Shown: piece after piece, positions 1-64,000 of the stretch
Layout: each line of letters starts with the position of its first letter
Numbering within the stretch: position 1 is the stretch's first letter
Source: Paracrocinitomix mangrovi
Lineage (GTDB): Bacteria > Bacteroidota > Bacteroidia > Flavobacteriales_D > Crocinitomicaceae
Assembly (NCBI RefSeq): GCF_019740355.2
Contig: NZ_CP091819.1
Coordinates: forward strand, 2,666,001 to 2,730,000
Direction: 5' to 3'
Length of the DNA stretch: 64,000 nucleotides
Position numbers and translations under genes: made by a program
The notes under the pieces: model-generated
Database searches by the model: none
Told to the model about the DNA's origin: nothing
Seen by the model: the letters and a program-made list of their open reading frames with translations, nothing else

Positions 1-244
1 CAAAATAAGTCACAGATAAAGAATCACCTTGTCTTGTCCAATCACCTTTGATGGTATCATTGTACCAGCCGTATTCAATGAATCTTAACCCGGCATCACT
101 TTGAGTGAAAATAATAAACTCTTGATGTTCAGTTTGACTGTTTTCTGAAATCCATTTACCTACTAATGGATCAGCTTTATCTTCCGAACAAGAACTGACC
201 AAAGCCAACAATCCCAGTAATAATATCGGAAGGAGTTTTTTCAA
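1..244 (-). CDS. Lipoprotein, lipocalin-like (3' part beyond window)
   Basis: The reading frame is open to the left edge, so only the N-terminal ~81 residues are present. It begins with a TTG codon, two bases after the stop of the upstream nuclease-like gene, and gives KKLLPILLLGLLALVSSC, a classical lipoprotein signal peptide with a lipobox cysteine near residue 19. The mature part reads LVGKWISENSQTE and later KGDWTRQGDSLSV, a pattern seen in small lipocalin-like (calycin) lipoproteins of Bacteroidota. No ATG lies in this frame near the signal peptide, so TTG is the only reasonable start. It is probably co-transcribed with the gene at 247-852. Function unknown; the lipocalin-like reading is an inference from a short stretch. 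Confidence 0.65.
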   Translation of the reverse strand, partial: MKKLLPILLLGLLALVSSCSEDKADPLVGKWISENSQTEHQEFIIFTQSDAGLRFIEYGWYNDTIKGDWTRQGDSLSVTYF

Positions 245-246
245 TA

Positions 247-852
247 TTAGTTTCTTTTGTTTAGCTCGTCACGAATTTCAGAAGCTCGTTCGTAATTTTC
301 TTGATCCAGCGCATCTTGTAACATACGGTTCAATTCCTCTTCAGTAAGGGCACTTAATTCGTTACCCCTGGCTTTAGGTGCAGCTTCTTTCGGCTCTTCA
401 GTTTCATCTTCATCACCAATTGATTTCACCTCATCCATTTCTTCTTCTAGCTGAATACCGGCAGAACTTAAAATATGTTCAAAAGTATAAACCGGACAAT
501 CACAACGAATACCAATAGCAATAGCATCTGAAGTTCTTGCGTCTATTTCAACTTCTTCACCGTTTTGATCACAAATTAATTTGGAATAAAATACTCCCTC
601 GATCAAATTATAAATTACAACTTCTTTGATTGCAACTTTAAAAGCCTCCGCAAATGATTTGAACAAATCATGTGTCAAAGGTCTTGATGGTTTCATGTTT
701 TCTAATTCAATGGCAATTGATTGAGCCTCAAAGCCTCCAATAATTATTGGTAATCTTCTAGCTCCATCTTTTTCAGACAGAACCAAGGCGTAAGCACCAG
801 ACTGAGTCTGGCTATATGATAGGCCTATTATTTTTAATTCAATCTTATCCAT
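247..852 (-). CDS. Bifunctional nuclease family protein (DUF151 + UVR motif)
   Basis: 201 residues. Residues ~1-135 match the BFN/DUF151 fold (start MDKIELKIIGLSYSQTQSG, then LPIIIGGFEAQSIAIEL and DARTSDAIAIGIR). The C-terminal ~35 residues (LTEEELNRMLQDALDQENYE onward) form a UvrB/UvrC-type motif joined by an acidic linker. The family is linked to DNase/RNase activity in plants and is widespread in bacteria without a firmly assigned role; the UVR tail is typical of Bacteroidota members. The start is the ATG at 850-852. The gene lies downstream of etfA on the same strand with a 56-base gap, and the lipoprotein starting at 244 follows it almost directly. The family call is firm; the biochemical role is not. 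Confidence 0.85.
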   Translation of the reverse strand: MDKIELKIIGLSYSQTQSGAYALVLSEKDGARRLPIIIGGFEAQSIAIELENMKPSRPLTHDLFKSFAEAFKVAIKEVVIYNLIEGVFYSKLICDQNGEEVEIDARTSDAIAIGIRCDCPVYTFEHILSSAGIQLEEEMDEVKSIGDEDETEEPKEAAPKARGNELSALTEEELNRMLQDALDQENYERASEIRDELNKRN

Positions 853-908
853 GAAAGAAAGAAGGATTCCATGATTATGATGGAATCCTTATCTAGTATG
901 CGAATGTA

Positions 909-1850
909 CTAATTTTGTGCTTTAAACTTCTCAATTTCGGCTGTTAATTTTGGCAACACTTCAAATGCATCACCAACAACTCCGTAATCAGCAGCTTTAA
1001 AGAATGGCGCTTCAGGATCAGTGTTGATAACAACTATCACTTTAGATCCGTTAACACCAGCTAAATGTTGAATTGCACCAGAAATTCCGGCAGCAATATA
1101 AAGGTTAGGTCTAATAGCAACACCTGTTTGACCAACGTGTTCGTGATGTGGTCTCCAACCGATATCAGCAACAGGTCTTGAACAAGCTGTAGCTGCTCCT
1201 AATGCTTTTGCCAAATCTTCAACGATTCCCCAGTTTTCAGGACCTTTTAATCCTCTACCTGCAGAAACCACTAATTCAGCTTCAGGCAATAAAATATCTC
1301 CTTCTTGTTTTCTTACTTCTTTCACTGTAATGCTAGCTCCACCAACTTCTGCGTTAAAATCTTCTACAGCAGCAGCAGCTCCTCCTTTTTCAATTTGCAG
1401 TGAATTAGGTGTTAAGGTAATTACCTTTTTAGCTGTTTTAACTGATACATTTCCAAACGCTTTCCCTGAGAAAACATTTACTTTAATTGTACCATCACCT
1501 GCAGGCAAAGCAACCGCTCCAGTAGCTAAACCAGCTTTTAATCTTGCAGAAACTCTAGGCGCAACAGCTCTACCTGTTAAATCTAAAGGCATAACAACTG
1601 TATCTGCTCCGGTAGCTTCAACCGCAGCAACAACCAATTTTGAAACTTGAGATGCATCATCAACAGTAACAGCTCTATTTACTAAAACCTTTGATGCCCC
1701 ACATTCACCTAAAACAGCTAATTGATCAGCAGCAATTCCTCCGTTAGTTAATACTGTAGTACTACCAATTTTACTTCCGTAATAAACAGCTTCCATTGCG
1801 GCTTTTGAAACTGAACCGCTAAGTGTATCTATATATACTAATACTGACAT
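909..1850 (-). CDS. etfA: Electron transfer flavoprotein subunit alpha
   Basis: 313 residues, normal length for EtfA/FixB. It holds the FAD-binding C-terminal domain: VVSAGRGLKGPENWGIVEDL, then GWRPHHEHVGQTGVAIRPN, then IAAGISGAIQHLAG and INTDPEAPFFKAADYGVVGD. The N-terminal domain (SVLVYIDTLSGSVSKAAMEA) is the one that pairs with EtfB. EtfAB is a soluble FAD/AMP heterodimer that carries electrons from acyl-CoA dehydrogenases and similar enzymes to ETF:quinone oxidoreductase. The gene follows etfB by 19 bases on the same strand, so the two are an operon and subunit ratio is presumably set by co-translation. Confidence 0.97.
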   Translation of the reverse strand: MSVLVYIDTLSGSVSKAAMEAVYYGSKIGSTTVLTNGGIAADQLAVLGECGASKVLVNRAVTVDDASQVSKLVVAAVEATGADTVVMPLDLTGRAVAPRVSARLKAGLATGAVALPAGDGTIKVNVFSGKAFGNVSVKTAKKVITLTPNSLQIEKGGAAAAVEDFNAEVGGASITVKEVRKQEGDILLPEAELVVSAGRGLKGPENWGIVEDLAKALGAATACSRPVADIGWRPHHEHVGQTGVAIRPNLYIAAGISGAIQHLAGVNGSKVIVVINTDPEAPFFKAADYGVVGDAFEVLPKLTAEIEKFKAQN

Positions 1851-1869
1851 ATTTTCTTCTTTAAATGGG

Positions 1870-2610
1870 TTAAATAACTTTCGCCTCGTTGTGTAACAAA
1901 CTCACTAATTCGGCCATGTTATCCGGATCAATGTATTTACAATCTCCTTTTGCTTCAGGCAATGCATAAGATTCAAAACTTGTTAAATCATCACATGCAG
2001 CTGGTTCAACAACTTCAAGAGGTTTAGTTCTTGCAGCCATAATTCCTCTCATATTAGGAATTCTCTGTTCAGCCATTCCTTTAGCAGCACTTAACACAAA
2101 TGGTCCGTTTACTTCAACTACCTCAACTCCACCTTTCATTTCTCTATCAATAGTAGCAGTTGACCCATTCATTTCTAGTTTAGTAGCTAAAGAAACATAT
2201 GGTAGATTTAATAACTCAGCAATCATTCCTCCAACTTGAGAACCATTGTAGTTAATTGTTTCCTTACCACAAAGAATCATGTCAAACCCTTTGTCTTTAG
2301 CATATTCAGCAATTTGAAAAGCTGTAAAATAAGCATCTTTAGGATCAGCATTAACTCTTACAGCATTGTCTGCTCCAATTGCTAAAGCTTTACGAATTGT
2401 AGCGTCATCAGCTGCGCCACCAACAGTAATAGTGGTAACATCACCACCTAAAGATTCTTTCAATTCTAATGCTCTTACTAATGCATACCACTCATCATAC
2501 GGATTGACAATATATTGAACTCCCGCCTCATTAAACTTAGTGTTATTGTCGGTGAACTCAATCTTTGAAGTCGTATCCGGTGCTTTTGAAATACAAACTA
2601 AAAATTTCAT
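1870..2610 (-). CDS. etfB: Electron transfer flavoprotein subunit beta
   Basis: 246 residues, normal for EtfB/FixA. Family motifs are visible: MKFLVCISKAPDTTSKIEF at the start, YDEWYALVRALELKE, then LCGKETINYNGSQVGGMIAE, the ETF beta signature region, and RIPNMRGIMAARTKPLEV near the end. It binds AMP and docks the dehydrogenase partner; FAD sits mainly in EtfA. The start is the ATG at 2608-2610. It is first in a two-gene operon with etfA. A candidate promoter lies about 120-140 bases upstream. No dehydrogenase gene is adjacent, so the electron donor cannot be named from context. Confidence 0.97.
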   Translation of the reverse strand: MKFLVCISKAPDTTSKIEFTDNNTKFNEAGVQYIVNPYDEWYALVRALELKESLGGDVTTITVGGAADDATIRKALAIGADNAVRVNADPKDAYFTAFQIAEYAKDKGFDMILCGKETINYNGSQVGGMIAELLNLPYVSLATKLEMNGSTATIDREMKGGVEVVEVNGPFVLSAAKGMAEQRIPNMRGIMAARTKPLEVVEPAACDDLTSFESYALPEAKGDCKYIDPDNMAELVSLLHNEAKVI

Positions 2611-2731
2611 CTTATATTATTATACTATTTTGTTTATTATCAAGGGATTGACCCCGTTATAGATTAATTATTTCTGATCTCAAAATATCAATACCTTTCT
2701 TCAATCAGAACCACCTGAATTAGGCGGGCAT

Positions 2732-2748
2732 CAAATTTATCAAAAATA
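2732..2748 (-). promoter_or_regulatory. Candidate -7 elements for etfBA
   Basis: On the minus strand two overlapping-range matches to the Bacteroidota -7 consensus TAnnTTTG occur, TATTTTTG (2748-2741) and TAAATTTG (2739-2732), about 120-140 bases before the etfB start. No convincing -33 TTTG at the usual spacing was found, so this is a weak call. Confidence 0.25.
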
Positions 2749-2792
2749 TACTCACAACCTTGAGTTAAACCCTATTTTTTTGGATAAATTTA

Positions 2793-3320
2793 TTATGCAC
2801 GAATAACATTTATGATTTCGTCATCTAGCGGATCAGTGCCACTTCTATACCTGCGCAACAATTTACCGTCTGCATCCAATATGAATTTTTCAAAATTCCA
2901 TTTAATGTCTCCGGTAAAATCAGGATTGTCTTGAGCACATAACCATTTAAAAATTGGACTAATGTCTACCCCATTAACTGAGACCTTAGCCGCCATTGTA
3001 AAAGTAACTCCGTAGTTTTTCTTACAAAACTCTGCTATTTCATCATTGGTTCCGGGTTCTTGTGCACCATAGTTATTTGCAGGAAAGCCAATCACAACAA
3101 CTTTATCACCATACTGATCATGTAAGGCTTGTAATTGCTCGTACTGCGGAGTATAACCACATTCTGAAGCCGCATTAAAAATCAATATTTTTTTCCCTTT
3201 GAAATCAGCAAATGATTTTGTTTTGCCATCCAGGGTTTCAAATTCAAATTCGTGAATACTCTTTTGAGATAAAGAAGTTAGTGACATAGTAATTGCTATT
3301 AGTAAAATAAATTTCTTCAT
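2793..3320 (-). CDS. Glutathione peroxidase family protein, exported
   Basis: 175 residues with an N-terminal signal peptide (MKKFILLIAITMSLTSLSQ) and then a full glutathione peroxidase-like thioredoxin fold. The peroxidatic cysteine is Cys54 in FNAASECGYTPQY. The usual FPCNQFG-QEPG loop is present as GFPANNYGAQEPG, so the Cys and Gln of the classical loop are replaced by Ala and Asn; the Trp of the active site is in IKWNFEKFIL. Members of this family reduce hydrogen or lipid peroxides, normally with thioredoxin-like reductants in bacteria. Export suggests a periplasmic role. It stands alone, divergent from the gene at 3464. Family assignment is firm; reductant and substrate are not known. 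Confidence 0.9.
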   Translation of the reverse strand: MKKFILLIAITMSLTSLSQKSIHEFEFETLDGKTKSFADFKGKKILIFNAASECGYTPQYEQLQALHDQYGDKVVVIGFPANNYGAQEPGTNDEIAEFCKKNYGVTFTMAAKVSVNGVDISPIFKWLCAQDNPDFTGDIKWNFEKFILDADGKLLRRYRSGTDPLDDEIINVIRA

Positions 3321-3399
3321 GTTTTTATTATGTAGAACAACTGAATTGTCATTTTGATCAATCAGATCTAAAATTAATACAAATTAGAAACATGTTTAT

Positions 3400-3432
3400 T
3401 TTTGAAGCAACGATAAATAAATTATATCTTTC
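3400..3432 (+). promoter_or_regulatory. Candidate promoter for the 3464 lipoprotein operon
   Basis: TTTTG at 3400-3404 and TATCTTTC at 3425-3432 are separated by 20 bases, close to the Bacteroidota -33 TTTG / -7 TAnnTTTG arrangement with one mismatch in the last position. The predicted start would be about 25 bases before the ATG at 3464. Confidence 0.35.
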
Positions 3433-3463
3433 AAAGCCTTAATTTGCATTATATATGATGATT

Positions 3464-4048
3464 ATGAGAAAACTAACAATAATGTCAATAGGACTTTTGT
3501 TCTTTGCATGTGGTAGTGAAGAATCAACAGAAACCACTACTGAAAGCAGCAACATTTCAGAGGAATCAACTGAAATTGTAGATGAAAACACCGTTGAAGA
3601 GAATGTTGAAGTAAATGGGAACAAACCGTTTTTCATAGAAGATTTTCCACATAATTGGATCCAATTAAGTCCATCAGAAGAGTCAGAAAATGTCATGGTA
3701 ATTGATGAATACTGTGACGCGGGCACACCATCTATGGAATGGGTTGCACAAAAAGGAGAAAGTTGGTTAGTTACAATGATGTATGGACAAGATGCCGAAC
3801 AATTTGATCTAACAAATTTTGAAGCACACGAAGAAGTGACTGGTGTCAACTCTATAATTAAAGGAACATTTGACCTTACATCTCATTATGCAGATGGAAA
3901 AGATTATCATGTGAATTTTGAATGGGATAAGGCTGAACACCATTGCAAATTTGAGAACATGGGTTTTGAATGCCCATACTTTGTAAGCAGTCAAGACAAA
4001 ACAAATTTTCAAGTTATTAAAGAAGATTGCGAAGATTTTTGGCAATAA
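3464..4048 (+). CDS. Unknown lipoprotein
   Basis: 194 residues from the ATG at 3464; in-frame ATGs at 3455 and 3458 would add two or three residues, but the signal peptide MRKLTIMSIGLLFFACG is best formed from 3464. The lipobox is FFAC with Cys at about residue 16, followed by an acidic Ser/Thr/Glu-rich linker. The mature region has several aromatic and cysteine residues (WLVTMMYGQDAEQFDL, later HHCKFENMGFECPYF) but matches no family I recognise. Three bases separate it from the aminotransferase that follows, so they are probably co-transcribed. Function unknown. Confidence 0.75.
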   Translation: MRKLTIMSIGLLFFACGSEESTETTTESSNISEESTEIVDENTVEENVEVNGNKPFFIEDFPHNWIQLSPSEESENVMVIDEYCDAGTPSMEWVAQKGESWLVTMMYGQDAEQFDLTNFEAHEEVTGVNSIIKGTFDLTSHYADGKDYHVNFEWDKAEHHCKFENMGFECPYFVSSQDKTNFQVIKEDCEDFWQ

Positions 4049-4051
4049 AAT

Positions 4052-5209
4052 ATGAAGTCAATATTTACACTTAGAGAAGATATACATTATCTTAATCATG
4101 GTTCCTTTGGGGCAGTTCCAAAAGTTGTTTTTGAAACATATCAGAACTTTCAAAAAGAGCTGGCTGCAGAACCGCTTCAGTTCATGATAAAAAATGGGCC
4201 TGCTCATATGGAAGTTTCCAAAAAAGCATTGGCGGATTACATTAATTGTGACTATACTGATTTGGTTTATGTTACCAATCCAACAACGGCCATTAACATT
4301 GTTGCCCGAAGTTTAAAACTCAATGAAGGAGATGAAATATTGACTACTAACCATGAGTACGGCGCAATGGATCGTACCTGGAACTATTACTGCAGAAAAG
4401 TAGGAGCCAAATATGTTCAGCAAGAAATTCCTATCCCCATTCAATCAAAAGAAGACTTTCTTCAACATTTTTGGAAAGGCTTGACCACTAACACCAAGGT
4501 GATTTTCATCTCCCAAATTACAAGTGCAACAGCTTTGATATTTCCGGTAAAAGAGATTTGTGATAGGGCCAGAGAATTGGGAATATTAACTATAGTTGAC
4601 GGCGCCCATGTACCAGCTCATATTCCTTTAGATATTAAAGAATTAAATGCGGACATCTATACCGGAGCTTGTCATAAATGGATGATGTCCCCTTTAGGCA
4701 GTTCATTTTTACATGTAAAAAAAGAACATCAAACATGGATAGATCCCCTAATAATTAGCTGGGGTTATGAAGCACAATTCCCTTCTGAATCGCAGTTTCA
4801 AGATTATCATCAAATGCAGGGGACAAGAGATTTTTCAGCTTTTTTAACTACACCAGCTTGTCTACAGTTTATTAAGGAAAATGACTGGGAAACCAAAACA
4901 GCTGAAGCTAAAAAGATATTGCATAACTATTATCCAATTGTGGCAAAAGAAATAGACAGTAAACCTATTGCACCATTAGAAAATGAGTTTCTGGGCCAAA
5001 TTGTAAGTATTCCTATTCGTACACCAAATGCTCAAGAGCTAAAAGGAATATTATACAATCAATATAAAATTGAAATACCAGTTTTTGACAATATGGGACC
5101 TGGGAAGTTTTTGCGCATTTCATATCAACCATATAATACTGAAGATGATATGAATGCTCTTATTGATGCACTTAGAAAAATCAAAACTTCCACCTCTTTG
5201 ATTCAATGA
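4052..5209 (+). CDS. Class V aminotransferase (isopenicillin N epimerase-like)
   Basis: 385 residues with a fold-type I PLP-enzyme layout. Near the N terminus is YLNHGSFGAVPKVV, typical of the isopenicillin-N-epimerase-like subgroup. The aspartate that pairs with the PLP ring nitrogen is in IVDGAHVPAHIPLDI, and the Schiff-base lysine is Lys209 in GACHKWMMSPLGSSFL. The C-terminal small domain ends around residue 380. The reaction cannot be deduced: this subgroup includes epimerases, desulfurases and transaminases. No cysteine-rich sulfur-transfer loop is evident, which argues against a desulfurase. Its stop overlaps the start of the next gene by four bases (ATGA), so it is translationally coupled to the VanZ-like protein. 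Confidence 0.88.
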   Translation: MKSIFTLREDIHYLNHGSFGAVPKVVFETYQNFQKELAAEPLQFMIKNGPAHMEVSKKALADYINCDYTDLVYVTNPTTAINIVARSLKLNEGDEILTTNHEYGAMDRTWNYYCRKVGAKYVQQEIPIPIQSKEDFLQHFWKGLTTNTKVIFISQITSATALIFPVKEICDRARELGILTIVDGAHVPAHIPLDIKELNADIYTGACHKWMMSPLGSSFLHVKKEHQTWIDPLIISWGYEAQFPSESQFQDYHQMQGTRDFSAFLTTPACLQFIKENDWETKTAEAKKILHNYYPIVAKEIDSKPIAPLENEFLGQIVSIPIRTPNAQELKGILYNQYKIEIPVFDNMGPGKFLRISYQPYNTEDDMNALIDALRKIKTSTSLIQ

Positions 5210-5628
5210 AATCTTTGAATGATAAAACCAGATTTATTGTTGGAATCATTTATGTTTTCTTCTTTATTTATCTTCTATTCTTTGCTCCATTTAGGCATAA
5301 TACTTTAACAGAAGTTAATCTCATTCCGTTCAAAACAACGGCCGAACAATTAAGCCCATTCTTTAATTCTAATGACACAGTAAGTGTTGAATATTTCCTT
5401 TATATCTGCTTAATGATATTTGGAAACCTGTTATTTCTGTTGCCCATTCCCATTTTGTTTCAATTGGATTGGAAGGGAACAAAAAAATGGGCAGCTATAA
5501 TTTTGCTACCCATTATTATAGAATTAATTCAATATTTCTTTCAGGTAGGCTCGGCCGATATTGATGACATTATTTTCAACTCAACTGGCTTTGCCTTAGG
5601 TTTTTGGCTGCGTAAAAAACGTTTTTAA
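5206..5628 (+). CDS. VanZ-like family membrane protein
   Basis: 140 residues with about four hydrophobic segments (near residues 8-27, 62-80, 95-110, 118-135). The sequence NLIPFKTT after the first segment and IIIELIQYFF...ADIDDIIFNSTGFALGFWL in the C-terminal half are the hallmark pattern of the VanZ-like domain. VanZ proteins are small inner-membrane proteins; the founding member raises teicoplanin resistance, but most chromosomal copies have no known role. It is the last gene of the 3464-5628 group, and its TAA directly abuts the TAA of pepT on the other strand. Confidence 0.85.
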   Translation: MKSLNDKTRFIVGIIYVFFFIYLLFFAPFRHNTLTEVNLIPFKTTAEQLSPFFNSNDTVSVEYFLYICLMIFGNLLFLLPIPILFQLDWKGTKKWAAIILLPIIIELIQYFFQVGSADIDDIIFNSTGFALGFWLRKKRF

Positions 5629-6885
5629 TTATGCTTTTTCTTCCCAAATTGCAATAAGGTGAGCCATTGTAGTTACGGCTTTCTGCATATCCTGAACACT
5701 AACATACTCGTGTTTTGAATGAATACCCATTTCACCTGTAAACAAGTTAGGGCAAGGTAAGCCCATAAAAGACAATCTTGAGCCATCAGTACCACCTCTA
5801 ATTATTACCGGTTTTGGTTGTACCCCAGCTCTTTCCATTGCTGCAATCGCATTATCTGTAACAAAAGGCACCTCTTGGATAACTTCTTTCATATTACGAT
5901 ACTGCTCAGTTACTTTAAATTCTGCAGTAACTCCCTGGGTTTTATATTTCTCAACTACACTATTTAAAATGCCTTCCAATTTGTCTTCATACTCTTTCAG
6001 CTTTGCAGTAATATGATCTCTTATGATGAATTTTACTGTTGCCTTTTCCATTATTGCATTGAATGAAGTAGGATGAACAAAACCTTCTCTTTTTTCAGTA
6101 GTTTCAGGAGACCAGGCACTTTTTGGTAATGCATCAACAAACTCACTTGCCACCTTAATAGCATTCACCATTTTATTTTTTGCATAACCCGGATGCGCAG
6201 AAACACCATTAATTATTACCTCAACCGCATCTGCAGAAAAACTTTCATCTTCAATTGACCCTAAAACACCACCATCAAGTGTATAACCATAATCAGCATT
6301 TAATCTCCCCATGTCAACATGATCTACCCCTTTTCCTATTTCTTCATCAGGCGTAAATAAAATTCTAATTGTGCCATGCTCAAATCCAGGATCCTTCATC
6401 ATAAATGCAGCAAAATCCATTATACAAGCGACACCAGCTTTATCATCCGCGCCCAATAAAGTTAAACCGCTTGCAGTAATAATATCATCACCAATTTTTT
6501 CCTTTAAATAAGGGTGCTTTTCTGTAGTAATCACTTGAGAATTATCATCAGGTAAAGTGATAGGAGCTCCGTCATAATTTTTATGCAAAATTGGTTTTAC
6601 ATCTTTACCTGAACAATCAGGAGCAGTATCCATATGCGCACAAAAGCAAATTGTAGGAACATTTTTAGAGGTATTCGCCGGAATTGTAGCATAAACATAT
6701 CCCCATTCATCCATTTCAGCATCATTAATACCCAACTCTTTTAATTCCTCAACCAAAACTTTACCCAAATCTTTTTGCTTCATGCTTGAAGGAAAGGTTT
6801 CTGAATTAGGATCCGCTTCGGTATCAATCTTTGCGTATTTAATAAATCTATCTGCTACTGAAAAAGTGTATTTGTCAATGTTCAT
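5629..6885 (-). CDS. pepT: Peptidase T (tripeptide aminopeptidase)
   Basis: 418 residues, the usual PepT length. M20 metallopeptidase metal and catalytic motifs occur in order: FCAHMDTAPD (zinc His and catalytic Asp), GADDKAGVA (bridging Asp), FTPDEEIGKGVDH (catalytic Glu plus zinc Glu), YTLDGG (zinc Asp), and GEMGIHSKHEYV (zinc His) at the end. The dimerisation lid lies between. PepT removes the N-terminal residue from tripeptides in the cytoplasm. It begins at the ATG at 6883-6885 and is apparently monocistronic, with the convergent VanZ-like gene ending exactly where it ends. Confidence 0.96.
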   Translation of the reverse strand: MNIDKYTFSVADRFIKYAKIDTEADPNSETFPSSMKQKDLGKVLVEELKELGINDAEMDEWGYVYATIPANTSKNVPTICFCAHMDTAPDCSGKDVKPILHKNYDGAPITLPDDNSQVITTEKHPYLKEKIGDDIITASGLTLLGADDKAGVACIMDFAAFMMKDPGFEHGTIRILFTPDEEIGKGVDHVDMGRLNADYGYTLDGGVLGSIEDESFSADAVEVIINGVSAHPGYAKNKMVNAIKVASEFVDALPKSAWSPETTEKREGFVHPTSFNAIMEKATVKFIIRDHITAKLKEYEDKLEGILNSVVEKYKTQGVTAEFKVTEQYRNMKEVIQEVPFVTDNAIAAMERAGVQPKPVIIRGGTDGSRLSFMGLPCPNLFTGEMGIHSKHEYVSVQDMQKAVTTMAHLIAIWEEKA

Positions 6886-7508
6886 TTTTTGATGTTTTTC
6901 TTGATGGAGGGTAAAAATAGAAAAAGCAAATTAACTAGTATTCCATTTCTCCAAATGAGATTGTCAAAATGAAACAAAAAATCAAAACAGGATTACCAAA
7001 CAAATGCATATAAACAAGGGGGAATTTTGGGTCCCTTAAAAAAAGAGACCCCATTCCTTCCCATAGTAAGTAGCGTTCAAGGCTTGAGCGCTGTGTATTT
7101 ATTGTGTAGAGTTTTACAAAATGAAATGCTGATATCAGCACAATGAAGTCTAAAACTTGAATTAAAATATGGCATAGGTATTCTTGGTTGGCCCTTATAG
7201 AGACAACAAATCAATTGCCAATAAGGCAACAATTAGACTTCTAAGTCGAGTATGAACGGAGATAATTCCAGAAAAAACAGAAGAAACAAACTGATGCTCA
7301 GAACAAGCATCTGTACTTAAAGTAATATTTCTATCTAACATTCAACATACAATCGAATTAGGCCCTTCGAGGTTTCGATACAGGATTTTAAATACCTGTT
7401 CTCAAGGAGATCACGAAGAACTAGGGCTAAATTACTACATTTTAGTATTCGAAGCAACTAAAATTTCAATTAGCTGAATATTTAACAATTAATTAATCCT
7501 TTTAAGAC
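6886..7508. other. Gene-poor intergenic stretch with an imperfect inverted repeat
   Basis: No convincing coding region lies here. A 68-codon frame on the minus strand (6935-7141) has no homologous look, no start signal, and I do not call it. The stretch contains a short GGGTC/GACCC stem near 7027-7050 and a longer imperfect inverted repeat at 7359-7430. It may contain the pepT promoter at its left end and remnants of a decayed element at its right end. Confidence 0.5.
7359..7430. repeat. Imperfect inverted repeat, REP/MITE-like
   Basis: The left arm runs TTAGGCCC TTCGAGG ... ACAGG and the right arm CCTGT ... CGAAG ... GGGCTAA, so the outermost bases (TTAG.GCCC with GGGCTAA), a middle block (CTTCG with CGAAG) and the inner ACAGG/CCTGT all pair around an AT-rich centre. 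This is the kind of intergenic palindrome often dispersed in Bacteroidota genomes. Only one copy is in the window, so repeat status is unproven. Confidence 0.35.
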
Positions 7509-8153
7509 TTAGTACATGCGGATTTTCTTGACTTCAGCTTCTGCAGGAACTACAGAAAAAGACAACTCTTGCATGTCGGCACTACCCTTTGCTTTTTTCT
7601 TTATATCCATTGGATCTAAAATAAACTGCACTCCAACTAAAGTTTCAGAATCCATGAAATACTGATCCCTTGTTTTATCGTACCATATTTTTGCATCAGC
7701 AAAAGCTTCCTTAAATTTTTCAACTGAGCTACCAACTTTGATACCTTCTTGGGTTTCATAATAATTTGAAATCACAAGAATTTCTTTAATTGTTTTATCA
7801 AAGTGATTTTCATCTGATCCTTGATTCATAATCAATTCAGCCACATCTTCAAGCTGATTAAATATCACATTATGAGTATGTTCTATGGTATTCCCTTCAA
7901 CTGTCTCTTCTTCTATAAATTGCCTCATTTTCAATTCTTCAGGCAACTTAGTTGGCACAGGTTTGCCCATTTCAAAAATACCAACTACATTTTCTGATAT
8001 AGTAATTGAATTAACAATCTCAACTTCTTCTACATTTTCAGTATTCTGAACAGTCGTGTCTTGCTCAGTTGTTGTGTTTTCTGTTTCAGACTCAGAACCA
8101 CCACAAGAAATAAATGCAGGAATGATTAACAGGGAATAGACTAACTTTTTCAT
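7509..8153 (-). CDS. Unknown lipoprotein
   Basis: 214 residues from the ATG at 8151-8153; a TTG two codons upstream is less likely. The N terminus MKKLVYSLLIIPAFISCGG is a lipoprotein signal with the lipobox Cys at about residue 17, then a Thr/Glu-rich linker to about residue 50. The body holds a pattern LVISNYYETQEGIKVGSSVEKFKEAF, reminiscent of small lipoprotein domains in which a strand is followed by G-I-K-V-G-S; YFMDSETLVGVQFILDP lies in the last third. I do not recognise a named family with certainty. It is flanked by a long intergenic region on one side and the MiaE-like gene on the other. Confidence 0.7.
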   Translation of the reverse strand: MKKLVYSLLIIPAFISCGGSESETENTTTEQDTTVQNTENVEEVEIVNSITISENVVGIFEMGKPVPTKLPEELKMRQFIEEETVEGNTIEHTHNVIFNQLEDVAELIMNQGSDENHFDKTIKEILVISNYYETQEGIKVGSSVEKFKEAFADAKIWYDKTRDQYFMDSETLVGVQFILDPMDIKKKAKGSADMQELSFSVVPAEAEVKKIRMY

Positions 8154-8218
8154 TAACAAGGGATTTAGCGATTAATCAAATGTATAAATTCGTGCATATT
8201 TTTCCAAAAAAGATTTCA

Positions 8219-8800
8219 TTATCCGTGAATGGTTTCTTTTTTTCCATAATTCTGGATTAATTCACCCTCAAAATCTAACCACTCTTTCCATCTATTGTCA
8301 ACATCAATTTTATCAGCATAGTTTTTCGCCAACTTAATAAAGGTTGTATAATGACCGGCTTCTGATTTCATCAATTCATAATAAAAACTAGCTAATTGCT
8401 TGTCCTCTACATTCTCAGAAAGCACCTTAAATCGCTCACAACTGCGAGCTTCTATCATGGCAGAAAATAAAAGCCTATCTATCAAGCTTTCTTCCGCAGA
8501 GCCTCCTTTTCGACAAAATTTGAACAACTGATTTACATAATCATCTTTTCTTTCTCGACCTAATTCAAGTCCTCTTGCTTGCATGAGATCTTTTACCATT
8601 TTGAAGTGTTCCAACTCCTCCATAGCAATTTCAGTAAGTTGATTTACCAAATCTATTTTATCAGGATTAAGTGTAATTAAAGAAATAGCATTGGATGCAG
8701 CTTTCTGCTCACACCATGCATGATCTGTCATAATTTCATGAATATTGCCTGAAGCAATGTTCGCCCATTTAGGGTCTGTTTTTAGTTTTAATCCTAACAT
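8219..8800 (-). CDS. miaE: tRNA-(ms2io6A)-hydroxylase (MiaE-like)
   Basis: 193 residues, ferritin-like diiron fold. The start MLGLKLKTDPKWANIASGNI and the motifs DHAWCEQKAASNA, EIAMEELEHFKMVKDLM, MIEARSCERFKVL and LMKSEAGHYTTF are characteristic of MiaE and supply the diiron ligands (Glu, Glu-x-x-His, Glu, Glu-x-x-His). The enzyme hydroxylates the isopentenyl group of ms2i6A37 in tRNAs reading UNN codons, after MiaA and MiaB. Neither partner gene is in the window, which is normal. It begins at the ATG at 8798-8800 and seems to have its own promoter. Confidence 0.9.
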   Translation of the reverse strand: MLGLKLKTDPKWANIASGNIHEIMTDHAWCEQKAASNAISLITLNPDKIDLVNQLTEIAMEELEHFKMVKDLMQARGLELGRERKDDYVNQLFKFCRKGGSAEESLIDRLLFSAMIEARSCERFKVLSENVEDKQLASFYYELMKSEAGHYTTFIKLAKNYADKIDVDNRWKEWLDFEGELIQNYGKKETIHG

Positions 8801-8881
8801 AGTACAAATCTAATTTTTGTTAAAAAACGACCAGTTGTAAAATATTTTATAATGATATCCGATTACAACAGAAAAGAAAAA

Positions 8882-9094
8882 ATGAACTTATATATTTTCA
8901 AAACCAATATTGCTAGTGAAAAAAAAGGTCAGCTATTCCTTAATTTACTGCCACACTATTTTAAAATCAATAAAATAAAATTTCACCTTGAAGGTGTAAA
9001 TGGAATATTTTCAATAAAAGCTAATAGTCTTGCAACAGCCAAAGTCGAAAACACAATTAGCAATTTTGGATACAGTTGCACTCATCAGAAATAG
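8882..9094 (+). CDS. Small protein, possible HMA-like fold without metal Cys
   Basis: 70 residues from the ATG at 8882; ten more codons are open upstream, but the ATG at 8882 follows a purine-rich tract and starts the natural strand MNLYIFKTNI. The pattern of strand, helix (SEKKGQLFLNLLPHYF), strand (IKFHLEGVNGIFSIKA), helix and final strand resembles the beta-alpha-beta-beta-alpha-beta fold of heavy-metal-associated domains, but the metal-binding CxxC is absent. It is divergent from miaE. Function unknown; the fold call is tentative. Confidence 0.5.
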   Translation: MNLYIFKTNIASEKKGQLFLNLLPHYFKINKIKFHLEGVNGIFSIKANSLATAKVENTISNFGYSCTHQK

Positions 9095-9118
9095 TGTAGC
9101 TTGACCCATAAGAAAGCA

Positions 9119-9469
9119 TTAATAGTAAAAACGGAAAATATATTTATATCCTCCTTTTCTATAACCCGCTTCCAATTCAGTATATCGAACAGAAGTAAGA
9201 TTGATATTTAAAACTTCTTTTTCATCACCTTTCTTTTTTTCCAACTCAAAATATTGTGGAACACCATCCTTTTCAACTAAGGTTCCTTTGTCAAAATTCT
9301 TGGCGTAATAAGTATTACTTTGAGTAGATGACATAAAAATATAATAAACCACCTCTGCACCAGAACCTCCTTCTGCTCGTTCTACTGAATTTTTTAATTC
9401 TTCGTAAAAAGTTTGAGAGAAAGACAAAGTGGCAAACATGCAAGACAACAATACAATTAACTTCTTCAT
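9119..9469 (-). CDS. Unknown small exported protein
   Basis: 116 residues from the ATG at 9467-9469, chosen because it yields a clean signal peptide MKKLIVLLSCMFATLSFSQ with a likely cleavage after FSQ; eight further in-frame codons upstream would overlap a terminator-like hairpin tract. The mature part has many charged residues and aromatic strands (EVVYYIFMSSTQSNTYYAKN and YRKGGYKYIFRFYY) but no recognised domain. It ends 24 bases from the convergent small gene at 8882-9094. Confidence 0.55.
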   Translation of the reverse strand: MKKLIVLLSCMFATLSFSQTFYEELKNSVERAEGGSGAEVVYYIFMSSTQSNTYYAKNFDKGTLVEKDGVPQYFELEKKKGDEKEVLNINLTSVRYTELEAGYRKGGYKYIFRFYY

Positions 9470-9481
9470 AATACTATAGAT

Positions 9482-9512
9482 ATAAAAAAACAAAGCCCAA
9501 CGTCTGTTGGGC
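9482..9512 (-). terminator. Intrinsic terminator (minus strand)
   Basis: A perfect 7-bp stem GCCCAAC (9495-9501) / GTTGGGC (9506-9512) with loop GTCT is followed on the minus strand by TTTGTTTTTTT. It lies about 200 bases after the histidine kinase stop and only about 12 bases before the ATG at 9469. It probably ends the 10900-9709 transcript, but its position makes it a leader element for the next gene. Confidence 0.7.
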
Positions 9513-9708
9513 CTCGTACACTACTTACTTTGGAATTACATACTGCTTTCAAAAAACGTTTTTTTCTACTTACAGAAAACCATGAAAAAACTCTGATAAC
9601 AAATATAGCATTCATTTTAATAACATTCGCATCAGATGTTATAAATTATTGGAAACTTATCAGCAAGGATTTTTTAATAAGTACAGGAACTTATTCAGCT
9701 ATAAGAAA

Positions 9709-10500
9709 TTAATAATCAATCTGAATTGAAATTTTAACTCCCTCTTTTATATCCTCATTGTTAAGACTTTCAAAATTCAATTTTCCATCTAATTGATCAG
9801 ACAACATAATAATCAATTGCATTCCCAGAGAGTCAACTTTTTGAGGATCAATGTCTTTAGGAAAACCAATTCCATTATCTGCATATTCTATTTTTATGCT
9901 ATCAGTTAAAGAAGTAACGTTTAACCAAATGTCACCCTGGGATTTTGGAAAAGCATGTTTAAGCGAATTCATAAAAAGCTCATTAATTATCATCCCCAAT
10001 GGAATCATGTTATCGATATTAAAAACTATATCTTCCGGAATACTAATGTGAGCCGAAATCTGATGCTTGGGAGGAGCATAAGACATGAAAATACTTCTTT
10101 GCAAAAAATCAACATACTTAGCTAAGGAAGTGAATTCAAAACCCTCAGTACTATAAAGCATTTCATGAACCAATGCCATTGACTCAATTCGACTTTTACT
10201 ATCTTGAACCAGACTTATAAATTTTGGATCATTCTCCTTAAAACTCTGTAATCTCAGCATTGAAACAATAATTTGCATATTGTTTTTTACTCGGTGATGA
10301 AGCTCCTTTAATAATTGTTCCTTCTCTTGAAGTGAAATGGTGTTTGCTTTTAGTTCTTCGCCTAACATTTTTAACCCAACAACTAAAGCCCCGAATTCGT
10401 CATCATCTTCAGGGACATCTAGTTCTCTATCAAAATCTAAATTTGAATAAGCAACTAATTGCTCCATTAGTTCAATCAATCTCGGATCTTTATCCTTCAT
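9709..10500 (-). CDS. Cytosolic sensor histidine kinase, HisKA_2 type
   Basis: 263 residues with no membrane segment. Residues ~15-60 look like a soluble HAMP-like helix pair (DFDRELDVPEDDDEFGAL). The HisKA_2 dimerisation box LLKELHHRVKNNMQIIVSML is at about 64-83, with the phosphoacceptor at His68/His69. The HATPase domain follows: N box MIINELFMNSLKHAFP, G1 box YADNGIGFP, G2 region DSLGMQLIIMLSDQL. HisKA_2 kinases usually signal to stand-alone response regulators. No regulator is adjacent; its 5' neighbour is a STAS-like protein overlapping by 11 bases, so the pair is translationally coupled, and a SpoIIE-type phosphatase is transcribed divergently. Confidence 0.92.
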   Translation of the reverse strand: MKDKDPRLIELMEQLVAYSNLDFDRELDVPEDDDEFGALVVGLKMLGEELKANTISLQEKEQLLKELHHRVKNNMQIIVSMLRLQSFKENDPKFISLVQDSKSRIESMALVHEMLYSTEGFEFTSLAKYVDFLQRSIFMSYAPPKHQISAHISIPEDIVFNIDNMIPLGMIINELFMNSLKHAFPKSQGDIWLNVTSLTDSIKIEYADNGIGFPKDIDPQKVDSLGMQLIIMLSDQLDGKLNFESLNNEDIKEGVKISIQIDY

Positions 10501-10900
10501 GACGACCTGTTTTTAACCCATCACACCACATTTTAGCATCTTCTTCATTTCTGAATAACTTAACCGGCACTGTTGGTTTACTTAATCTGATATAGAAATT
10601 TGCCACCATATTACCAATAAGCGAATTTCTTATAATTGCCATACCATTTATAACAGTTTCCCTGTTCTTAATGGCTAAAAAATCCCTAGCATCTTTTGAC
10701 ATGCTCAAGACACTCGTAGTATCAATTATCAGTGGAAACGGGGCATGATCTTGATAGCTGTTTACTACTTCAGAATTAGCTTTGGCATCCTCAAGTTTAA
10801 TCCTAGCACCAGATTTAACCTTTGTTCTCATAATTCCATCATCACCCATCCAGGTATAATAACAATTTAGATCATGGTATTCAAATTCAGGTAATTCCAT
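10490..10900 (-). CDS. STAS/SpoIIAA-like protein upstream of a histidine kinase
   Basis: 136 residues from the ATG at 10898-10900; a TTG at 10948 would add 16 residues but would leave only 20 bases to the divergent phosphatase start, so I prefer the ATG. The middle (PLIIDTTSVLSMSKDARDFLA, shortened here as a strand then a Ser-Met-Ser-Lys turn and helix) and the end (TVPVKLFRNEEDAKMWCDGL) resemble the STAS/SpoIIAA-like fold used in Bacteroidota proteins next to HisKA_2 kinases. The 3' end overlaps the kinase by 11 bases. A role as input or antagonist partner of the kinase or the phosphatase is an inference. Confidence 0.65.
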   Translation of the reverse strand: MELPEFEYHDLNCYYTWMGDDGIMRTKVKSGARIKLEDAKANSEVVNSYQDHAPFPLIIDTTSVLSMSKDARDFLAIKNRETVINGMAIIRNSLIGNMVANFYIRLSKPTVPVKLFRNEEDAKMWCDGLKTGRHEG

Positions 10901-10968
10901 CAAAATAAATTTATTGATTTTATCCAATTTGGTTATCTTGGTATTCAATTTTTTTGGAAGGAAAGGGG

Positions 10969-13281
10969 ATGGTCAAAAAGTTTAACGATCTAAATATCAA
11001 CATCAAATTGGCGCTGGCGTTCTTTGTAATCGCCTTTAGTTCAATTGTAATCATAGGTTTTTTGGCTTATTTCAAAGGTAAAAAATCTTTGGAAGAAGAA
11101 TCATTTAATAGATTGACTGCTGTTAGAGAAATGAAGGCCAGTCAAATAGAAGACTATTTTAAGGATATTAGAAATCAAATCATTACATTCTCTGAAGACC
11201 ACACTATTATTGAAGCAATGAAAGACTTCAGAAATGGATTTCACATTATCTATGAAGAAGTTGATTACAACGAGCATCAAAAAGGTGAATCTGAAAAAAG
11301 ACTTGAAGACTACTATAACAATGAGTTTTTACCAAGACTTAATCAAAACGTTGAAATTTTAGGAGATATAGAACATCATTTTCCAACTCATCCTTCTTCA
11401 GTTTTATTACAAGATTTATACATAGCCAGCAACAAAAATAAAGTTGGAGAAAAGCATTTTCTTGAAGATGCAGGTGATGGTAGTTTATATAGCGAGACCC
11501 ATAAAAAATATCACCCTTTAATTAGATCTTATTTAGAGAAATTTGAATTCTACGATATCTTTTTAGTAGACAATGAAAGTGGACATATCATCTATTCTGT
11601 TTATAAAGAAGTTGATTATGGAACTTCTTTAATTGACGGTCCTTATAGTAATTCTAATCTTGCTCGTGCCTATCAGGAAGCTAAAAAATCTAACAATAAA
11701 GACTTTGTTAGATTGGTTGATTTTGAAGCCTATCACCCTTCATATAATGCTCCCGCTTCATTTATTGCTTCACCAATTTATGAAGGAGATGAGCAATTAG
11801 GTGTTTTGATTTTTCAAATGCCAATAAAAAAGATTAACGACATTATGACCAATAGACATGAGTGGGCAAATGTTGGTTTAGGAGAAAGTGGAGAAACCTA
11901 TCTGGTAGCTGAAGATTACACATTGCGTAACCAATCAAGATTCTTTATAGAAGACCGTGAAAATTATTTTAAAATGGTCACAGAAATTGGTACACCAGAA
12001 TCAACCATAACGCAAATCAAAAACTTTGAAAGCACAGTTGGCCTGCAGACAGTTAAAACCAAGGGAACTATTTCAGCTTTAGAAGGAAAAACAGACACTG
12101 AAATATTTGATGACTATAGAGGTGTAGCCGTTTTATCTTCATATAAGCCACTTGAAATAGAAGATATGAATTGGGTCATTATGAGTGAAATAGATAAAGA
12201 CGAAGCTTTTTCACATGTTTATGATCTGCGTAAAAACATCCTTGTGGTTTTTGTGGGATTGTTGCTCGCAATCATATTTGCTGCCTTTTTTGTATCAAAT
12301 AAAATAACAAGGCCAATTAAAAGATTAACTGCCAAAGCCGAAGAAATTGCAGATGGAAATTTAGACATAGAAATACCTGTTGGCGCCGGAGATGAAATTG
12401 GAACACTTTCCAAATCATTCAGTCACATGCAACACAGTATTAAGGATCTTGTGCAGAACCTTGAAGAAAAAGTTGAAGAAAGAACAAAAGAACTCCAGAG
12501 CCAGAAAGAAATGGTTGAAGAAAAAAACAGAGAAATTGTTGACTCTATCAACTATGCTTTAAGACTTCAAAGAGCCATTATTCCGACAGCTGCAAAAGTT
12601 AAAACGGCCCTGCCAGAAAGCTTTGTTTACTTTAAACCCAAAGACATTGTATCCGGAGACTTTTATTGGATGAATGAAGTTGATGGTCAGGTGTTAATTG
12701 GAGCCATAGACTGCACTGGTCATGGTGTGCCAGGTGCAATGGTTAGTGTTGTTGGAGCCAATGGTTTAAACAGATGTGTAAAAGAATTTAACCTTCGACA
12801 ACCAGCTGCTATTTTGGATAAGCTTACTGACCTGGTAAAAGAAACTTTTGAATCTGGAGAAGACAAAGTTAAAGACGGAATGGATGGTGCACTTTGTTCA
12901 ATAGATCTTGAAAAAAACATTGTTCAGTACGCCGGAGCTCATAATCCATTATGGGTAATAAAAGCGGATGCAGAAGATGTTGAAGAAATCAAGGCTGACA
13001 AGCAGCCAATAGGTGATTTTGACTTTAGAAAACCTTTTACTAATCATACTTTACAGTTATCAAAAGGAGATCAAATATATTTCTTCTCAGATGGTTATGT
13101 TGATCAATTTGGAGGACCAAAAGGCAAAAAGTTCAAATACAAAACCCTCAAAAAGCTTCTCTTTGAAATTAGAGAAAAATCTATGGAAGAACAAATGCAA
13201 ATTCTTGACAAAACCTTTAAAGAGTGGAAACGAGATTTAGAGCAACTAGATGATGTTTGCATCATTGGCGTAAAACTTTAA
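10969..13281 (+). CDS. Membrane SpoIIE-type protein phosphatase with periplasmic sensor and HAMP
   Basis: 770 residues from the ATG at 10969, which is preceded by GGAAAGGGG, an unusually good ribosome-binding site here; the TTG five codons upstream would lie before it. Layout: cytosolic stub, membrane helix (~15-37), periplasmic dCache-like sensor (~40-420, with VNGESGHIIY-like and WVIMSEIDKDEAF elements), second membrane helix (~425-445), HAMP (TRPIKRLTAKAEEIADGNLD), coiled coil (~495-540) and SpoIIE/PP2C domain (~545-770). Metal-binding PP2C motifs are complete: SGDFYW, DCTGHGVPGAMVS, GMDGAL, FFSDGYVDQFGG and LDDVCIIG. Such proteins dephosphorylate STAS anti-anti-sigma-type partners in response to extracytoplasmic cues. 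It is divergent from the STAS-like/kinase pair. Confidence 0.92.
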   Translation: MVKKFNDLNINIKLALAFFVIAFSSIVIIGFLAYFKGKKSLEEESFNRLTAVREMKASQIEDYFKDIRNQIITFSEDHTIIEAMKDFRNGFHIIYEEVDYNEHQKGESEKRLEDYYNNEFLPRLNQNVEILGDIEHHFPTHPSSVLLQDLYIASNKNKVGEKHFLEDAGDGSLYSETHKKYHPLIRSYLEKFEFYDIFLVDNESGHIIYSVYKEVDYGTSLIDGPYSNSNLARAYQEAKKSNNKDFVRLVDFEAYHPSYNAPASFIASPIYEGDEQLGVLIFQMPIKKINDIMTNRHEWANVGLGESGETYLVAEDYTLRNQSRFFIEDRENYFKMVTEIGTPESTITQIKNFESTVGLQTVKTKGTISALEGKTDTEIFDDYRGVAVLSSYKPLEIEDMNWVIMSEIDKDEAFSHVYDLRKNILVVFVGLLLAIIFAAFFVSNKITRPIKRLTAKAEEIADGNLDIEIPVGAGDEIGTLSKSFSHMQHSIKDLVQNLEEKVEERTKELQSQKEMVEEKNREIVDSINYALRLQRAIIPTAAKVKTALPESFVYFKPKDIVSGDFYWMNEVDGQVLIGAIDCTGHGVPGAMVSVVGANGLNRCVKEFNLRQPAAILDKLTDLVKETFESGEDKVKDGMDGALCSIDLEKNIVQYAGAHNPLWVIKADAEDVEEIKADKQPIGDFDFRKPFTNHTLQLSKGDQIYFFSDGYVDQFGGPKGKKFKYKTLKKLLFEIREKSMEEQMQILDKTFKEWKRDLEQLDDVCIIGVKL

Positions 13282-13462
13282 TTTTTACAACTTAAATTGT
13301 TTTAGATATAGATTGTTCTATTAAGTTTAATTAGATTTATCCTACACAATAATCGGTTATTTTGTTACGTTGATCGGAGATACTTGTTTATCTATCAATC
13401 TGTTTGCTTGTTGGATCCCAAAATTCTTGGTTTTATATGGCCTAGCGATTATCTTTATGAAT

Positions 13463-13470
13463 TAACTTTG
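13463..13470 (+). promoter_or_regulatory. Candidate -7 element of the 13494 operon
   Basis: TAACTTTG fits the Bacteroidota -7 consensus TAnnTTTG and lies 23 bases before the ATG at 13494, in a 212-base intergenic region. No clear -33 element at the usual distance. Confidence 0.4.
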
Positions 13471-13493
13471 TCGTCTAAACCTGAAACTGCGAT

Positions 13494-14768
13494 ATGCGAC
13501 TAAAACTTTTAAGTATCACTATTTTAAGCTTTTTGGCAAATGTTGCCATGGCTCAGCCTGCCAATGACAGTTGTTCTGATGCAGAAAGGCTTTGTGGTGC
13601 ACAAGTTTTAAGTGGTACAACTACCGCAGCTACTACTAACAGTACAGAAGACGATTTATACTGTTCCATTCCGTCCGCAACAGTTTGGTATAAATTTACC
13701 ACAAATAGTAATGGTGGAAATGCCACTATTAGCTTCAGTAACTTGAATTTTAATGCAGATCCTACATACGGCCAAAGCATTGAAGCCATGATATATTCTA
13801 CAACTACTCCTTGTGATCAAAACAATTATGTGCCCTATTCATTATGTACTACGGGATCAACAGATTTTACAATTGTTCCTGCAGCTGCACTTAATCCAAA
13901 CTCCACCTATTATTTAATGGTGAACGGAGTTAATACCGGTGTGGGTGTAACGAATTCTGCTGAATGTGATTTTGATATTACCATTTCTGGGGAAGCAATG
14001 GATTCTTTGTATCCAACCGCGTCTATTTCTGCATTTGATACTATATTATGCCAGGGAGATGTAGTTGCAGTTGAAACGATTATAGCTAACTGTTCAGACA
14101 CAGCTAGCTTTGATTGGTACTACAACAATTCCTTATTTGTGTCAAACAGCACAGGAGAATTCAATACAGCTGACCTTTCAGAATCTGGTTATTTAAAACT
14201 CATAATGAATTGTGGCAATCTTTGTGTGTACAGAGATACTACAGATAGTATTTATTTTGATGTAACTACAATATCAGCAGATGCAGGACCGGATAAGTTT
14301 ATTGCTGAAGGTGATTTTGTAACTCTTGAAGGAAATGGTGATGGTGCACCAACCTGGACACCTGCAGGAACATTGACAGATGCATTTGTTTTTGAACCTT
14401 CAGCTTTTCCTGAAAACACCACAACCTACTTTTTAACTGTAACTAATGGTAGCTGTGAAGCAACAGATAGTGTGAATGTTTTTGTTGGTGAAGTAGTTTC
14501 AATTTTTAGCGCGTTTACACCTAATAATGATGATATTAATGATAAATGGGTCATAAAAAATAGTAGCGAATATCCTAACATGGAAGTTACCGTATATGAC
14601 AGGTCAGGACAAAGAGTATTTAACACAACAGGATACAGTACTCCGGATAAATGGTGGGATGGCACTTACAAAGGAAAACCACTTCCGGTTTCAACTTATT
14701 TCTATGTTGTGGATTTAAAAATTGGTGATGACGGTATTTTCAAAGGCCAGGTAAACATCATCAGATAA
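13494..14768 (+). CDS. T9SS type B sorting domain-containing surface protein
   Basis: 424 residues. A signal peptide (MRLKLLSITILSFLANVAMAQ) is followed by a jelly-roll-like domain with paired cysteines (NDSCSDAERLCGAQVLSGTT, then ATVWYKFTTNSNGGNATISF), then Ig-like regions (ADAGPDKFIAEGDFVTLEG). The last ~85 residues are a gliding-motility-associated C-terminal domain: FSAFTPNNDDINDKWVI, VYDRSGQRVFNTTGY, WDGTYKGKPLPVSTYFYVV. This domain directs export by the type IX system and cell-surface attachment. A porP/sprF gene begins two bases after the stop, typical of type B substrates that need their own PorP/SprF partner. Ligand unknown. Confidence 0.9.
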   Translation: MRLKLLSITILSFLANVAMAQPANDSCSDAERLCGAQVLSGTTTAATTNSTEDDLYCSIPSATVWYKFTTNSNGGNATISFSNLNFNADPTYGQSIEAMIYSTTTPCDQNNYVPYSLCTTGSTDFTIVPAAALNPNSTYYLMVNGVNTGVGVTNSAECDFDITISGEAMDSLYPTASISAFDTILCQGDVVAVETIIANCSDTASFDWYYNNSLFVSNSTGEFNTADLSESGYLKLIMNCGNLCVYRDTTDSIYFDVTTISADAGPDKFIAEGDFVTLEGNGDGAPTWTPAGTLTDAFVFEPSAFPENTTTYFLTVTNGSCEATDSVNVFVGEVVSIFSAFTPNNDDINDKWVIKNSSEYPNMEVTVYDRSGQRVFNTTGYSTPDKWWDGTYKGKPLPVSTYFYVVDLKIGDDGIFKGQVNIIR

Positions 14769-14770
14769 AA

Positions 14771-15712
14771 ATGAAAAAACTAGTAGTACTCATATCAATT
14801 CTGGCCTTCAGTAAAGGATTTGCTCAACAACTTGAGCATTACACACAATATCAGTTCAATCAATTTGCCTTTAATCCGGCAATTGCAGGAACAAAGAATT
14901 GTCTGGATATCAGAACGGGCTATAGATTTCAATGGGTTGGGATAGATGGTGCTCCGCAAACTGGCTTTATTAATGCTCATGCGCCCTTAAGATCATCCAA
15001 AAGAAAAAGAAATGCTTTTGGTCCTAAACACGGAATTGGCGGACAAATAAAAAGAGACGTATTTGGTCCTTTTTCAAACCTAAAGCTTCATGCAACATAT
15101 GCCTTACACTTACCAATAACTCGAAATTGGAATTTAAGTTTTGGCGCATCAATTGGATTTATGCATTCAGCATACAAAATAAGTGATTTAACAACTGAAG
15201 TGGCAGACCCTTCAATTGGTGGAACCTCACAATCATTTATTGTTTTCCCGGATGCAATTGCAGGCATGTGGTTGAGTGACAAAAAAACTTATGTTGGTCT
15301 TTCAGTTCATAATCTAATTGGAAATAGATTAGATGAAATTGGACAGGAAGCCAAACTTCAAAGACACGTATATTTAACAGGAGGAAGAAAATTTGCCCTT
15401 GAAAAAAAATGGTCCATTATTCCTTCTTTTTTCCTAATGTGGACCAAAGCCTCACCAATAGATTTTCATTTGAGCGCCTTAGTTGACCTTGATAACAAAC
15501 TAACTTTCGGAGTCGGATTAAGACGTACAGATGCTATAACTACCCAAATTAGGGTAAAATTGTTTAACTGGATATCAATTGGATACTCTTTTGATTTTGT
15601 GATATCTAAACTATCAGGAAACATGTGGTATACCCATGAAATTACTGGTGGTTTTAATTCATGTTCAAGTTATGGGAACAATAGTACAACTAGTTGCCCA
15701 AGCTTTGAATAG
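14771..15712 (+). CDS. PorP/SprF family T9SS outer-membrane protein (copy 1)
   Basis: 313 residues with a signal peptide (MKKLVVLISILAFSKGFAQ) and the family start QLEHYTQYQFNQFAFNPAIAGTKNCLDIRTGYR, of which the QYQFNQFAFNPA block is diagnostic. The rest alternates beta strands as in an outer-membrane barrel. SprF is required for secretion/assembly of the SprB adhesin in Flavobacterium, and PorP is a T9SS protein in Porphyromonas; paralogues are paired with individual type B substrates. This copy sits between the 424-residue substrate and the giant adhesin. It shares sequence with the copies at 25838 and 33171. Confidence 0.93.
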   Translation: MKKLVVLISILAFSKGFAQQLEHYTQYQFNQFAFNPAIAGTKNCLDIRTGYRFQWVGIDGAPQTGFINAHAPLRSSKRKRNAFGPKHGIGGQIKRDVFGPFSNLKLHATYALHLPITRNWNLSFGASIGFMHSAYKISDLTTEVADPSIGGTSQSFIVFPDAIAGMWLSDKKTYVGLSVHNLIGNRLDEIGQEAKLQRHVYLTGGRKFALEKKWSIIPSFFLMWTKASPIDFHLSALVDLDNKLTFGVGLRRTDAITTQIRVKLFNWISIGYSFDFVISKLSGNMWYTHEITGGFNSCSSYGNNSTTSCPSFE

Positions 15713-15821
15713 ATACAACCTTTAGAGTAGAAAATTCGTATATCATAAACAGACGGTTGATAAGTTGTTAATAACAGCCTATTTGTCTGCGAGAACTATG
15801 ATACTTTTATTGCTACAAACT

Positions 15822-18800
15822 ATGAAAAATCTACATAACAGACTTTTAAAGCCAGTTGTAGTTCTTATTGCTTTCTTTTTTACGTCAAATACGTTTGCGA
15901 ATAATTTCTATTGGATCAATGGATCCGGTAACTGGGATGACCCCTCTCATTGGTCTACTTCTTCTGGAGGTAACGCTGCAATGACAGTTCCAGGACCAAA
16001 TGACAATGTAATTTTTGATGCTCAATCTTTTACACAGTCTTACACTCAGGTTAACCTAAGCAGTTCGGTAACTATCCACAATTTATCTATCAGTAGTCCT
16101 GAGTTATTCGGGATTTTAGGAATTGGATTCGACCTAAGAGTTGTGGGAGACATTGCTGTGTCTGAAAATTGTGTAATAGAAATTAATAAGCTTGTCCTGG
16201 ATGGTGCAGGGAATCATTCTATTAATGCAGCCAATGCAGATATCATAGGTGATATTTCTTTCCAAAATGGAAACTGGAATATGCTTTCTAAATTAGAAGC
16301 TATTCGTCCTCACAACATGGAATTTGTGAGTGGAACCTTAAATTCTAATGGACACACTTTGGTGGCAGAACACATTTTTGCCAATACCAATCCGTACAAT
16401 TTTAATCTTACAGGATCGACAGTTTTTGCTTATGGAACAATTGATTTCAGTCAATCAGTAAACACCGGTGGATCAGCTAGTTTTATAACAGTTGACAGTG
16501 ATGTTGACAATGGTAAAAAAGGAGAGTTTTCTTCATCCAATTTTGATAGAGATCAAACATTTGACTGTGGTAGTGGTGGAATGATGGTAGATGTGGTTTC
16601 ATTAGATTACAATGGTGGCGTAAATGTTACTTGTGATGGGGTTTGTGATGGTGAAATAACATTGAGTGCTTTTGGTACTCCGGGAGGATTCTCGTACAGC
16701 GTTGACGGTAGCCCATTTACTGCTCAAACAGTTTACCCTAATTTGTGTCAGGGAACAAGACTTATCAGGGTAAGAGATACATCTCAAATTATCGGACCAG
16801 GACCAAGTTACTTCACATGTATTTTCAATGAAATTCTTAATAATCCACCTACGCTAACAGCTGATTTAGAACTTGCAGCACCAGTAGACGTTTCATGTTT
16901 TGGTGTTTGTGACGGTCAAGGTTTTGTAAGTGGTATTGGTGGAACCAACCCATATACTTACACTTGGTCTACTACAGCAGAAAACACAGGTTTTCCTCAA
17001 TTTCTATGTGCAGGAGACAATGATCTACATATAGAAGATGACAACGGATGTACATTTGACACCACCTTGGTAATTGGTGGACCTCCGTTGATTGATGTAA
17101 CTTTAAACATTACTGAGCCTATCTGTAATGGTGATAATAATGGTGAAGTAGATGTCACTCCTTCTGGTGGAAATGGACCGGGTTATACATTTGTTTGGAA
17201 CCCTGTACCTACATCAGGACAAGGTTCAAATCCGGGAATAGGATTTGCTGCCGGTTCAATAACATTATCTGTTTTTGATGTTGATGGCTGTCAATTTGAT
17301 ACCACATTTACAATGACAGAACCACCTATACTATCAATATCAGCACTCAACGTAGCCAATGCAAGTTGTTTTAGTGTTTGTGATGGTCAGGCCAGTTCAA
17401 CTCCTGTAGGCGGAGCAGGCAATAACACCTTTGAATGGTTTACCTGTCCTAAACCGGGAACCACAACTGGAATAACAGATCAAAACCCCAATACTTTATG
17501 CGCCGGTGATTACTATGTTATAGTAACAGATAATGGAGGTGCGGGTTGTTCAGCAGAAAGTGCCTGTATAACGATAACTGAACCTACAGAAATTGATGCA
17601 CAAGCACAAGCTTATGACATTTCATGTTTCGGTTTATGTGATGGTGCAGTTGATGTAGACGCAACAGGTGGTGCCGGAGGATATACTTTCCAATGGTCAG
17701 CTGTACCAGGAGGTTCTATTGGTATAACCGATAGTATTTCAAATTTATGTGCTGGATTTTATGAGGCAGTAGTTACTGACATTAATGGCTGTAACTCTAC
17801 ACCAGATACAGTAGAAGTAGTTGAGCCACCAGAAATCACAGTAAACTTAGCCACTACACATCCTACTTGTTTTAATGTATGTGACGGATCAGTAATTGCT
17901 ACGCCTTCAGGAGGTGTGGGAGGATATACTTACAATTGGTCACCAGCACCTGGAGCTGGTCAAGGAACAGCCACACCATCTGCCATGTGTGATGGAATTT
18001 ATACCGTAACTATTACAGACGGAAATGGATGTGTATTGAATGAAGACGATACTTTGATCGAGCCAACAATGATTACAGCAACTTTAAACATCACTCAACC
18101 TACTTGTAATGGAGGCTGTGATGGAGAGGTTGACGTAACACCTGCCGGTGGAAACGGACCAGGGTACACTTTTAGCTGGAACCCTGTTCCGGGAAGTGGA
18201 ATTGGATCAAACCCAGGAATTGGATTTTGTGCAGGTTCTGTAACACTTTCAATCTTTGATGTTGTTGGTTGTCAACAGGACACCACTTTTACCATATCAG
18301 AACCACCTGCTCTTACTGTTTCAGCAGCACAAGTTGCAGATGCTACCTGCTTTGGTTTATGTAATGGACAGGCTTCTGCCACTCCTGCAGGAGGAACAGG
18401 CCCTTATACTTATGAGTGGTTTTCATGTCCAAAACCAGGTGCTACAACAGGTATTACCAGTCAAAACCCTAACAACCTTTGTGCTGGAGACTACTATGTA
18501 ATAGTAACAGATGCTAGCGGTTGTACTGCTGAAAGTGGTTGTATTACTATAAACGAGCCTACAGAAGTTTTAGTTAATTCACAATCATATGATGTTTCTT
18601 GTTTTGGTGTTTGTGATGGTGCAACAGATTCAGACCCTACCGGTGGAACAGCTCCTTATACTTTTTCTTGGGTAACAGTTCCTGGAGGTTTAGGAGTTGG
18701 TGCATCAGATAGCTTATCTGGATTATGCCCTGGTTTTTATGAAATTATAGTAACAGATGATAACGGTTGTGTATCCACTCCGGATACAGTAGAAGTTGTT

Positions 18801-21800
18801 GAACCACCTGTTTTAGATGCTACAATGACTATTACTGACCCAAGCTGTTATGATTTATGTGACGGAGATGCCACCATCAATGTTACCGGTGGAACAGGCC
18901 CTTTTACATATAACTGGACACCAGCTCCTGGAATTGGTCAAGGAACTCCAAACGGAACTTCAATGTGTGCAGGTATTTATATCGTTGATATTACTGATGG
19001 CAATGGTTGTACTTTTCAATTAGAAGATACTTTAGTTGCACCTCCTCAATATGATGTAACTGTGGCTCAAACTAATTTACAATGTTTTGGGGATGCCAAC
19101 GGAACCATTGACCTAACTATTAATGGTGGGGGATCTGGAGCTGGTTATACATTTATTTGGTCACCAGCACCTCCAATTGGTCAAGGAACTACTAGCGTTT
19201 CAGGGCTTACAGCCGGAAGCTGGTGCGTAACTATTTCTGATAACCAAGCCTGTGACACTATCATTTGTATCACCATAACCGAACCAACGCAATTAGATGT
19301 AACCGCAAGTGTTATTTCACCAATAAGTTGTTTTGGTAGTTGCGACGGTTCTGCCCAAGCAGTAATTACCGGAGGAACTTCTCCATATAATACTTCTTGG
19401 ACTCCATCAGGATTAACCACCCTTGTCGCTAGTTCACTTTGCGTAGGAGCACACACTGTAACTGTAACAGATGATAATGGCTGTGTTGCCAATGATATAA
19501 TCAATTTAACTCAACCGGCCCAATATGATATTGATACTTCACATACAGATATTTCTTGTTTTGGAGATTGTATAGCTACTGCAACCGCAATTGTTAACTC
19601 AGGTGGAACAGGCCCTTATACATGGTCATGGGATGATGCGCCAGTTTTCCAATCAACTCCAACTGCGATTAATTTGTGTGCAGGAGCTTACACAGTTACT
19701 GTCTCAGATCAAAATTTGTGTGACACCACATTCACATTCAATATTATTGAGCCGCCAGTAATGGTTATTGACACTAACGTGATCAATTCAACTTGTTTTG
19801 GAACATGTACTGGTGAAGCCAATGTCAACGTAACAGGCGGAACGGGTCCTTACACTTTTGAATGGTTTGATGCCGGAACCGGAACAACAATCGGAGTGAC
19901 AACTTCATCAGCTACAAACCTTTGTCCAGGTGATTACTACGTTGAAGTTACAGATGCAAATCTATGCGTGATGTTGTCTGATACCATGACGATTTCAGAA
20001 TTACCTCAAATTAACGCATCTGTTGTTAGTATTACTGATGCTTCCTGCAATGTATGTGATGGTAGTGCTGAGGTTTTAGCAACAGGTGGAGATGGTTCAT
20101 TTACTTATACATGGACTCCAGCTCCTGGAACAGGTCAGGGAACTACAATTGCAACTGGTTTATGTGATGCCGTTTACAGTGTTGTTGCGCAAGACGGCGC
20201 AGGATGTACAGCCAATATCCCTGTAAATGTTAACAGTGTAGCAATTGAAACTACTTCAATGGATTCAACTGATGCTAGTTGTTTCGGTGTTTGTGATGGA
20301 ACTGCAACAATCTCGTATAATCTTTTAGACCCTCCTTACACTGTTGATTGGTATGACAATCTAACTGGATTACCTATTGGGATTACAGATGGTCCTCCTG
20401 CATCTCAACCTAGTACAGCAACCGGATTATGTGCTGGTGAGTATTTAGCAGTGCTAACCAATGGTTCGGGTTGTGTAACATCAGACACAATCATTGTTAA
20501 TGAACCACCTGAAATTATAGGTTCTATAATAAGTACTAATGTTACATGTAATGGTGCTTGTGATGGAACAGCTATGATTACTGCTTCAGGAGGAGTTGGA
20601 ACATTAACTTATACATGGAATCCTATTCCAGGAGGTGGACAAGGAACTCCTACCGCGGTAGGACTTTGCACCGGTGTTTATGATGTTACAGTAACAGATC
20701 AAACTGGATGTTCAGAAAACTTTAGTGCCAATATCTCTGAACCAACTTTATTATCAATAGACGCTTTAAACTCAAACGATATTAGTTGTTTCGGAGCTAA
20801 TGATGGCACCGCCTCTGTAATTCATTCAGGAGGTCAAGCACCAATTACATATGAATGGTTTGATTGTTCTAGCGGACTTACCATTGGACAAACCACGCAA
20901 ATAGCAAACAATTTAGGACCTGGAACATATCAAGTTGTTTTAACAGATGCCAATGGTTGTACACAAACTAGCTCATGTGTTATTATTAATGAACCTGCTT
21001 CAATTACAGCAACAGTGAATGTTAGTCCGGTTAATTGTTATGCTAATTGTGACGGAGTTCTTGATGTAGTGCCAGGTGGAGGTACAGCTCCCTATTTTTA
21101 CCAATGGCAAGATGAATTTTTAACAGATATTCCAGGACAAACAAATGATACTATGAACAATGTTTGCCAAGGAATTTACAATGTACAAATAACAGATTTT
21201 AATGGTTGTACACAGTCATTTGGACCATTTGATATGACTTCACCAACTAACCCTTGGAATGTTACTACTTCACAAACTGACATTAGTTGTAATGGTAGCT
21301 GTGATGGTACAGCAACTGCCACTGTATTAGCGGGGAACACCCCTCCTTATACCTTCTTATGGGATGACCCACTTGTACAAACTACTGCAACTGCAACTAA
21401 CTTATGTGCGGGTACATATAATTTAACAATTTCAGATGCCGGTACTTGTGATACAACTGTAACAGTCACTATCATTGATGCAACACCAATTGTGGCTAAT
21501 GCTACAATTAATAATGTTCTTTGTTTTGGAGATTGTACGGGTCAAATTTCACTTGCTCCATCTGGTGGTACTGCTCCATATACAGTTAACTGGTCAGATT
21601 TACAAACAGGAACGACTGCAACAGGGTTATGTGCGGGATCAATTACAGCAACAATTACAGACGCTTCAGGATGTACCTACGATACCATTGTAAACATCAC
21701 TGAACCTACAGAATTAATAGTTTCCACATCATTCGCAAACAATTCGGCTTGTGGATTATGTAATGGATCTGCAACTGTAAACCCTTCTGGTGGTGTTGGA

Positions 21801-24800
21801 CCTTATACATTCTTATGGTCGCCGGTACCTGGTGCAGGACAAGGAACTAACAATGCTACTTCATTATGCCCTGGGGTTTATTCATGCACAGTTACAGACG
21901 CTAATGGATGTTCAGAAGTTGAAGTGTTCGCAATTTCAGATATTTCTGCTGAAACTTTGACCATGGATTCTACAGACGTTAGTTGTTTTGGATCATGTGA
22001 CGGTGGCGTTGAAGTGATATATATCTGTAGTGATCCTCCTTGTACTAATCAATGGTATGATGGTACTAGTGGACTTCCATTAACGGGTGAAACAGGAACT
22101 ACAGTATCCAATCTTTGCGCAGGAGATTATTATGTAGAAGTAACTAATGGATCTTTATGTGTTTCAATAGGTGTAACAACTGTGACCGGACCAACTCAAA
22201 TATTGGCGAATGAAACCGTAAATCAAATTAGCTGTAATGGCGCTAATAATGGAAGTATTATTCTTGCTCCTTCTGGTGGATCAGGAGGTGGATTTACGTA
22301 TACGTGGTCCCCAGTACCGGGTAATGGACAAGGCAATTCTTCTGCCACAGGATTATCTCCTGGAACATGGTGTGTAGACATTATTGACAGTGATGGATGT
22401 ATTCAAAATTATTGTTGGGATATTAATCAACCAACTGCTACTGTAATTAATCCATCAGTTACTGACCCATCTTGTAATGGAAGCTGTAATGGTATCATTT
22501 CAGTTGCCGTATCAGGAGGTTGGGGAAGTTATACTTACCAGTGGTATGATGGTGGAGGAAATCCAATTCCTGGTGAAACCAATTCTTTAATTAGTGGGTT
22601 GTGTGCTGGAAACTATACTATAGAAATTACAGATGCAGGTGGATGTATTTCAACAATGTTGATCACATTAACTGAGCCTTCTGGAGTTACCTCTCCAATA
22701 ACTGGCACAGATGTCTTGTGTTTTGGAGATTGCACAGGGACTGCAACTGTAAATCCATCTGGAGGTTTTGCTCCATATATTGTTAACTGGTACAACTCTG
22801 GAACAGGATTATTAATTGGACAATCAGGCAATACAGCATCAAGTTTATGCCCTAATGATTATCATGCAGTTATTACGGACAACAACGGTTGTAATTTCAC
22901 AACTCCAGTAGTTTCTGTTGGAGAGCCACCAGAATTGACCTGGACAATTAACTCAAATGACGCAAGCTGTTTTGGAGTTTGTGACGGTGATGCCCAAGTA
23001 ATACCTGCAGGGGGATTCCCAGGATATTTCTTTGAATGGTTAGACATAGGCGGAAACCCTATTGTAGGCGGAACAACATCTTCAGTTTCTAACTTATGTG
23101 CCGGAAACTATACAATTGAAGTTATAGACGTTAATGGATGTACTTCAGGTCAACAAACCGTTGTAATTGATGAAAACCCTGAAATTACTGGAAACATTTT
23201 CACAAACAACTCAACTTGTGGAGGCGCTACCGGATCTGCAACTGTATTTGCTACAGGTGGAACCGGACCATATACTTATCAATGGTTTGATAACTTAATG
23301 GTTTTACTTCCTGGAGAAACTGCAAACACTATTCTAAATATAGCTGCTGGGGCGTACTTTGTTGAAGTTACTGATGCAGCTGGATGTACTGAATTATTCC
23401 TTGCAAATGTTAGTGACAGCCCTGTAACTACTATTACCTGGGATGCAGTAAATGATCCTACTTGTTTTGGTGGAAGTGATGGAAACATTTCAATCACAGT
23501 TAGTGGACCAAATGCACCATTTATCTACACCTGGAACCCTGGTGGTTTAATAGATGAAGATCCAACCGGATTATATGCAGGAAATTGGACTGTTCAAATT
23601 ACGGATGCTTTAGGTTGTATCAATTATTATGACACAACATTATTTGATCCTGCAGAAATTCTTGTTACTTCAAATGTTACTGCATCTGACTGTGATCTTT
23701 GTAATGGTGCAATTGATATAACCGTAACAGGAGGAACAGGAGCAGCTACAGTTATTTGGAACAACTCAATGACCGGAACATCAATCAATGGTTTATGCTC
23801 TAGTATGTATGAAGCCCAAATCACAGATGCAAATGGATGTCAAGTATTGGAACAAGTTGATGTACCTAACAATGGTGGATTAACGGGAGACCAAACCGTT
23901 ACAGCAATTAGTTGTGGAGGTGTGTGTGATGGAGAAATTACGGTTAGTGGTATTGGTGGTAATCCTCCTTATTCATATTATTGGTTACATGATGGATCAA
24001 CATCCAGTACACAGTCTAACCTATGCGCAGGTTCATACTTTGTAACAATTACAGATTTTGTTGGATGTACTTATTCAATGGAAATTGAAATGAACGAACC
24101 AAATGCAATTGACATTGAAACTACCATCACAAATCCTTCATGTGGAAATGCCGACGGTTCAATTACAGTTACAAGTTCGGGAGGAATTTTACCTCACACC
24201 TATTTATGGAACACTTTGGCCGTAACCCCTTCAGTATCTAACTTAAGTGCAGGAGTGTATATTGTAACAGTTACAGACGCTTCTGGATGTGCTCAAGATT
24301 TTGAAATTGGATTAAGCAACTCAGATGCACCAATTGCTACTGTAACTAGCAACAATATTTCATGCGCTTCACTTTGTGATGGACAAGCGGATACTACTAG
24401 TGTAGTTGGAGGAACACCTCCTTATTCGTTCCAATGGTTAGATTTCCAAGGATTCCCAATTTTTGGAGAAACTAATCCTGCCATCATAGCCTTGTGTGAA
24501 GGAGATTATACACTTCAAACAACAGATAATTTAGGGTGTGTATCATTCCAATCAATTACAGTTACTGAACCGGATACAATCTTATTAAACCCACTTTTTA
24601 CAGCTGATCCAAGTTGTAATGGTGATTGTGATGGTCAGTTAGTTGCGAATCCTATTGGAGGAACTTTACCATTTACTTTCTTATGGGACAATACACCGGC
24701 ATCTACAACTGTAAATGCAGACAGCTTGTGTGATGGTACTTATAATCTTACTATTACGGATGCAAACGGATGTTCAATTATTCAAACTGGAATTGTTTCA

Positions 24801-25826
24801 GAACCTACACCGATTACTATTGTTCAAGACAGCATTATTGACGCTACTTGCTATAATTCAACTGATGGTGAAGTTTATATTACAATTTCAGGAGGAACGC
24901 CTGGTTACACATCACAATGGATCTCACAAACAATGGCAGATACTTTAAATACAGAAGACATTACTACTTTAATGCCTTTGGGTTATTATTTAACAGTTAC
25001 TGATGCCAATGGTTGTATTGCCATGGATACGGCAGTTGTCGATACAGTTATCAATGTGCTGGCTTTTGTGGGAATGGATACTTTAATCTGCTATGGTGAT
25101 TCTATTCCGTTGTATGGTTACTCAAACGTAGATCCTTTAGCATCTTTAACATGGTACGACACTACTTTTGCAAACGTATACAGTGTTACTAATGAAATGG
25201 TACCACCAACAGATTCAGCTGGTACGTTTACTTACATTTTCACTGCTAATTATTTGACATGTACTCATGCAGATACAATAGTAGTAACTGTCTTACCTTC
25301 TTATACAGTTGATGCCGGACCAGATGTAGAAATGTACTCACAACAAGAACACATCATTGGAGGAAATCCTACTTCTAGTGATCCAAACTTGACATATACC
25401 TGGAGTCCTCCATACTTCTTAGATGACACTACGGCAGCTAATCCTTATGTGATAGAACCAACCTCATCTAACTGGTATTTTGTAACCGCTACAGATGCAA
25501 ACGGCTGTAATGCAACAGATTCTATGTACGTATTGTTGCTACCAGATCTAGTAATTCCTGATGGAATTTCACCAGATGGAGACGGTAAAAATGATACCTG
25601 GATCTTAGACTTTATTGAAATGTATCCTGGCGTTGACATAGAAATAAATGTTTACAATAGATGGGGTGAAATACTATTCACTGCAGATGAAACATATGCA
25701 GATGATTGGGGGGGAACTACAAGAAAAGGAAAACGACTTCCTGCGGGAACATACTATTACACTATAGTAATAGATCATGAGGATTTCCCTGATCCGTTTA
25801 CAGGTCCAATAACAATAATGTGGTAA
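15822..25826 (+). CDS. Giant SprB-repeat adhesin, T9SS type B substrate
   Basis: 3334 residues from the ATG at 15822, chosen because it starts the signal peptide MKNLHNRLLKPVVVLIAFFF; the frame opens 19 codons earlier at a TTG. Residues ~27-260 are a beta-rich N-terminal domain (FYWINGSGNWDDPSHWS). Residues 267-3074 are 35 SprB-type repeats of about 80 residues (CFGVCDG ... GGTGPYTYEW ... LCAGDY ... VTDANGC ... EP). Two Ig/PKD-like domains and a type B sorting domain (ISPDGDGKNDTWILDFIE, INVYNRWGEILF) end it. SprB is the mobile gliding adhesin of Flavobacterium; this is a homologue by repeat type, not shown to be its orthologue. Gene is followed by a PorP copy 11 bases downstream. Confidence 0.95.
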   Translation: MKNLHNRLLKPVVVLIAFFFTSNTFANNFYWINGSGNWDDPSHWSTSSGGNAAMTVPGPNDNVIFDAQSFTQSYTQVNLSSSVTIHNLSISSPELFGILGIGFDLRVVGDIAVSENCVIEINKLVLDGAGNHSINAANADIIGDISFQNGNWNMLSKLEAIRPHNMEFVSGTLNSNGHTLVAEHIFANTNPYNFNLTGSTVFAYGTIDFSQSVNTGGSASFITVDSDVDNGKKGEFSSSNFDRDQTFDCGSGGMMVDVVSLDYNGGVNVTCDGVCDGEITLSAFGTPGGFSYSVDGSPFTAQTVYPNLCQGTRLIRVRDTSQIIGPGPSYFTCIFNEILNNPPTLTADLELAAPVDVSCFGVCDGQGFVSGIGGTNPYTYTWSTTAENTGFPQFLCAGDNDLHIEDDNGCTFDTTLVIGGPPLIDVTLNITEPICNGDNNGEVDVTPSGGNGPGYTFVWNPVPTSGQGSNPGIGFAAGSITLSVFDVDGCQFDTTFTMTEPPILSISALNVANASCFSVCDGQASSTPVGGAGNNTFEWFTCPKPGTTTGITDQNPNTLCAGDYYVIVTDNGGAGCSAESACITITEPTEIDAQAQAYDISCFGLCDGAVDVDATGGAGGYTFQWSAVPGGSIGITDSISNLCAGFYEAVVTDINGCNSTPDTVEVVEPPEITVNLATTHPTCFNVCDGSVIATPSGGVGGYTYNWSPAPGAGQGTATPSAMCDGIYTVTITDGNGCVLNEDDTLIEPTMITATLNITQPTCNGGCDGEVDVTPAGGNGPGYTFSWNPVPGSGIGSNPGIGFCAGSVTLSIFDVVGCQQDTTFTISEPPALTVSAAQVADATCFGLCNGQASATPAGGTGPYTYEWFSCPKPGATTGITSQNPNNLCAGDYYVIVTDASGCTAESGCITINEPTEVLVNSQSYDVSCFGVCDGATDSDPTGGTAPYTFSWVTVPGGLGVGASDSLSGLCPGFYEIIVTDDNGCVSTPDTVEVVEPPVLDATMTITDPSCYDLCDGDATINVTGGTGPFTYNWTPAPGIGQGTPNGTSMCAGIYIVDITDGNGCTFQLEDTLVAPPQYDVTVAQTNLQCFGDANGTIDLTINGGGSGAGYTFIWSPAPPIGQGTTSVSGLTAGSWCVTISDNQACDTIICITITEPTQLDVTASVISPISCFGSCDGSAQAVITGGTSPYNTSWTPSGLTTLVASSLCVGAHTVTVTDDNGCVANDIINLTQPAQYDIDTSHTDISCFGDCIATATAIVNSGGTGPYTWSWDDAPVFQSTPTAINLCAGAYTVTVSDQNLCDTTFTFNIIEPPVMVIDTNVINSTCFGTCTGEANVNVTGGTGPYTFEWFDAGTGTTIGVTTSSATNLCPGDYYVEVTDANLCVMLSDTMTISELPQINASVVSITDASCNVCDGSAEVLATGGDGSFTYTWTPAPGTGQGTTIATGLCDAVYSVVAQDGAGCTANIPVNVNSVAIETTSMDSTDASCFGVCDGTATISYNLLDPPYTVDWYDNLTGLPIGITDGPPASQPSTATGLCAGEYLAVLTNGSGCVTSDTIIVNEPPEIIGSIISTNVTCNGACDGTAMITASGGVGTLTYTWNPIPGGGQGTPTAVGLCTGVYDVTVTDQTGCSENFSANISEPTLLSIDALNSNDISCFGANDGTASVIHSGGQAPITYEWFDCSSGLTIGQTTQIANNLGPGTYQVVLTDANGCTQTSSCVIINEPASITATVNVSPVNCYANCDGVLDVVPGGGTAPYFYQWQDEFLTDIPGQTNDTMNNVCQGIYNVQITDFNGCTQSFGPFDMTSPTNPWNVTTSQTDISCNGSCDGTATATVLAGNTPPYTFLWDDPLVQTTATATNLCAGTYNLTISDAGTCDTTVTVTIIDATPIVANATINNVLCFGDCTGQISLAPSGGTAPYTVNWSDLQTGTTATGLCAGSITATITDASGCTYDTIVNITEPTELIVSTSFANNSACGLCNGSATVNPSGGVGPYTFLWSPVPGAGQGTNNATSLCPGVYSCTVTDANGCSEVEVFAISDISAETLTMDSTDVSCFGSCDGGVEVIYICSDPPCTNQWYDGTSGLPLTGETGTTVSNLCAGDYYVEVTNGSLCVSIGVTTVTGPTQILANETVNQISCNGANNGSIILAPSGGSGGGFTYTWSPVPGNGQGNSSATGLSPGTWCVDIIDSDGCIQNYCWDINQPTATVINPSVTDPSCNGSCNGIISVAVSGGWGSYTYQWYDGGGNPIPGETNSLISGLCAGNYTIEITDAGGCISTMLITLTEPSGVTSPITGTDVLCFGDCTGTATVNPSGGFAPYIVNWYNSGTGLLIGQSGNTASSLCPNDYHAVITDNNGCNFTTPVVSVGEPPELTWTINSNDASCFGVCDGDAQVIPAGGFPGYFFEWLDIGGNPIVGGTTSSVSNLCAGNYTIEVIDVNGCTSGQQTVVIDENPEITGNIFTNNSTCGGATGSATVFATGGTGPYTYQWFDNLMVLLPGETANTILNIAAGAYFVEVTDAAGCTELFLANVSDSPVTTITWDAVNDPTCFGGSDGNISITVSGPNAPFIYTWNPGGLIDEDPTGLYAGNWTVQITDALGCINYYDTTLFDPAEILVTSNVTASDCDLCNGAIDITVTGGTGAATVIWNNSMTGTSINGLCSSMYEAQITDANGCQVLEQVDVPNNGGLTGDQTVTAISCGGVCDGEITVSGIGGNPPYSYYWLHDGSTSSTQSNLCAGSYFVTITDFVGCTYSMEIEMNEPNAIDIETTITNPSCGNADGSITVTSSGGILPHTYLWNTLAVTPSVSNLSAGVYIVTVTDASGCAQDFEIGLSNSDAPIATVTSNNISCASLCDGQADTTSVVGGTPPYSFQWLDFQGFPIFGETNPAIIALCEGDYTLQTTDNLGCVSFQSITVTEPDTILLNPLFTADPSCNGDCDGQLVANPIGGTLPFTFLWDNTPASTTVNADSLCDGTYNLTITDANGCSIIQTGIVSEPTPITIVQDSIIDATCYNSTDGEVYITISGGTPGYTSQWISQTMADTLNTEDITTLMPLGYYLTVTDANGCIAMDTAVVDTVINVLAFVGMDTLICYGDSIPLYGYSNVDPLASLTWYDTTFANVYSVTNEMVPPTDSAGTFTYIFTANYLTCTHADTIVVTVLPSYTVDAGPDVEMYSQQEHIIGGNPTSSDPNLTYTWSPPYFLDDTTAANPYVIEPTSSNWYFVTATDANGCNATDSMYVLLLPDLVIPDGISPDGDGKNDTWILDFIEMYPGVDIEINVYNRWGEILFTADETYADDWGGTTRKGKRLPAGTYYYTIVIDHEDFPDPFTGPITIMW
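16620..25043 (+). repeat. 35 tandem SprB-type repeats (~240 bases each)
   Basis: By eye I count 35 copies averaging about 80 residues. The core is C-x(2,3)-C-[DN]-G ... GG-x-x-PYTY-x-W ... LCAG-x-Y ... TD-x-NGC ... EP. Eight copies (3, 11, 18, 24, 28, 29, 32, 35) lack the second cysteine, and the same eight lack the cysteine of LCAG. Copies 3-6 (about 17100-18080) and 7-10 (about 18081-19061) are a larger duplicated block. DNA identity between copies is well below protein identity, so the array is old. Confidence 0.9.
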
Positions 25827-25837
25827 AACGTAGAGAG

Positions 25838-26758
25838 ATGAAGAAATTAATTATCATACCGATCATTTTGTTTGCGTGCGCAGTTTACGGACAGCAATTA
25901 CCGCAATTCACTCAATATATGTTCAACAATTATGCTTTTAATCCGGCGTATGCAGCTGTTAACAAATATTGGGAAGGAACCTCTATGAACAGATACCAAT
26001 GGATAGGAATTACAGATGCGCCTAGAACGTTTACCTTATCTGCACACGGCCCTTTAAAAGATGAAAAAATAGGTTTAGGTGGATATGTATACACTGACAT
26101 AGTTGGACCAACTCGTAGAATTGGTTTTCAAACCTCTTTTACTTATCACGTTCAATTTTCAGAAACTATTTTTATGTCCTTCGGATTATCCGCAGGATTC
26201 AATCAATGGATACTAGATGCGGATAAAGTAACTACCTATCATCCGAATGATTTTTACTTTTCAAATGGATTGCTAAAGTCTTTTGATCCGGATGCTAAGT
26301 TTGGATTTTGGTTATATCATGAAGACTGGTATTTCGGAGCTTCATTAGGACAAATGTTCCATAATAAACTATCTTTCTTAGAGACTCAAACAAACTCTGA
26401 AAGCTATATGGAAGATCATTTTTACTTCACTGGTGGCTACAAATTCAGAATAGGGGAAGATTGGGCTATTGAACCAACTATGTTATTTAAATTGGGATTA
26501 CCTGCACCGGTTAAATTTGATCTTAACATAAGAGGAATTTGGAAAGATATGCTTTGGTTAGGAGTTGGAATGAGAACACAAGATGCCATGACAACAATGC
26601 TTGGTTATAAGTACAAAGATATGCTTACAATTGGTTATGCATATGACATTACGCTTACCAAACTTAAGAATTTTAGTACCGGCACCCATGAGATTATGTT
26701 AGGTGTTAAATTCGGTAAATCAAATTCTAAAATGGAAACCGATCCATCATTAGAATAA
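25838..26758 (+). CDS. PorP/SprF family T9SS outer-membrane protein (copy 2)
   Basis: 306 residues from the ATG at 25838; an in-frame ATG at 25820 overlaps the adhesin stop and gives a poorer signal peptide. The start MKKLIIIPIILFACAVYGQ is a signal peptide and QLPQFTQYMFNNYAFNPAYA is the family signature. Strand-rich barrel to the end (KMETDPSLE). It lies directly after the giant SprB-repeat adhesin, exactly where sprF sits relative to sprB in gliding Flavobacteria, so it is the best candidate for the adhesin's dedicated partner. Followed by a TonB-dependent receptor after 41 bases. Confidence 0.93.
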   Translation: MKKLIIIPIILFACAVYGQQLPQFTQYMFNNYAFNPAYAAVNKYWEGTSMNRYQWIGITDAPRTFTLSAHGPLKDEKIGLGGYVYTDIVGPTRRIGFQTSFTYHVQFSETIFMSFGLSAGFNQWILDADKVTTYHPNDFYFSNGLLKSFDPDAKFGFWLYHEDWYFGASLGQMFHNKLSFLETQTNSESYMEDHFYFTGGYKFRIGEDWAIEPTMLFKLGLPAPVKFDLNIRGIWKDMLWLGVGMRTQDAMTTMLGYKYKDMLTIGYAYDITLTKLKNFSTGTHEIMLGVKFGKSNSKMETDPSLE

Positions 26759-26799
26759 ATTTTTTCATAAATTCAACCAATTTTAAAACCCGCTAAAGC

Positions 26800-29253
26800 A
26801 TGAAAAAACTTTCTGCTTTTATACTCCTTTTTATATCTGCACAATTAATGTGGGGTCAAGACCTGACTCAAAACATAAGAGGAACCGTTGTTGACAGCGA
26901 ATCAAAATTTCCCTTGGTAGGCACCAAAGTAAAGGTCACAGATGTAGAACCTGTCTTAGGTGGAATTTGTGATGAAAATGGAAATTTTGCTATTACTAAT
27001 GTACCCATAGGTAAGCATACACTTGAGATTTCTTCTATCGGATATATGACTAAATCTATCACTGTAATAGTTAATTCAGGTAAAGAAAGTATCGTCAATA
27101 TCTTATTGGAAGAGTCTTCTATTGTTGGTGAAGAAGTGGTTGTAGAAGGTAGAAAAAAAGGAGAGGTAATAAATGAAATGGCCACTGTTAGTGCTACGAG
27201 TTTTTCTGTAGAAGAAACTAATAGATATGCAGGAAGTAGAGGTGATCCGGCTAGAATGATGTCCAATTATGCGGGCGCTCAAGGAACAGATGACTCCCGT
27301 AATGACCTGGTTATTAGAGGAAATTCTCCTTTAGGGATTATTTATAGAATTGAAGGAGTAAGTATTCCAAATCCCAATCACTTTGCCATTGCTGGATCTA
27401 CAGGAGGTCCCGTTTCAATATTAAACAATAAATTTTTGGATAATTCTGATTTCTTTATGAGTGCTTTTCCTGCAGAATACGGTAATAGTACTGCGGGTAT
27501 TTTTGATTTACGATTAAGAAACGGTAACAACAAACTTCATGAGTTTTCTGGTCAATTTGGTTTTCTTGGAACGGAAGCTTTATTTGAAGGACCTTTTTCT
27601 AAAAAATCTAACGCAAGTTATCTCGTAATGGGAAGATATTCTACTTTAGGATTATTTGATAAAATTGGTCTTAAGTATGGTACAGATGCCGTTCCACTAT
27701 ATGGAGACGGGGCATTTAAGCTTAATTTCCCTCTCAAAAAAGGCAGTAATTTATCTGTTTGGGGAGTTGGTGGAACTAGTAATATTTCAATTTTAATTTC
27801 TGATCAAACAGAACCGGCTCAAGATGCTTTTGGTGAACAAGACAGGGATCAGTTATTTGGAACAGCCATGGCAATAGGCGGAGTAACTTATAAAAACCCA
27901 ATTAACAAGAACACCTTTTTAAAGACTACTATTTCTTATTCGTGGCAACAACAAACCACAAGACATCTATATATTTTAAGAACACTTGACTCTGCTACCA
28001 ACCAGTGGAATTATTTAGCCGATCCATTTGACATGATGGGCTACAAATATGTTACCAACACAGGATCTGCTTACTTAAGCATGAACCATAAATTAGGCAA
28101 AAAACATGTGCTTAAATACGGTTTTAATTTGGACATGTATCTGGTAAACAATGTAGACTCTATTAGATACGATATCTCGGACTCAACTTCAAACTTTTAT
28201 TACCGTTGGGATTACCAATCTCCTAATCCAGACTTTTTAGGTCAACTTTTTGTTATGTGGAAATATAAGATCAATAATAGATTGACTTTGAACACTGGAT
28301 TACACAGCCAATATTTTACAATGAGCAATTCTATATCTCCTATAGAGCCTAGATTAGGTTTGAAAATTGCTGTAAATGAAAACAACACAATTGCATTAGG
28401 TGCAGGAATGCATTCACAACATCAACCATTATACATTTATTCTTTTCATAAAAACATAGGAGGCAATAAGGTATATCACAATATGGACCTCGGTTTTACA
28501 CGAAGTATTCATACGGTAATTAGTTATTCAACACGTATAAAAAAATCAATGTCGTTTAAAACTGAAGCTTATTATCAATATTTATACGACGTGCCTGTTA
28601 CAGTTGCACCATCATCATTTTCTATCCTCAATCAAGGGAGTGGTTTTGCAAGATTCTTTCCTGACAGTTTGGCGAATACAGGAACTGGATATAACTATGG
28701 AATTGAGTTTACATTGCAAAAGTTTTTTGACAACGATTTCTTCTTCATGACCACATTGTCACTTTATGACTCTAAATATGTTGGATCAGACGGCATAACA
28801 AGAAATACGGATTTTAATGGTAACTATATTGCAAATGGATTGATGGGAAAAGAGTTTAAGTTTGGTGAAAACGACAAACACTTAATCGCATTAGGAATGA
28901 AAGTCACTTATGCCGGAGGAAAAAGGTATGGATATGTTAATCAGGTGATGACAGATTCATTAAAAGAAATCGTCTGGTTAGATTCTGCTTATAATGAAAG
29001 AAGATTTGATCCTTACTTTAGACTTGATTTAAAGGTGAACTATACATTGAACACTAAGAAGGTTACACATGAATTTGGGCTTGATTTGGTAAATGTTACT
29101 TTTCACAAAAACATTCTTGGATTAACTTATACACCTAATGATGATCCTGCTCAACCTCCTTATACTGAGCGCTACCAACTTGGATTTTTACCAATCTTTT
29201 ACTACAAAATAGATTTCAAGGTGGCGGGGAAACCCAAATCTTTGAATGATTAG
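26800..29253 (+). CDS. TonB-dependent receptor with carboxypeptidase-like N-terminal domain
   Basis: 817 residues. Signal peptide (MKKLSAFILLFISAQLMWGQ), then a CarboxypepD_reg-like beta-sandwich (~25-115: IRGTVVDSESKFPLVGTKV, ITNVPIGKHTLEISSIGYM), then a plug domain (RMMSNYAGAQGTDDSRNDLV, IRGNSPLGIIYRIEGVSIPNP) and a 22-strand-type barrel ending FYYKIDFKVAGKPKSLND. Such receptors import siderophores, vitamins or glycan fragments, or export-linked ligands. No SusD homologue follows, so it is not a standard SusCD pair. The substrate cannot be inferred. It follows the adhesin/PorP pair on the same strand and may share its transcript. Confidence 0.93.
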   Translation: MKKLSAFILLFISAQLMWGQDLTQNIRGTVVDSESKFPLVGTKVKVTDVEPVLGGICDENGNFAITNVPIGKHTLEISSIGYMTKSITVIVNSGKESIVNILLEESSIVGEEVVVEGRKKGEVINEMATVSATSFSVEETNRYAGSRGDPARMMSNYAGAQGTDDSRNDLVIRGNSPLGIIYRIEGVSIPNPNHFAIAGSTGGPVSILNNKFLDNSDFFMSAFPAEYGNSTAGIFDLRLRNGNNKLHEFSGQFGFLGTEALFEGPFSKKSNASYLVMGRYSTLGLFDKIGLKYGTDAVPLYGDGAFKLNFPLKKGSNLSVWGVGGTSNISILISDQTEPAQDAFGEQDRDQLFGTAMAIGGVTYKNPINKNTFLKTTISYSWQQQTTRHLYILRTLDSATNQWNYLADPFDMMGYKYVTNTGSAYLSMNHKLGKKHVLKYGFNLDMYLVNNVDSIRYDISDSTSNFYYRWDYQSPNPDFLGQLFVMWKYKINNRLTLNTGLHSQYFTMSNSISPIEPRLGLKIAVNENNTIALGAGMHSQHQPLYIYSFHKNIGGNKVYHNMDLGFTRSIHTVISYSTRIKKSMSFKTEAYYQYLYDVPVTVAPSSFSILNQGSGFARFFPDSLANTGTGYNYGIEFTLQKFFDNDFFFMTTLSLYDSKYVGSDGITRNTDFNGNYIANGLMGKEFKFGENDKHLIALGMKVTYAGGKRYGYVNQVMTDSLKEIVWLDSAYNERRFDPYFRLDLKVNYTLNTKKVTHEFGLDLVNVTFHKNILGLTYTPNDDPAQPPYTERYQLGFLPIFYYKIDFKVAGKPKSLND

Positions 29254-29311
29254 CGAAACCTATTCGTTTTTTATACGTTTAAGCAACTGTTGGAATCAAT
29301 AAAAAAGAGTG

Positions 29312-29659
29312 ATGAGTACATGCTTAACGTGTCGTAAAGAGTTTGATGGAAGGTCAAATAGAAAGTTTTGTTCTATTTCTTGTAAGAACAAATTTCACAA
29401 TACAAGAAACAGAGAGAAAGAGGCGACGGTAAATGACATCAATAAAATCCTTCACAAAAACTGGGTAACATTACACAAGTTGTACGGAATTTATAGAAGC
29501 GCCCCTATTTCATTAGATGTTGCAGAGGCATACGGATATAATCCAAAATACTTTACTCACATCCACAACAGTCCATTTGGTGAAAAATATACAATGGTTT
29601 ACGATTTGGGAATTAAAAACCACATTGACAATCAGATACAAATAATCAGTATTGATTAA
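29312..29659 (+). CDS. Small zinc-ribbon protein of unknown function
   Basis: 115 residues from the ATG at 29312; the GTG just before is also in frame. The N-terminal 25 residues hold STCLTCRKEFDGRSNRKFCS followed by ISCKNKFHNTRN, i.e. Cys-x2-Cys and Cys-x3-Cys pairs forming a treble-clef/zinc-ribbon-like finger with an adjoining basic helix. The remaining ~80 residues (ILHKNWVTLHKLYGIYRSAP, EAYGYNPKYFTHIHNSPFGE) look like a compact alpha/beta domain with no family I recognise. A nucleic-acid-related role is possible by the finger type but unproven. It lies between a TonB receptor and an S9 peptidase without clear link to either. Confidence 0.75.
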   Translation: MSTCLTCRKEFDGRSNRKFCSISCKNKFHNTRNREKEATVNDINKILHKNWVTLHKLYGIYRSAPISLDVAEAYGYNPKYFTHIHNSPFGEKYTMVYDLGIKNHIDNQIQIISID

Positions 29660-29698
29660 TCAATCAAGAGCTTAGTTATAATCTTCTTAAGTCTTCAT

Positions 29699-29706
29699 TA
29701 TATTTG
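29699..29706 (+). promoter_or_regulatory. TAnnTTTG match immediately before the S9 peptidase
   Basis: TATATTTG fits the Bacteroidota -7 consensus but ends only three bases before the ATG at 29710, so it would give a leaderless or inside-gene start. It may be a chance match. Confidence 0.2.
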
Positions 29707-29709
29707 TAC

Positions 29710-32526
29710 ATGTCTAGATTCAATTTAAACCCTGGTTTTTTCAGCTTGCTATGCGGACTATTTATTGGCTTCAATGCCATTTCGCAAAAAAAGACCATTT
29801 CGCCTGAAATGTATGATGAATGGCAATCAATATCAACATTCAAACAAACTCCCTCTGGAAAATGGATTACTTATGAAGTAAAGCCACTTGATGGAGATCA
29901 AACCACTTATATACTTTCTGCTGGTGGTGATGTAGCCAAAGAATGGCAAAGAGCAACCAACACTCATTTACATTATAAGGATCAATTTGCATGTTTTATA
30001 ATTCAACCTGCTCATGATTCGGTAAGAAAATTGAAATTAGAAAAAGCCAAAAAATCACAGTTTCCGGATGACAGTTTAGGAATTTATATGATGGCCAATG
30101 ATAGCCTTATTAAGTTGGCGAATATTAAATCATACAAAGCAGCAAAAGAAGGAGATTGGATTGCATATCTATCTACTAAAGATAACAGGCCCGTTCCTGC
30201 AAGCAAAAAGAAAAAAAAGAAGAAAAAGAAAAAGGGCAACGAACCACCTAAAACATCAGGAACTACATTAACTGTGTACAACCCTACAAATGGAACTACT
30301 TCAGTTATTCACAGAGTAACAGACTATTCTTTTTCTGAAAATGGAAATAAACTAGCTTATGTATCAAGTATTAAAGGTGAAAAAGATTCATTAACTGTTC
30401 ATGTTATTGATTTGGTAAAAGATGAAACAACAACACTTATTGAAAATAGCCTTGGTATTGAGAAATTAACCTTTGACGAAGACGGAAAACAGCTAGTTTT
30501 TCTAAGTTCTTTAGACACTGGAAAAGTTAAAAATTATGCGTTGGCATATTGGCAAGAAGGTCAACACAACGCTCACATCATTGTAGACTCATTGTCTAAA
30601 GACATGCCGGAAGAATATACGGTAAGTCAAAATGGACAAATCTATTTCTCTGAGAACGGAGAAAAGATCTTTTTTGGAATTAGCGAAATTCAAAGAGAGG
30701 AACCAAAAGACACTTTATTAGAGACAGAAAAAGCTCATGTGGACATTTGGGCAGGAGATGACTCCAGAATTCAACCTGAGCAATTAAAACGTCTTAAAAG
30801 AGATCAAAACAGCTCCTTCTTATCAGTGTATCACATTAAAAGAAAAAAATTCGTTCAACTTGAAAGTGAATCATTAGAACATGTAAGTCCATTAGAAAAA
30901 GGAAACTCAGAATTTGCATTGGCTTCAGATGACCAGGTATATCAAAGAGAGCGCACATGGGAATATCCTTGGAGACGTGATTATTATATTGTTTATACGT
31001 CAAGCGGCAGAAAAGAGATTTTAAAGGAAGGCTTGTATTTTGGCGGTTCTATATCTCCCGGCGGACATTATTTTGTTTATTATAACCACAGTGATTCTAG
31101 CTGGTACAGTAAAGACATTTTAGCCAAAAAAGAGAAAAAAATAAGCGCCAACGGATTAAAATTCGCAGATGACCTTAATGGACAGCCTGCTGTTGCAGAT
31201 CCTTTTAGAACTTATGGCTGGACTAAATTTAATGATGACTATTACTATGCAGTAAGTGATGGGTTTGACATTTGGTATTTACATCCAAACAAAGCTGAGC
31301 AATCATTTTGCATGACTAATAAAATTGGAAGCGAACAACAGATCAAATTCTCTATTTGGCGTACAGAAAATGACAGCCTTTATTTTGCACCTGATAGAGT
31401 AATAATTCATGGGTTTGATGAAAATAACAAAGACGAATTGTTTTATAGTTTAAATAGAACTGAAAATGGGTTTGGGTTGAAAGAGTTGCTTAGAACAAAT
31501 CACAAAATTATTGGATTTAATAAAGCAAAAGAAAGTGAACAGGTATTGATAAGAAGAATGAATTTTTATACTTATCCTGATCTAGAAATCACAAACACAG
31601 ACTTTGACAATTTTGCCAAAATTTCTGAAGTAAATCCACAACAAAAAGAATATAATTGGGGGACTGTGGAGTTTGTAGAATGGTATGCTTATGATAGTAC
31701 CAAATTGAGAGGTTTATTATACAAACCAGAGGATTTTGATTCAACTAAATCCTACCCTATGATTACATATTACTACGAAACATACACTGACAACATCAAC
31801 AATTACTATGCTCCTAAACCAACGGCATCAATTGTATATCCTACTGAATATGTAAGTAATGGTTATATCTTTTTTGTTCCGGATATTAAATACACTCCGG
31901 GTTATCCTGCAAAGTCAGCCTATAACTGCATAGTAAGCGGAACAGATTATTTAACTAGAAAATACAATTGGATTGACAGTACTAGAATGGGAATTCAAGG
32001 ACAAAGCTGGGGAGGATATCAAACAGCACAACTTATTACAATGACCGGAAAATATAAAGCTGCAATGGCAGGAGCACCGGTAAGTAATATGTTCTCAGCC
32101 TATGGTGGTGTAAGATGGGGAAGCGGCCTGTCTAGAATGTTCCAATATGAACACTCACAAAGTAGAATTGGTGCAACCATTTGGGAGAAACCAGAGTTAT
32201 ATATAGAGAACTCTCCTATATTTCATTTGCCCAATGTAACCACACCATTGTTGATTATGCATAATGACGGAGATGGCGCAGTTCCATGGTACCAGGGAAT
32301 TGAGCTTTATATGGGTCTCAGAAGGTTAGATAAAGATGTTTGGTTGTTGAACTACAACAATGATGAACACAACCTGATGAAACAACCAAATAGAAGAGAT
32401 TTAAGCGTTAGAATGAGGCAGTTTTTTGACTATTATTTACAAGATGCTCCAATGCCAAATTGGATGAAATATGGACTTCCTGCTCTTGATAAAGGAGAAA
32501 GAAACGGCTATGAGCTTGAAAAATAA
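29710..32526 (+). CDS. S9 family prolyl oligopeptidase-like serine peptidase, exported
   Basis: 938 residues from the ATG at 29710 (a TTG two codons earlier also opens the frame). Signal peptide MSRFNLNPGFFSLLCGLFIG then a seven-bladed propeller-like N-terminal domain and a C-terminal alpha/beta-hydrolase. The nucleophile is Ser766 in GIQGQSWGGYQTAQL; the acid is in HNDGDGAVPWYQG and the His in NNDEHNLMKQPNR. S9 peptidases cleave short peptides after Pro or release acylated/dipeptide N termini; here it probably works in the periplasm or on the surface. Ten consecutive lysines (Lys166-175) interrupt the propeller. It appears monocistronic. Confidence 0.9.
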   Translation: MSRFNLNPGFFSLLCGLFIGFNAISQKKTISPEMYDEWQSISTFKQTPSGKWITYEVKPLDGDQTTYILSAGGDVAKEWQRATNTHLHYKDQFACFIIQPAHDSVRKLKLEKAKKSQFPDDSLGIYMMANDSLIKLANIKSYKAAKEGDWIAYLSTKDNRPVPASKKKKKKKKKKGNEPPKTSGTTLTVYNPTNGTTSVIHRVTDYSFSENGNKLAYVSSIKGEKDSLTVHVIDLVKDETTTLIENSLGIEKLTFDEDGKQLVFLSSLDTGKVKNYALAYWQEGQHNAHIIVDSLSKDMPEEYTVSQNGQIYFSENGEKIFFGISEIQREEPKDTLLETEKAHVDIWAGDDSRIQPEQLKRLKRDQNSSFLSVYHIKRKKFVQLESESLEHVSPLEKGNSEFALASDDQVYQRERTWEYPWRRDYYIVYTSSGRKEILKEGLYFGGSISPGGHYFVYYNHSDSSWYSKDILAKKEKKISANGLKFADDLNGQPAVADPFRTYGWTKFNDDYYYAVSDGFDIWYLHPNKAEQSFCMTNKIGSEQQIKFSIWRTENDSLYFAPDRVIIHGFDENNKDELFYSLNRTENGFGLKELLRTNHKIIGFNKAKESEQVLIRRMNFYTYPDLEITNTDFDNFAKISEVNPQQKEYNWGTVEFVEWYAYDSTKLRGLLYKPEDFDSTKSYPMITYYYETYTDNINNYYAPKPTASIVYPTEYVSNGYIFFVPDIKYTPGYPAKSAYNCIVSGTDYLTRKYNWIDSTRMGIQGQSWGGYQTAQLITMTGKYKAAMAGAPVSNMFSAYGGVRWGSGLSRMFQYEHSQSRIGATIWEKPELYIENSPIFHLPNVTTPLLIMHNDGDGAVPWYQGIELYMGLRRLDKDVWLLNYNNDEHNLMKQPNRRDLSVRMRQFFDYYLQDAPMPNWMKYGLPALDKGERNGYELEK

Positions 32527-32540
32527 CGGGAAATAATAGG

Positions 32541-32548
32541 TAAATTTG
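32541..32548 (+). promoter_or_regulatory. Candidate -7 element of the 32575 gene
   Basis: TAAATTTG matches TAnnTTTG and lies 26 bases before the ATG at 32575 in the short gap after the S9 peptidase. Confidence 0.35.
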
Positions 32549-32574
32549 TTAATAATTCGTAAATTAAAGTTCGA

Positions 32575-32925
32575 ATGAGGCTAGTGAAAACTCTAATACT
32601 ACTTACATTTTTAGCATCATCTCATGCCTTTTCACAAGGTGGGGGTGAGCAAAATGTCGTTGAAATTCCTAATATTTTCACGCCAAATGGAGATGGTATC
32701 AATGATATCTTTAAGATCAACGCTGTGGGTTTCGAAGAATTAACTTGCAATATTTACAATCGTCAAGGTGAATTAGTTTACAGATTTGAAGGATTAAATG
32801 GGAGCTGGGATGGACATACACATGCTGGTGTAAAAGTTAGCCCTGGAACGTACTTTGTAATCGTTGAAATCAGAGTAGGTGAAGAAGTAAGAACAGATCA
32901 AGAAACACTTCAAGTACAGTATTAA
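32575..32925 (+). CDS. Stand-alone T9SS type B sorting-domain protein
   Basis: 116 residues: a signal peptide (MRLVKTLILLTFLASSHAFS) joined almost directly to a complete gliding-motility-associated C-terminal domain (EIPNIFTPNGDGINDIFKIN, IYNRQGELVYRFEG, WDGHTHAGVKVSPGTYFVIV). There is no cargo domain. In other proteins this domain is the sorting signal at the end of a large passenger. The frame starts and ends cleanly with its own candidate promoter, so it looks like a real gene rather than a fragment. Its stop overlaps the stop of the convergent gene at 32922. Possible roles include a minimal surface anchor or a decoy/chaperone for the export machine; both are speculation. Confidence 0.85.
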   Translation: MRLVKTLILLTFLASSHAFSQGGGEQNVVEIPNIFTPNGDGINDIFKINAVGFEELTCNIYNRQGELVYRFEGLNGSWDGHTHAGVKVSPGTYFVIVEIRVGEEVRTDQETLQVQY

Positions 32926-33128
32926 ATTTCTACCTCAACCTCTATTTCTTTACTGTTATATTCTTGCTTTAAACGCTCTTCGTTTCTTTTCTCTATTATA
33001 TCAACAAAGTAATAAACCAAACCAATTATAACAACGGCAATTATGAGTTTCCTAATTAATCCCCATGGAAATTTACGTTGATGATTCCTGTATTTAGATA
33101 GGTCTACCTTTGGTTTTTTAGATGTCAT
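32922..33128 (-). CDS. Small single-pass membrane protein
   Basis: 68 residues. A basic N terminus (MTSKKPKVDLSKYRNHQRKF), one membrane helix at about residues 28-46 (LIIAVVIIGLVYYFVDII) and an acidic C-terminal tail (KQEYNSKEIEVEVEI). The topology rule of positive residues inside would put the N terminus in the cytoplasm. It starts with ATG, lies 42 bases after the PorP copy 3 gene, and may be on the same transcript. Its TAA shares bases with the TAA of the opposite gene. No family recognised. Confidence 0.6.
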   Translation of the reverse strand: MTSKKPKVDLSKYRNHQRKFPWGLIRKLIIAVVIIGLVYYFVDIIEKRNEERLKQEYNSKEIEVEVEI

Positions 33129-33170
33129 TGATCAAAGAAAGAAGGTAAAAATAAGAACAATTACCTCAGC

Positions 33171-34196
33171 TTAATGACGTCTTCTTTTGAATAAGGCAAA
33201 ATCCATATTGGTAAAGGACAATGAAAATTCAAGACCACCTGCTCTGGCAACCTGGCCCAGTTTTGACAATGTTACGTCATAAGAAATACCAAAATTAAAT
33301 CCTTTCCATTGTAAGCCAACCATAGGTGCAACTGCATCATTGATCCTTACCAACAAACCGGCAGTTAAATAAGCATCCCTTGTCAAACCAGTAGTTTTAC
33401 CTCCAGTAGTTAATCTATATCTGGCAAAAGCACCGATCATTGTTTCACTGTGAGGGCCCTGCAAAAACTGGTTAAAAGTTGCTTCTAATCCAAATGGTGA
33501 TCCAGAAATTTCTTTAAGGAAATAAGCATTAATACCAAATTTAGAATACAAAGGTTCTTTAACACCAAAAGTGTAAGTGATGTTAGGTTTATTAATATGA
33601 AAATAAGAGAATCCAATTCTAAAATCGGTAGCATCATCTCTTGCAAAACCAACTTTTGAATTTCCATATCTATAGCTTACACCAAAACCAATATCAGGAT
33701 AAACAAAAGATACTAAACCATTATTTTCATTAGAGGGCAATGAAGGATCTAATTCAGAACCATTCCATTGATTTCCAAAAACAAGTGCGCTTAAGTTACC
33801 AGTTCTTTGCCCCATTCCTAATTGCATACCTGCTGATAATGTGTGCTGTTCAGCCACAGGAACAATAGCAGAGAAATTAAGCAACATTTGCTTGGTTCCG
33901 AACTTACTTTCTCCTCCTACATCATTGTAAAGCACTAATCCTGCTCCCATATGAGCTCTATTACCCAACTTTGGTTTGAAAAAATTAGCATCAATAGCTA
34001 TCGCGGTAGTATGAAATTTTGTTCCCGCACTCACCCATTGACTTTTATGAGACACGCCTATCCTTTCCCATCCCTGAAAAAATCCGGTATAAGAAGGATT
34101 CATCAACATTGGATTGTTTTGCTGTTGCGTAAAATGAATATCCTGTGCAAAAGAAACAGCAGGTAACAATAAGAGAGATAACAATAACTTTTTCAC
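33171..34196 (-). CDS. PorP/SprF family T9SS outer-membrane protein (copy 3)
   Basis: 341 residues, starting with GTG at 34194-34196, three bases after the stop of the upstream type B protein. Signal peptide KKLLLSLLLLPAVSFAQ then the family signature DIHFTQQQNNPMLMNPSYTG. Later strands (GAGLVLYNDVGGESKFGTKQ, GFGVSYRYGNSKVGF) are of the PorP/SprF type; it is closer in layout to classical PorP than copies 1 and 2. It is coupled to the CotH-kinase/lamin-tail protein, the third substrate-partner pair in the window. The non-ATG start may tune expression below that of the substrate. Confidence 0.93.
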   Translation of the reverse strand: MKKLLLSLLLLPAVSFAQDIHFTQQQNNPMLMNPSYTGFFQGWERIGVSHKSQWVSAGTKFHTTAIAIDANFFKPKLGNRAHMGAGLVLYNDVGGESKFGTKQMLLNFSAIVPVAEQHTLSAGMQLGMGQRTGNLSALVFGNQWNGSELDPSLPSNENNGLVSFVYPDIGFGVSYRYGNSKVGFARDDATDFRIGFSYFHINKPNITYTFGVKEPLYSKFGINAYFLKEISGSPFGLEATFNQFLQGPHSETMIGAFARYRLTTGGKTTGLTRDAYLTAGLLVRINDAVAPMVGLQWKGFNFGISYDVTLSKLGQVARAGGLEFSLSFTNMDFALFKRRRH

Positions 34197-34199
34197 AGC

Positions 34200-36746
34200 T
34201 TACCTTATTACAGTTATGTTACCGGTTTCTTCATGATGACCCGTTTCAGAGGAATCGTAAATCAACACATAGGTATAGATTCCATTGTTGACCAGCTTAC
34301 TCTTATATCTTCCATCCCAAACATCTCCATATGTTGAAGATTTAAATACCGCATTACCCCATCTATCAAATAATTGGAATTGGAAATTTGTTACGTCCCA
34401 TCCAACATAAATTGAATAAACATCATTGTTTCCATCAGCATTAGGTGAAAAAGCATTTGGAACATGGACACCTGTAAATCCAGTTGGATTTGGTAAAGGA
34501 TTTCCTCCTCCACCCGGAGGCGGTGGTGGTGGGTTGGTTGTTGTAGTATCAATAAAATGACCAATTATAGTATCAGCCATTGTAAAATTCAATGAATCAA
34601 CTAAACTATCAGGAGCCATGAAAGTGTGGTTATATGATTCCCAATAATCAAAAGCAAATCCAGCATTTGGGTTGGCTTTGAAAATAGTAAGCATTCCACC
34701 GTAATATTGTCCTGTAAAAGGATAAGAAGGTGGATAAATAGAATTTATTTTAACCTGACCGCTTCCTACAGGATCAACATCAACAGTAATATCATAAGGA
34801 CCTGATAAATTATAACAACCCACCATTCCGGCAGCCATTTCAGTACATCTTTGCGTGATATAATCTTTTAAGTCCTGCACATTTTGCTGCCAGGTAGCCA
34901 TTGACCCTCCCCATCTCGCAATTTGATCCGGCATTTCTGGCTCAACAACAGCAACCATGCTATCAATAAAAGGAATCATGTAATCACACGAAAAATAGGT
35001 GTTCATCAAATCTGCATATCTGGCAATATACTCTTGCTCAAATTCAGGATTTTCCATCAATTTATTCAAAATAGGAATATGCCCTTGACCACCTGGGTCC
35101 GGTAATGATTCCGGGTTGCATGGATCAGCATCTGGATTTGTGTTTGGTATACCTGTATAATTGATATAATGACCCCAACTGGCATCATTGTCCCAAAGTG
35201 TATATCTCCACTTTTGTTTATCCGCTTCTGGGGCAGGAATATGTCCATGCCACCAGGCTGTGTTCCAATTCAACCAATCTGAAGTAACTATATATGAATT
35301 CAAAACCACATAGTCTATTAAACTTCCGGTATTGTATTTAGATTTCACATAAGCATATTGAACCGGATCTGTCATATCTCCAGTTGTAATATAGTTCACC
35401 AAATCATTCCATTCAGTCATAGCAGGATCACCATATTCTGCCCATGTTCCACCCCAGGTTTTTAAAAATTCAATGTCATATTTATCTTGATTGTAATAAT
35501 GATCTGTAAAATCAGAGTCATCAACTTTTTCACGCATGTCGTAAACTCCCCAATATTCACCGTTAACGTAAACAATTCCGAACCTACTAGATCTTTCATC
35601 CAATCTTAGATCTGCATATTGTGATAAGGTATGTACAGCAGCATCTCTAATATGGGCACCTCCATTGGAAAATGGATAATTATCATTTGCGGCAGCTTTT
35701 ACTATCAATTTTTGATATTCATCTCTGTTTTTGTGCGGGAATATATCATGTCTAATCGCATTCATACTCCCATACTCATCTCTTACAACAAGGTCAAAAC
35801 CTCTTTGATCATAAGCCCATGAATCATTACCATGCTTGTTGTAATAACCGGTTCCTTCATTCACCATGCTACCATCTGTTTCAAAAAACTCATAACCTCC
35901 ATCAAAATTATTACTGAAAGATCCTGGTGCATTATCTTCTAAAAAGTCTTTTACCTGATCACCGTAAACTGATAATACAGGAAGCGTATGTGAATCATCT
36001 ATAATATAAGTATTTGACTCAACGAAACTTGGAGGAGTATTTGGATCTGAAGAAAATGCTCTAGCTCTCAAAACAGCTGTAGAACTTATGTTAATAGCTC
36101 CAGTATATTGAGTTGAACCCGTAGTAGGCACAGACCCATCAAGTGTATAATAAATAGTAGCCGAACCATCAGTTGTGGCCAGCGTAACACTTTGTGAACC
36201 AGTGTAAAATCCGGCAGCTAGTGATATAGTAGGCTTAGCAGTGTAATAGTTAATGGCTCCTGTATTAGCACCATTAGGAGTAGGGTTTGAAAACAGACTC
36301 CATGTCAAAGCACCATCTGTTGTTCTACCATAAGAATGATCTTTTTGTGTCATGTTCACAATGGCAAGACTGTCTTGAATAGCACCACCACTTGAAGACA
36401 AAATAATCCATTCGTTTTTTGTTTGCGTCAAAGCAAAATTTGGGTGTAACTCATTTCCATTTAGTTCATCCCTTTTTGAACAAAAAACCATCATGTATCC
36501 TCCTGCGGGAACTGATGCTCCGACAGGGATTTGCCATTTAGCAAGATTGTTTGGATTGTCAGATAGAAAAAAGCCGGATAAATCAAATGCCGAAGCACCA
36601 ATATTGTGAAGCTCTATCCAATCTTCTCTTTCTCCGTAAGCGTCTATAGGACCTGTGCGATTTGAACACGAATATTCATTAATAATCACTTGACTAAAAC
36701 TGACTGAACCCACAGCCAATCCAACGCAGAGTAGTAACGTTTTCAT
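34200..36746 (-). CDS. Secreted CotH kinase family protein with lamin-tail and T9SS type B domains
   Basis: 848 residues. Order: signal peptide; lamin-tail domain (~20-150: IINEYSCSNRTGPIDAYGE, WIELHNIGASAFDLSGFFLS); chitobiase/beta-hexosaminidase C-terminal-like domain (~165-245: YYTLDGSVPTTGSTQYTG); CotH kinase domain (~250-620: VYVNGEYWGVYDMREKVDDS, WRYTLWDNDASWGHY); a short repeat-like domain (VDVDPVGSGQVKINSIYP); a proline-rich linker (PPPPPPGGGG); and the type B sorting domain (NAFSPNADGNNDVYSIYV, LFDRWGNAVFKSS). CotH proteins of spore coats phosphorylate serines in other proteins; a surface kinase role here is an inference. Followed by PorP copy 3 after three bases. Confidence 0.92.
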   Translation of the reverse strand: MKTLLLCVGLAVGSVSFSQVIINEYSCSNRTGPIDAYGEREDWIELHNIGASAFDLSGFFLSDNPNNLAKWQIPVGASVPAGGYMMVFCSKRDELNGNELHPNFALTQTKNEWIILSSSGGAIQDSLAIVNMTQKDHSYGRTTDGALTWSLFSNPTPNGANTGAINYYTAKPTISLAAGFYTGSQSVTLATTDGSATIYYTLDGSVPTTGSTQYTGAINISSTAVLRARAFSSDPNTPPSFVESNTYIIDDSHTLPVLSVYGDQVKDFLEDNAPGSFSNNFDGGYEFFETDGSMVNEGTGYYNKHGNDSWAYDQRGFDLVVRDEYGSMNAIRHDIFPHKNRDEYQKLIVKAAANDNYPFSNGGAHIRDAAVHTLSQYADLRLDERSSRFGIVYVNGEYWGVYDMREKVDDSDFTDHYYNQDKYDIEFLKTWGGTWAEYGDPAMTEWNDLVNYITTGDMTDPVQYAYVKSKYNTGSLIDYVVLNSYIVTSDWLNWNTAWWHGHIPAPEADKQKWRYTLWDNDASWGHYINYTGIPNTNPDADPCNPESLPDPGGQGHIPILNKLMENPEFEQEYIARYADLMNTYFSCDYMIPFIDSMVAVVEPEMPDQIARWGGSMATWQQNVQDLKDYITQRCTEMAAGMVGCYNLSGPYDITVDVDPVGSGQVKINSIYPPSYPFTGQYYGGMLTIFKANPNAGFAFDYWESYNHTFMAPDSLVDSLNFTMADTIIGHFIDTTTTNPPPPPPGGGGNPLPNPTGFTGVHVPNAFSPNADGNNDVYSIYVGWDVTNFQFQLFDRWGNAVFKSSTYGDVWDGRYKSKLVNNGIYTYVLIYDSSETGHHEETGNITVIR

Positions 36747-36904
36747 AACACAATAAACACATTTCTGAGGTAAAAGGTTGCATATTTAACAAATAGGCCA
36801 ACCTTCATGCGCTTAAAGATACTGAAAACCTCCTATTTTTCAACATTTTACGAAGTATTTAACGAAATGATCCAATGTTAAGAGAATTTTATCAAATCAT
36901 TTCC

Positions 36905-36912
36905 TAATTTTG
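36905..36912 (+). promoter_or_regulatory. Candidate -7 element before the 36920 gene
   Basis: TAATTTTG matches TAnnTTTG and ends eight bases before the ATG at 36920, implying a transcript with almost no leader. A short A/G tract (AAAAAGG) lies between. Confidence 0.3.
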
Positions 36913-36919
36913 AAAAAGG

Positions 36920-37306
36920 ATGAAACAACTGATTTTAATCTTGTTAGCAGGTGCTGCTCTTACGGCTTGCAACAAGGAACCAGGACTAGGAGGCACCTCA
37001 ACAATTGAAGGTAAAGTCTATAAAATTGAAACCAATGTGCTAGGACAGATTTTGGCTGAATACTACGAGGCTGATAGAGATGTGTACATTTTGTATGGTG
37101 ATGATGACGAAATTTATGACGATAAATTCGCCACTAGTTACGAAGGAAGTTACCAATTTACCAATCTACTTCCAGGTAAGTATACCGTTTTTGCCTATTC
37201 ACGTTGTGATGCTTGTGCAAGTGGAGACACTATCGTTTCACAAACTGTAGACATTACAGAAAAGGGAACAACTTATACATTAGAGGACTTAGTAATCTAT
37301 AAATGA
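36920..37306 (+). CDS. Unknown lipoprotein with Cna-B/SdrD-like fold
   Basis: 128 residues. MKQLILILLAGAALTACNK is a lipoprotein signal with lipobox LTAC. The mature part shows a prealbumin/Cna-B-like pattern: STIEGKVYKIETNVLG, ... SYEGSYQFTNLLPGKYTVFA (the YxFxNLxPGxYxV signature of such sandwiches) and a final strand TYTLEDLVIYK. It contains YSRCDACASG, a pair of cysteines. The next gene overlaps by four bases (ATGA). Probably a periplasm- or surface-exposed lipoprotein with unknown binding role. Confidence 0.75.
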   Translation: MKQLILILLAGAALTACNKEPGLGGTSTIEGKVYKIETNVLGQILAEYYEADRDVYILYGDDDEIYDDKFATSYEGSYQFTNLLPGKYTVFAYSRCDACASGDTIVSQTVDITEKGTTYTLEDLVIYK

Positions 37307-37998
37307 TAAAAAAACTCTCATTTATATTGCTCTTCTTTGTTTCGTTTTCTGCTGTGGGACAAAAAACTGACGCTATGTTTTGGACAGGTGTTGGATTAGA
37401 TTTGGGTATTACAAAAGATCTAAAAGTTGAATATGAAACTCAATTTAGATTAGATCAAAATGCTAGTAGATTATCTCAATACTATTCAGAACTTGGTGTA
37501 GGATACGACCTTAAATATGGTTTTGACGCAGGATTCGTATATAGATACTCTAGAAAAAATGAAGGAAGCTATTACTTCAATGAAAGTCGTTTATGCTTTG
37601 ATATCTCATGGAAATACAAAACTGAATTTGGTTTATCTGCTAGATTAAAAACCAGGTATCAACATGCTTTTGATCGATTCAAAACAGTAAATGACGTAGT
37701 TCCAAACAAAAAGAACACCTTGCGTTTTAGCTTGAAATTTGATTATGAGCACCCCGAATTTAAATTGATACAGCCATTCATCTCACCAGAACTATTTATA
37801 GCATTACCACCAAATAATAGTAATGTTTTAGACACCTACAGAGTTAAAGGAGGTTTGACTTTTGATCTTCCTAAAAGACATGAAATTACTGTGTTTTATA
37901 TGTATGAACATGAAAACAGAAATACAGACAACTTGAATCACATTTATTGTCTTCAGTATAACTACTCTTTCAAATCTTTACACAAAAAGAAAAAGTAA
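37303..37998 (+). CDS. DUF2490-like outer-membrane protein
   Basis: 231 residues. Signal peptide MIKKLSFILLFFVSFSAVG then a domain of alternating aromatic strands: MFWTGVGLDLGITKDLKVE, YYSELGVGYDLKYGFDAGF, YRYSRKNEGSYYFNESR. This matches the DUF2490 family of single-domain outer-membrane barrel-like proteins, whose function is unknown. It overlaps the upstream lipoprotein by four bases, so both are made together. The C terminus ends in lysines (LHKKKK) and its stop abuts that of rnr. Confidence 0.8.
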   Translation: MIKKLSFILLFFVSFSAVGQKTDAMFWTGVGLDLGITKDLKVEYETQFRLDQNASRLSQYYSELGVGYDLKYGFDAGFVYRYSRKNEGSYYFNESRLCFDISWKYKTEFGLSARLKTRYQHAFDRFKTVNDVVPNKKNTLRFSLKFDYEHPEFKLIQPFISPELFIALPPNNSNVLDTYRVKGGLTFDLPKRHEITVFYMYEHENRNTDNLNHIYCLQYNYSFKSLHKKKK

Positions 37999-40134
37999 TT
38001 ATTCAACCAACTCTAGGTCAATCTGTTTTCTTCCTAATGAAACCTTTGCAATTTTAACTCTAAGGTGTTCACCCAGGTTAAATTCATCACCTGATCTTTT
38101 TCCATATACCACGTAATCATTCTCGTCAAAGTAATAGCTATCGCCTCTCAAGCTTTTAAGAGAAATCATTCCTTCACAGAAGTTTTCAAGCAATTCTACA
38201 TATATTCCCCAATCGGTTAAACCTGTGATTATTCCTTCAAAGATTTCACCCTCTTTATCTTCCAAATAAACAGCCTGGAAATACTTTTTAGAAGCTCTTT
38301 CGGCTTCAACAGCTCTTCTTTCAGTTTGTGAAATATGCTCAGCCGTCTTTTGCATACCCTCTATTCGCGACTTAGTGCCATTTAATTTATTCAAGAGCAC
38401 CCTGTGCACCATTAAATCGGCATACCTCCTAATTGGAGAAGTAAAGTGAGCATAATATTCAAACCCCAGACCGTAATGCCCTATGTTCTCCGTGTCATAA
38501 ACAGCCTTAGCCATTGATTTTATTGCCATTGATTGAATCACATTATACTCCGCCTCATCCCTCATTTCATGAAATAACTTATTCATGTTTTTGGCAATAT
38601 CATCTTCATTTTTAAACGAAAACGCCTTTCCAAACTTTGAAACGAAAACAGCAAATTGCTGCACTTTTTCAAGGTCTGGTTTATCGTGAACCCTATAAAT
38701 CAATTCTCTCGGATGTTTTTGTTTTACATCACCAACAAATTTCCCTACACTTTTATTGGCCAAAAGCATGAATTCTTCAATCAGTTTATTGGCATCCTTT
38801 TGAACTTTTTTAAATATTTCAACGGGCTTGCCTGCCTCATCTAACTGAAATCTGATTTCAGAGGTATTAACTTCTAAACCACCTTTTTTCATTCGGCGAT
38901 CTCTAAGGTTTTTGGCTATTGTATCAAGCGTTAAAATTTCTTTTGATAACTCTCCTTTTCCACTCTCAATAATTTCTTGAGCTTCTTCATAGGCAAACCT
39001 TCTTTTGGAGCGAATAACAGTTTTACCAAACCACTGTGAATGAACATCACCATTCATGTCAAGATCAAAAACTGCCGAAAAGGCAAATTTGTCTTCATCC
39101 GGACGCAAACTACAAACACCATTTGAAAGATGCTCTGGCAACATTGGAATAACCCTGTCTACCAAATAAACAGAATTCCCCCTTTCAAGTGCCTCAATAT
39201 CCAACTGTGATCCCTCCTTCACATAATGCCCAACATCCGCAATATGAACTCCGACCCTAATCATCTCTTTATCCAGAAATTCTATTGACAATGCATCATC
39301 AAAATCTTTTGCATCAATTGGATCAATAGTAATGGTTAAAATATCTCTAAAATCTCTTCTATTGGCAATTTCTTCCTCAGGTAATTGCATAGAAATTTGG
39401 CTTGCTTCTGCCAGCACCTCATCAGGAAAAGTGAACTTTATTCCATTTGCCGCTAAAATTCCCTTCATTTCAGCTTCATTGGACTCGGGTCTTCCAAGTA
39501 CTTCAACTATTTTACCAAATGGGCTCTTTGCTGTATCCGGCCAATCAGTAATTTCAGCAATTGCCTTGTCCCCATTTTGAGCTCCTTTAAGTGCTGAACC
39601 AGAAATGAAAATATCTACATTAAGTTTTGGGTCATCAGGAACAAGGAATGAAAAATGATCCTGGATATCTAATGATCCAACTATCAATTTGTTCTTTCTT
39701 TCAATAACATTAGTTATTTTTCCCTCTAGTTTTTTCCCCTTGCTTCGTGTCAATTCAACAGCAACGGTATCTCCATTCATGGCCCTACCTGTATTCCTCT
39801 CAGAAATAAAAATATCTTCGTTAAAACCTTCTACAATAACATAACCTGATCCTCTTCTTCCGGCATCAAACACTCCTATCAGCTTACTTGACTGTTTAGG
39901 AATATTCATAGCTTTAAATTTACCCCTCTGAACTTCCTTCAATAAGCCTTCCTGACTTAGTGTATTTAAAATAGTATAGATGAGCTTTCTGATCTCTCCA
40001 TCATGGACTTCTAAAAAGCTTGCAACTTGCTTATAATTTAACTGTTTATTGGGGTTTTCGGCAAAAAGACTTAGGATGTCTTCACGTAACTTTTTGCTCA
40101 ATTTTGTTTTGCCTTTCTTATTGTTTTTGCCCAT
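37999..40134 (-). CDS. rnr: Ribonuclease R
   Basis: 711 residues. N-terminal winged-helix/cold-shock region (KKLREDILSLFAENPNKQLN, then GVFDAGRRGSGYVIVEGFNE), RNB catalytic domain (~240-570) with the aspartate cluster TIDPIDAKDFDDALSIE and HIADVGHYVKEGSQLDIEA, and a C-terminal S1 domain (GEIFEGIITGLTDWGIYVEL). RNase R is a processive 3'-5' exoribonuclease that degrades structured RNA and takes part in rRNA and tmRNA quality control. It starts with ATG at 40132-40134 and is divergent from ferritin. Slightly shorter than the E. coli protein, lacking its long basic tail. Confidence 0.96.
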   Translation of the reverse strand: MGKNNKKGKTKLSKKLREDILSLFAENPNKQLNYKQVASFLEVHDGEIRKLIYTILNTLSQEGLLKEVQRGKFKAMNIPKQSSKLIGVFDAGRRGSGYVIVEGFNEDIFISERNTGRAMNGDTVAVELTRSKGKKLEGKITNVIERKNKLIVGSLDIQDHFSFLVPDDPKLNVDIFISGSALKGAQNGDKAIAEITDWPDTAKSPFGKIVEVLGRPESNEAEMKGILAANGIKFTFPDEVLAEASQISMQLPEEEIANRRDFRDILTITIDPIDAKDFDDALSIEFLDKEMIRVGVHIADVGHYVKEGSQLDIEALERGNSVYLVDRVIPMLPEHLSNGVCSLRPDEDKFAFSAVFDLDMNGDVHSQWFGKTVIRSKRRFAYEEAQEIIESGKGELSKEILTLDTIAKNLRDRRMKKGGLEVNTSEIRFQLDEAGKPVEIFKKVQKDANKLIEEFMLLANKSVGKFVGDVKQKHPRELIYRVHDKPDLEKVQQFAVFVSKFGKAFSFKNEDDIAKNMNKLFHEMRDEAEYNVIQSMAIKSMAKAVYDTENIGHYGLGFEYYAHFTSPIRRYADLMVHRVLLNKLNGTKSRIEGMQKTAEHISQTERRAVEAERASKKYFQAVYLEDKEGEIFEGIITGLTDWGIYVELLENFCEGMISLKSLRGDSYYFDENDYVVYGKRSGDEFNLGEHLRVKIAKVSLGRKQIDLELVE

Positions 40135-40152
40135 TGATTTCTATTTCTGTTC

Positions 40153-40160
40153 CAAAAATA
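40153..40160 (-). promoter_or_regulatory. Candidate -7 element of rnr
   Basis: On the minus strand TATTTTTG matches TAnnTTTG and ends 19 bases before the rnr ATG. A possible TTG -33 element lies about 23 bases further upstream. Confidence 0.35.
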
Positions 40161-40241
40161 TCAATAATTTCCCTCGAAATCCGCAACTATTCAGTATTTT
40201 CGTAAGCTTATACTTTGCAGACAAAAAAAGCATAAACATTT

Positions 40242-40754
40242 ATGAATAAACGAATTGAAGAAGTACTGAACAAGCAAATAGAATTAGAGGCTAGTTCATC
40301 ACATCATTATTTAGGAATGGCATCATGGGCAGAGAATGCTGGATACAATGGTGTAGCAAGCTTTTTGTATGCTCATTCTGATGAAGAAAGACAACATATG
40401 TTGCGTCTTGTAAAATTCGTAAATGAGCGTGGTGGAAAAGCGATTATTCCTTCTTTGAAATCAGATGTCATTTCGTTTGAATCACTGCAAGAAGTTTTTG
40501 AACAATTGTTAAGTCATGAGGTGGCGGTTACAAATTCAATTAACGAAGTTGTATTTATTTGTCTGGAAGAAAAAGATTATACCACACATACTTTTATGCA
40601 GTGGTATGTTTCTGAACAATTAGAAGAAGAAGCTTTGGCGCGTACTATTTTAGACAAGTTGAAGCTAATAGGAAACGACAAGGGAGGCATGTATTTGTTT
40701 GATAGAGACCTTGAAAATTTCCAGGCTGATTCTATCGCAAATGAACAAGCTTAA
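40242..40754 (+). CDS. ftnA: Non-haem ferritin
   Basis: 170 residues, the usual bacterial ferritin (FtnA) length. Ferroxidase-centre residues are visible in helix A and B: LNKQIELEASSSHHYLGMAS (Glu), HSDEERQHMLRLV (Glu-x-x-His), and in the third helix TFMQWYVSEQLEEEAL (Glu, Gln region). Ferritins oxidise Fe(II) and store it as a ferric core in a 24-mer cage. It stands alone in a 107-base gap from divergent rnr and is followed after 46 bases by the YfiR-like gene, perhaps under separate control. Confidence 0.95.
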   Translation: MNKRIEEVLNKQIELEASSSHHYLGMASWAENAGYNGVASFLYAHSDEERQHMLRLVKFVNERGGKAIIPSLKSDVISFESLQEVFEQLLSHEVAVTNSINEVVFICLEEKDYTTHTFMQWYVSEQLEEEALARTILDKLKLIGNDKGGMYLFDRDLENFQADSIANEQA

Positions 40755-40800
40755 ATTTTTGGCATACTTTTAGTACTTTAGGAATCCATATTTCAAACTT

Positions 40801-41340
40801 TTGAGTAGAAAAATATACATAGCAATAATTGGTCTGATCTTGTGCAGCTGGTCTTTTTTCCCGCCGTCACAGACGCAGATGAGAGACACACGTTCTCCCG
40901 TTAAAGCTTTGTATTTATACAATTTTGCTACTTTAATTGATTGGCCTTCTGAATACAGAAAGGGCAATTTTGTTATTGGTGTATATGGAGCAAAAGAAGG
41001 GGTGTATGAAAGTTTAAAAATGAAATATGAGGGAAAGGCAATTGGTAGCCAGGAAATCGTAGTTCAAAATTATACTTCATCTACTCAAATATCTGATGCA
41101 CACATTTTGTACATTACACCTACCAAAAGTTCATCATTTTCAACCTTAGAAACTCAGTTTAAAAATAAAAGCACGCTTTTTGTTACAGAAAAAGATGGTT
41201 ACCTAAGTAAAGGTGCAGCTATCAATTTTGTAGTGGAAGGTAGTTCGCAAAAATTTGAGATTAATAAATCAAATGCAAAAAAGCACAAACTTGTAATTGC
41301 CGATAGATTATTAGATCTGGCAACCAAAGTTGTTGAATAA
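40801..41340 (+). CDS. YfiR family periplasmic protein (DUF4154)
   Basis: 179 residues, starting with TTG at 40801, which gives SRKIYIAIIGLILCSWSFF, a signal peptide; no ATG exists before the mature domain. The YfiR/HmsC signature is clear: VKALYLYNFATLIDWPSEYR, then NFVIGVYGAKEGVY, DAHILYITPTKSSSF, ATLFVTEKDGYLSKGAAINF-like strand and FEINKSNAKKHKLVIADRLL. In Pseudomonas, YfiR is a periplasmic repressor of the diguanylate cyclase YfiN. Here no GGDEF gene is present; it is first in a four-gene operon with TPR, SpoIIE and adenylate-cyclase genes, one base from the next gene. Confidence 0.9.
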   Translation: MSRKIYIAIIGLILCSWSFFPPSQTQMRDTRSPVKALYLYNFATLIDWPSEYRKGNFVIGVYGAKEGVYESLKMKYEGKAIGSQEIVVQNYTSSTQISDAHILYITPTKSSSFSTLETQFKNKSTLFVTEKDGYLSKGAAINFVVEGSSQKFEINKSNAKKHKLVIADRLLDLATKVVE

Positions 41341-41341
41341 A

Positions 41342-42352
41342 ATGAAGACCGTAATTAAAATATCGTTATTGATGCTGTTGTTGCTAGCCAACAAGGTATA
41401 CGGTCAGGCGTACACTATTGCCGCAAACAACTGCTATAAGGAAAAGGATTATCAATGTGCTCAAACTCAAATTGATTCAGCCATTATAACAAACGAGCGT
41501 TTTAATTCTCAAACATGGCAGTTAAGAGGTTTGATTTATAAAAAATTAGAAACACCTGAAAACCTTGAGCCAAGAGAAATTGCAATTGAATCTTTTGTTC
41601 AGGCTAGAAATGTTGATTCTGCTAAGGTGTATGAAGAAAAAATTACAAGCTTACTGCACAATACCATTATCAGATATTACAATGATGCCGTGGTTTATCT
41701 TGAAAATAACGATTTAAATGCGTCAGAAAAATCTTATTCAAAATACATTACCAGCTATAAAAAGTACGTTAATGCGCAACAAGATTTTACTGCTTCTGAC
41801 ATTGAATATTACAACGCTTTAGGCGCTAAATGTTTGAAAACAGCTTCGATTAAAGAAGGTGAAGAAAAAGAAAAATTGATTAATAAAGGAATTGAATGTT
41901 ATTTGATTGTGTTAGAAAAAGACAGCACACAATTCCAATCGAATTTCAATTTAGGTGTTACTTACTATAACAAAGGTGCCGATATTGCCGTAAACATAGA
42001 TCCACTTACACCAATTGAAGAAATACCGGCAATTGAAGCAAAGGTGCAGGATTACTTTTCAAAGGCACTTCCTTATTTACTAAGAGCTAGAGAAATTGAA
42101 CCTGACAGATTAGATGTTATTGAAGCGATTACAGGATGTTACTATGGATTGTTAGACAATGAAAACTATCTGAAACATCAAACATTGCTAGATGAAAAGA
42201 ATTTGCCTAAATTACTGGAGCGAGTTGACAAAAATCCTAAAGACAGAGAAGCACTGGAAAGCTTAGTTAGGATTTACGACACAACCCTAAAAGATAAAGA
42301 CAAGTTTATTAAGTACAACAAGATGCTGGAGAATTTGGAGATGGAGGAGTAA
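41342..42352 (+). CDS. Exported TPR-repeat protein
   Basis: 336 residues from the ATG at 41342, one base after the YfiR-like stop. Signal peptide MKTVIKISLLMLLLLANKVY, cleaved near GQA, then helical repeats of the tetratricopeptide type: AANNCYKEKDYQCAQTQIDS, FNLGVTYYNKGADIAV, KALPYLLRAREIEPD, ITGCYYGLLDNENYLKHQTL. A protein-binding scaffold in the periplasm is the natural reading. Its place between a YfiR-like sensor and a membrane SpoIIE phosphatase suggests it connects the two, which is inference. Confidence 0.85.
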   Translation: MKTVIKISLLMLLLLANKVYGQAYTIAANNCYKEKDYQCAQTQIDSAIITNERFNSQTWQLRGLIYKKLETPENLEPREIAIESFVQARNVDSAKVYEEKITSLLHNTIIRYYNDAVVYLENNDLNASEKSYSKYITSYKKYVNAQQDFTASDIEYYNALGAKCLKTASIKEGEEKEKLINKGIECYLIVLEKDSTQFQSNFNLGVTYYNKGADIAVNIDPLTPIEEIPAIEAKVQDYFSKALPYLLRAREIEPDRLDVIEAITGCYYGLLDNENYLKHQTLLDEKNLPKLLERVDKNPKDREALESLVRIYDTTLKDKDKFIKYNKMLENLEMEE

Positions 42353-42361
42353 GATGCATGA

Positions 42362-44191
42362 ATGAGTTTTAGATTTACCATAGGAAAAAAAATAGGGACG
42401 GGATTTGGCGTCCTTATTCTGTTTATAATAGTAGTCTTTGGGGCTACTTTTTTTGCAGTTAATAATGGTATTAAAACCTTCCGCGAAAACGACAACACTT
42501 CCAATGAACTGATACAGGTTCTTACCCCATCTAAAGAGAAAGTAACCAAACTTAGAATCCTTGTTAATGAATCTAAATTATTGGCCATCCAATGGGTTGA
42601 TCACCAGGGAAGAAACGACACTCCTGATAAAATCAGACTGAGTAATTTAATGCAGCAAAACATCCCAAGCACAAGGGATGAAATCATTGCGCTTTCTGCT
42701 AACTGGAAAGATGAGCATGATGTTTTGGTGTTAAATAATGCAATTGGTAAGATTGATACGCTTTTTGCCTTTTATGAAGAGGTGATGATGTTGCTACCAG
42801 ACATTGCAAGTTATGACGATCCTTTGTTCTCATTACAAGCACGATTTTTTGTATTGCAAGATGGTGATATTCCTGTATTAGCGGGTAAAATAGACCAAAA
42901 CCTACTCACCCTTCAAAACAGTTTAGAGCGCAAAGAAGCAGATGCTTTGGAATTGGTGAAAAACTCTTCTGAAAAGGCGAAAAAGAGATTCCAAAGCCTA
43001 ACCATTTTTTGGATTTTAGGAGCAGCACTAATTATTTTGGCTGTGGTCATTGCTGCCTTTACTACTAACTCAATTGTAAAGCCTGTAAGATCATTAAGAA
43101 GTATATTATTATCATTGGGTAAAGGTATTTTTCCTGACACCAAAATTGTTATCAGAAATGATGAAATTGGTGATATGTCACAAGCAATGATAGAGCTGGT
43201 TGACGGATTACAACGTACTACCGATTTTGCAAATCAAGTAGGTCAAAGTAATTTTAGCTATCCATATGAGCCTTTGAGTGATGAAGACGTTCTTGGACAT
43301 GCCCTGCTTAAAATGAAGGATGAATTGGCCGAAACTGAGCGTATTCTTGAGCAAAAGGTGAAAGAACGTACTGAGGAAGTTGTTAAGCAAAAAGACGAGA
43401 TTGAATCTCAAAATAAAAAACTAGAAGAGCTATACAAAGACGTTACAGACAGTATTAGATACGCGAAACGTCTACAGTATTCTATCTTGCCACCTGAAGA
43501 AAAGGTAAAAACCATTTGCCCCAATTCATTTGTGTTATTTAAACCTAAAGACATTGTATCAGGTGACTTCTACTGGTTTGATCAATTGAATGGAAAATCT
43601 TATTGTGCAGCAGTTGACTGTACAGGACACGGTGTGCCAGGAGCGTTTATGAGTTTAGTAGGAGCTAATGGATTGAATGCAGCTGTAAGAGAACACCACA
43701 CAGATAAACCGGGAAGCATCATTGATGAATTGAACAGTTTTGTTGCAGAAACTCTTAACAAAACAAGAGAAGACAATGACGTAAGAGATGGTATGGATCT
43801 TTCTCTAATCTCTATAGATTACAAAACATTACAGCTTGAATTTGCTGGAGCCTACAACCCAATCTATATAATCAGAAACGAAGAATTTATCATCCTACCT
43901 GCAGATAAATTCGCCATAGGGTCTTTTGATCCAGGAACAAAAAATTACAACAATCAGCTATTTCAATTGGAAAAAGGTGATCAAATCTACATGTTCAGTG
44001 ATGGATATGCAGATCAGTTTGGAGGTGACAAAGGAAAAAAATTCCTTTACAAAACATTTAGGGAAGAGTTATTGAGAGTTCATCTATTGTCACCAGATGA
44101 GCAGAGAAAAGAATTAAACAAAACCATAGTTAATTGGCAAGGAGATTATGCACAAGTAGATGATATACTTGTTATAGGAATCCGCATTTAG
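42362..44191 (+). CDS. Membrane SpoIIE-type protein phosphatase with four-helix sensor and HAMP
   Basis: 609 residues. First membrane helix ~12-33, a helical periplasmic sensor (~35-205, like the 4HB/chemoreceptor type), second membrane helix ~215-237 (FWILGAALIILAVVIAAFTT), HAMP (NSIVKPVRSLRSILLSLGK), coiled coil (~335-370) and SpoIIE/PP2C domain (~375-609) with SGDFYWF, DCTGHGVPGAFMSLVG, GMDLSLIS, MFSDGYADQFGG and QVDDILVIG, all metal-binding residues intact. The output domain is close in motif to that of the 10969 protein, but the sensor differs. Third gene of the 40801-48074 operon, nine bases from the TPR gene and four from the cyclase gene. Confidence 0.92.
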   Translation: MSFRFTIGKKIGTGFGVLILFIIVVFGATFFAVNNGIKTFRENDNTSNELIQVLTPSKEKVTKLRILVNESKLLAIQWVDHQGRNDTPDKIRLSNLMQQNIPSTRDEIIALSANWKDEHDVLVLNNAIGKIDTLFAFYEEVMMLLPDIASYDDPLFSLQARFFVLQDGDIPVLAGKIDQNLLTLQNSLERKEADALELVKNSSEKAKKRFQSLTIFWILGAALIILAVVIAAFTTNSIVKPVRSLRSILLSLGKGIFPDTKIVIRNDEIGDMSQAMIELVDGLQRTTDFANQVGQSNFSYPYEPLSDEDVLGHALLKMKDELAETERILEQKVKERTEEVVKQKDEIESQNKKLEELYKDVTDSIRYAKRLQYSILPPEEKVKTICPNSFVLFKPKDIVSGDFYWFDQLNGKSYCAAVDCTGHGVPGAFMSLVGANGLNAAVREHHTDKPGSIIDELNSFVAETLNKTREDNDVRDGMDLSLISIDYKTLQLEFAGAYNPIYIIRNEEFIILPADKFAIGSFDPGTKNYNNQLFQLEKGDQIYMFSDGYADQFGGDKGKKFLYKTFREELLRVHLLSPDEQRKELNKTIVNWQGDYAQVDDILVIGIRI

Positions 44192-44195
44192 TCTA

Positions 44196-47100
44196 ATGAA
44201 CGTACGTCGCTTACTCATTATCCTTTCTATTTTTCAGTTTGGTCTATTAAGTAATGGCCAACAAAAGAGTATTAAGTTTGATACTTATACAATTGAAGAT
44301 GGGTTATCTCAAAGTCAGGTGACCAGTATTCAACAAGACGCTACAGGATATATTTGGATAGCTACTCAAGACGGCCTTAACAGATTTGATGGTTATAACT
44401 TCCAGGTTGTTAAAAACAAAGGAGACAATCAGCTTTCATTGCCGAATAATTATGTCCACAATTTATTACCTGACAACAGTGGAAATTTGTGGTTTGGTAC
44501 CAACAGAGGCTTAGGTAAACTAAATACCAAAACAGGTGAAATCACTAAAGTTAATCGCACTACTTTCCCAGAATTAAAAGGATATATATTCACCCATTTA
44601 ACTTTCGACGGATATGGAGAATTATGGGCGCTTTCAGAAAAGCATGGAATTAACGTAATCAATGTAAGATCCAAAAAAGTAAGAAACATCACCACCATTG
44701 GTTCAAACTCAGCCTTTTCTAGTCTCTACTGCGATAGAAACAATAATATTTGGGTAGGAACTAAATATGGAGAAGTTTACTATTCATCAGAGCCATACGA
44801 AGAGTTTACAGAGGTTAAGAATGTCGACCTGGGAGCATTGGGTCAAATCAATCACATTACAGAAAACAGGTATGGACATGTCATTTTAAGTACAGAAACA
44901 GGACCTTTCTTTGTGGTAGACAAGACAATACTTCAGCCCTTGCTTCCTAACAATTTACTGAATGATGTAAAGTTAAAATACATCTATGTTGAAAATGACG
45001 AACACATTTGGTTAGGATCAGCTGAAAACGGTTTATACCTATATGAAACCAATGCAGAAGGCAAATCACATCTTTATCAATATGCTAAAAACCCCTATAA
45101 CAAATCAACCATTGTAGACAACAATGTAAGTTGTATTTATGAAGACAGAAATGGAGTAATATGGGTAGGAACTGAAAAGGGAATTTCAAAATTTGATAAA
45201 TACAAACAAGGATTTACCACAGTTTCTCTAAACAACAATCCAGAACAAGGCTTAATTGATTACAATGTTTGGTCATTTGCTGAAGATACCGCTCACAATA
45301 TCTATATAGGAACCAAGAAAGATTTAACCATTTTCAAGGAGGCTGACAATAAGTTCTATCACATTTACAGAAAGGACAATTTCCAGCACTATCTACTGTG
45401 CATTTATGTAGAAGACCCACAAACAGTATGGCTTGGTTATGAAGATGGTTTATTTAGGCTAACATCCGACAAAAACTATTATAACTACAACTTTGAAAGA
45501 ATCAAATTTGTTGATGATCATCATTCATCTTACACAAGAGTTTACCAAATTATTGATGCTGATGCCGATAGGCTTTGGATAGGTTCAAGATCCGGATTAT
45601 CCATCATTGATAAGAAAACAAAGAAATTCGAATTCTATGAGTATGACGGATCAGATAATTGCATTGGAGATGGTGCAGTTAAGATCATATATAAGGATCT
45701 ATCTAAAAAAATATGGATAGTTACTACCAATTCCGGACTGTACAATATGGTAACCAACCAAGAAGGAAAAATAGAGTTTCGACATTATCCAATTAATAAT
45801 TACAATGAAGAAAATGGTCAAATTACCACCATACTTCAAACTGAACCAGGTTTTCTATGGTTTGGAACATACGGAGAAGGATTAAAGAAGTTAAACCTCA
45901 ACACTAACAACGCAACAGGCTGGAACGAAGCCAATGGCCTTTCAAACAATGTTGTTTATGGAATCTTGCCTGATGATGAAGGAAATTTGTGGATGAGTAC
46001 AAACAAAGGATTATCCAAATTCGAAATTAATTCTGAGCACATAAGCACTTACGGAGTAAAAGATGGCTTACAATCAAATGAGTTCAATTCAGGGGCATAT
46101 ATGAAAAGCTCTATGGGTCAATTGTACTTTGGAGGAATCAACGGTTATAACGTATTTAACCCATCAGAAATTAATATAAATCCAAATGCTCCAGAAGTAA
46201 TTATTACCTCTGTTTTACTATCTCCAAAAGGATCTAAAAAGAAACAGATGATAGCTAAAAATGTCATCTCAAGACAAAGTTTAGAATTGGACTATAATCA
46301 AAATGACATAAGTTTTGAATTCGCAGCTACCGACTTTTCAAATCCTGCGAAAAACAAGTTTAAGTACATTCTTGAAGGACATGAAGAAGAATATACAATA
46401 CTAGAAGATGAATACAAAGTAAACTTCTTAAACATACCTCCGGGATCTTATAATTTAAAGGTATTTGCTCAAAGTGCAGATGGCATTTGGAGCACACGCC
46501 CGACAGAGATAACCATTAAAATTACGCCTCCATTTTGGTTAACATGGTGGTTTAGAATTTTAGCTATTCTATTAATCACATTCATTGGTTTTGTAATGTA
46601 CAGAAGACGTTTAGATAAAATTAGACGTCAAAAAGTACGCCTTGAAATAGAAGTTGTAAAACGTACAAGACAGATTACAGAACAAAGTAAGAAAATCCAG
46701 GAACAAGCCAAAAAAGCAGAGATTCAAGCCGCCAAAATTGAGCACCAAAATGAATTGCTTGAAAAGGAAAAAGTTAAGGTTGAACAACTCCTATTAAATA
46801 TTTTACCTGAGGGCACTGCCGAAGAACTAAAAAATAAGGGGAGATCTAAGGCAAGATACTATAGAAACGTTTCTGTAATGTTTACAGACTTCGTTGGCTT
46901 TTCTAAGATTGCAGAGGATATGAAACCTCAAGAACTGGTAATGCAATTGGATGGATATTTTTCAAAATTTGATGAGATTATTGAAAAATATGACCTAGAA
47001 AAAATTAAAACCATTGGAGATTCATACATGTGTGCCGGAGGAGTTCCTATTAGAAATAAATCCAATTCAATTGAAGTTACCCTGGCAGCTTTGGAGATTC

Positions 47101-48074
47101 AAAATTACATGGAAATAAGGGCTGAACAAGATCCAAACACCTGGAAAATTAGAATTGGAATTAATACAGGAGAAGTTATTGCCGGTGTAATTGGATTAAA
47201 AAGGTTTGCTTATGACATTTGGGGAGCATCAGTAAACCAGGCTCAAAGAATGGAGATGCATGGCCAACCTGGTATTGTAAATGTATCGGGAAACACTTAT
47301 GAATACATAGCTCCTTACTTTGACTGTAATTACAGAGGTAAAATCCAAACCAAACATAAAGGGATGTTGGATATGTACTCTGTAAAAGGCATCAAGCCAG
47401 AGTTATCTGTAGGAGGAAAAGGATTAAAACCTAACAAAAAGTTCTGGAAGATTGTAGATCTGCATTTATACAGTTCAATCAATTATATGAAGGCTGAGCG
47501 TCACATTATGCGAATTCTTGAAAGTCAGCTTTCTCCTAAATTATTATATCACAGTATTAATCATACCATTGATGTTACTAAAGCAGTTGAGCGTTTAGCC
47601 ATCATGGAAGGAATTACGGATGAGGATCTTTTCTTGTTAAAATCTGCTGCAACCTATCATGACGCAGGATTCATTGAAAAATATGAGCATAACGAAGCAG
47701 TAGGAATGAGATTAGCAAGAGAAATACTTCCTAAATATGGTTATACTGATGATCAAATAAACATCATTGACGCCCTTATAAAATCAACAGAAATTCCACA
47801 AAGTCCTACCAATTTATTAGAACAAATAATGTGTGATGCCGACTTGGATTATTTAGGTAGAGATGATTTTCACGAAATAGCTGACCTGCTAAGAAGAGAG
47901 CTTAGAGAGCACGGTAAATTAAATAGTGACAGAGAATGGGATAAGATCCAAATTAAATTCTTGGAAGCTCACACCTACTTCACTAAAAGCGCAATAAAAT
48001 TAAGACGTGCAAAGAAATTAAAGCACATAGAAGAGATTAAGCAAAAGCTTGAAACTTACGATTACAAAGACTAA
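44196..48074 (+). CDS. Propeller-sensor adenylate cyclase with C-terminal HD domain
   Basis: 1292 residues. Signal peptide; two-component-regulator propeller repeats (~30-690; IEDGLSQSQVTSIQQD, GYIWIATQDGLNRFDGY); Y_Y_Y domain (~695-770); membrane helix (~780-803); coiled coil (~805-875); class III cyclase (~885-1065); HD domain (~1105-1245). Cyclase residues are complete: Asp898 (FTDFVGF) and Asp942 (IGDSYM) for metal, Lys938 and Asp1007 (YDIWG) of the adenine-specific type, Asn1014 and Arg1018 for the transition state. The HD part has HSINHTIDV, YHDAGF (His1155-Asp1156) and DADLDYLG. It is the last operon gene. Adenylate rather than guanylate specificity is predicted from Lys/Asp. Confidence 0.9.
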   Translation: MNVRRLLIILSIFQFGLLSNGQQKSIKFDTYTIEDGLSQSQVTSIQQDATGYIWIATQDGLNRFDGYNFQVVKNKGDNQLSLPNNYVHNLLPDNSGNLWFGTNRGLGKLNTKTGEITKVNRTTFPELKGYIFTHLTFDGYGELWALSEKHGINVINVRSKKVRNITTIGSNSAFSSLYCDRNNNIWVGTKYGEVYYSSEPYEEFTEVKNVDLGALGQINHITENRYGHVILSTETGPFFVVDKTILQPLLPNNLLNDVKLKYIYVENDEHIWLGSAENGLYLYETNAEGKSHLYQYAKNPYNKSTIVDNNVSCIYEDRNGVIWVGTEKGISKFDKYKQGFTTVSLNNNPEQGLIDYNVWSFAEDTAHNIYIGTKKDLTIFKEADNKFYHIYRKDNFQHYLLCIYVEDPQTVWLGYEDGLFRLTSDKNYYNYNFERIKFVDDHHSSYTRVYQIIDADADRLWIGSRSGLSIIDKKTKKFEFYEYDGSDNCIGDGAVKIIYKDLSKKIWIVTTNSGLYNMVTNQEGKIEFRHYPINNYNEENGQITTILQTEPGFLWFGTYGEGLKKLNLNTNNATGWNEANGLSNNVVYGILPDDEGNLWMSTNKGLSKFEINSEHISTYGVKDGLQSNEFNSGAYMKSSMGQLYFGGINGYNVFNPSEININPNAPEVIITSVLLSPKGSKKKQMIAKNVISRQSLELDYNQNDISFEFAATDFSNPAKNKFKYILEGHEEEYTILEDEYKVNFLNIPPGSYNLKVFAQSADGIWSTRPTEITIKITPPFWLTWWFRILAILLITFIGFVMYRRRLDKIRRQKVRLEIEVVKRTRQITEQSKKIQEQAKKAEIQAAKIEHQNELLEKEKVKVEQLLLNILPEGTAEELKNKGRSKARYYRNVSVMFTDFVGFSKIAEDMKPQELVMQLDGYFSKFDEIIEKYDLEKIKTIGDSYMCAGGVPIRNKSNSIEVTLAALEIQNYMEIRAEQDPNTWKIRIGINTGEVIAGVIGLKRFAYDIWGASVNQAQRMEMHGQPGIVNVSGNTYEYIAPYFDCNYRGKIQTKHKGMLDMYSVKGIKPELSVGGKGLKPNKKFWKIVDLHLYSSINYMKAERHIMRILESQLSPKLLYHSINHTIDVTKAVERLAIMEGITDEDLFLLKSAATYHDAGFIEKYEHNEAVGMRLAREILPKYGYTDDQINIIDALIKSTEIPQSPTNLLEQIMCDADLDYLGRDDFHEIADLLRRELREHGKLNSDREWDKIQIKFLEAHTYFTKSAIKLRRAKKLKHIEEIKQKLETYDYKD

Positions 48075-48503
48075 TTAAAGTCTTCCAAATCCACCTTTGT
48101 TCTTTTTCTCAATAACATCTGAACGCCACAATTCAGTAGAAGGTACGCTTTCCATTCCTGAAATAAGAATAGATCCTTCTTTAGTATCAATCATAACGTT
48201 CATATCAAAAGCAACTTCCACAGAAGTTCCCATTTTCAACTTCACGTCAATTTCATTACCGTTAGCAACGATTGATTGATAAGTGCCTTCAAAATGAAGT
48301 TTTCCACAATGATAAGTAACTGATGATTCTCTAAGTATTAGAGCAATGTCAAAGCCTGAAGCTCGCATCTTTTTATTGTTTTCTTTTTTAAACTCATAAT
48401 CCTGTACTTCTGCGTAGTATTCACCTACCGCTTTTTTAGGAAGAGAATTAGCCAATGAGATGGTAGCAATAGAAAATGCCAACAACAAAACTGCTTTTTT
48501 CAT
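48075..48503 (-). CDS. Unknown exported protein
   Basis: 142 residues from the ATG at 48501-48503, chosen for its signal peptide MKKAVLLLAFSIATISLANS; the frame opens 20 codons earlier without a better start. The mature part is a beta-rich small domain (KAVGEYYAEVQDYEFKKENN, SVTYHCGKLHFEGTYQSIV, VAFDMNVMIDTKEGSILISG) with one cysteine. No recognised family. Its stop codon directly abuts that of the cyclase gene on the other strand, with a 6-bp inverted repeat (48067-48084) across both stops. Confidence 0.65.
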   Translation of the reverse strand: MKKAVLLLAFSIATISLANSLPKKAVGEYYAEVQDYEFKKENNKKMRASGFDIALILRESSVTYHCGKLHFEGTYQSIVANGNEIDVKLKMGTSVEVAFDMNVMIDTKEGSILISGMESVPSTELWRSDVIEKKNKGGFGRL

Positions 48504-48662
48504 GGTTATCAAGGTTTTATAGGTAGCGACAAATGTAAAATCTATTTTAATATAAGCAAGCACCTATGTTGAAAAACCTACTACTTTGTTTAAATGTATC
48601 CAGGTTTTTAACACTGCGCATCTTTAGTAAATCCGTAATTTTAGCCTTGTTAAATAGGCGAT

Positions 48663-49487
48663 ATGGAGCAGTATTTGGATTTATTAAGACACATTAAAGA
48701 AAAAGGTGTAGAAAAAGGCGACCGCACAGGTACCGGTACTAAAAGTGTTTTTGGATATCAAATGAGGTTTGACCTTAACGAGGGATTTCCAATGGTTACC
48801 ACTAAAAAACTACACCTTAAATCAATTATTTATGAATTGCTTTGGTTCATTAAAGGAGACACCAATATTAAATATTTGAACGATAATGGTGTAAGAATAT
48901 GGAACGAATGGGCAAATGAAAATGGAGATTTAGGACCAGTTTATGGTGCTCAATGGAGAAACTGGAATGGAGAAGGAATAGACCAATTATCTCAAGTAAT
49001 TGAACAAATCAAAAAAAATCCAAATAGTAGAAGATTAATGGTTTCTGCTTGGAATCCTTCGGTAATGCCAGATACTTCAGTTTCTTTTGAAGAAAATGTT
49101 GCCAACGGTAAAGCAGCACTACCTCCATGTCATGCTTTTTTCCAATTTTATGTAGCGGACGGAAAATTGTCTTGTCAATTATATCAAAGAAGTGCAGACG
49201 TATTTCTAGGAGTACCTTTTAACATTGCTAGTTATGCTTTATTGACAATGATGGTAGCCCAGGTTTGTGGTTTAGAAGCCGGAGATTTTGTGCATACTTT
49301 TGGAGATGTTCATCTATACAGTAATCATTACGAACAAGTAAATTTACAATTATCAAGAGATCCTAAACCATTACCAGTCATGAAAATGAATCCTGAAATC
49401 AAGAGCATTTTTGATTTTACGTTTGAAGATTTTGAATTGGTTAATTACGAACCACATCCACATATCAAAGGCATAGTAGCCGTTTAA
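48663..49487 (+). CDS. thyA: Thymidylate synthase
   Basis: 274 residues. Start [38 protein letters not shown] (folate/phosphate site), [22 protein letters not shown]-type region shortened here, catalytic Cys in [13 protein letters not shown], nucleotide-binding [18 protein letters not shown] and the C-terminal [11 protein letters not shown]. It methylates dUMP to dTMP with methylene-THF, producing DHF. An insertion of about ten residues before the catalytic Cys ([16 protein letters not shown]) is seen against the short E. coli form. folA follows after 13 bases, recycling its DHF product. Confidence 0.97.
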
Positions 49488-49500
49488 TAACTACAGAAAG

Positions 49501-50001
49501 ATGATTAAAATGATTGTTGCAATAGCGGCCAATAATGTAATTGGTAAAGACAATGATCTCATCTGGCATTTGCCGGCTGACATGCGTTTTTTTACTGAAA
49601 GCACTTCAGGACATATTGTAATAATGGGTAGAAAAAATTGGAATTCAATTCCGGATAAATACCGCCCTCTTTCAAATAGACTAAACATTGTTGTTTCACG
49701 TGATCCAAATTTTACAGATGAAGGGTGTGAAGCATTTACTTCAATTGAAGAAGCGATTGAAAAATATAAAAATGATGAGCGCGATATCTTCATCATTGGT
49801 GGTGGTCAGATATACAAATATTCCTTGGATAATGAGTTAGCTGAAGAACTGTTAATTACGCGCATAGATCATTCCTTTGAAGGAGACACTTATTTTCCTG
49901 AAATTGACGAAAACAAATGGAATAAAAGTCTTCTTTTTGAACATCAAATAGACGAAAAAAATAAGTATCCTTTCACAGTTTGGAAATACAGTAAAAACTG
50001 A
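49501..50001 (+). CDS. folA: Dihydrofolate reductase
   Basis: 166 residues, normal DHFR length. Motifs: MIVAIAANNVIGKDNDLIWH (Met20-like loop and active-site Asp/Trp region), LPADMRFFTESTSGHIVIMG with the NADPH site GRKNWNSIP, and IIGGGQIYKYSL. It reduces DHF to THF, directly coupled to ThyA. Starts at the ATG at 49501 (a second ATG three codons later is also possible). Its codons for VVSRDPNF happen to form a 14/16 match to the parS consensus (49692-49707). Confidence 0.96.
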   Translation: MIKMIVAIAANNVIGKDNDLIWHLPADMRFFTESTSGHIVIMGRKNWNSIPDKYRPLSNRLNIVVSRDPNFTDEGCEAFTSIEEAIEKYKNDERDIFIIGGGQIYKYSLDNELAEELLITRIDHSFEGDTYFPEIDENKWNKSLLFEHQIDEKNKYPFTVWKYSKN

Positions 50002-50017
50002 TTTTGAATTGTAACAA

Positions 50018-52093
50018 ATGAAACTTTGTATTGCAGAGAAACCTAGTGTAGCAAAAGAAATTGCCTCAATAATTGGTGCTAACACCAAAAAGGATGGCTA
50101 TTTTGAAGGAAATGGCTATTGGGTATCCTGGACATTTGGACATTTGTGTACCTTAAAGGAACCTCACGATTACACCTCAATATGGAAATGGTGGAATTTG
50201 GCCACTCTTCCAATGATACCATCAAGATTTAGTATCAAAGTGATGGAAGATCAAGGCGTCCAAAAGCAGTTTAGGACGATTAAAACACTGGTTGAAAAAT
50301 GTGATGAAGTTATAAACTGTGGTGATGCCGGCCAGGAGGGAGAACTGATTCAGCAATGGGTGTTATTAAAAGCCAAAAACGACAAACCGGTTAAGCGTCT
50401 GTGGATATCCTCTTTAACTGAAGAAGCAATACAAGAAGGTTTTGAAAATTTACGTGACGGTAAAGATTTTTTGAACCTTTATGCTGCAGGCAGTTCTAGG
50501 GCTATTGGTGATTGGCTACTTGGTATGAATGCCACTAGACTTTATACACTGAAATTTGGTCAGGAAAGACAGGTGCTTTCAATTGGAAGAGTTCAAACAC
50601 CAACATTGGCCATGATTGTTGAACGACAATTAGAAATTGACAATTTCAAATCAGAAAAATACTGGGAATTAAAAACAGTTTATAGAGAAGTACTTTTTAG
50701 CGCCACACTAGGCAGATTAAAGTCTGAAGAAAAAGGTAAATCTGCTATAGAATATGTTAAGGATAAAGAGTTTGAAGTAAAATCATACGAACAAAAAGAG
50801 GGTAAAGAACAGCCTCCTAGATTATTTGACCTTACCTCATTGCAAGTTGAAGCCAATAATAAATTTGCTTTTTCAGCTGATTTAACTTTAAAATTAGTTC
50901 AAAGTTTGTATGAAAAGAAATTAGTAACCTATCCAAGAGTAGATACTACCTATTTATCAGAAGACATTTACCCAAAAGTGCCTAAAATACTACAGGGTTT
51001 AACTTATTTTTCAAAGCTAACTGAACCACTTTTAGGAAAAGAAATAAGGAAATCAAAAAAGGTATTTGACGATAAAAAAATTACTGATCACCATGCAATT
51101 ATACCAACAGGAATTACACCTTCAGGTATAACTGCAGACGAACAGAAAATCTATAATACCATAGCCAAAAGATTTATTTCAGTCTTTTATCCAGATTGTA
51201 CTGTATCAAATACAACTGTGCTGGGAATGGTTGAAAAAGTAGAATTTAAGGCTACTGGAAAACAAATTATTGAAGCCGGTTGGAGAGAGGTTTATACTAC
51301 GGATAATAACAAAGGCAATAATGAAGAAAACATCATGCCTGAATTTGTAGAAGGTGAAAAAGGACCTCATGAACCTGAAATACAAGAAAAAGAAACCCGT
51401 CCACCGAAATATTACACCGAAGCAACCTTGCTGAGGGCCATGGAAACAGCTGGTAAAAATGTGGATGATGAAGAACTTAGAGATGCCATGAAAGAAAATG
51501 GCATTGGCCGACCATCTACCCGAGCAAACATTATTGAAACACTTTTCAGAAGACGGTACATTGAAAAGAAAAAGAAAAACATACATGCTACTGTTACAGG
51601 CATAGAACTGATCAAAACCATTAAATCAGATTTATTAAAATCACCGGAACTAACCGGGCAATGGGAATTTAAATTGCGTCAAATTGAAAAGGGAGAATAC
51701 CAGGTTGATGAGTTTAAAAAGGAGCTAATAGAAATGGTTGTGGATATTACTAATCACGTGAAACTGGCAGAAGACAAAGTAATACCATTGGCCAAACCTA
51801 AAAAACCAAAAAAGGAATCTACCTCCATTGATGAAATGCAATGTCCAAAATGCAAAGAAGGTACATTGGTAAAGGGCAAATCAGCTTATGGATGCTCAGC
51901 TTATAAAGAAGGATGTAGCTTTGTAGTTCCATTCACTATAATGGGTAAAAAACTCACCAGTAAACAACTTGCAGACTTATTATCAAAGAGCAAAACCGGC
52001 TCAATAAAAGGATTTCAAATTCCCGGAAGTGAAGAAAAGAAAAACGGTAAGTTGATTTTTACATCTGATTTTAACATTGAACTAGAAGAATAA
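50018..52093 (+). CDS. topB: Type IA DNA topoisomerase III
   Basis: 691 residues. TOPRIM domain at the start (KLCIAEKPSVAKEIASIIGA, INCGDAGQEGELIQQWVLL), central topoisomerase IA domains with the nucleophilic tyrosine in LVTYPRVDTTYLSE, and the archaeo-eukaryal-type motifs GIGRPSTRANIIETLFRRRY. C-terminal zinc ribbon: MQCPKCKEGTLVKGKSAYGC plus the later Cys of EGCSF. TopB decatenates and relaxes negative supercoils, acting in segregation of replication products. Sixteen bases after folA; the next gene overlaps its stop by one base (TAATG). Confidence 0.94.
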   Translation: MKLCIAEKPSVAKEIASIIGANTKKDGYFEGNGYWVSWTFGHLCTLKEPHDYTSIWKWWNLATLPMIPSRFSIKVMEDQGVQKQFRTIKTLVEKCDEVINCGDAGQEGELIQQWVLLKAKNDKPVKRLWISSLTEEAIQEGFENLRDGKDFLNLYAAGSSRAIGDWLLGMNATRLYTLKFGQERQVLSIGRVQTPTLAMIVERQLEIDNFKSEKYWELKTVYREVLFSATLGRLKSEEKGKSAIEYVKDKEFEVKSYEQKEGKEQPPRLFDLTSLQVEANNKFAFSADLTLKLVQSLYEKKLVTYPRVDTTYLSEDIYPKVPKILQGLTYFSKLTEPLLGKEIRKSKKVFDDKKITDHHAIIPTGITPSGITADEQKIYNTIAKRFISVFYPDCTVSNTTVLGMVEKVEFKATGKQIIEAGWREVYTTDNNKGNNEENIMPEFVEGEKGPHEPEIQEKETRPPKYYTEATLLRAMETAGKNVDDEELRDAMKENGIGRPSTRANIIETLFRRRYIEKKKKNIHATVTGIELIKTIKSDLLKSPELTGQWEFKLRQIEKGEYQVDEFKKELIEMVVDITNHVKLAEDKVIPLAKPKKPKKESTSIDEMQCPKCKEGTLVKGKSAYGCSAYKEGCSFVVPFTIMGKKLTSKQLADLLSKSKTGSIKGFQIPGSEEKKNGKLIFTSDFNIELEE

Positions 52094-52821
52094 TGAAGTC
52101 TTTAAAGCCATATATTATCGCTTTAGGCCTATTTCTTATCCTTAACCATACATATTCTCAAGAAAACCATAAAATTGACTCTACAAGCCTTAAAAAGATA
52201 ACTTTCTTTCCTAAAGAGTATGGCGACAAAAAATGGAAAATCTTGTTGGGTTTAGATGCCAGAAGATCTTTTTTCCATGGTCATAAAATTAAACTGGCAG
52301 GCTTAAAAATTGGAGCTGAATACAAAGGTGTTCACAGATTTGGTCTAGGTTTCTATTGGATAAATAAACCCTTAATCATAGACGATTTCCCCGTTACTAA
52401 GTTAGACGCAGCTGATAGTACACATGTTAGATTCAAGCTTGGCTATTCATCATTCTATTATGAAAGAGTTTTTATCAAGACCAGATATTGGGAAGTGTCT
52501 TTTCCGGTTCATCTAGGTGGAGGAAGAATTGAAGCTACATATCTGGATTCAATAGGAGCCTATCCTTTACTATATGAACGGCCTTTTTCTTGTTTAACTC
52601 TTGCCACACAAACCAAGTTCTATCCAATCAAATGGTTCTATTTAAAAATCTCTGGAGGATACAGACAAACATTCAACACAGAAGTTGAAGTAAAAAAAGC
52701 ATTTAATAGACCATTTTACAGTTTTGGATGTGGAATAAGTATTTCAGAATTATACAGAGCAATTTTTCCTAAAAAAGAAAAAGCTACAAAAACTGAAAAT
52801 CCTGAAATGGAAATAAGGTAA
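52093..52821 (+). CDS. Unknown exported outer-membrane-like protein
   Basis: 242 residues. Signal peptide MKSLKPYIIALGLFLILNHT, cleaved near YSQ. The body alternates aromatic strands (RRSFFHGHKIKLAGLKIGAE, FGLGFYWINKPLIIDDFPV, YYERVFIKTRYWEVSFPVHL) typical of a small beta-barrel. Nothing more specific recognised. The ATG overlaps the topB stop by one base (TAATG), so translation is coupled. Last gene before the 736-bp gene-free stretch. Confidence 0.7.
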   Translation: MKSLKPYIIALGLFLILNHTYSQENHKIDSTSLKKITFFPKEYGDKKWKILLGLDARRSFFHGHKIKLAGLKIGAEYKGVHRFGLGFYWINKPLIIDDFPVTKLDAADSTHVRFKLGYSSFYYERVFIKTRYWEVSFPVHLGGGRIEATYLDSIGAYPLLYERPFSCLTLATQTKFYPIKWFYLKISGGYRQTFNTEVEVKKAFNRPFYSFGCGISISELYRAIFPKKEKATKTENPEMEIR

Positions 52822-52835
52822 TAAATCGTAATCAA

Positions 52836-52859
52836 TTACGTGCTAAAACGTAAATTTTT
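52836..52859 (+). terminator. Candidate terminator after the thyA-folA-topB operon
   Basis: TTACG (52836-52840) and CGTAA (52849-52853) form a 5-bp stem followed by A and TTTTT. A competing CGTAA/TTACG pairing (52828-52840) overlaps it. Weak hairpin but correctly placed 15 bases after the stop. Confidence 0.35.
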
Positions 52860-52989
52860 GCCATATTTTATGATATATCCAGTATTTATTTGATTTCCAA
52901 CACTTTAAGCCCTATAATGTGTCTTGAAAAAACACCCTCTCTAATCAACGATCTCGGTTTTTTTGACCCGTATCATTCCCAAATTACAA

Positions 52990-53008
52990 AAAGCGCTTAG
53001 AGCGCTTT
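52990..53008 (-). terminator. Terminator-like hairpin
   Basis: An 8-bp perfect stem AAAGCGCT / AGCGCTTT with loop TAG. On the minus strand it is followed by TTTTTG, fitting an intrinsic terminator for leftward transcription from mnmG, although it lies about 550 bases after that gene's stop. Confidence 0.4.
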
Positions 53009-53293
53009 AAAATTAGTTTTGCAACCTAAAAAACATAAATAACAGGAGAAAAGAACATAATTTCCAACAAGTATAGTCATCTGATCAATTAATACATCCA
53101 TTTTAAAAAACAGATCATTACAATACCACAAAAAAATTGATATTAAAAAATTCAAGTAAGAAAAACTAGAACTTTAAAACATAACAGTCAAAAACCAACT
53201 TGACATAAAAAAGTTCTATCCAAATTTTTAGCCAATTCTAATTATAACAAACCAGCCTTTGTATTATTAACATACAAAATAATATCATTCAGA

Positions 53294-53319
53294 TCTAGCA
53301 TGTTTTAAAACATTCTAGA
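53294..53319. other. 26-base near-perfect palindrome
   Basis: TCTAG (53294-53298), C, the perfect palindrome ATGTTTTAAAACAT (53300-53313), T, CTAGA (53315-53319). Only the symmetric pair at 53299/53314 does not match, so 24 of 26 bases are symmetric with no loop. Lack of a loop suggests a dimeric protein-binding site rather than an RNA hairpin. Confidence 0.5.
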
Positions 53320-53557
53320 AAATTTGACTTATATAAATAACACAACAATTTATATACAACATTTAGAATAATTAGCAGAAAATGGAAATACACTATCCAA
53401 CATACTCATAAAATCTTTATACGGACAAAATTCCAACCATACACTAAGACAAGAAATTACCTAATAGAACTATAACAATACAATAGCAGAATCATCCTCT
53501 ATATTGAGGACAAATACTAAAATAAAAACAATCCATATTGTCTATGAGTGCTATATT

Positions 53558-55432
53558 CTATCTCCCCAAATAAACCAATAAAACAGAAACATCAGAAGGT
53601 GAGACACCAGAAATTCTGCTTGCTTGTCCAATTGTAGTAGGTTTAATCTTAGTCAATTTCTCAACAGCTTCTGCAGACAAAGATGATAAGGAATCATAAT
53701 CTGTATGTTCCGGAATTTTAACTTCCTCAAGACGATTTAACTTTAATGCATTATCCTGTTCACGTGAAATATAACCTTCATATTTAATTTGAATTTCTGC
53801 CTGCATTAATGCGTCCAAATTACCCTCATCAACTTTAGATAGTTTTTTGTCCAAGTTTTCAGATGCCATTCTTAAATCACTTAAAGCAATATGAGGTCGC
53901 ATTAAAAATGTATTCGCCTTATTCTTTTGTTTGATTAAAGCAGAATTCTTTTCTTCTAACAAAGGATTAATTTCTTCAGGCGATAAACTGGTTTTATTTA
54001 AAACATCCTTTATTTTATTTGTGATAGATATTTTATTTCTCACATCCTCCAACTGTTCATCTGATGCCAAACCAATTTGATGAGATTTTTCTGTCAACCT
54101 TAAATCAGCATTATCTTGCCTCAATAAAATTCTGAATTCTGCTCTTGAAGTAAACATACGATAAGGCTCTTTTGTCCCCTTGGTAATTAAATCATCAATC
54201 AAAACTCCGATATATGCATCAGAACGTGAAAGCACAAAAGGATCTTTACCAGCCAACTTTAAATGAGCATTAATTCCAGCCATCAATCCTTGAGAAGCTG
54301 CTTCCTCATATCCTGTAGTTCCATTTATCTGACCAGCAAAAAACAGATTCTCTATTAACTTTGTTTCCAAAGAATGTTTTAACTGTGTTGGTGGAAAATA
54401 ATCGTACTCTATAGCATAACCCGGTCTAAACATTTTTACATTTTCAAAACCAGGTATTGTTTTAAGGGCTGCATATTGAACTTCCTCTGGTAATGATGTG
54501 GAAAATCCATTTACATAAACTTCAACCGTATTCCATCCTTCGGGCTCAACAAATATTTGATGTCTATTCCTTTCCGCAAATCGATTTATTTTATCCTCAA
54601 TAGAAGGACAATATCTTGGACCCACACTTTTAATCGCACCATTAAACATAGGTGAACGATCAAAGCCTGATCTTAAAATTTCGTGAGTCAAATCATTTGT
54701 ATAGGTGATATAACAACTTCTTTGTTTTTCCAAAGCAGATGTTTCACGTGAAAAAGAAAACTTGCTTGGGTTTTCATCACCTGGCTGTTCTTCCATTTTT
54801 GAATAATCCAACGACCTTCCATCTACTCTTGGAGGAGTTCCTGTTTTCATTCTTCCAGTTTCAAAACCTAAATCCACCAATTGCTCCGTTATTCCATAAC
54901 TAGCTCCTTCACCAGATCTACCTCCTTTAAAATTCTTTTCACCCAAATGAATCAATCCATTTAAAAATGTTCCATTCGTCAAAACAACAGCATCCGAAAA
55001 AATTTCCACACCCATTGTTGTTTTAACTCCTTTTAATTTTCCATCCTCCACAATCAAACCATTGACCATGTCCTGCCAAAAATCAACATTCTCTGTTCTC
55101 TCTAACAACAATCTCCATTCTTCGGCAAATTTCATTCTGTCATTTTGAGTTCTTGGAGACCACATAGCAGGTCCCTTTGACAGATTCAACATTTTGAATT
55201 GAATCGCAGACTTGTCAGTGACCATGCCCGACCCTCCACCCAAGGCGTCTATCTCTCGTACAATTTGACCTTTTGCTACACCACCCATAGCAGGGTTACA
55301 CGACATCTGGGCTATGTTTTGCAAGTTCATTGTAACCAACAAAACAGAAGAGCCCATTTTAGCCGCAGAAAAAGCAGCCTCACATCCGGCGTGACCACCA
55401 CCAACAACAATCACATCATATTTTCGCAACAT
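53558..55432 (-). CDS. mnmG: tRNA uridine 5-carboxymethylaminomethyl modification enzyme MnmG
   Basis: 624 residues from the second of two adjacent ATGs, matching homologue starts (MLRKYDVIVVGGGHAGCEAA). FAD-binding motif GGGHAGCEAA, then CNPAMGGVAKGQIVREIDA, GTFLNGLIHLGEKNFKGGR, GTPPRVDGRSLD, and the C-terminal MnmE/tRNA-binding helical part (YEGYISREQDNALKLNRLEE, and SGVSPSDVSVLLVYLG at the end). With MnmE it makes cmnm5U34 in tRNAs. In many bacteria mnmG lies near oriC. One 15/16 parS match is embedded in the coding sequence (54740-54755) and two more lie just upstream. Confidence 0.97.
   Translation of the reverse strand: MLRKYDVIVVGGGHAGCEAAFSAAKMGSSVLLVTMNLQNIAQMSCNPAMGGVAKGQIVREIDALGGGSGMVTDKSAIQFKMLNLSKGPAMWSPRTQNDRMKFAEEWRLLLERTENVDFWQDMVNGLIVEDGKLKGVKTTMGVEIFSDAVVLTNGTFLNGLIHLGEKNFKGGRSGEGASYGITEQLVDLGFETGRMKTGTPPRVDGRSLDYSKMEEQPGDENPSKFSFSRETSALEKQRSCYITYTNDLTHEILRSGFDRSPMFNGAIKSVGPRYCPSIEDKINRFAERNRHQIFVEPEGWNTVEVYVNGFSTSLPEEVQYAALKTIPGFENVKMFRPGYAIEYDYFPPTQLKHSLETKLIENLFFAGQINGTTGYEEAASQGLMAGINAHLKLAGKDPFVLSRSDAYIGVLIDDLITKGTKEPYRMFTSRAEFRILLRQDNADLRLTEKSHQIGLASDEQLEDVRNKISITNKIKDVLNKTSLSPEEINPLLEEKNSALIKQKNKANTFLMRPHIALSDLRMASENLDKKLSKVDEGNLDALMQAEIQIKYEGYISREQDNALKLNRLEEVKIPEHTDYDSLSSLSAEAVEKLTKIKPTTIGQASRISGVSPSDVSVLLVYLGR
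54740..54755. promoter_or_regulatory. parS-like ParB-binding site within mnmG
   Basis: TGTTTCACGTGAAAAA matches the 16-base parS consensus TGTTTCACGTGAAACA at 15 positions (C to A at position 15). It encodes Ser-Arg-Glu-Thr on the mnmG strand, where codon choice is free enough to have given other sequences. Confidence 0.7.
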
Positions 55433-55451
55433 CATTCAATATTCTTTTTAA

Positions 55452-55467
55452 TGTTTCACATGAAACA
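55452..55467. promoter_or_regulatory. parS-like ParB-binding site upstream of mnmG
   Basis: TGTTTCACATGAAACA matches the parS consensus at 15 of 16 positions (G to A at position 9). It lies in the 65-base gap between ybeY and mnmG, 20 bases before the mnmG start. Confidence 0.75.
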
Positions 55468-55486
55468 TTTTAATAAAACTAAAAAC

Positions 55487-55502
55487 TGTTTCACGTGAAA
55501 CT
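55487..55502. promoter_or_regulatory. parS-like ParB-binding site at the ybeY stop
   Basis: TGTTTCACGTGAAACT matches the parS consensus at 15 of 16 positions (last base differs); the inner 14 bases are a perfect palindrome. It overlaps the ybeY stop codon by two bases and lies 19 bases from the neighbouring site. Confidence 0.78.
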
Positions 55503-55920
55503 ATCTAAGAGATAAACACAATTCTTCTTGCTTTCTCATCTCAACCTCATCTTCATTGCTTTTATCATTAAACCCTCCTAAATGTAGAAGACCATGAACA
55601 ACAACTCTGCAAAGTTCGTCATGAAAAGAACCATTTCCAAATTCTTTTGCATTATCTTTTACTCTGTCCAAAGAAATGAACATATCGCCTGACAAACTAG
55701 ATTCCTCGTTGTAATTAAAAGTGATTATGTCAGTATAATAATCGTGATCTAAATGCTCCTTATTTATATAAAGCAAATAATCGTCTGTAACAAAAACATA
55801 ATTTATATCTCCCAAATGCCATTGATAAAAATCAACAACTTTGGATATCCATAAATTAAAAAATTCCGGATCAAAGTCCGGAATTTCAACATCTATAAAA
55901 TTGTATTCAATATTATCCAT
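55501..55920 (-). CDS. ybeY: Endoribonuclease YbeY (rRNA maturation)
   Basis: 139 residues. Family motif VVHGLLHLGGFNDKSNEDEV corresponds to the zinc-binding H-x3-H-x5-H helix, but the third position is Asp (FND) rather than His, a variation I also associate with Bacteroidota homologues. ITFNYNEESSLSGDMFISLD is the other conserved strand. YbeY processes 16S rRNA 3' ends and takes part in ribosome quality control. Its first codons overlap the RsbW-like gene by eight bases. A terminator-like hairpin lies within its codons ~11-22. Confidence 0.93.
   Translation of the reverse strand: MDNIEYNFIDVEIPDFDPEFFNLWISKVVDFYQWHLGDINYVFVTDDYLLYINKEHLDHDYYTDIITFNYNEESSLSGDMFISLDRVKDNAKEFGNGSFHDELCRVVVHGLLHLGGFNDKSNEDEVEMRKQEELCLSLR
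55855..55886 (-). terminator. Terminator-like hairpin inside ybeY
   Basis: Read on the minus strand, AAATTCCGGA, loop CTTTGA, TCCGGAATTT form a perfect 10-bp stem, with the T-run continuing to TTTTTT and AATTTAT. It begins about 35 bases after the ybeY start codon, inside the coding sequence. Confidence 0.45.
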
Positions 55921-56311
55921 TCACTGTAAACGAAATATTAACCTTTGAACCATTAGATTCAAACTCCACCTCATCCGACAAATTCTTCATAAGAAAAATA
56001 CCTCTTCCATCCGGCTTTTCAATATTCTCCGGAGCAGTTGGATCGGGTAAATTATTAAAGTCAAAACCATCTCCTTCGTCCTCAACAGAAAACACTACAT
56101 TACCGCCGTTCTCCTCAGCAAAAACTTTCACCAATTTTGATTCTACATTTTTGTTGCCATGAATTATAGCATTATTGACGGCCTCTGTTACAGCTATAAG
56201 AATATTACCATAGTAGTCTTCATTCAACTTCAAATCTTCACAAACTTTGTCAATTAAAGATTCTACTTCAGGTATATTATTTAAATCCGACCCAATTTCA
56301 ATACTGTGCAT
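55913..56311 (-). CDS. RsbW-like ATP-binding protein (anti-sigma regulatory factor family)
   Basis: 132 residues, a lone GHKL ATPase domain. N box AVTEAVNNAIIHGNKNVE, G1 VEDEGDGFDFNNLPDP, lid then G2 DGRGIFLMKNLSDEVEF. Stand-alone domains of this kind are serine/threonine kinases of the RsbW/SpoIIAB type that phosphorylate STAS antagonists, and SpoIIE-type phosphatases such as those at 10969 and 42362 are their counterparts. Linked to DUF4175 (four bases upstream) and ybeY (eight-base overlap). No sigma factor or STAS gene adjoins it, so its partner is unknown. Confidence 0.88.
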   Translation of the reverse strand: MHSIEIGSDLNNIPEVESLIDKVCEDLKLNEDYYGNILIAVTEAVNNAIIHGNKNVESKLVKVFAEENGGNVVFSVEDEGDGFDFNNLPDPTAPENIEKPDGRGIFLMKNLSDEVEFESNGSKVNISFTVNG

Positions 56312-56315
56312 CCAC

Positions 56316-59300
56316 CTAGTTATTTACAGAGTTAAAATATTCATTTACTAATGTCTTATAATAGACTTGAAGCCCTAAAGGAAGGGAGCGCATAAACTCC
56401 ACTTCGGCGTTCTTCTTTCTATTATACTCTGTAAATTTTATTTGGTTACCTTCTTCCAAATTTTTTCCTTCGTTTGACTCTCTTTCCTCACTATAACCTC
56501 TTTCTCGCATAGCTTTCTCACTTTCCAACAATCTAGTTAAAATATCTTCTTGACGCTTTACATAATCTGACCCAACGTTTCCATTTAACAAGTCATCCTC
56601 TAATTTGTCAATGTCCTTAATCATATCATTTAAGGTATTTCCGAATCCCGAACCATCCTTATTTAATTCTTCCTTTAACTGTTTAAGAGCTTCTCTAATT
56701 TGAGCCTGTTGCGCAGCCATTTTAACTTGTTCTTTGGTAGATAATCCAGGAATACTTCCTCCCATACCTTGTCCCATTCCTTCTCCATCTTTACTTTGAC
56801 CTTCCTTACCACCAGGATTTTTTCCGCCTTTCATTTTCCCTATCTGCTCCTTCATGGCGTCCTTCATTTGCTGCATATTCATTTGCGACTTACTGCCCTT
56901 ACCCATACCCATTCCACCAGGTTTATCACAAGACCCAGAACCAGGCATATTCATTTGTTGTTGCATTTGTTGCTGCATTTGATCTAAAACTTCACTTAAC
57001 ATTAATGCTAAATCATTATAATCAGTCATTGCATATTGCTGATATTGCAACAGTCTATTCGTTTCTCTATCCTCTGAAAGTTTTAATGATTTATCTAAAT
57101 TGTAATTAAGCTCAGACAATTCATCAGTAATATATGTACTCAATTGATGCACTCTTTTACTTAAGGCCGTAAGTGAATCACGTACAATATCTGTTGCTTT
57201 ATCGATAGCCAACTGATCTCTATTTAATTGAAGATAATACGGGTCAGAAGTTTGTGTCACTCGATATTCATCCATCAAATCTTCCTGGTCATGAGACAAT
57301 GCCACTACATTTTCTAACAAATATCTTAAGGCATCCATATCCTCAGCTTGTTGTTGCTGCGAAGCCTGCATTTGCATAGAAGAAACATCATCCTTCATTT
57401 GCTTCATCATCTCAGAAGCCTTTTGTTGATTCTTTTGAGCCTTACTATTCTTTTGATTATCTAGATTCTCCTTAGCGTCATCCATTTCTTGCTCAATGGC
57501 ATCCTCCATCTCCTGATCAAAATCCAAATCTCTAGGATTTTCTAACTCTTCATTCTTCTCTTTAATCTCCTCAATATCTTTCTTTATTTCATCAAACTTT
57601 TCATTTAACTCCTCCTGTTTTTTGCTCAGCTCTTCACTAGACATTTCTTCGTTCTTGGTTTGTTCTTCTAGCTTTTCTTGTTGCTGTCTAAGATCCTCCA
57701 ACTGCTCTTCCAAATTCTCTAATTTTTGATCTAACTCCATATTTTTGAAAAGCTCCAACGTACGATCCATTTTCTCCTCCATGTTCTCACTCTCCATTTC
57801 CATCTCCTCTAAATTCTCAAGAAGTTTATTTTTATTTAATTCCTCCATCAATTCTTCCAGCTCTTTGAAAAGTTCTTTCATTTCATCATCCATCAACTCT
57901 TCCATTAGCTTTTGAAGCATTTCTTGCTTCTCTAAAAACTCTTCATCTGGTTCAAAGAAATTTTCATTCTCATTTTTATTCTTATCAAAATCCGTCTTCA
58001 ACTTATCTACCTTCTTCTCCAAATCTTTTTGCAAGTCAAGGAGATTCTGTAAACTTTGTCTATCCTTCCAATCAGTAGACTCCTTATTCAAAAGATCACT
58101 TTTCATATTTTTAATCTTTTGCTTTAATTCTAAAGATTGCTTTAGAGCATCACTCATTTCATTCTTCAACTCTTGATTTTTATCAGACAAAGCATTATCA
58201 AGCTCATCCATCTCAGGAACATTGTAAACTTTTTTACCTGTTGAACTAGACTTGAATCCATTAATTTCATCATTATCAGTGACAGTGAAAGAATACTCAA
58301 TTCTCTCTCCTGGCTTCAATTTAAAAAGAGACAAATCCACATAATAAGAGAACAACTGTGTAGTAGATTTACTATTAAATTTTAAAGGTTTTACAACACT
58401 ATAAGAAGTATCCTTTCCAACCACACTTAATTTAACAGCAAGAGATCTAAAACCATAATCATCAGAAATCTTTCCTTCTACGAACCTCTTCATTTCATTA
58501 GTAGAATCAATTATTTCTTCAACACTAATAGTAGGATACTTATCCTTAACAATATTTACAGCATAACTTAAACTATCCGCAGCTTTCACTTCCTGCGAAC
58601 TCAACACTAAATCGTAAGATTCAGAATCAAAAAACTTCTTTTGAAAAGCATAACCATTAGCTATGGATCCATTTAAAGTGAAGGAAGTGTCTTTAAACAA
58701 AACATCTAAACTTTCTAAGTTCCTAGCAGAAACCCTCCATTTTAACATAGTCCCTTCAGGAACGGTTATGTCACCAGAATTTTGAAACGATTCGCTCTTT
58801 TTACCTGTATGTTTAGGATAGATTGCATCTATAGTTAATTCCTCTAATATAGGTTTAGCCAATGATTCCACTCTGAACTTATCAGATTCAAATCCATTTG
58901 CTTCACAATGAAAAACTAAATCCTCACTAAGATTATTAAATGTATACTCAAACAATACATTAGATTTTTTAACCAAATTGTAATTGCCAAGATTAGAGTA
59001 AATTTTAACCTCATCCGGTAATTCCTCACCCTTCAGTTTTACCCGGAGCGTATAGTCTTCTCCTTCTTTAATAGATTCATCACTATTCAAAATAAACTCA
59101 AAAGGAGCTGGTTCTACATACTCTTTATCAAAATTGACAATGCGTTCTGAACCATCAGTAAATATATTTGGGTTCAAAAAACCTATTAAAAGGATACCGA
59201 AAAATATAGGTAACAAAAACCTAAGGTATTTTTTATTCTCACTTAAATCAATTGCTGTACTGAACGGAACAACAGATAATTGCGCAGACTTTTGTTCAAT

Positions 59301-59693
59301 ACTGGCCTGCACCAATTCAATATTCAAAGATGTATCTTCCTTATTTTCATATAAATGAAGTGTATTTAATACTTTATCACCTACCTCAGGGAATATAGAG
59401 CCTATCATTAAAGAAGCTTGTTTTAGTGATAGATGTCTTCCAACTTTATTCAGTTTTAAAACAGGTATCAACAAGAACCTAAACAATAAAACAAGGTTAA
59501 TTCCAACAAAGGCAATCAATAAAGACAACCTTGTAGTAGAGCCAAATCTTCCAAAATACTCTAAAGTTGTTACTAAACCATAGGTAACCAATAGAACAGA
59601 CAAGAACAATATCCCGCCCTTAACCATCTCATTTTTATAATATTTAGAGATGAATTTTTCAATTTGCGATATGAGATTATCAAACTGTCCCAA
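56316..59693 (-). CDS. DUF4175 family membrane protein with long coiled coils
   Basis: 1125 residues. Membrane segments near residues 23-45, 50-75 and 155-175; an extracytoplasmic-type beta-rich part (~180-480); then very long charged helices (~500-800) rich in Glu, Lys, Met and Gln (e.g. KLENLEEQLEDLRQQQEKLE), a Gln/Met-rich segment (QMQQQMQQQMNMPGSGS), a Gly/Lys-rich linker, and a conserved tail (RSLPLGLQVYYKTLVNEYF). DUF4175 has no established function. It is the first gene of the minus-strand group leading to mnmG and overlaps nothing; gltX is divergent 182 bases away. Confidence 0.88.
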   Translation of the reverse strand: MGQFDNLISQIEKFISKYYKNEMVKGGILFLSVLLVTYGLVTTLEYFGRFGSTTRLSLLIAFVGINLVLLFRFLLIPVLKLNKVGRHLSLKQASLMIGSIFPEVGDKVLNTLHLYENKEDTSLNIELVQASIEQKSAQLSVVPFSTAIDLSENKKYLRFLLPIFFGILLIGFLNPNIFTDGSERIVNFDKEYVEPAPFEFILNSDESIKEGEDYTLRVKLKGEELPDEVKIYSNLGNYNLVKKSNVLFEYTFNNLSEDLVFHCEANGFESDKFRVESLAKPILEELTIDAIYPKHTGKKSESFQNSGDITVPEGTMLKWRVSARNLESLDVLFKDTSFTLNGSIANGYAFQKKFFDSESYDLVLSSQEVKAADSLSYAVNIVKDKYPTISVEEIIDSTNEMKRFVEGKISDDYGFRSLAVKLSVVGKDTSYSVVKPLKFNSKSTTQLFSYYVDLSLFKLKPGERIEYSFTVTDNDEINGFKSSSTGKKVYNVPEMDELDNALSDKNQELKNEMSDALKQSLELKQKIKNMKSDLLNKESTDWKDRQSLQNLLDLQKDLEKKVDKLKTDFDKNKNENENFFEPDEEFLEKQEMLQKLMEELMDDEMKELFKELEELMEELNKNKLLENLEEMEMESENMEEKMDRTLELFKNMELDQKLENLEEQLEDLRQQQEKLEEQTKNEEMSSEELSKKQEELNEKFDEIKKDIEEIKEKNEELENPRDLDFDQEMEDAIEQEMDDAKENLDNQKNSKAQKNQQKASEMMKQMKDDVSSMQMQASQQQQAEDMDALRYLLENVVALSHDQEDLMDEYRVTQTSDPYYLQLNRDQLAIDKATDIVRDSLTALSKRVHQLSTYITDELSELNYNLDKSLKLSEDRETNRLLQYQQYAMTDYNDLALMLSEVLDQMQQQMQQQMNMPGSGSCDKPGGMGMGKGSKSQMNMQQMKDAMKEQIGKMKGGKNPGGKEGQSKDGEGMGQGMGGSIPGLSTKEQVKMAAQQAQIREALKQLKEELNKDGSGFGNTLNDMIKDIDKLEDDLLNGNVGSDYVKRQEDILTRLLESEKAMRERGYSEERESNEGKNLEEGNQIKFTEYNRKKNAEVEFMRSLPLGLQVYYKTLVNEYFNSVNN

Positions 59694-59825
59694 CTAATGA
59701 AATTTACTGTAACCTACTAAGATACGATAATATAAGCTATACTACAATTATCATGCAACTTAGTTCATTTATAACGAACAAAACTTACAAGTAGTTTATT
59801 CATTTAACATTTCTTGTATTTAACT

Positions 59826-59833
59826 TATCTTTG
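59826..59833 (+). promoter_or_regulatory. Candidate -7 element of gltX
   Basis: TATCTTTG matches TAnnTTTG and lies 42 bases before the gltX ATG in the divergent intergenic region. No firm -33 element. Confidence 0.4.
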
Positions 59834-59875
59834 TCCCCTGTTTTATAGACAATCAACCAGCATAAACGTAAAAAG

Positions 59876-61402
59876 ATGTCAGAAAAAGTAAGAGTTAGAT
59901 TTGCACCTAGTCCAACCGGACCTCTACATATGGGAGGCGTGCGTACTGCTTTATATAATTATCTATTCGCCAAAAAACATGGAGGAGACTTTATTTTGAG
60001 AATTGAAGATACGGATGAAAAAAGATTCGTTGAAGGTGCTCAACAATATATCATTGACTCATTAAAATGGTGTGGAATTGAACCCAATGAAGGTGCCGGA
60101 TATGGTGGAGAATTTGGTCCTTACATTCAATCAGAAAGAAAAGACATCTACAAGCCTTATGCAGAACAATTAGTAGAAAGCGGACATGCATATATTGCTT
60201 TTGACACACCAGAAGAGCTTGAAAATATGCGTGAACAAGCCAAGAAAATGGGATTACCAAATTGGCAATACAACGGTATTACCAGATCTTCCATGAAAAA
60301 CTCACTTTCTCTTTCAAAAGAAGAGGTTGAGAAAAGACTGGCTGCAGGCGAACCATATTCTATAAGAATGAAGATGCCAAGAAATCAAGACATCAAATTT
60401 GAAGACATCATTCGTGGTTGGGTAACTGTAAACACCAATAATCTTGATGATAAAATTTTGTACAAACCATCAGGTATGCCAACTTATCATTTAGCTAACA
60501 TTGTTGATGACCACACCATGAAAATAACCCATGTTATTAGAGGTGAAGAATGGTTGCCATCAGCTCCATTACATGTATTACTATATGATGCCTTTGGTTG
60601 GGATCGTCCACAATTTGCGCATTTACCTTTAATTTTAAGACCTGATGGAAATGGAAAATTGAGCAAAAGGGATGGTGATAGATTAGGGTTTCCGGTATTT
60701 CCATTAAACTGGACAACAGCAGAAGGAGAAATTTACAGTGGATACAAAGAGTCGGGATATTTTCCGGAAGCCTTTATCAATATGTTGAGTTTATTAGGAT
60801 GGAATCCAGGTAACAACGAAGAAATATTCAGCCTTGAAGAAATGGTTGACAAGTTTAGTCTAGAAAGAGTTGGAAAGTCCGGAGCAAGATTTGATCCTGA
60901 TAAAACAAAATGGTTTAACCAGCAATATTTAAGATCAACAGATGATCAATCATTATCTATAATGGTAAAACCGCACATCACCGGTACGTACTCAGATGAA
61001 TACATAGCAGCTGTTTGCGGGCTAATGAAAGAACGAGCGACATTTATCCAGGACATTGTAAAGGAAGGAGATTACTTTTTTACTGAAATCAGTTCATATG
61101 ATGAAAAAACAGTTCAAAAGAAATGGAAAGAAGATACTCCTGAAATCATGCAAGACTTAATAGCCGCATTTGAAGGAATTACAGATTGGAATACCGCTAA
61201 CATTGAGGCAATATTTAGCCAATATTTAGAAAAAAATGAATATGGTTTTGGAAAAGTAGGTCCGGGATTTAGATTATTGGTAACAGGTAAAGGCATGGGG
61301 CCCTCTATGTTTGACATTTGTGCTGTATTAGGAAAAGAAGTTGTTCTTAAAAGAATGAGAGAAGGATTAGATAAAGTAAATGCACTTAAAACTACAGCTT
61401 AA
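59876..61402 (+). CDS. gltX: Glutamate-tRNA ligase
   Basis: 508 residues, class I aminoacyl-tRNA synthetase. HIGH-type motif in FAPSPTGPLHMGGVRTALYN, KMSKS-type motif KLSKRDGDRLGFPVF, and the glutamate-binding region RIEDTDEKRFVEGAQQYI. The C-terminal anticodon-binding part runs to about residue 500. It charges tRNA-Glu and may also charge tRNA-Gln in organisms using the amidotransferase route, which cannot be decided here. folB starts on the last base of its stop codon. Confidence 0.97.
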   Translation: MSEKVRVRFAPSPTGPLHMGGVRTALYNYLFAKKHGGDFILRIEDTDEKRFVEGAQQYIIDSLKWCGIEPNEGAGYGGEFGPYIQSERKDIYKPYAEQLVESGHAYIAFDTPEELENMREQAKKMGLPNWQYNGITRSSMKNSLSLSKEEVEKRLAAGEPYSIRMKMPRNQDIKFEDIIRGWVTVNTNNLDDKILYKPSGMPTYHLANIVDDHTMKITHVIRGEEWLPSAPLHVLLYDAFGWDRPQFAHLPLILRPDGNGKLSKRDGDRLGFPVFPLNWTTAEGEIYSGYKESGYFPEAFINMLSLLGWNPGNNEEIFSLEEMVDKFSLERVGKSGARFDPDKTKWFNQQYLRSTDDQSLSIMVKPHITGTYSDEYIAAVCGLMKERATFIQDIVKEGDYFFTEISSYDEKTVQKKWKEDTPEIMQDLIAAFEGITDWNTANIEAIFSQYLEKNEYGFGKVGPGFRLLVTGKGMGPSMFDICAVLGKEVVLKRMREGLDKVNALKTTA

Positions 61403-61755
61403 TGATAAACATTGTTGAAGTTACTGAAATTGAAGTGTATGCGTATCACGGATGCATGGAAGAAGAATCTAGACTTGGAGGTAAATATCTAGTAGATGTG
61501 GCTATTGAAACTGATTTTTCAAAATCCGCAGCAACAGATCATTTAATTGATACCATTGATTATGTAGTTATAAGACGCATTGTAATGGAAGAAATGACCA
61601 TACGTTCTAAGCTAATAGAACATGTAGGTTACAGGATTTTGAAACGTTTTCAAAACGAACTTGGAAATGTAATCAAATCTAGAATTAAAGTTCGCAAACT
61701 AAGTCCGCCTATTGAAGGCACTGTAAAAGAAGTTGCAATAATAATAGAAGGATAA
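61402..61755 (+). CDS. folB: Dihydroneopterin aldolase
   Basis: 117 residues, the usual FolB length. Start INIVEVTEIEVYAYHGCMEE carries the tunnelling-fold signature with the Tyr/His region (AYHG), and a Lys in RIKVRKLSPPIEGTVKEVAI lies in the catalytic position near the C terminus. It splits dihydroneopterin to hydroxymethyl-dihydropterin in folate synthesis. The gene overlaps the gltX stop by one base, indicating coupling. thyA and folA elsewhere in the window are the consuming side of the same folate pool. Confidence 0.92.
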   Translation: MINIVEVTEIEVYAYHGCMEEESRLGGKYLVDVAIETDFSKSAATDHLIDTIDYVVIRRIVMEEMTIRSKLIEHVGYRILKRFQNELGNVIKSRIKVRKLSPPIEGTVKEVAIIIEG

Positions 61756-61792
61756 ATATCCAACAAAGAGAATTTAATTATCATATTTTATT

Positions 61793-61800
61793 TATCTTTG
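61793..61800 (+). promoter_or_regulatory. Candidate -7 element of tRNA-Cys
   Basis: TATCTTTG matches TAnnTTTG, ending 17 bases before the tRNA. The region upstream is AT-rich without a clear TTTG at the normal spacing. Confidence 0.4.
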
Positions 61801-61817
61801 TTGCCCTTCGAAAAGAT

Positions 61818-61888
61818 GGTCTCGTGGCCGAGCGGCTAGGCAGTGGTCTGCAAAACCATCTACAGCGGTTCGAATCCGCTCGAGACCT
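61818..61888 (+). tRNA. tRNA-Cys (GCA)
   Basis: A 71-base tRNA. The acceptor stem is GGTCTCG/CGAGACC, the D arm contains GCCGAGCGGCTAGGC, the anticodon loop is CTGCAAA with anticodon GCA, and the T arm is AGCGGTTCGAATCCGCT. The 3' CCA is not encoded, as usual in Bacteroidota. It reads UGC and UGU codons. It is the only tRNA in the window and stands between folB and a membrane protein. Confidence 0.97.
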
Positions 61889-61890
61889 CT

Positions 61891-61923
61891 AAAACCTTGG
61901 TGAAATTCATCAAGGTTTTTTTA
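61891..61923 (+). terminator. Intrinsic terminator of tRNA-Cys
   Basis: AAAACCTTG (61891-61899) pairs with CAAGGTTTT (61911-61919); a G-T pair and TGA/TCA extend the stem around loop AAT, and TTTT follows. Starts two bases after the tRNA end. Confidence 0.88.
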
Positions 61924-61951
61924 TTCCCCTCTATTTCATACTTTTAAAGCA

Positions 61952-63025
61952 ATGGAAAACTTCTTACACGCATATTTTGGATGGAGATTTGTGTTTGTAT
62001 TTGCATATGTACTTCTATTTATATGGGCTATAGCAGCATCATTATACGCTAGAATAAAAAACAAAAAACAGAAAAAAGAAAAGTTTCAATTCTATAACAA
62101 ATGGTGGTACTGGACAATAACCTTACTCCTAGTACTGCACATACTTTGGATCCAAATAATTAATCCTTCTTATTTTGGATACGGAACCCCAGATTATTTC
62201 AGCTTAATTGAATCACGCAAAGATCATTTAATACTTTATGATTATAAATACACTGAATATACAGATGAGGATGGTAATCTAGAAAGCAGTGTTCCTAACT
62301 TAAGATTACACGTGATTGACAGAAATAAACATGAACGCGTTTACTGGGATTTAATAGGAGACAATTACAACCCTATTATATATGGCAATAACGTAATACT
62401 GGAAGAAAAATCAGACAGTAAAATAAAGAGCATAAGCATATTTGATGTCAAGAAACAAAAGACACTACTATTAGCCAAACTTCAAGACACAATTCCTATC
62501 GGAGAAAATGAAGTAGAGATATATGAAATTACCTATGACTATTTATCCTACAAAATACAAACTTCCGTAGGAGATTTATATTCTTTGAACAAGCACAATC
62601 TTAAATTCGAATGGTACGACAGTCAAAACTATAGATACCCAAATGATGATTCCCACTTCTTATTAAGAAGTTCAATGAATACCAGTGATAAGCAAGATCT
62701 ATATCTAGATGATCAACTCACCCCTTATGAATACTTAAAAGGCGAAATTGTCAATGAACATAGTTTACACGATACTGATTATGCACTAATTCATTTCCAG
62801 CAAGATTTGGATAAAACAAATCCGTCCCTTAGTCTTGTCAACGAATATGGCCAAGAACTTTGGGTTAAAACTTTAAAGGATTTTAGAAAAGATGGTGACG
62901 CTTCTGGCTTAAAATACATACACCGTACTTTACTTTCAGACAGTTGTTGCTTTGTTACTTCCAATGAACATATCTACGAATACGACCTTAGAACAGGCAA
63001 ACTAAATTGGCACATATCACTTTAA
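61952..63025 (+). CDS. Unknown membrane protein with propeller-like exterior
   Basis: 357 residues. Two membrane helices (about 10-33 and 53-72, WWYWTITLLLVLHILWIQII) flank a basic loop (ARIKNKKQKKEKFQF). The remaining ~280 residues repeat short beta motifs such as DYFSLIESRKDHLILYDYK, KSISIFDVKKQKTLLLAKL and HIYEYDLRTGKLNWHISL, the last like a PQQ-type propeller blade (DLxTGKLxW). No family name recognised. A sensor or cell-envelope role is conceivable but not shown. Begins 29 bases after the tRNA terminator. Confidence 0.75.
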   Translation: MENFLHAYFGWRFVFVFAYVLLFIWAIAASLYARIKNKKQKKEKFQFYNKWWYWTITLLLVLHILWIQIINPSYFGYGTPDYFSLIESRKDHLILYDYKYTEYTDEDGNLESSVPNLRLHVIDRNKHERVYWDLIGDNYNPIIYGNNVILEEKSDSKIKSISIFDVKKQKTLLLAKLQDTIPIGENEVEIYEITYDYLSYKIQTSVGDLYSLNKHNLKFEWYDSQNYRYPNDDSHFLLRSSMNTSDKQDLYLDDQLTPYEYLKGEIVNEHSLHDTDYALIHFQQDLDKTNPSLSLVNEYGQELWVKTLKDFRKDGDASGLKYIHRTLLSDSCCFVTSNEHIYEYDLRTGKLNWHISL

Positions 63026-63094
63026 CAGAACTTAAAGGATTAACTTTCGTATAACTTAAAGTCAGTATATTAGCGACAAGTAGGGGGATTCATG

Positions 63095-64000
63095 ATGAGC
63101 TTTTACAAATTTTGGCTACGCATCATCAACAGCAAACACATATTGCTGCTTGTGGTATTTATTGCCTTATTTAAGCCTGCTTTCTCAGAAAATATAGATT
63201 CTTTACGCTTGGCCTACGACTATTCAGAAGATGCTTATAAGAGAATCAATATCCAAATAGAAATAGCCAAAGAGTATTATCACCGTAAATCATATGATAC
63301 CTCCATTTTTGAATTTACAAAAGCAATCAGCTTAATTCCGAATGATAGTGCTTCGCTCAAAGCCAAAACCCTTGAAAAATTGTCCAAGGTATATCGCAAA
63401 AAAGAAGATATGCCTAACGCCATTAGAACCCAAAAAGCTGCTAAAGACTTTTACATTCAAGCAGGAGAAGGACCAGAAACTATTGCCTGGCAATACGCTT
63501 CTATTGGAAGAGGTTTTTACTCCGAAGCCTCTTATGATTCAGCCATGGTTTATTACATGAAGTCAAAGGAAATATTTGAAAAAAACGAAATACATGATGA
63601 ATCTTACGGTAACCTATTGCACTTTATAGGATCTGTTTTTAAAAGACAAGGAGACGATCAAAAAGCTTGCGAGTATTACAATGAGGAAGTTGAGTTTGGT
63701 AAAAAATATGGCTACAAACACATTGAAGCGGAAGGCTTGTATTTAGGCGGAATCTGCATTGAAGATACCAGAGATGCACTCAACAACTACTTTAAATGTT
63801 TAACCATTTATCAAGAGGTAGAAAGTGAAAAAATGATGGGTTTGATGTACACGCTAATAGCCGGCGCATATGCCAATTTGGATCTAAACGACAGTGCTAT
63901 TTATTATCAAGAAAAATGGTTAAAAATATGCGAAGATGGAGGTGAAATAAGTCACTTAGCATCCGCACATAGCACATTAGCCGAACTATTAATAAGAGAT
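63095..64000 (+). CDS. Exported TPR protein (3' end beyond window)
   Basis: The frame is open to the right edge (302 codons present from the ATG at 63095; an adjacent ATG at 63092 is equivalent). AGGGGGA lies seven bases upstream as a good ribosome-binding site. A basic stub and membrane/signal segment (ILLLVVFIALFKPAFSE) is followed by helical TPR-like repeats: SYDTSIFEFTKAISLIPND, YASIGRGFYSEASYDSAMV, AIYYQEKWLKICEDGGEISH. In Bacteroidota such proteins often continue into a membrane helix and a histidine-kinase, SpoIIE or DNA-binding output domain; the missing part decides which. Confidence 0.8.
   Translation, partial: MSFYKFWLRIINSKHILLLVVFIALFKPAFSENIDSLRLAYDYSEDAYKRINIQIEIAKEYYHRKSYDTSIFEFTKAISLIPNDSASLKAKTLEKLSKVYRKKEDMPNAIRTQKAAKDFYIQAGEGPETIAWQYASIGRGFYSEASYDSAMVYYMKSKEIFEKNEIHDESYGNLLHFIGSVFKRQGDDQKACEYYNEEVEFGKKYGYKHIEAEGLYLGGICIEDTRDALNNYFKCLTIYQEVESEKMMGLMYTLIAGAYANLDLNDSAIYYQEKWLKICEDGGEISHLASAHSTLAELLIRD

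Follow-up and report, generated by a model that had tools for sequence, protein, structure and literature searches.

How are the cysteines of an SprB-repeat adhesin paired, and what might their pairing do for the stalk that the repeats build? The question is raised by a gene of Paracrocinitomix mangrovi that lies in the window, the stretch of 64,000 nucleotides analysed here. It encodes 35 SprB repeats, in which four recurrent cysteines are called C1 to C4 in their order along the repeat. The initial annotation, a reading of this DNA by eye, had proposed a C2-C3 disulfide, optional extra bridges and, by elimination, a C1-C4 disulfide inside each repeat. We have examined these pairings in the window, across Bacteroidota genomes and on a structural model of the repeat chain.

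The adhesin and the cysteines of its repeats

The adhesin frame is open from 15765 and extends over 15765-25826 on the forward strand (3353 aa counting from 15765; Table 1). Its product consists, in order, of a signal peptide, an N-terminal region, the 35 SprB repeats, two more Ig-like domains and a T9SS type B C-terminal domain (CTD). The repeat family PF13573 is matched in 32 stretches (2e-210, 680.5 bits, against a Pfam curated cut-off of 28), while the sorting signal is matched by the CHU_C T9SS signal domain PF13585 (3.8e-19) and by TIGR04131, the T9SS type B sorting domain (1.8e-11). The window adhesin has the repeat family, the type B CTD and an adjoining porP/sprF gene in common with SprB, the gliding adhesin of Flavobacterium johnsoniae. 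On its 5' side lie a smaller type B substrate and a second PorP/SprF gene (14771-15712), the product of which ends in NSCSSYGNNSTTSCPSFE. A search with the adhesin C-terminus matched a MAG of the Crocinitomicaceae with 73% identity and one of an uncultured member of the Flavobacteriales with 61%, and the P. mangrovi genome as a whole contains 148 SprB repeat matches. Elsewhere in the window, positions 29704-32526 hold an S9-peptidase-like ORF carrying a long lysine run (PASKKKKK...KGNEPP).

Table 1. Features of the adhesin locus, in window coordinates
Feature	Position	Strand	Remarks
SprB-repeat adhesin gene	15822..25826	+	probable ATG MKNLHNRLLKPVVVLIAFFF at 15822
N-cap cysteine Cys268 (TFDC)	16566..16568	+	putative partner: C4 of repeat 1
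Tandem SprB repeats, 35 (Ig-like domains, 74-89 aa), all with C1 and C4	16596..25046	+	
C1 of repeat 1, Cys290	16632..16634	+	putative bond to C4 of repeat 2
C2 and C3 of repeat 1, Cys294-Cys328	16644..16748	+	example of 27 intra-repeat pairs, AB loop to EF turn
C4 of repeat 1, Cys352	16818..16820	+	putative partner: N-cap cysteine
Cap domain D36 (Ig-like)	25047..25292	+	C1 Cys3109 at nt 25089, C4 Cys3166 at nt 25260
Putative bonds of D36: C1(R35)-C4(D36) and C1(D36)-C4(D37)			basis: same layout in 13 proteins, and the model
Terminal cap domain D37	25293..25550	+	C4 Cys3248 at nt 25506, without C1; would close the ladder
T9SS type B C-terminal sorting domain	25551..25823	+	PF13585, TIGR04131
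PorP/SprF-family carrier	25820..26758	+	probable outer-membrane partner of the adhesin; PF11751 2.7e-72, TIGR03519 3e-74

The repeats were re-derived by translating 15765-25826 (+) and then aligned, which gave exactly 35, and on this realignment the earlier reading by eye of the cysteine pattern proved exact. C2 and C3 occur together in 27 repeats and are jointly missing from the other 8 (repeats 3, 11, 18, 24, 28, 29, 32 and 35), with no discordant case. The extra cysteines are also paired: WF[ST]C or WFDC goes with a late cysteine in repeats 4, 8 and 18, WC goes with the same late cysteine in repeats 11 and 24, and repeat 23 has IC..PC. These extra pairs of six repeats fall between strands F and G (columns 58-72), between strands C and G (39-72), or in the BC loop. 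The number of cysteines is 2, 4 or 6 in 34 repeats and odd (five) in repeat 22 alone, where the odd residue occupies a core Val position, column 59 of the repeat profile. In the wider collection described below, column 59 is a cysteine in 96 of 2192 repeats, replacing the core Val and having no coupled partner; the odd residue of repeat 22 is for this reason probably an unpaired buried cysteine with a free thiol.

C1 and C4 are present in 35 of the 35 window repeats. With both so nearly universal, the window repeats alone are uninformative on whether the two pair, and a bond between them inside each repeat is compatible with all 35.

Cysteine coupling across Bacteroidota genomes

A profile built from the 35 window repeats retrieved 2192 repeats in 194 open frames of 84 Bacteroidota genomes. 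Column coupling of C2 with C3 was sought in this large alignment and found: the two-by-two table of C2 against C3 in the same repeat read 227, 9, 5 and 1636 (Fisher P = 2e-274), with both cysteines in 227 repeats of this wider set, neither in 1636 and 14 repeats discordant. In a first, smaller set the table was 157, 7, 2 and 867, the discordant rows listed for it being mostly truncated or non-SprB matches, and thinning to 50% identity left the coupling still near-perfect (93, 6, 2 and 543). Of the 84 genomes, 28 have C2-C3 pairs, and in 47 proteins repeats that carry the pair stand alongside others that lack it, which indicates that its state changed many times and that the coupling does not stem from one ancestral event. 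Since the coupling persists in 2192 repeats, the intra-repeat C2-C3 disulfide is well supported, and we predict it with high confidence from this covariation.

Further coupled columns were 58-72, 56-74 and 60-70, and also 22-48, 27-32 and 39-72. The first three all total 130, which fits antiparallel strands F and G. Covariation in many genomes thus backs the optional extra bridges proposed for the window, as does the consistent register of the strands. Among the 1850 repeats that have both C1 and C4, the number of cysteines is even in 98% when column 59 is set aside. Three extra cysteines, an odd number, co-occur at columns 16, 60 and 70 in 8 repeats.

Do C1 and C4 of one repeat pair in the same manner? 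Among 1985 repeats, 82 lacked C1 alone, 50 lacked C4 alone and 2 lacked both, where 2.2 would be expected, so that no coupling is seen within the repeat. By contrast, when C1 of repeat i was set against C4 of repeat i+1 over 1749 consecutive repeat pairs, the table was 1719, 1, 8 and 21 (P = 4e-41), with both cysteines at 1719 junctions and 21 double absences against 0.36 expected. In the control pairing of C1(i) with C4(i+2), 1 double absence was seen against 0.3 expected. Counting each locus once, the association between C1(i) and C4(i+1) has P = 5.5e-15, and P = 5.6e-13 if the homologous arrays L127 and L129 are merged. Nine junctions are discordant for this pair, of which seven are explained: in four the linker directly ahead of repeat i+1 holds a substitute cysteine (L079, L121 twice and L132), and in three C1 falls just beyond the scoring window. 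The two junctions without explanation are in L155 and L169.

Mean-field DCA was performed on two-repeat alignments (1749 pairs, effective number 1574, 10278 column pairs). C2-C3 ranked first, and C1(i)-C4(i+1) ranked 6 of 10278 with z = 12.9, the top between-repeat pair; the same-repeat C1-C4 pair reached z = 1.4. The next between-repeat pair, at z 6.8, was a same-column effect, and weaker between-repeat couplings (19-67, 13-63, 12-65) lie near the C1(i)-C4(i+1) patch. With the staple columns and the staple-deficient junctions taken out (a staple being a C1(i)-C4(i+1) bond), the forward patch exceeded the reverse one with P = 0.02, which is modest support.

From this covariation we predict, again with high confidence, a C1(i)-C4(i+1) disulfide between consecutive repeats. 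In the adhesin frame of the window, such a map would pair 140 of the 142 cysteines: the sum is made up of 37 staples, 34 of which would join one repeat to another, 27 C2-C3 pairs, 6 extra pairs and 2 lone residues, Cys136 and the column-59 cysteine of repeat 22.

Domain geometry, array ends and alternative pairings

The AlphaFold2 model of repeats 22-25 is a chain of Ig-like domains (mean pLDDT 95.4, pTM 0.75), and its best structural matches are likewise tandem Ig chains. Titin I65-I70 comes first by VIA-align Z score (Z 12.2, rmsd 12.0, 306 residues), in a tie with GhpA from Aureispira (Z 11.8, rmsd 8.8, 295 residues), which is the best bacterial VIA-align match and also the top Foldseek match (E 1.5e-10). 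A PDB search with a single sequence returned weak matches only, and with the profile GhpA was found. An Ig domain has its AB loop and EF turn at the exit end and its FG loop at the entry end. The predicted sites of C1 and C2 are in the AB loop, C1 just after strand A, that of C3 is in the EF turn and that of C4 is where strand G begins; by the co-evolving contacts 11-75 and 14-77 between strands A and G, C1 would lie next to the far end of strand G. Judged from this topology, C1 would be about 9 residues, roughly 30 A, from the C4 of its own domain, whereas C1(i) and C4(i+1) would flank the same junction.

The ends of the arrays offer a separate view of the pairing. If C1 bonds the C4 of the next domain, the last domain is expected to lack C1, and the first to lack C4 unless a cysteine precedes it. 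C1 was missing from 31 of the 43 repeats immediately preceding a T9SS CTD and from 53 of 1942 at other places (P = 6e-36), and strictly defined last repeats kept C4 in 36 of 36. Of the 12 pre-CTD repeats that keep C1, one (L202) is a false match of the CTD search pattern, and the others have either CxxC, with the second cysteine three residues on, or a cysteine at the CTD junction, with the exception of L033, where C1 stands alone ahead of the CTD. Among first repeats after a signal peptide, an N-cap cysteine and C4 were both present in 8 and both missing in 6. Two, those of the homologous arrays L127 and L129, had C4 but no N-cap, and one was scored as N-cap only owing to a cysteine within its signal peptide. 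The three proteins orthologous to that of the window (L227, L228 and L156) share Cys268 and the C4 of repeat 1 with it; Cys136 is not conserved. The layout of the caps, with C1 and C4 in D36 and C4 only in D37, is found in all 13 aligned proteins.

A further distinction comes from L127 and L129, in which the repeats follow a unit of three, C4 only, then C1 only, then C1 and C4, in about 6-7 copies per array. The super-unit is strict in L129, and L127 has one irregular unit. Bonds between C1(i) and C4(i+1) would give these arrays two stapled junctions and then an open one, leaving scarcely a lone cysteine other than the first C4. Bonds inside the repeat would leave a lone cysteine in two of every three repeats, and the order in which C4-only repeats precede C1-only repeats also speaks against them. 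Taken with the missing same-repeat coupling, with the opposite ends of the domain at which C1 and C4 are placed, which make a same-repeat bridge implausible, and with the N-cap and D37 cysteines that would be left without a partner, these arrays make the intra-repeat C1-C4 bond, once reached by elimination, very improbable.

Could the C1(i)-C4(i+1) bonds join parallel chains instead, cross-linking adhesin molecules into bundles? Covariation cannot separate intra-chain from inter-chain pairs, and the hook of the related GhpA was deposited with an average of seven chains per entry (8 entries, 56 chains). However, one chain gives the simplest account of the phase from i to i+1 and of single-chain caps at either end, and the two sites face each other over one junction of a linear Ig array, so that we give bundling only a very small chance.

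It is also hard to credit that the cysteines are mainly reduced or metal-binding, their couplings reflecting the ancestry of duplicated repeats. This view could draw on the kinship of the repeats within an array, and on the fact that the homologous arrays L127 and L129 account for 15 of the 21 double losses. However, a duplicated or replaced segment cannot explain the joint loss of C1(i) and C4(i+1), since C4(i) and C1(i+1) would have gone too, and these remain. The loci with compensating linker cysteines are unrelated to each other, and the even cysteine number of the 1850 repeats likewise argues against ancestry as the cause. A pairing of C4(i) with C1(i+1), the nearest cysteines in sequence (~25 residues apart), has next to no chance, its slight excess of double absences (5 against 1.5 expected, P = 0.017) standing against 95 junctions with exactly one of the two, a DCA z of 1.8, and the prediction of a last repeat without C4 and a first without C1, the reverse of what is observed.

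A candidate disulfide ladder in the stalk

With C1(i)-C4(i+1) as the preferred pairing, it is very probable, on the strength of these sequence patterns, that the stalk of this T9SS-secreted adhesin is an inter-repeat disulfide ladder with optional intra-repeat bonds; its likely role would be that of a stiff, force-bearing rod. The stalk would comprise the 35 Ig-like SprB domains and the two cap domains, arranged head-to-tail and anchored at the surface. The exit end of domain i would present C1, in its AB loop, and the entry end of domain i+1 would present C4, in its FG loop; bonded to each other, they would make each junction doubly covalent, through its peptide linker and its disulfide staple. 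Beside the C1 staple, the bond from C2 in the AB loop to C3 in the EF turn would be an optional same-domain addition in 27 of 35 repeats. The ladder would be closed by the bond of the N-cap cysteine to the C4 of repeat 1 at one end and, at the other, by D37, which has a C4 and no C1. Bond formation would take place in the periplasm or outside. During N-to-C export the C4 of each new domain would meet the waiting C1 of the preceding one, and such an export order would allow the ladder to close in sequence. By fixing the orientation between domains, the staples would make the stalk a stiff rod able to bear force in an oxidising environment; for this mechanical role, the stiffening of the stalk, our confidence is moderate.

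In the P. mangrovi genome, no DsbA-like periplasmic oxidase, DsbB, Thioredoxin_4 domain or convincing VKOR was recognised. A VKOR match proved to be spurious, the protein being a multi-pass membrane protein, and the single FrnE-like DSBA match is without a signal peptide. The same genome encodes many cysteine-rich exported proteins despite the missing DsbB and Thioredoxin_4 matches.

Most Bacteroidota arrays carry staple cysteines at every junction. One may speculate that the alternation of stapled and unstapled junctions is an evolved mechanical code, and that L127 and L129 have regular hinges in an otherwise rigid rod; we regard this as a tentative idea, somewhat less likely to be right than wrong.

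How does the proposed ladder relate to known systems? The SprB repeat family is already known. In agreement with the initial annotation, which knew of no published disulfide map for this repeat, neither such a map nor a capped inter-repeat ladder was found in the literature that could be searched. One of the closest solved structures by fold is that of GhpA, the grappling hook protein of Aureispira sp. CCB-QB1 (cryo-EM; PDB 9FLP, 9FLS, 9FLU-9FLY and 9G8B). It shows weak single-repeat sequence similarity only to the SprB repeat, and has a similar cysteine spacing: in its aligned stretch, residues 1178-1482, the cysteines alternate C4/C1 as in the window adhesin. The Aureispira hook structures may already contain an inter-domain disulfide map.

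Junctions are also reinforced in other stalks and repeat proteins. In the stalks of RTX adhesins (MpAFP region II and relatives), calcium in the linkers stiffens the junctions (PMC7493085, PMC4083281). RTX and SprB stalks would then both be tandem Ig-like domains stiffened at their junctions, by calcium in the former and by the predicted disulfides in the latter. Disulfides tether consecutive solenoid repeats in Helicobacter HcpB and HcpC, which are made of Sel1-like repeats (PMC3851747); their fold is the alpha-helical SLR, and the Ig-like SprB repeat is not related to it.

For the gliding system itself, the only disulfides reported in the searchable literature, none of them in the stalk, tie the carrier SprF, and also PorG, a part of the translocon, to the track protein GldK (PMC12635249). 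In F. johnsoniae it is the CxC of the SprF C-tail that bonds GldK (PMC12635249). The C-tail of the window carrier adjoining the adhesin gene at its 3' end is free of cysteine, in contrast to that of F. johnsoniae SprF (PMC12635249), and the window adhesin may therefore not be coupled to a gliding track through a bond of the SprF-GldK type.

In size and number, the proteins built from SprB repeats rank with the foremost surface proteins of Bacteroidota, and the pairing bears on how force would be transmitted along their stalks during gliding and attachment. If the staple map is correct, these stalks would be covalent ladders and not bead-on-string chains, and a long persistence length would be predicted for them. 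The redox state at the cell surface would then bear on motility and adhesion, and the type IX system would export, or finish, heavily oxidised substrates. The map supplies the exact residues for mutation.
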